The position numbers and the translations under genes are program-made. The notes beneath the pieces were generated by a model. That model searched no databases and had not been told where the DNA came from. It saw only the letters and a list, made by a program, of their open reading frames with translations. This document shows, in pieces, positions 1 to 13,862 of a stretch of DNA of 13,862 bases (within the stretch, counting starts at the first letter, position 1; every line of letters begins with the position of its first letter). Origin of the DNA: Nitrospinae bacterium RIFCSPLOWO2_12_FULL_45_22 (GTDB taxonomy: Bacteria; 2-12-FULL-45-22); the NCBI GenBank assembly GCA_001803565.1, contig MHDQ01000276.1:1-13862 (forward strand), given 5' to 3'.

Positions 1-1
1 C

Positions 2-76
2 ACGGAAATATACACCCATGTGATGGAAAAAGATATTTCCAATATTGTAAGTCCATTGGATGCCATACAAAAGTAA
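2..76 (+). CDS. Tyrosine recombinase (XerC/D or integron-integrase-like), C-terminal end only
   Basis: This is a partial gene entering from the left edge. Reading from base 2 gives 24 codons ending at TAA (74-76), with the translation beginning TEIYTHVMEKD and ending in SPLDAIQK. The IYTHV word is the hallmark around the nucleophilic tyrosine of the tyrosine-recombinase (phage integrase, XerC/D) family. The tail motif SPLD after about 15 residues is common in integron integrases and related chromosomal or mobile-element recombinases, and differs from the usual XerC/XerD tail. The enzyme would catalyse site-specific DNA strand exchange through a 3'-phosphotyrosyl intermediate. The catalytic Tyr appears to be residue 4 of the visible fragment. 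It is convergent with pepA, leaving 80 bases between the stop codons. Whether the rest of the gene is intact cannot be seen. The family call is fairly secure from the Tyr box; the subfamily is inference. Confidence 0.72.
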   Translation, partial: TEIYTHVMEKDISNIVSPLDAIQK

Positions 77-156
77 GGTCAATGGAGCTGATCCTTGGGG
101 CGGACCAAGATAACATGTTGTTTATTTTATCTAGAAGGGGAAGGGTAATCTGGTGG

Positions 157-1659
157 CTAGGCAAGCCAATCTCGTAAAAACTGTACCAGGAGTCTAACAC
201 CCACCCCAGTAGCACCTTTGGGTATATAGGGTCTATCTTTGTCGCTCCAGGCGGTGCCAGCAATATCCAGATGGACCCATTTATATTTCTCCGCAAACTT
301 GCCTAAGAAGGCGGCACCGGTGATAGTCCCGGCGGGCCTGCCCCCCACATTCTTCAGGTCAGCAATATCGCTCTTGATCTGTTCGTTATATTCTTCCCAA
401 AGAGGTAATTCCCATACCCGTTCCCCGGATACCTCTCCGGCCTTTTTTATCCGGGCAATCAGGTCGGGGTCATTACCCATTGTCCCGGTAGCGATATGGC
501 CCAGGGCAATGACGCAGGCACCAGTCAGGGTAGCCAGGTCTATAACCGCCGTAGGGTTATATCGCTCCGCATAAGTCAGGGCATCAGCCAGGATCAGACG
601 GCCTTCCGCATCGGTAGAGATCACTTCTATAGTCTTGCCCGAAAGCGATTTAATGATATCACCCGGTTTTAAAGCACTGCCACTGGGTAGGTTCTCCGTG
701 GCTGGGACTAATCCTACCACATGAATAGGGAGTTTTAGTTTAGCAATAGCCTGCATAGTCCCTAACACCGCCGCCCCACCAGCCATATCGTACTTCATCT
801 CTTCCATCTTTTCGCTGGGCTTGATAGATATACCACCGCTGTCAAAGGTTATACCTTTTCCAATAACAACTATAGTAGGCCGCCCTTCTTGAGGCTGGTT
901 ATGCTCCAGGATGATAAAGCGGGGTGGCTGTTGACTACCCTGGGCTACCGCCATAAAGGCCCCCATATTCAATTCCCTGATCTGGTTCTCATCCAGAATC
1001 TGGCAAGCCAGGCCAGCTTCCTGGGCGATCTTTTGGGCCTCTTCAGCCATGTCTTTAGGTGTGTGGGCATTTCCTGGATGATTGACCAGGTCCCGTACCC
1101 GACTAACGGCCAGGGCAATAATCTCACCGGTTTTAGCTCCAGGTTCAATCTTGCTCATTCTAGCACTTTCCCTTTCTACCAGACAGACTCCTTCTATCTC
1201 TTTCAATTCGTCTTTATTTCCGGTCTTATATTCCTTGAACTGATAAGTCCCCAGCACACATCCTTCTATAGTAGCCTGGGCGGCTGCAGAGACACTGATT
1301 CCGGTATTTTTTATATCCGGGAGTATAGTAGAAAAGCTTTTTACTCCCAGTTTCTGTAGGCGTTTACTAGCACGGCCAGCCGCCTCTCTTATCTTATCCA
1401 GATCAAATTTTTCCTCTTTACCTAAGCCCATTAGAACTACCCTCTTACTGGGTATAGCCCCCCGGGGATAGATGATAGACACCTGGTCAGCTTTACCCTT
1501 GAAGTCGCCTGCTTCCCATATCTCTTTGATCATACCGCCCAATGCCTGATCCAATTCCTGAATAACCTTATCTTCTAGGCCCCTGTCGTCAAAAAGGCCT
1601 ACTACAATAGCCTCTGCTATCTCATCCTTTAAATTGCCTGATTTGACCGTTATCTTCAT
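157..1659 (-). CDS. pepA: Leucyl aminopeptidase (cytosol aminopeptidase, peptidase family M17)
   Basis: This cytosolic, two-metal, hexameric-family exopeptidase releases N-terminal amino acids, preferring Leu, in peptide turnover. The 500 residues match the family's usual length. The N-terminal half (about 1-165) is the macro-like domain, and the catalytic domain follows. Expected metal ligands are all visible: K268, D273 (FDSGG), D291 (KYDMAGGA), D350 and E352. The catalytic residues K280 and R354 are also present. The family signature NTDAEGRL reads STDAEGRL here (348-355), so the first Asn is Ser; metal and catalytic residues are untouched. ATG is at 1659 on the minus strand, with an AAAGGAG ribosome-binding site at 1678-1672, a rather long 12 bases away. 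It is transcribed divergently from mraZ across a 427-base gap. In some bacteria PepA also binds DNA (Xer accessory factor, carAB repressor); nothing here shows that role. Confidence 0.95.
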   Translation of the reverse strand: MKITVKSGNLKDEIAEAIVVGLFDDRGLEDKVIQELDQALGGMIKEIWEAGDFKGKADQVSIIYPRGAIPSKRVVLMGLGKEEKFDLDKIREAAGRASKRLQKLGVKSFSTILPDIKNTGISVSAAAQATIEGCVLGTYQFKEYKTGNKDELKEIEGVCLVERESARMSKIEPGAKTGEIIALAVSRVRDLVNHPGNAHTPKDMAEEAQKIAQEAGLACQILDENQIRELNMGAFMAVAQGSQQPPRFIILEHNQPQEGRPTIVVIGKGITFDSGGISIKPSEKMEEMKYDMAGGAAVLGTMQAIAKLKLPIHVVGLVPATENLPSGSALKPGDIIKSLSGKTIEVISTDAEGRLILADALTYAERYNPTAVIDLATLTGACVIALGHIATGTMGNDPDLIARIKKAGEVSGERVWELPLWEEYNEQIKSDIADLKNVGGRPAGTITGAAFLGKFAEKYKWVHLDIAGTAWSDKDRPYIPKGATGVGVRLLVQFLRDWLA

Positions 1660-1819
1660 TTTCCCAGCACTCTCCTTTCTATAGACTATCTTCTTGTGCT
1701 CTCTGTAGCTTTATGTCTCTCGTTATAATCTTATTACAAACAGATAATATATTCCAATGTTGTGTCATACACCACAGTCCTTATTTGGCTAAACGGTTAC
1801 CAAAATTTAAAATCTTTTA

Positions 1820-1931
1820 CTGAACCCTGTCAACTGAACCCCGTGAACTGTTACAGGGAAACCTCTTGAATGTCAGATAAAGGGTAACAGTTCAGGTTCT
1901 TTGTCATTTTCGATAGGGGTTGAACTGTTAC
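1820..1931. repeat. Cluster of TGAACTGTTAC words: two direct copies, one inverted copy, plus a 14-base tandem
   Basis: The 11-base word TGAACTGTTAC occurs exactly at 1844-1854 and 1921-1931. Its exact reverse complement GTAACAGTTCA is at 1884-1894, so neighbouring pairs can form hairpins. Just before the first copy, CTGAACCCTGTCAA (1820-1833) is followed by CTGAACCCCGTGAA (1834-1847), an imperfect 14-base tandem. The shorter unit AACGGTTAC also appears at 1792-1800. A near copy, GTGAACGGTTACAG, recurs at 13662-13675 in the murG-murC gap and differs from 1843-1856 at one base in 14. That recurrence favours a dispersed repeat over a promoter-specific operator, but an operator role for a pepA or mraZ regulator is not excluded. 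Confidence 0.7.
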
Positions 1932-1968
1932 GATGAAGGTAAGATAAGAGATGGTTTTTCAGGCACAG

Positions 1969-1995
1969 AAAAAAATTTTCCAGGAAAATTTTTTT
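1969..1995. repeat. AT-rich inverted repeat directly upstream of the mraZ promoter
   Basis: Two 13-base arms, AAAAAAATTTTCC (1969-1981) and GGAAAATTTTTTT (1983-1995), are perfect reverse complements around a single base. The right arm ends two bases before the TTGACA -35 box. The A-tract/T-tract composition and position suit an UP element for the RNA polymerase alpha subunit, intrinsically bent DNA, or a repressor site. A one-base loop makes it an unlikely RNA terminator. The symmetry is directly visible; the function is inference. Confidence 0.65.
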
Positions 1996-1997
1996 TC

Positions 1998-2026
1998 TTG
2001 ACATTTTATATTCTGTGGGGTAAATT
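1998..2026 (+). promoter_or_regulatory. Sigma70-type promoter for the mraZ operon
   Basis: A perfect TTGACA (1998-2003) is followed after the optimal 17 bases by TAAATT (2021-2026), which matches the -10 consensus at 4 of 6 positions. Transcription would begin near 2032-2034, giving a leader of about 54 bases before the mraZ GTG at 2087. The perfect -35 element, an upstream AT-rich inverted repeat and downstream MraZ boxes together make this the likely main promoter of the dcw operon. Confidence 0.72.
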
Positions 2027-2036
2027 TTGTGCCGTA

Positions 2037-2071
2037 GTGGAGCATAGTGGTACGAAGTGGTAAAAAGGGGC
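2037..2071 (+). promoter_or_regulatory. MraZ operator: GTGGN boxes at 10-base spacing
   Basis: GTGGA (2037-2041), GTGGT (2047-2051) and GTGGT (2057-2061) are spaced exactly 10 bases apart, and a degenerate fourth, GGGGC (2067-2071), is in phase. Short G-rich boxes separated by five bases, just downstream of the promoter and upstream of mraZ, are the known MraZ binding layout; in E. coli it is TGGGN repeats with 5-base spacers. One helical turn per box places all boxes on the same face of the DNA. The array starts at about +4 relative to the predicted start site, so bound MraZ would block initiation or early elongation, that is, negative autoregulation. Confidence 0.78.
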
Positions 2072-2087
2072 GGGAGGGGCTAGGGGG
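2067..2087 (+). promoter_or_regulatory. G-rich mraZ leader: ribosome-binding site within a potential G-quadruplex
   Basis: Four G-tracts (2067-2070, 2072-2074, 2076-2079, 2083-2087) are separated by loops of 1, 1 and 3 bases, on the mRNA-sense strand. The GGGAGGGG segment (2072-2079) is also the probable Shine-Dalgarno sequence, 7 bases before the GTG start at 2087. The last G of the last tract is the first base of that start codon. Folding as a quadruplex would hide the ribosome site. The motif is directly visible; folding and effect are inference. Confidence 0.6.
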
Positions 2088-2539
2088 TGTTTTTAGGGAA
2101 ATATACTACCAATTTAGACCCTAAAGGCCGGGTGGTCATGCCAGCAAAATTCCGCGAGGTCTTGCGGGGCATAGAAGTAGACCGGCTCTATCTATCTTTC
2201 AATGGCAGACATCTCTCAGCTTACCCCCCTCAAATTTGGGAAGAACTCCACGCCAACCTTTATAACAAAATAACCACCTCCCCTCATCTTGATGGCAACC
2301 TGAGCGATTACCGCCGCTATATGAACTCCCTAACCTCTCCTTGTAATATAGATAAACAAGGTAGGCTCCTTATCCCGGGTGAATTGCGGGATAAAGCCGG
2401 AATAACTAAAGAAGCAATTATATCCGGGAACGAGAAGATGATTGATATCTGGAGTAAAGAAGGATGGGATAAATTTGAGCAGGAGATGCAGGGGAAATTG
2501 GCTGAGATGAGTAAAGACCTATCGGCTATAGGATTTTAA
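2087..2539 (+). CDS. mraZ: Transcriptional regulator and division-cluster repressor MraZ
   Basis: MraZ is an AbrB-fold DNA-binding protein that assembles into rings and controls the dcw operon it heads. The 150 residues are typical. Two tandem SpoVT/AbrB-like half-domains are visible: the first around DPKGRVVMPAKFRE (11-24) and the second around DKQGRLLIPGELRD (89-102). Each keeps the family's Asp-x-x-Gly-Arg core. A charged C-terminal helix (about 123-145) follows. Translation starts at GTG 2087, which gives the family's usual N-terminus MFLGKY and has a strong G-rich ribosome site. The gene is directly downstream of in-phase GTGG boxes, its expected operator. Its stop codon overlaps the rsmH start by one base (TAATG). 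Function is secure from motifs and position. Confidence 0.96.
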   Translation: MFLGKYTTNLDPKGRVVMPAKFREVLRGIEVDRLYLSFNGRHLSAYPPQIWEELHANLYNKITTSPHLDGNLSDYRRYMNSLTSPCNIDKQGRLLIPGELRDKAGITKEAIISGNEKMIDIWSKEGWDKFEQEMQGKLAEMSKDLSAIGF

Positions 2540-3495
2540 TGGCTATGCCAGTCTCGAAGGAAAAGATATATCATTCGCCGGTACTCCTTTCAGAAACCTT
2601 GGAACTTTTAAAGGTACAAGCGGGGAAGATTTACCTGGATTGCACCTTAGGCGGGGGGGGGCATGCCGGGCATATTTTGCGACAAAGTGCCCCATCGGGA
2701 CATCTAATAGGGATTGACCGGGATAAGGAAGCGCTAAAGATAGCCCGGGAGAGGCTAGCCCTCTTTCAGGATAGGATATCCCTGGTGCAGGACAATTTTA
2801 TCAATTTAAAAGAGATATTAGCCCATTTGAAAATAACGCAGGTAGACGGGATTTTCTTTGATCTGGGGGTATCTAAATACCAATTAGCTGATGAAGTAAG
2901 GGGTTTTAGCTTTAAGCGAGATGGGCCATTAGATATGCGAATGGATAAGCGAGAGCAAGTTACTGCAGCCCTGTTAGTTAATGAACTCCCCTTAGGGGAG
3001 TTGACAAGATTAATTTTTATGTATGGGGAGGAGCGCTGGGCAGCCAGGATTGCTCAAGGTATCTGCCAGGCCCGGCAAAAGCACCCCCTGGTCAGTACCC
3101 TGGAACTGGCCAAAATCGTTACCGATGCTATACCGCTCCCTCATCGTCCCAAAAGTATCCATCCAGCTACTAAGACTTTTCAAGCCTTTCGCATTGCAGT
3201 GAATAAAGAATTAGAGTCCATAGGGTCAGCCATTTCCGCTGCCATCAGTTCTCTAGCCCCAGGAGGGAGAATCTGTCTTATCTCTTATCATTCCCTGGAA
3301 GATCGGGTCGTTAAACAGACCCTTAAGGTATTAGAAAAAGGGTGCCTTTGCCCCCCTGGTGCCCCAGCCTGTGTTTGTGGGGAGAAGGCCCAGGTCAAGA
3401 TCCTGACCAAACAACCCATCACACCGTCTGGCAGCGAGGTGGCTAAAAACCCCTCAGCCCGGAGTGCCAGGCTACGGGCAGCGGAAAAAATATGA
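2539..3495 (+). CDS. rsmH: 16S rRNA (cytosine(1402)-N4)-methyltransferase RsmH (MraW)
   Basis: RsmH uses S-adenosylmethionine to N4-methylate cytosine 1402 of 16S rRNA, tuning the ribosomal P site. It is 318 residues, normal for the family. Motif I of the Rossmann-type fold is LDCTLGGGGHAGHIL (33-47), GIDRD at 58-62 is the acidic loop that holds SAM, and FFDLGVSKYQL (106-116) and FSFKRDGPLDMRMD (123-136) are RsmH-specific. HPATKTFQAFRIAVNKEL (208-225) belongs to the inserted helical domain, and ISYHSLEDRVVK (248-259) closes the catalytic domain. A Cys-rich CLCPPGAPACVC stretch (269-280) is typical of the C-terminus. The ATG overlaps the mraZ stop; AGGA at 2530-2533 is a modest ribosome site, and M3 (2545) is an alternative start. 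Nine consecutive Gs (2653-2661) encode part of motif I. Confidence 0.97.
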   Translation: MAMPVSKEKIYHSPVLLSETLELLKVQAGKIYLDCTLGGGGHAGHILRQSAPSGHLIGIDRDKEALKIARERLALFQDRISLVQDNFINLKEILAHLKITQVDGIFFDLGVSKYQLADEVRGFSFKRDGPLDMRMDKREQVTAALLVNELPLGELTRLIFMYGEERWAARIAQGICQARQKHPLVSTLELAKIVTDAIPLPHRPKSIHPATKTFQAFRIAVNKELESIGSAISAAISSLAPGGRICLISYHSLEDRVVKQTLKVLEKGCLCPPGAPACVCGEKAQVKILTKQPITPSGSEVAKNPSARSARLRAAEKI

Positions 3496-3848
3496 GGAGA
3501 TTTGGGGTCAAGGTGAAGAAATTATTTTATCCAGTCGCTTCTATTATTTTAGTCGTGAGCGGCCTATTTATTTACCTCTGGTCTCATATAACTGTCCTGG
3601 AAAAGGGGTACCACTTTAATATCCTGAAGAAGGAATATGAGGGACTAAAGGAAAATAATAAACAACTTAAATTGGAAAAGGCTAAACTCTCTTCGCTGGA
3701 AGGGGTAGAGAAAATCGCCCGGGAGAAACTCGGCCTGATCCATCCCTCGGATGATCAAATGATCCCGGTAATAATAGACGAGCCGAACCAGAGTATAAAC
3801 ACATATACCCTTGAAGGGCATAGGGATTTTCATTCTGGGCACAGATGA
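3492..3848 (+). CDS. ftsL: Cell division protein FtsL
   Basis: FtsL is a small bitopic membrane protein of the divisome. It pairs through a coiled coil with FtsB/DivIC and activates FtsWI. It has 118 residues: a basic cytoplasmic start (1-10), one membrane segment (about 12-30) and a periplasmic Lys/Glu/Leu-rich coiled coil (about 38-72). The SLEGVEKIAREKLGLIHPSDDQMI stretch (about 68-91, given here in outline) is the usual FtsL/DivIC end motif. The ATG overlaps the rsmH stop (ATGA at 3492-3495) and the ftsI start overlaps this gene's stop the same way. After about residue 95 the tail (NTYTLEGHRDFHSGHR) has no family character; its DNA contains CACAGATGAACACAG (3840-3854 region), which looks repeat-derived. 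Family assignment rests on size, topology, the end motif and position between rsmH and ftsI. Confidence 0.9.
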   Translation: MRRFGVKVKKLFYPVASIILVVSGLFIYLWSHITVLEKGYHFNILKKEYEGLKENNKQLKLEKAKLSSLEGVEKIAREKLGLIHPSDDQMIPVIIDEPNQSINTYTLEGHRDFHSGHR

Positions 3849-3866
3849 ACACAGACTATCAGGATA
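3829..3866. repeat. CACAGAT-type words across the ftsL/ftsI junction
   Basis: The junction reads TTCATTCTGGGCACAGATG then AACACAGACTAT, containing two ACAGA words across the ATGA overlap. The reverse complement of about 13695-13718, before murC, has a similar arrangement: GCAGAT, then a short spacer, then CACAGATT. Two similar short tracts at gene borders suggest a dispersed repeat. The match is loose and the call is tentative. Confidence 0.35.
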
Positions 3867-5659
3867 TTAAATATAGCTGCCAGGGGTCAGGGATCAGAGG
3901 TCAGCCAACCCCTGACCCCCGAAGGTCTCTTAATAAGAGGGGCAAGATAATCCTTATCTGTTTCTTCCTCTGGATGGGGGTGGTTGTGGGTCGGTTCTAT
4001 CATCTTCAAATAATTAAGCATGAAGAGCTGTTCCAGAAGGCGAATAAGCAATATGAACGTACTTATCTTTACCGACCTGAGCGCGGCAATATTTATGACC
4101 GTAACCATAGGTTATTGGCGTGCACTATAGAATTAGACTCGGTCTTTTTAGACGCTGCAATGATAACAAATACTTCGCATTTATCAAAAACCTTAGCTGG
4201 TATATTGGAAGTAGATAATCAAGATTTATCCAAAAGGATTGCTGGCGGGAAGAATTTTATCTGGGTGAAGAGAAAAATATCTACTGATGAGGCAAAGAGT
4301 ATAAAAGATGCCGGGCTAGGAGGAGTGGGCTTAATCAAAGAAGGACAAAGGCTCTATCCAGAAAGAGGTCTGGCTGCCCAGGTTCTCGGTTTTGTAGGAA
4401 TGGATCAGCAAGGTTTAGCCGGGATAGAGTATTTTTATGATGATCTTTTAGGAGAGGAGTCCTTCTGGCTTAAGGAACACCAGGATGCCTTTGGGAGGAA
4501 GCTATATCTGCCTGATGATCTGCTCCAGACCCTACCTGCCGGTAAAGATATAGTTTTATCCCTGGATAGAACGATCCAACATATTGTAGAAAAAGAACTG
4601 GCGCTCCAGGTAAATCGCTTAAAGGCAAAGGCCGGGGTAGCCATTATCATGGACCCCTTTACGGGCGAGATACTGGCTTTAGCCGTACAACCCGCTTTTG
4701 ACCCCTCCTACTACCCACATTATCCCCCGGAAAAATGGAGAAACCGGGCCGTATCAGATATTTATGAACCGGGCTCTACCTTTAAATTAATCCCATTATC
4801 AGCCGCTCTTGAAGAATCCCTGGTATCTCCCCAGGACAGGTTTTATTGTGGAAATGGCATAGCCAATTTCGGTAGCATAGTAATCCACGATATCCACCCC
4901 TACGACTGGCTCTCACTAGCAGATGTTATTTCCCACTCCAGCAATATCGGCACTATTCAAGTTAGCCAGAGGCTTGGCAGCAACCAGCTTTATCATTATA
5001 TTAAAAAATTTGGGTTTGGGGCCAAGACCGGGATAGAGCTACCAGGCGAATCACCGGGCATATTCAGACCCCTAAGAAACTGGTCTAAGACTTCTTTGCC
5101 AGCCATTACTATAGGCCAGGAGATCGGTGTAACCCCAATCCAACTCTTGCGGGCTTATGCCGTTATTGCTAATGGAGGCTATGTAGTCCCGCCAAAGGTG
5201 GTCCGGGCTATCATTGAACCGGGGCAAGCCAAAAACACCCTTTCTTCCTCGAAACCACACAAGATCCTTTCTCCTGCTACCTGCGAGAAAGTTACCTCTA
5301 TATTAATCCAGGCAGTAGAGGAGGGAACGGGTAAAGAGGCCTCGCTGCCTAATTATACCGTAGCAGGCAAGACCGGTACTGCCCAGAAATTTGACCCTGC
5401 GACAAAGAGTTATTCAAATACCCAATCTATTGCCTCATTTGTTGGGTTTGTCCCTGCTCGGCAGGCTAGCATGGTCATATTAGTCATGCTGGATGAACCC
5501 CAGGAAAAGTCTCTGGGGGGAATAGCTGCTGCACCGGTTTTTAGAAAGATAGCCAGGCAAGTGTTGAGATATTTACGGGTACCGCCAGATAAAGGAGCTA
5601 TAACTAACGTCATTAGTCATTGGTCATTGACCAATGCGGGCTATAAGGCTTTAAACTAG
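3845..5659 (+). CDS. ftsI: Septal peptidoglycan D,D-transpeptidase FtsI (class B penicillin-binding protein, PBP3)
   Basis: FtsI cross-links septal glycan strands with FtsW. It has 604 residues: cytoplasmic N-terminus, one membrane segment (about 34-50) and the PBP dimerisation/pedestal domain (about 65-225) with RPERGNIYDRN (77-87). The transpeptidase domain (about 260-575) shows all three active-site motifs: S311-T-F-K314, S365-S-N367 and K509-T-G511. No PASTA repeats follow, unlike SpoVD or PBP2x. ATG 3845 overlaps the ftsL stop (ATGA); no other ATG, GTG or TTG occurs in frame before the membrane segment, so this start is almost forced. Residues 11-27 are encoded by a palindromic GGGGTCAGGG...CCCTGACCCC element. 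The last 18 or so residues (about 587-604) are encoded by another palindrome that spans the stop codon. Both ends therefore look repeat-derived, while the catalytic core is normal. Confidence 0.96.
   Translation: MNTDYQDIKYSCQGSGIRGQPTPDPRRSLNKRGKIILICFFLWMGVVVGRFYHLQIIKHEELFQKANKQYERTYLYRPERGNIYDRNHRLLACTIELDSVFLDAAMITNTSHLSKTLAGILEVDNQDLSKRIAGGKNFIWVKRKISTDEAKSIKDAGLGGVGLIKEGQRLYPERGLAAQVLGFVGMDQQGLAGIEYFYDDLLGEESFWLKEHQDAFGRKLYLPDDLLQTLPAGKDIVLSLDRTIQHIVEKELALQVNRLKAKAGVAIIMDPFTGEILALAVQPAFDPSYYPHYPPEKWRNRAVSDIYEPGSTFKLIPLSAALEESLVSPQDRFYCGNGIANFGSIVIHDIHPYDWLSLADVISHSSNIGTIQVSQRLGSNQLYHYIKKFGFGAKTGIELPGESPGIFRPLRNWSKTSLPAITIGQEIGVTPIQLLRAYAVIANGGYVVPPKVVRAIIEPGQAKNTLSSSKPHKILSPATCEKVTSILIQAVEEGTGKEASLPNYTVAGKTGTAQKFDPATKSYSNTQSIASFVGFVPARQASMVILVMLDEPQEKSLGGIAAAPVFRKIARQVLRYLRVPPDKGAITNVISHWSLTNAGYKALN
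3883..3919. repeat. GGGGTCAGGG / CCCTGACCCC palindrome inside the ftsI 5' coding region
   Basis: Perfect 10-base inverted arms lie at 3883-3892 and 3910-3919, with a 17-base loop that contains a further AGGTCAG. The element is in frame and encodes about residues 13-26 (QGSGIRGQPTPDPR), ahead of the membrane segment. It shares the GGTCA/TGACC core with elements at 5606-5687, 9771-9836 and 12326-12370. Confidence 0.6.
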
Positions 5660-5687
5660 TGACTAATGACCAGTGACCAATGACGTT
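5606..5687. repeat. Nested palindromic repeat spanning the ftsI stop codon
   Basis: Outer arms at 5606-5628 and 5665-5687 match over 23 bases with two mismatches. The left part also contains an inner perfect 9-base palindrome, CATTGGTCA/TGACCAATG, at 5618-5626 and 5628-5636, with one base between. The ftsI stop (5657-5659) lies in the loop. The left arm is translated as the FtsI tail (TNVISHWSLTNAG), and the right arm forms the leader of murE. There is no following T-run, so a Rho-independent terminator is unlikely. It is built from ATTGGTCA, TAGTCATT and TAATGACC words, as at 12326-12370. Confidence 0.7.
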
Positions 5688-5701
5688 CCCTATAGTAGGC
5701 T

Positions 5702-7213
5702 ATGTGGAATCTAAGAGAGCTTGTCAAAGGAATAGAACCATTAGTCATTACGGGGTCATTAGATAAAGAAGTTTACGAGATTGCTAGTGACTCCCGTAAA
5801 GTAGCTAAGGGTTATCTCTTTGTGGCTATTAAAGGGAGTAGCCATGATGGGCATAATTTTATTCCGACGGCTCAAGCCAGAGGAGCAGTGGCTATAGTCC
5901 ATGAAAGGGGCCTTCCTGGCCGGCAAAAGGAGCCCGGGATAACATATATTCAGGTGGGAGACACACAACGGGCTTTAGCCCTATTAGCTGCCCGGTTTTA
6001 TCACCATCCCTCTCAGCAACTCCCACTCATAGGCATTACGGGCACTAATGGCAAGACTACTATCTCCTACCTCCTTGGCTCTATCTTAGAAGCAGCCGGG
6101 TATAAAGTGGGGATAATAGGTACTATAGCTTACCGGTGGGGGAAAGGGGTCAGACCGGCTGGTCTGACTACACCCGATGCCCTAGAATTGCAACTTATGC
6201 TGCATCAGATGCTAAAAGAGGGGATAGATTATGGGATCATGGAGGTTTCCTCCCATGCTCTAAAACTGAAAAGAGTGGATGGATGTTCCTTTAAACTCGC
6301 TATCTTTACCAACCTTACTGGCGATCATTTAGATTTTCATGGGACTATGGAGGACTATTTTAATAGTAAAAAGAGATTATTTTATGACCTGAACCCCAGT
6401 CAGGCCATTATCAACCAGGATGACCCCTGGGGTCAACAGCTCCTGGCTCAACTCCCACCATCTATGCCCTTTCTTACTTATGGATTAAGCATTCCTGGCA
6501 GGGTTACCGATATTCGGGCTGAGCAAATAAGCTGCTTTATGGATGGGTTATCATTCCTGGCCCAAACACCTGCTGTAACTATTCCTATCGGCTCACCCTT
6601 AACCGGAGAGCATAATATTTATAACATATTGGCCGGTGTAGGGGCCGCCCTCTGCCTGAACATTGCGCCAGAGTATATTCAGCAAGGGATAAAGAATCTG
6701 AAAGGTGTCCCGGGAAGATTTGAGAAGATAGACCTGGGGCAGGAATTCGCGGTAGTAGTGGATTATGCCCATACCCCTGATGCCCTGGAAAATACCCTTA
6801 GAGGGGCCAGGGAATTGACAAATAACCGACTAATAACCGTCTTTGGCTGTGGGGGTGACCGAGACCGCAGCAAAAGGCCCATTATGGGCAAACTGGCGGC
6901 CTATTATAGTCAATTTATGATCATAACTTCAGACAACCCCCGGAGTGAGGACCCCTTAAAGATCATCGCCGAGATAGAAGAAGGTGTTCGAGACCTAAGA
7001 CAAGATAAGCATACCTATGAGATAGTACCGCAGCGTAAAGACGCTATTTACCGGGCTATTTCGCTAGCCCAGAGCGGTGATATCGTGATCATAGCCGGGA
7101 AAGGGCATGAGACTTATCAGATCATGGGAGATAAGGTCATACCTTTTGATGATAGAGAGATAGCTCGGGCAGCCTTGCAGGAGAGATTGGATGGAAAGCT
7201 TATCGTAAAGTGA
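5702..7213 (+). CDS. murE: UDP-MurNAc-L-Ala-D-Glu:meso-diaminopimelate ligase MurE
   Basis: MurE is the cytoplasmic ATP-dependent ligase that adds the third stem-peptide residue. It has 503 residues and three Mur-ligase domains. The N-terminal substrate domain (about 1-100) includes SDSRKVAKGYLFVAIKG (29-45). The ATPase domain has the P-loop GTNGKTT (114-120), the EVSSHAL motif (181-187) and NSKKRLF (221-227), whose first Lys aligns with the carbamylated Lys. The C-terminal domain has GRFEKI, DYAHTPDAL (354-362) and D411-N-P-R414. DNPR is the known meso-diaminopimelate specificity signature, so the wall should be of the meso-DAP type. ATG 5702 has only a weak AGG upstream because the right arm of a palindromic repeat fills the leader. 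It is 42 bases from ftsI. Its stop overlaps a possible GTG start of the next reading frame. Confidence 0.97.
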   Translation: MWNLRELVKGIEPLVITGSLDKEVYEIASDSRKVAKGYLFVAIKGSSHDGHNFIPTAQARGAVAIVHERGLPGRQKEPGITYIQVGDTQRALALLAARFYHHPSQQLPLIGITGTNGKTTISYLLGSILEAAGYKVGIIGTIAYRWGKGVRPAGLTTPDALELQLMLHQMLKEGIDYGIMEVSSHALKLKRVDGCSFKLAIFTNLTGDHLDFHGTMEDYFNSKKRLFYDLNPSQAIINQDDPWGQQLLAQLPPSMPFLTYGLSIPGRVTDIRAEQISCFMDGLSFLAQTPAVTIPIGSPLTGEHNIYNILAGVGAALCLNIAPEYIQQGIKNLKGVPGRFEKIDLGQEFAVVVDYAHTPDALENTLRGARELTNNRLITVFGCGGDRDRSKRPIMGKLAAYYSQFMIITSDNPRSEDPLKIIAEIEEGVRDLRQDKHTYEIVPQRKDAIYRAISLAQSGDIVIIAGKGHETYQIMGDKVIPFDDREIARAALQERLDGKLIVK

Positions 7214-7216
7214 AAT

Positions 7217-7246
7217 GTAGTGGCAGAGCTTGCTCTGCCGGGCTAC
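7217..7246. repeat. GGCAGAGC/GCTCTGCC hairpin element between murE and murF
   Basis: GGCAGAGC (7222-7229) and GCTCTGCC (7232-7239) are perfect inverted arms two bases apart, flanked by GTAG (7217-7220) and CTAC (7243-7246) that can extend the stem. The element falls exactly in the murE-murF gap if murF starts at 7264. If the upstream GTG 7210 were used, it would be translated as an unlikely Cys/Gly-rich leader (MKCSGRACSAGLPCGRVW). Confidence 0.6.
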
Positions 7247-7263
7247 CCTGTGGGAGAGTTTGG

Positions 7264-8682
7264 GTGGAGAGATTAACCCTCAACGAGATAAAAGATATAG
7301 TAATGGGTGAACTTATGCGGGGCAATGGTACGACTCAGGTCACCAGTATTTCTATTGATTCCAGGAAGATAAAGTCTGGCGAGCTGTTCTGGGCTCTACC
7401 AGGTGAGAGGTATGATGGACATGATTTTACCCGTGAGGCATTAAGCAAAGGGGCATCCGGGGCAGTTATTTCCAAAAGAGACCTTGTCCGGAATATTACA
7501 CCCGATGCCCATCTATCCCAAGCCTTTATCCTGGTGCCAGATACCCTCTATGCCTTGCAAACCCTGGCCCAGACCTACCGCAAAAGGTTCTCCATACCCC
7601 TGATCGCCGTCACGGGTAGCAACGGCAAGACTACCACTAAAGAGATAATTGCCCAGGTCCTTTCCACTAAATTTAAAGTATTAAAAAATGAAGGCAATCT
7701 TAACAACCTTATTGGCCTGCCCCTTTCCCTCCTGATCCTCTCTTCACAGCACCAGGTAGCCGTGCTAGAGATGGGTATGAACCGTCCTGGTGAGATTGCC
7801 CGCCTCTGTGAGATTGCCCAGCCTAATATAGGCATAATAACCAATATCAGTACCGCCCACCTGGAATTTCTTGGCTCTATTGAGAATATTCAAGAGGCCA
7901 AGGCCGAGTTAGTTAAATCATTAAAAGCGGATGATTTGCTGATATTGAATGCCGATGATGAGCGGGTGAATAGTCTGAGCCAGAGATTTCCTGGCAAAGT
8001 ATTGCTCTATGGCTTATCACCCCAAGCTCATATCTGGGCTGACCAGATAGAGCTGAGGGGTAAAGAAGGGAGCCGCTTTACTCTGCATGCCCCCGATGGA
8101 GGCGAGATTGGTATTAACCTTAATATTATGGGCCTTTACAATATTTATAATGCCCTGGCTGGAGGGGCTATTGGATATGTTGTCAAAATACCTATAGCCG
8201 ATATCAAAAAGGGATTAGAAGGCTTCCGGGGGATAAAGATGCGGCTGCAGCCCCATATTCTACAAGACAATATCCTCCTTATTGATGATAGTTATAATGC
8301 TAATCCCCAATCCCTCCAATATGCCATTGATAGCCTGATAAGTTGCTGCCCGCACCAGGGGCGTTCCTTCCTGGTTATGGGTGATATGCTGGAATTAGGG
8401 AAAGATTCAGAGGGCCTGCACCGTATGGTAGGAGGTAAAATTGCCCAGGCATCAATAGATTTCTTGGTAACGCTGGGACCCTCAGCCTCTATCGCAGCCG
8501 AAGAAGCTATCCAGGCGGGTATGGATAAAGGGAGGGTCTTTATCTGTAAAGACCAGGGAGAGATAATCCAGTTGTTATTGGAGCAATTACAAACAGGTGA
8601 TCGGATGCTGGTAAAAGGGTCGAGGGCCATGGCCATGGACAAGATAGTAACCAGATTGATGGAACTGAGAGGAGACAAATAG
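7264..8682 (+). CDS. murF: UDP-MurNAc-tripeptide:D-alanyl-D-alanine ligase MurF
   Basis: MurF adds D-Ala-D-Ala to UDP-MurNAc-tripeptide, completing the cytoplasmic pentapeptide precursor. From GTG 7264 it is 472 residues, the usual size. The reading frame is open back to a GTG at 7210 (490 residues), but that extension encodes an unrelated Cys-rich leader made by a hairpin repeat. GTG 7264 has GGGAGAG at 7252-7258 and gives a normal N-terminus ([12 protein letters not shown]). Numbered from 7264, motifs are [18 protein letters not shown] near 30-47, P-loop GSNGKTTT (118-125), [16 protein letters not shown] (about 142-157), [21 protein letters not shown] and, in the C-terminal domain, [10 protein letters not shown], the MurF-specific stretch. 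The stop TAG shares its last base with the mraY start. Confidence 0.95.
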
Positions 8683-9767
8683 TGCTCTACCATATACTCT
8701 ATCCATTACACGAAACTATCTCAGTCTTTAATGTCTTTCGTTATATTACTTTTCGGACGGCCTATGCCTTTATTACGGCTTTTATCATAAGCTTGATCTT
8801 AGGCCCCTTTATTATCAGTAAATTAAAGAAATACCATATCGGTCAAAATATCCGTACTGATGTACCAAAAAATCACCTCTCCAAAGCCGGTACTCCCACT
8901 ATGGGTGGAATACTTATCATGATCTCCCTCTTTATCCCCACGCTTTGTTGGGCGGACCTGACGAACAAATATATCTGGCTCGTGCTGATAGCGACTATAG
9001 GCTTTGGCATTATAGGATTCTACGATGATTATATTAAGGTGATAAAGAGGAAATCCCTGGGGTTAAGGGCCCGTTATAAATTCCCTGCCCAGGTTTTGGT
9101 AGGATTAATAATCACCTGTCTCTTAGCCTTTTATGTGGCTGATTCCAGGATTGCTACCAGAATAGGGATACCTTTTTTTAAGGAGATATACCCGGACCTT
9201 CACGGATTCTACCTCCTCTTTGCCTTACTGGTAATATTAGGCGCTTCTAATGCTGTAAATCTGACGGATGGACTGGATGGTTTAGCTATTGGCCCGGTAG
9301 TCTTTGCTATGATGGCTTATACAGTAATTGTTTACCTTACCGGGAATATTAAGTTTGCTGAGTATCTGAATATCCCATATGTAGAGGGTGCGGGTGAGCT
9401 GGCCATATTCTGTGGGGCGGTGATAGGAGCGGGACTGGGCTTCCTCTGGTATAATGCTTATCCAGCACAGATGTTCATGGGTGATGTAGGGTCTCTAGCC
9501 CTGGGTGGGGCTTTAGGGACCCTGGCGCTAGCCAGTAAGCAGGAGTTCATCTTATTAGTTATCGGTGGTGTATTTGTTATAGAAGCCCTATCAGTAATAA
9601 TCCAGGTAATCTCTTTTAAACTAACGGGTAAGAGGGTCTTTCAGATGGCCCCTCTGCATCATCATTTTGAAAAGAAAGGCTGGGAAGAACCTAAGATTAT
9701 TGTCCGGTTCTGGATCATATCCATCATCCTGGCTATGCTCAGCCTATCTACGCTTAAACTACGGTAA
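8682..9767 (+). CDS. mraY: Phospho-N-acetylmuramoyl-pentapeptide-transferase MraY
   Basis: MraY is the integral membrane enzyme that transfers phospho-MurNAc-pentapeptide from UDP to undecaprenyl phosphate, making lipid I. It has 361 residues with about ten hydrophobic segments. Diagnostic motifs are in order: KAGTPTMGG (68-76), FYDDYIK with D115-D116 (113-119), [10 protein letters not shown] (193-202), [13 protein letters not shown] (264-276) with D268, and HHHFEKKGW (326-334). The two acidic clusters and D268 match the Mg and catalytic aspartates known in this family. Translation starts at GTG 8682, which overlaps the murF TAG by one base, with AGAGGAG at 8667-8673 as ribosome site. It is followed by a 76-base gap filled with a palindromic repeat. 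Confidence 0.97.
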
Positions 9768-9770
9768 ATA

Positions 9771-9836
9771 GGTTATTAGGTTATTAGGTCATGGTGTGAC
9801 CTAATAACCGCGTAATGCCCTAATGACGTAATGACC
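9771..9836. repeat. Palindromic GGTTATTAGGTCA element between mraY and murD
   Basis: GGTTATTA is repeated in tandem (9771-9778, 9779-9786). The second copy begins a perfect 13-base inverted repeat: GGTTATTAGGTCA (9779-9791), 5-base loop, TGACCTAATAACC (9797-9809). Then TAATGCC, TAATGACG and TAATGACC follow in series to 9836. There is no T-run after the stem, so a simple intrinsic terminator is unlikely; transcription must continue for the downstream mur genes unless a new promoter exists. TAATGACC and GGTCA are shared with other junction elements in this cluster. Confidence 0.72.
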
Positions 9837-9843
9837 ATTTCTG

Positions 9844-11199
9844 ATGATGGAACTAAAGGATAAGCGAGTGATGGTAATGGGATTAGCCCGGTCAGGTCTT
9901 TCTGCCGCTAATCTGCTGGCAGAAAGAGGGGCCATGGTTACTGTCTCAGACATAAAGACTGAAGAACAGTTGCCAGAGCAGCTCTCAGCATTAGCTCCGG
10001 GCATAAAATATGAATTAGGAGGACATCGGCTGGAGAGTTTTTTTGCCTCCGACTTAATAGTGATAAGCCCAGGAGTACCTACCGATCATCAGTGTTTAGA
10101 AGAAGCCCGGAACAAAGGCCGGAAGGTCATTAGTGAGATAGAATTGGCTTATTTACTCACCCGGGTTCCTATCATTGCTGTAACCGGCACTAATGGCAAA
10201 ACTACCACGGTTCATCTAGTTAAAGAAATATTAAGCGAGGGTGGGAAAAAGGTGGTCTTGGCTGGAAACGTTGGTTATCCCTTATCTCAGGCTATAAGAG
10301 AGTTTTCGGGCGATTATGAGCCGGATTACCTGGTAGCAGAAATAAGCAGCTTTCAGTTAGAAGGGATAGAGCATTTTAGGCCCTATATCGGGGCGGTTTT
10401 GAATATTACCCCAGATCATCTAGACCGACACCCGGACTTCTCCAGCTATGTTCAGCTTAAAGGCCGCCTCTTCCTCAACCAGGGCCCGCAGGATTATGCA
10501 GTTTTGAATTATGACGACCCGGTTTTACAAGATTTGCCATGCAATATTTTGTCCCAAAAATTATTCTTCAGCCGTCGAGCCCCAGTAGAGCCAGGAATCT
10601 TCCTTCAGGGTCAGGAGATTATATTCTGCTATCGGGGAGAAAAGAAGATAGTCGGGTCTTTAGCTGACTTACGGATAAATGGGGCTCATAACCAGGAAAA
10701 TGCCCTGGCTGCCATCCTTATCGCCTCCATCTGCCAGTTGGAGCCAAGGCCTATCCAGCGAGCCTTACAAAATTTTTCTGGCTTAGAGCATCGTATGGAG
10801 ATGATAAGAGGGCTAAAGGGAGTAAAGTTTATAAATGATTCTAAAGGAACCAATGTAGGGGCGCTGCAGAAGTCCCTGGAGGATTTGATGCAGCCTGTTA
10901 TCCTCATTGCTGGTGGTAAAGATAAAGGCTCAGACTTTACTGCCCTAACCAATTTGGTTCAGCAAAAGGTTAAGGAGCTGATCTTGTTGGGCGAAGCAAG
11001 AGAAAAGATCGCTTCAGCCCTATATAACCATACTAATATAACAAAGGTAAAGGATTTAGAAGAGGCAGTCTTGACCGCCTGGAACAAGGCCCAGCCCGGT
11101 GATGTGATCTTACTATCACCCGCCTGTGCCAGTTTTGATATGTTTAGGGACTATGTTGAGCGAGGCAACCGTTTTAAGCAGCTCGTATGGGCATTATGA
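9844..11199 (+). CDS. murD: UDP-N-acetylmuramoyl-L-alanine:D-glutamate ligase MurD
   Basis: MurD adds D-Glu to UDP-MurNAc-L-Ala in the cytoplasm using ATP. It has 451 residues. The N-terminal Rossmann-like domain has VMVMGLARSGLSAANLL (9-25). The ATPase domain has the P-loop GTNGKTTT (115-122), AEISSFQLE (165-173), NITPDHLDRH (187-196) and QLKGRLF (204-210), whose K206 fits the carbamylated Lys. The C-terminal domain has GLEHRME (313-319), NDSKGTN (331-337), AGGKDKG (356-362) and SPACASFDMF (425-434). Two consecutive ATGs (9844, 9847) could start; the second gives the more usual MELKDKRV. No ribosome-binding site is evident, since the leader is repeat sequence. The ftsW reading frame begins inside its 3' end. 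Confidence 0.97.
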   Translation: MMELKDKRVMVMGLARSGLSAANLLAERGAMVTVSDIKTEEQLPEQLSALAPGIKYELGGHRLESFFASDLIVISPGVPTDHQCLEEARNKGRKVISEIELAYLLTRVPIIAVTGTNGKTTTVHLVKEILSEGGKKVVLAGNVGYPLSQAIREFSGDYEPDYLVAEISSFQLEGIEHFRPYIGAVLNITPDHLDRHPDFSSYVQLKGRLFLNQGPQDYAVLNYDDPVLQDLPCNILSQKLFFSRRAPVEPGIFLQGQEIIFCYRGEKKIVGSLADLRINGAHNQENALAAILIASICQLEPRPIQRALQNFSGLEHRMEMIRGLKGVKFINDSKGTNVGALQKSLEDLMQPVILIAGGKDKGSDFTALTNLVQQKVKELILLGEAREKIASALYNHTNITKVKDLEEAVLTAWNKAQPGDVILLSPACASFDMFRDYVERGNRFKQLVWAL

Positions 11200-12325
11200 A
11201 GGCTCAGGAAGAAGTATCACTGCTTCTACCTGGCAACGGCCAAAGAGTCATGGCGACTTTTTATTGCTTGCCGGAACTATTGGCCTATTAGTGATAGGTT
11301 GGATTATGGTATACAGTTCTAGCGCTATCATTGCCTGGGATAATTATCACAACCCTTATCTTTTTTTAAAGAGGCACTCTTTCCATCTAATTATTGCCCT
11401 TATGGCTATGGCGCTAGCAATAAAATTTGATTATTTGAGTATCAGGAGATTGACCTATCCCTTATTAGCCCTCAGCCTGCTCCTTCTTTTAGCTGTGCTG
11501 GTCTCACCCTGGGGCAAGGAGGCCGGTGGCGCTCGGCGATGGTTAGCCCTGGGCACACTATCTTTTCAACCCTCAGAACTGAGTAAATTGACCTTGATAA
11601 TTTATCTGGCCCATTCCTTAACCAAAAAGATGGGGCGCTTAAAAGAATTTACGTATGGCTACCTGCCAAATTTTATTATCATTGGTCTATTCTGCGCCCT
11701 GATACTACTTCAACCTGATCTGGGTACTGCCTTATTCCTACTGATGATAGGCTGCCTGTTATGCTTCATAGCGGGGACCCCTCTCTCCTACCTCTTTTAT
11801 GCGGCTCTATTCTGCCTCCCGTTCATCATTCTAGCTCTCTTCAAGGCCGAGTTTCGCCGGCAGCGCCTATCGGTCTTCCTGAACCCCTGGAACGATCCTC
11901 TAAATAACGGCTATCAAATAACCCAATCATTCCTGGCCCTGGGGAGTGGTGGGTTATGGGGTATGGGGCTAGGACAAGGCAGACAGAAGCTGTTCTATCT
12001 GCCCGACCCCCATACTGATTTTGTCTTTTCGATTATTGGTGAAGAGCTTGGCTTTATAGGCGTATTAGGGATCATATTTTTACTGGGATTATTGGTCTGG
12101 CGGGGGTTTCGGACAGCCTTTAGACTCCCAGATATCTATGGCCAATTATTAGCTACGGGGATCATATTATCTATCGCCATACAAAGTTCTATTAATCTTG
12201 GTGTAGTAGTTGGATTACTACCCATTAAGGGGCTCCCTTTTCCCTTTATCAGTTTAGGTGGGACCTCCTTATTGGTGAATATGGTGGGTATAGGGATATT
12301 ATGGAACATGAGCAAACAAATATAA
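11153..12325 (+). CDS. ftsW: Septal peptidoglycan glycosyltransferase FtsW (SEDS family)
   Basis: FtsW is the divisome membrane polymerase that joins lipid II units into glycan chains with FtsI as partner. From ATG 11153 it has 390 residues; the frame is open back to GTG 11126 (399 residues). About ten hydrophobic segments follow a cytoplasmic PKSHGDF. SEDS motifs include MVYSSSA, GGARRWLALG, FQPSELSKL, QPDLGTAL, GLGQGRQKLFYLPDPHTDFVF and LPFPFISLGGTSLL. The Asp of HTDF fits the catalytic aspartate of the extracellular loop. The start is uncertain: ATG 11153 lies 47 bases inside murD with no clear ribosome site. The natural-looking ATGA overlap at the murD stop (ATG 11196, reading MKAQEEVSLL) is in a different frame. 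A sequencing indel or true frameshift near 11200-11250 is possible, but the downstream protein is intact. Confidence 0.93.
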   Translation: MLSEATVLSSSYGHYEGSGRSITASTWQRPKSHGDFLLLAGTIGLLVIGWIMVYSSSAIIAWDNYHNPYLFLKRHSFHLIIALMAMALAIKFDYLSIRRLTYPLLALSLLLLLAVLVSPWGKEAGGARRWLALGTLSFQPSELSKLTLIIYLAHSLTKKMGRLKEFTYGYLPNFIIIGLFCALILLQPDLGTALFLLMIGCLLCFIAGTPLSYLFYAALFCLPFIILALFKAEFRRQRLSVFLNPWNDPLNNGYQITQSFLALGSGGLWGMGLGQGRQKLFYLPDPHTDFVFSIIGEELGFIGVLGIIFLLGLLVWRGFRTAFRLPDIYGQLLATGIILSIAIQSSINLGVVVGLLPIKGLPFPFISLGGTSLLVNMVGIGILWNMSKQI

Positions 12326-12370
12326 GTCATTAGTCACCAATCATTTGTTCTTTATTAATGACCAATGACC
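12326..12370. repeat. GTCATTAGTCA / TGACCAATGAC repeat between ftsW and murG
   Basis: GTCATTAGTCA (12326-12336) begins one base after the ftsW stop and pairs with TGACCAATGAC (12359-12369) with one mismatch across an AT-rich loop. The right arm contains TAATGACC and CAATGACC words, and its last bases are the first codons of murG (ATG ACC at 12365). The words match those at 5606-5687 and 9797-9836. Confidence 0.62.
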
Positions 12371-13474
12371 AAAATGAAGATGGTTATAGCTGGTGGTGGC
12401 ACAGGGGGCCATATCTTCCCCGGTATAGCGGTGGCAAAAGAATTTTTGAAGCATGACCCGGGCAATGCAGTATTGTTTTTAGGTACCGCTAAAGGGTTGG
12501 AGAGAGATATTGTGCCCCAGGAGGGCCTTCCCTTTAAGACTGTTAAAGTAGAAGGGCTGACCGGGAAACCTGTGGGGAAGAAGATTATAAGTCTCATGAA
12601 GCTCCCTATTGCCCTGGGCCAGTCTTTATGGATCCTTTTGAGTTATAAGCCCGATATTGTTCTAGGCGTGGGAGGATATGTGGCCGGGCCAGTGATGATA
12701 GCTGCTTTTTTATTAAACATCCCACGAATTATCCAGGAGCAGAATCTGATCCCCGGGCTAACGAATAAAGTTTTGGGTCGGTTAGTGAATGGGATTGCTA
12801 TCTCTTTTCCTGAATCAGCCAGTTGCTTCCCGGTCGGCAAGACACAATTAACCGGCAACCCCATAAGAGAGGGGCTTTATCAGCGGATAGATGAAGAGAG
12901 AGGGGTTAAGGCTACCGGGGCAGTCCCTTTCACTATCTTTGTATTTGGTGGCAGCCAGGGTGCGCATCAGATAAACCTGGCTCTTATAGAAAGCCTGGAT
13001 TATCTGAGAGAAATCAAAGGCTCTTTATATTTCATCCATCAGACCGGTAAGCAAGATTATCTATTAGTAGAAAGAGGGTATCAGGAGCAGGGCTTTTCTG
13101 CTCAGGTATTCCCTTTTGTCTATGATATGCCAGAGAAATATCAGGAAGCAGACCTGGTGATCTGTAGGGCTGGCGCTACAACAGTAGCAGAATTGACCGC
13201 TATAGGGAAACCGGCGGTCCTGATCCCTTATCCTTATGCTGCCCATAACCACCAGGAGATCAATGCGCGGGCTTTAAAAGAACATGGTGCAGCGGAACTG
13301 ATCCTGAGCCGCGACCTTACGGCTGAGATGTTGGCTAACACCATCATCGCCCTCTGGCAGAACCCGCACAGGCTGAAAGAAATGAGCAATAAGGCCCGGC
13401 AGATGGGTAGGCCAGAGGCCGCCCGCCAAGTGGTCGAGCTAATCTATCAAATTCTGAAAACCAAAAAGTCGTAG
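12365..13474 (+). CDS. murG: UDP-GlcNAc:MurNAc-(pentapeptide)-pyrophosphoryl-undecaprenol GlcNAc transferase MurG
   Basis: MurG is the peripheral membrane glycosyltransferase (GT28, GT-B fold) that converts lipid I to lipid II on the cytoplasmic face. It has 369 residues. N-terminal domain: GGGTGGHIFPGIAVA (10-24) with the catalytic-region His16, then GVGGYVAGPV (101-110) and IIQEQNLIPGLTNKVL (122-137), and GNPIR (164-168). C-terminal donor domain: FGGSQGAHQIN (194-204), CRAGATTVAEL (267-277) and IPYPYAAHNHQEINA (287-301), the UDP-GlcNAc site. ATG 12365 lies inside a TGACCAATGACC repeat; in-frame ATGs at 12374 and 12380 give the more usual start MKMVIAGGGTGGH. No ribosome-binding site is seen for any of them. 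It is followed by a 257-base gap before murC. Confidence 0.96.
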   Translation: MTKMKMVIAGGGTGGHIFPGIAVAKEFLKHDPGNAVLFLGTAKGLERDIVPQEGLPFKTVKVEGLTGKPVGKKIISLMKLPIALGQSLWILLSYKPDIVLGVGGYVAGPVMIAAFLLNIPRIIQEQNLIPGLTNKVLGRLVNGIAISFPESASCFPVGKTQLTGNPIREGLYQRIDEERGVKATGAVPFTIFVFGGSQGAHQINLALIESLDYLREIKGSLYFIHQTGKQDYLLVERGYQEQGFSAQVFPFVYDMPEKYQEADLVICRAGATTVAELTAIGKPAVLIPYPYAAHNHQEINARALKEHGAAELILSRDLTAEMLANTIIALWQNPHRLKEMSNKARQMGRPEAARQVVELIYQILKTKKS

Positions 13475-13490
13475 CCATTTACCCTTTCGT

Positions 13491-13659
13491 GTGTAAGGAA
13501 GGGGGATATGGGGAGATAGTGGAGATAAGGAGATGACATATCAAGGAGATAGGCTTACCGAGGTAATAATTCAACGGCCCATCGATATACCCTGCACTAT
13601 TATGGTGCGGGGTATACCATCTCCCTATCCCCGGAATCTCCATATCTCCTTTCTTACAC
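13491..13659. repeat. Imperfect terminal-inverted-repeat element (about 169 bases, MITE-like)
   Basis: The left end (13491-13535, GTGTAAGGAAGGGGGATATG...) and the reverse complement of the right end (13618-13659, GTGTAAGAAAGGAGATATGG...) align over about 42-45 bases with a few substitutions and a 2-base gap. Both ends continue into GGAGATA/GGGGATA and AGGAGATG/GGGAGATG. The interior is about 80 bases. Size and ends resemble a non-autonomous miniature element, or could be a large structured RNA; neither is proven. Confidence 0.55.
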
Positions 13660-13694
13660 AAGTGAACGGTTACAGAAAAAGAATAACTATCTAG
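13533..13694 (+). pseudogene. 53-codon ORF inside the inverted-repeat element, possible GxxExxY-type gene remnant
   Basis: ATG 13533 directly follows AAGGAG, and the frame runs 53 codons to TAG 13692-13694. The product begins MTYQGDRLTEVIIQRPIDI. The GDRLTEVII start and the spacing of I, L/I and G that follow recall the beginning of GxxExxY (PD-(D/E)XK-like) small proteins, which typically read LTE-x-II-xx-AIEVH-xx-LGPG. The DNA at 13575-13612 could encode such a stretch only with frame changes. If the resemblance is real this is a decayed fragment; otherwise it is a chance ORF. It overlaps the right inverted repeat, and no conserved catalytic motif is present. Confidence 0.25.
13587..13615. 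repeat. Strong hairpin inside the murG-murC gap
   Basis: ATACCCTGCAC (13587-13597) pairs with GTGCGGGGTAT (13605-13615) around a 7-base loop, with one G-T wobble and otherwise complete complementarity. No T-run follows, so it is a weak candidate for an intrinsic terminator. It lies at the centre of the larger inverted repeat and could cap a long RNA stem. Confidence 0.6.
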
Positions 13695-13731
13695 GTGAAT
13701 CTGTGAAAAATCTGCGTCCTAAATAAATAAT

Positions 13732-13862
13732 ATGCTTTTTAAGAACATGCAACATATACATTTTGTAGGAATTGGTGGCATAGGCATGAGTGGTCTGGCC
13801 GAAGTCTTATTAAATCTGGGCTATCAAATAAGTGGCTCTGACCTGGTAGATACCTCCCTTAC
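13732..13862 (+). CDS. murC: UDP-N-acetylmuramate:L-alanine ligase MurC, N-terminal part (runs off the window)
   Basis: MurC adds L-Ala to UDP-MurNAc, the first step of stem-peptide synthesis. Only 43 codons are visible. They include [19 protein letters not shown], then [19 protein letters not shown], which is the nucleotide-binding-like [17 protein letters not shown] signature at the start of MurC. ATG 13732 gives an N-terminus typical of the family; M6 (13747) is an alternative. There is no ribosome-binding site, as the leader is AT-rich (TAAATAAATAAT). Its place after murG is the classical dcw order; murB, ddl, ftsQ, ftsA or ftsZ would be expected further right, but that is not seen. Confidence 0.93.

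Follow-up and report, generated by a model that had tools for sequence, protein, structure and literature searches.

MraZ boxes have been described in E. coli, where MraZ represses its operon; in Mollicutes the repeats read AAAGTG[T/G] (PMC8475190). In Burkholderia (B. cenocepacia) MraZ binds four 7-nt repeats separated by 3-nt spacers, which lie downstream of the -10 element and overlap the transcription start (PMC7761207). For Staphylococcus aureus, the main text of a 2025 study reports, using CD, NMR and reporter assays, that an oligonucleotide from the mraZ leader forms a parallel G-quadruplex (G4) and that the ligand NMM lowers expression, and it claims that the motif is conserved (PMC11796246). 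DNA binding, autoregulation and TGGG do not occur in that main text, and 'box' is used there in unrelated senses only. Since MraZ binding goes unmentioned in it, the quadruplex and MraZ binding are not separated there; we suspect that the S. aureus quadruplex overlaps MraZ boxes, the S. aureus letters being absent from the main text.

The original work on quadruplexes that mask bacterial ribosome-binding sites is reportedly that of Wieland and Hartig in 2007. In E. coli, expression falls when an artificial quadruplex masks the ribosome-binding site (PMC10801317), and an RNA quadruplex in a 5'UTR, located 43 bp ahead of a ribosome-binding site, raises translation (PMC11087576).

The locus described here lies in a stretch of 13,862 nt (the window), which is contig MHDQ01000276.1 of an assembly of Nitrospinae bacterium RIFCSPLOWO2_12_FULL_45_22 (GCA_001803565.1) that is 85% complete. 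It resembles the MraZ operators of E. coli, B. cenocepacia and Mollicutes in its GTGG core, its 10-bp period and its three to four boxes, as well as in its position after the -10 element, across the inferred transcription start and before the mraZ gene that heads the dcw operon. It differs from them in that its putative box 4 is GGGG, not GTGG, and abuts a G-rich Shine-Dalgarno sequence. Like S. aureus PmraZ_G4_3, which the main text of PMC11796246 proposes as a dcw regulator, it carries a cluster of G tracts downstream of the mraZ promoter; compared by description, however, the S. aureus element is a ligand-stabilised DNA G4 that lowers expression, whereas the motif found here is compact, covers both Shine-Dalgarno and start codon, and is known from sequence. 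With the synthetic masking quadruplexes (PMC10801317) it shares the inclusion of the ribosome-binding site, although those are designed reporters with no natural operon or switch. With the system of PMC11087576 it shares a quadruplex motif in a bacterial-type 5'UTR, but there the motif is upstream of the ribosome-binding site, which the present one would contain. An earlier sequence-only reading of this stretch knew of no described quadruplex switch at mraZ; in view of the S. aureus report that statement is out of date.

The mraZ gene, its promoter and its operator

The gene at 2087..2539 (+) begins with GTG and matches the Pfam MraZ family (PF02381, E 3.8e-24). Its product, which reads MFLGKYTTNLDPKGR from GTG 2087-2089, retains all of the invariant residues D11, K13, R15 and D89, G92, R93, and by both measures the mraZ downstream of the ladder has its DNA-binding motifs intact. 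An earlier start codon was considered and rejected, because with TAG in frame at 2081-2083 the GTG at 2087 is the first possible start. The Shine-Dalgarno region, GGGAGGGG (2072..2079, +), lies 9 nt before this GTG, with its core GGAGG at 2073-2077. The core is complementary to the CCUCC tail of the genome's own 16S rRNA, the 3' end of which reads ...GGATCACCTCCTTTCT; this tail is canonical, and a non-canonical anti-Shine-Dalgarno was rejected for that reason.

Upstream of the gene, a sigma-70-type promoter is predicted at 1998..2026 (+), formed by a -35 element TTGACA (1998-2003), a 17-nt spacer and a -10 element TAAATT (2021-2026); it agrees with the consensus at 10 of 12 positions, and the prediction is one by consensus match alone. 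From the promoter spacing we infer a transcription start near 2033. Three MraZ operator boxes follow in a strict 10-bp period (2037..2060, +), namely GTGGA at 2037, GTGGT at 2047 and GTGGT at 2057, and exactly +10 from the third comes a degenerate box 4 (2067..2070, +), in which AAAAAGGGG takes the place of AAAGTGG. The direct GTG-core repeats upstream of mraZ thus occupy, from 2037 to 2070, the interval between the -10 element and the start codon. The ladder pattern GTGGN6GTGGN6GTGG has this one occurrence in the whole 3.67-Mb genome, where further MraZ ladders were sought and none was found. By analogy with the work in E. coli, Burkholderia and Mollicutes, we infer that MraZ would bind at 2037-2070 and repress from there.

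The divergent pepA-mraZ intergenic region contains several other repeats. The sequence TGAACTGTTAC occurs there three times, direct at 1844-1854, inverted at 1884-1894 and direct again at 1921-1931, so that the copies form perfect 11-nt inverted repeats; these may represent small hairpins or a site for a regulator. Tandem 14-nt copies at 1819-1846 (ACTGAACCCTGTCA / ACTGAACCCCGTGA) overlap a promoter-like match on the minus strand (1833-1804) upstream of the leucyl aminopeptidase gene. A perfect 13-bp A/T-rich inverted repeat with a 1-nt loop, at 1969-1995 (AAAAAAATTTTCC / GGAAAATTTTTTT), stops just short of the mraZ -35 element.

MraZ box ladders in other leaders

We surveyed 133 mraZ leaders, that of the window and 132 others, taken from the better-scoring MraZ matches and with starts assigned by rule (a start codon is present in 128 of the 133). 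Runs of at least two TGG at exactly 10 nt are found in 110 of the 133 leaders, against 4% of shuffles, and 105 of the 128 leaders with an assigned start carry at least two in-register [AG]TGG boxes; the ladder thus precedes mraZ in most of the other lineages. The box consensus across the survey is AAAGTGG. Where two GTGG boxes stand in register, the next rung is GTGG in 70 leaders, ATGG in 8, GGGG in 6 (including the window) and AGGG in 5. The five other genomes with GGGG in the box-4 slot belong to three families, three of them (G021, G161 and G392) to the same one, and to judge from these leaders GGGG or AGGG at the next rung is a recurrent variant of the box.

Since the GGGG of the window is at exactly +10 and recurs in other genomes, its first G tract (2067-2070) is best read as MraZ box 4 in degenerate form. 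The cluster could otherwise reflect compositional chance together with a G-rich Shine-Dalgarno, without any MraZ box at 2067. The degeneracy of box 4 and the fact that the Shine-Dalgarno by itself provides two of the tracts fit such an origin, but the exact register of box 4 and the presence of GGGG in the same slot elsewhere do not, and we regard it as quite unlikely.

The last box starts at most 20 nt from the start codon in 50 of the 105 ladders, and in some within 3-7 nt, so that overlap between operator and ribosome-binding site is common. Such an overlap is the simplest reason for clusters of G tracts at mraZ starts. One further leader, L153 (genome G261), reads AAGGGGAGCAAAGTGGAGGAAGGGGGAGGGTTGTG; it too has a G-rich overlap of operator and ribosome-binding site, with a predicted two-tier quadruplex.

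A compact quadruplex motif over the ribosome-binding site

Read directly, the plus strand at 2067-2087 is GGGG-C-GGG-A-GGGG-CTA-GGGGG. It contains four tracts of at least three G (2067-2070, 2072-2074, 2076-2079 and 2083-2087) joined by the short loops C, A and CTA, as a regulatory RNA G-quadruplex would have, and both motif and score (G4Hunter 2.8) mark it as a putative compact G4 with tracts 4-3-4-5 and loops 1/1/3. Tracts 2 and 3 (2072-2079) correspond, by their letters, to the Shine-Dalgarno region. The final G of tract 4 is base 1 of the mraZ start codon, and this tract has no counterpart in the other mraZ leaders compared. Only the Gs at 2083-2086 and the G at 2072 are left unaccounted for by box or Shine-Dalgarno; on our reading the four G tracts arise where box 4, the Shine-Dalgarno and a spacer rich in G meet. 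The sequence-only reading had described four sense-strand tracts with 1/1/3 loops that include the ribosome-binding site, end in the first base of the start codon and lie partly within a ladder of MraZ boxes upstream of mraZ, and the letters confirm this description: GGAGG and GTG fall inside the motif, the ladder is there and unique in the genome, and tract 1 sits exactly on its next 10-bp rung.

The motif is unusual in its genome. When the local 140 nt were shuffled with dinucleotides preserved, G3 motifs with loops of at most 3 appeared in 1.0% of the shuffles and the exact 1/1/3 loop class, which was defined post hoc, in 0.12%; this class had no occurrence in 228 kb of the genome. Genome sampling for the motif controls comprised 60 stretches. 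In an 812-kb sample that includes the window, compact G4s have a density of 6.2 per Mb per strand, and among 601 control gene starts, predicted by a simple script, mraZ is the only one with a compact G4 over it. Its G content at -25..0 (16/26) is also the highest of the 601 predicted starts. A genome-wide use of G4s at starts was considered and rejected, as loops of up to 7 gave 3 of 601 starts, one of them compact. Three-tract patterns were not clearly enriched (145 vs 132 in the reversed control).

Two other G-rich features were seen in the window. A run of nine Gs at 2653-2661, in rsmH (mraW), encodes the conserved GGGG of TLGGGGHAG and is a possible site of slippage or sequencing error, and a second canonical G4 motif, GGGGAGTGGTGGGTTATGGGGTATGGGG, is located at 11941-11968 (+) within an ftsW-like ORF.

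For the RNA from 2033 to 2160, ViennaRNA RNAfold predicts an MFE of -42.6 kcal/mol with quadruplexes and -32.3 kcal/mol without them, and an ensemble difference of -12.1 kcal/mol; at 60 C the quadruplex advantage is less than 1 kcal/mol. The folding model thus supports a capacity of 2067-2087 for quadruplex formation. On such a basis one can envisage an RNA switch, in which a parallel quadruplex at 2067-2087 hides the Shine-Dalgarno and the start, and its opening by a helicase, K+ or another signal adds translational control on top of MraZ repression. The compact loops and long tracts, a stabilisation of some 12 kcal/mol and the singularity of this start in the 812-kb sample count in favour of such a switch, as do the artificial masking quadruplexes of E. 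coli (PMC10801317). On the other hand, 18 of 200 composition-matched shuffles of the leader reach an equal or greater predicted quadruplex stabilisation, and without something to open it the fold would keep the ribosome-binding site hidden at all times. The analysis turned up neither a receptor nor a helicase site, nor a conserved fold that would compete.

Conservation of the quadruplex

A compact G4 is present in none of the 132 other mraZ leaders, a set without close relatives of this genome. With loops of 1-7, canonical G4s are seen in 2 of the 132, against 1.6 expected by shuffling; both consist of MraZ boxes, and after masking of the ladder boxes none of the 132 leaders retains one. Looser G2 motifs are found in 46 of 132 leaders vs 32 in shuffled ones, a figure that becomes 11 once the MraZ boxes are masked, and a predicted quadruplex stabilisation below -1 kcal/mol in 7 of 132 vs 10.6 expected. 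With canonical G3 motifs unenriched in these leaders, the conservation of an mraZ G4 across bacteria, as claimed in PMC11796246, does not hold in our survey.

The phylum of the window consists of two genomes, and in the other one (68% complete) no mraZ, rsmH or full ladder was detected. As a proxy for close relatives we used the family of G053, one of the two genomes with a canonical G4 in the leader, which comprises 30 genomes from 19 genera; the family of the second G4-bearing leader is a single genome. In the G053 family 30/30 leaders keep a three-box ladder together with a Shine-Dalgarno region rich in G, and 1/30, that of G053 itself, has a canonical G4. Some predicted quadruplex stabilisation is seen in 16/30, vs 49% of shuffles. 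What stays in this family are the boxes and the Shine-Dalgarno; the predicted quadruplex comes and goes. Among the leaders of the family (L074, L258-L285) many read like GGGGGAAGGGGTGGAGCG before the start, a block that recurs in their Shine-Dalgarno region and is unlike that of the window.

Conservation of the tracts beyond the Shine-Dalgarno was the test that the sequence-only reading had set for itself, and neither the 132 leaders nor the G053 family, both comparisons made outside the window's own lineage, show the tracts conserved beyond other constraints. This lack of conservation bears directly on the RNA switch, which we consider unlikely. Of the stable RNA quadruplex with translational control that had been proposed, the predicted folding capacity stands and a dedicated switch is unsupported.

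It also bears on a quadruplex at the DNA level, formed with an R-loop on the non-template strand downstream of the promoter and modulating transcription or the access of MraZ. The tracts do lie on the non-template strand, ~34-54 nt past the inferred transcription start, and an arrangement of this type has been proposed for S. aureus mraZ from the oligonucleotide G4 and the NMM effect. The S. aureus effects, however, need added ligand, no endogenous role is apparent from PMC11796246, the main text of which does not separate MraZ binding to the same region, and the mraZ leaders surveyed show no conservation of a canonical G4; we hold a DNA quadruplex of this kind to be highly improbable. A fusion of operator and ribosome-binding site particular to this poorly sampled lineage, in which MraZ-bound DNA would go together with a translation-limiting mRNA quadruplex, is very unlikely; such a quadruplex would hold back synthesis of the repressor for as long as neither a helicase nor an ion change had opened the fold.

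Discussion

We read 2037-2087 as an ordinary autoregulatory mraZ leader in which operator and ribosome-binding site run together, and give this reading a probability of about 0.8. An MraZ oligomer would bind duplex DNA at the four direct boxes (2037, 2047, 2057 and 2067), which follow the -10 element and precede the Shine-Dalgarno, and MraZ would repress its own operon. The mRNA would be translated from the strong, G-rich Shine-Dalgarno to GTG 2087. The capacity to form a quadruplex would be a by-product of abutting elements, and the RNA fold, if formed, would likely exert a modest and unregulated drag on initiation. Counting against an ordinary leader are the compact motif at 1 of 601 starts, the greater part of tract 4, for which it has no explanation, the large predicted quadruplex stabilisation and the degenerate box 4 (T to G). 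The quadruplex may form, judging from the sequence, and we see no sign of selection for it; a regulatory role for it is probably absent.

Quadruplex motifs reported at mraZ need to be told apart from MraZ boxes, direct repeats on a 10-bp period that are rich in G in their own right. As the operator lies at most 20 nt from the start in about half of the ladders, mutations that break a quadruplex may hit MraZ binding or the Shine-Dalgarno. A translational switch at mraZ is possible, if unsupported, and would be lineage-specific; if real, it would provide a natural example of a quadruplex that covers a ribosome-binding site, located where the cell-division operon begins.
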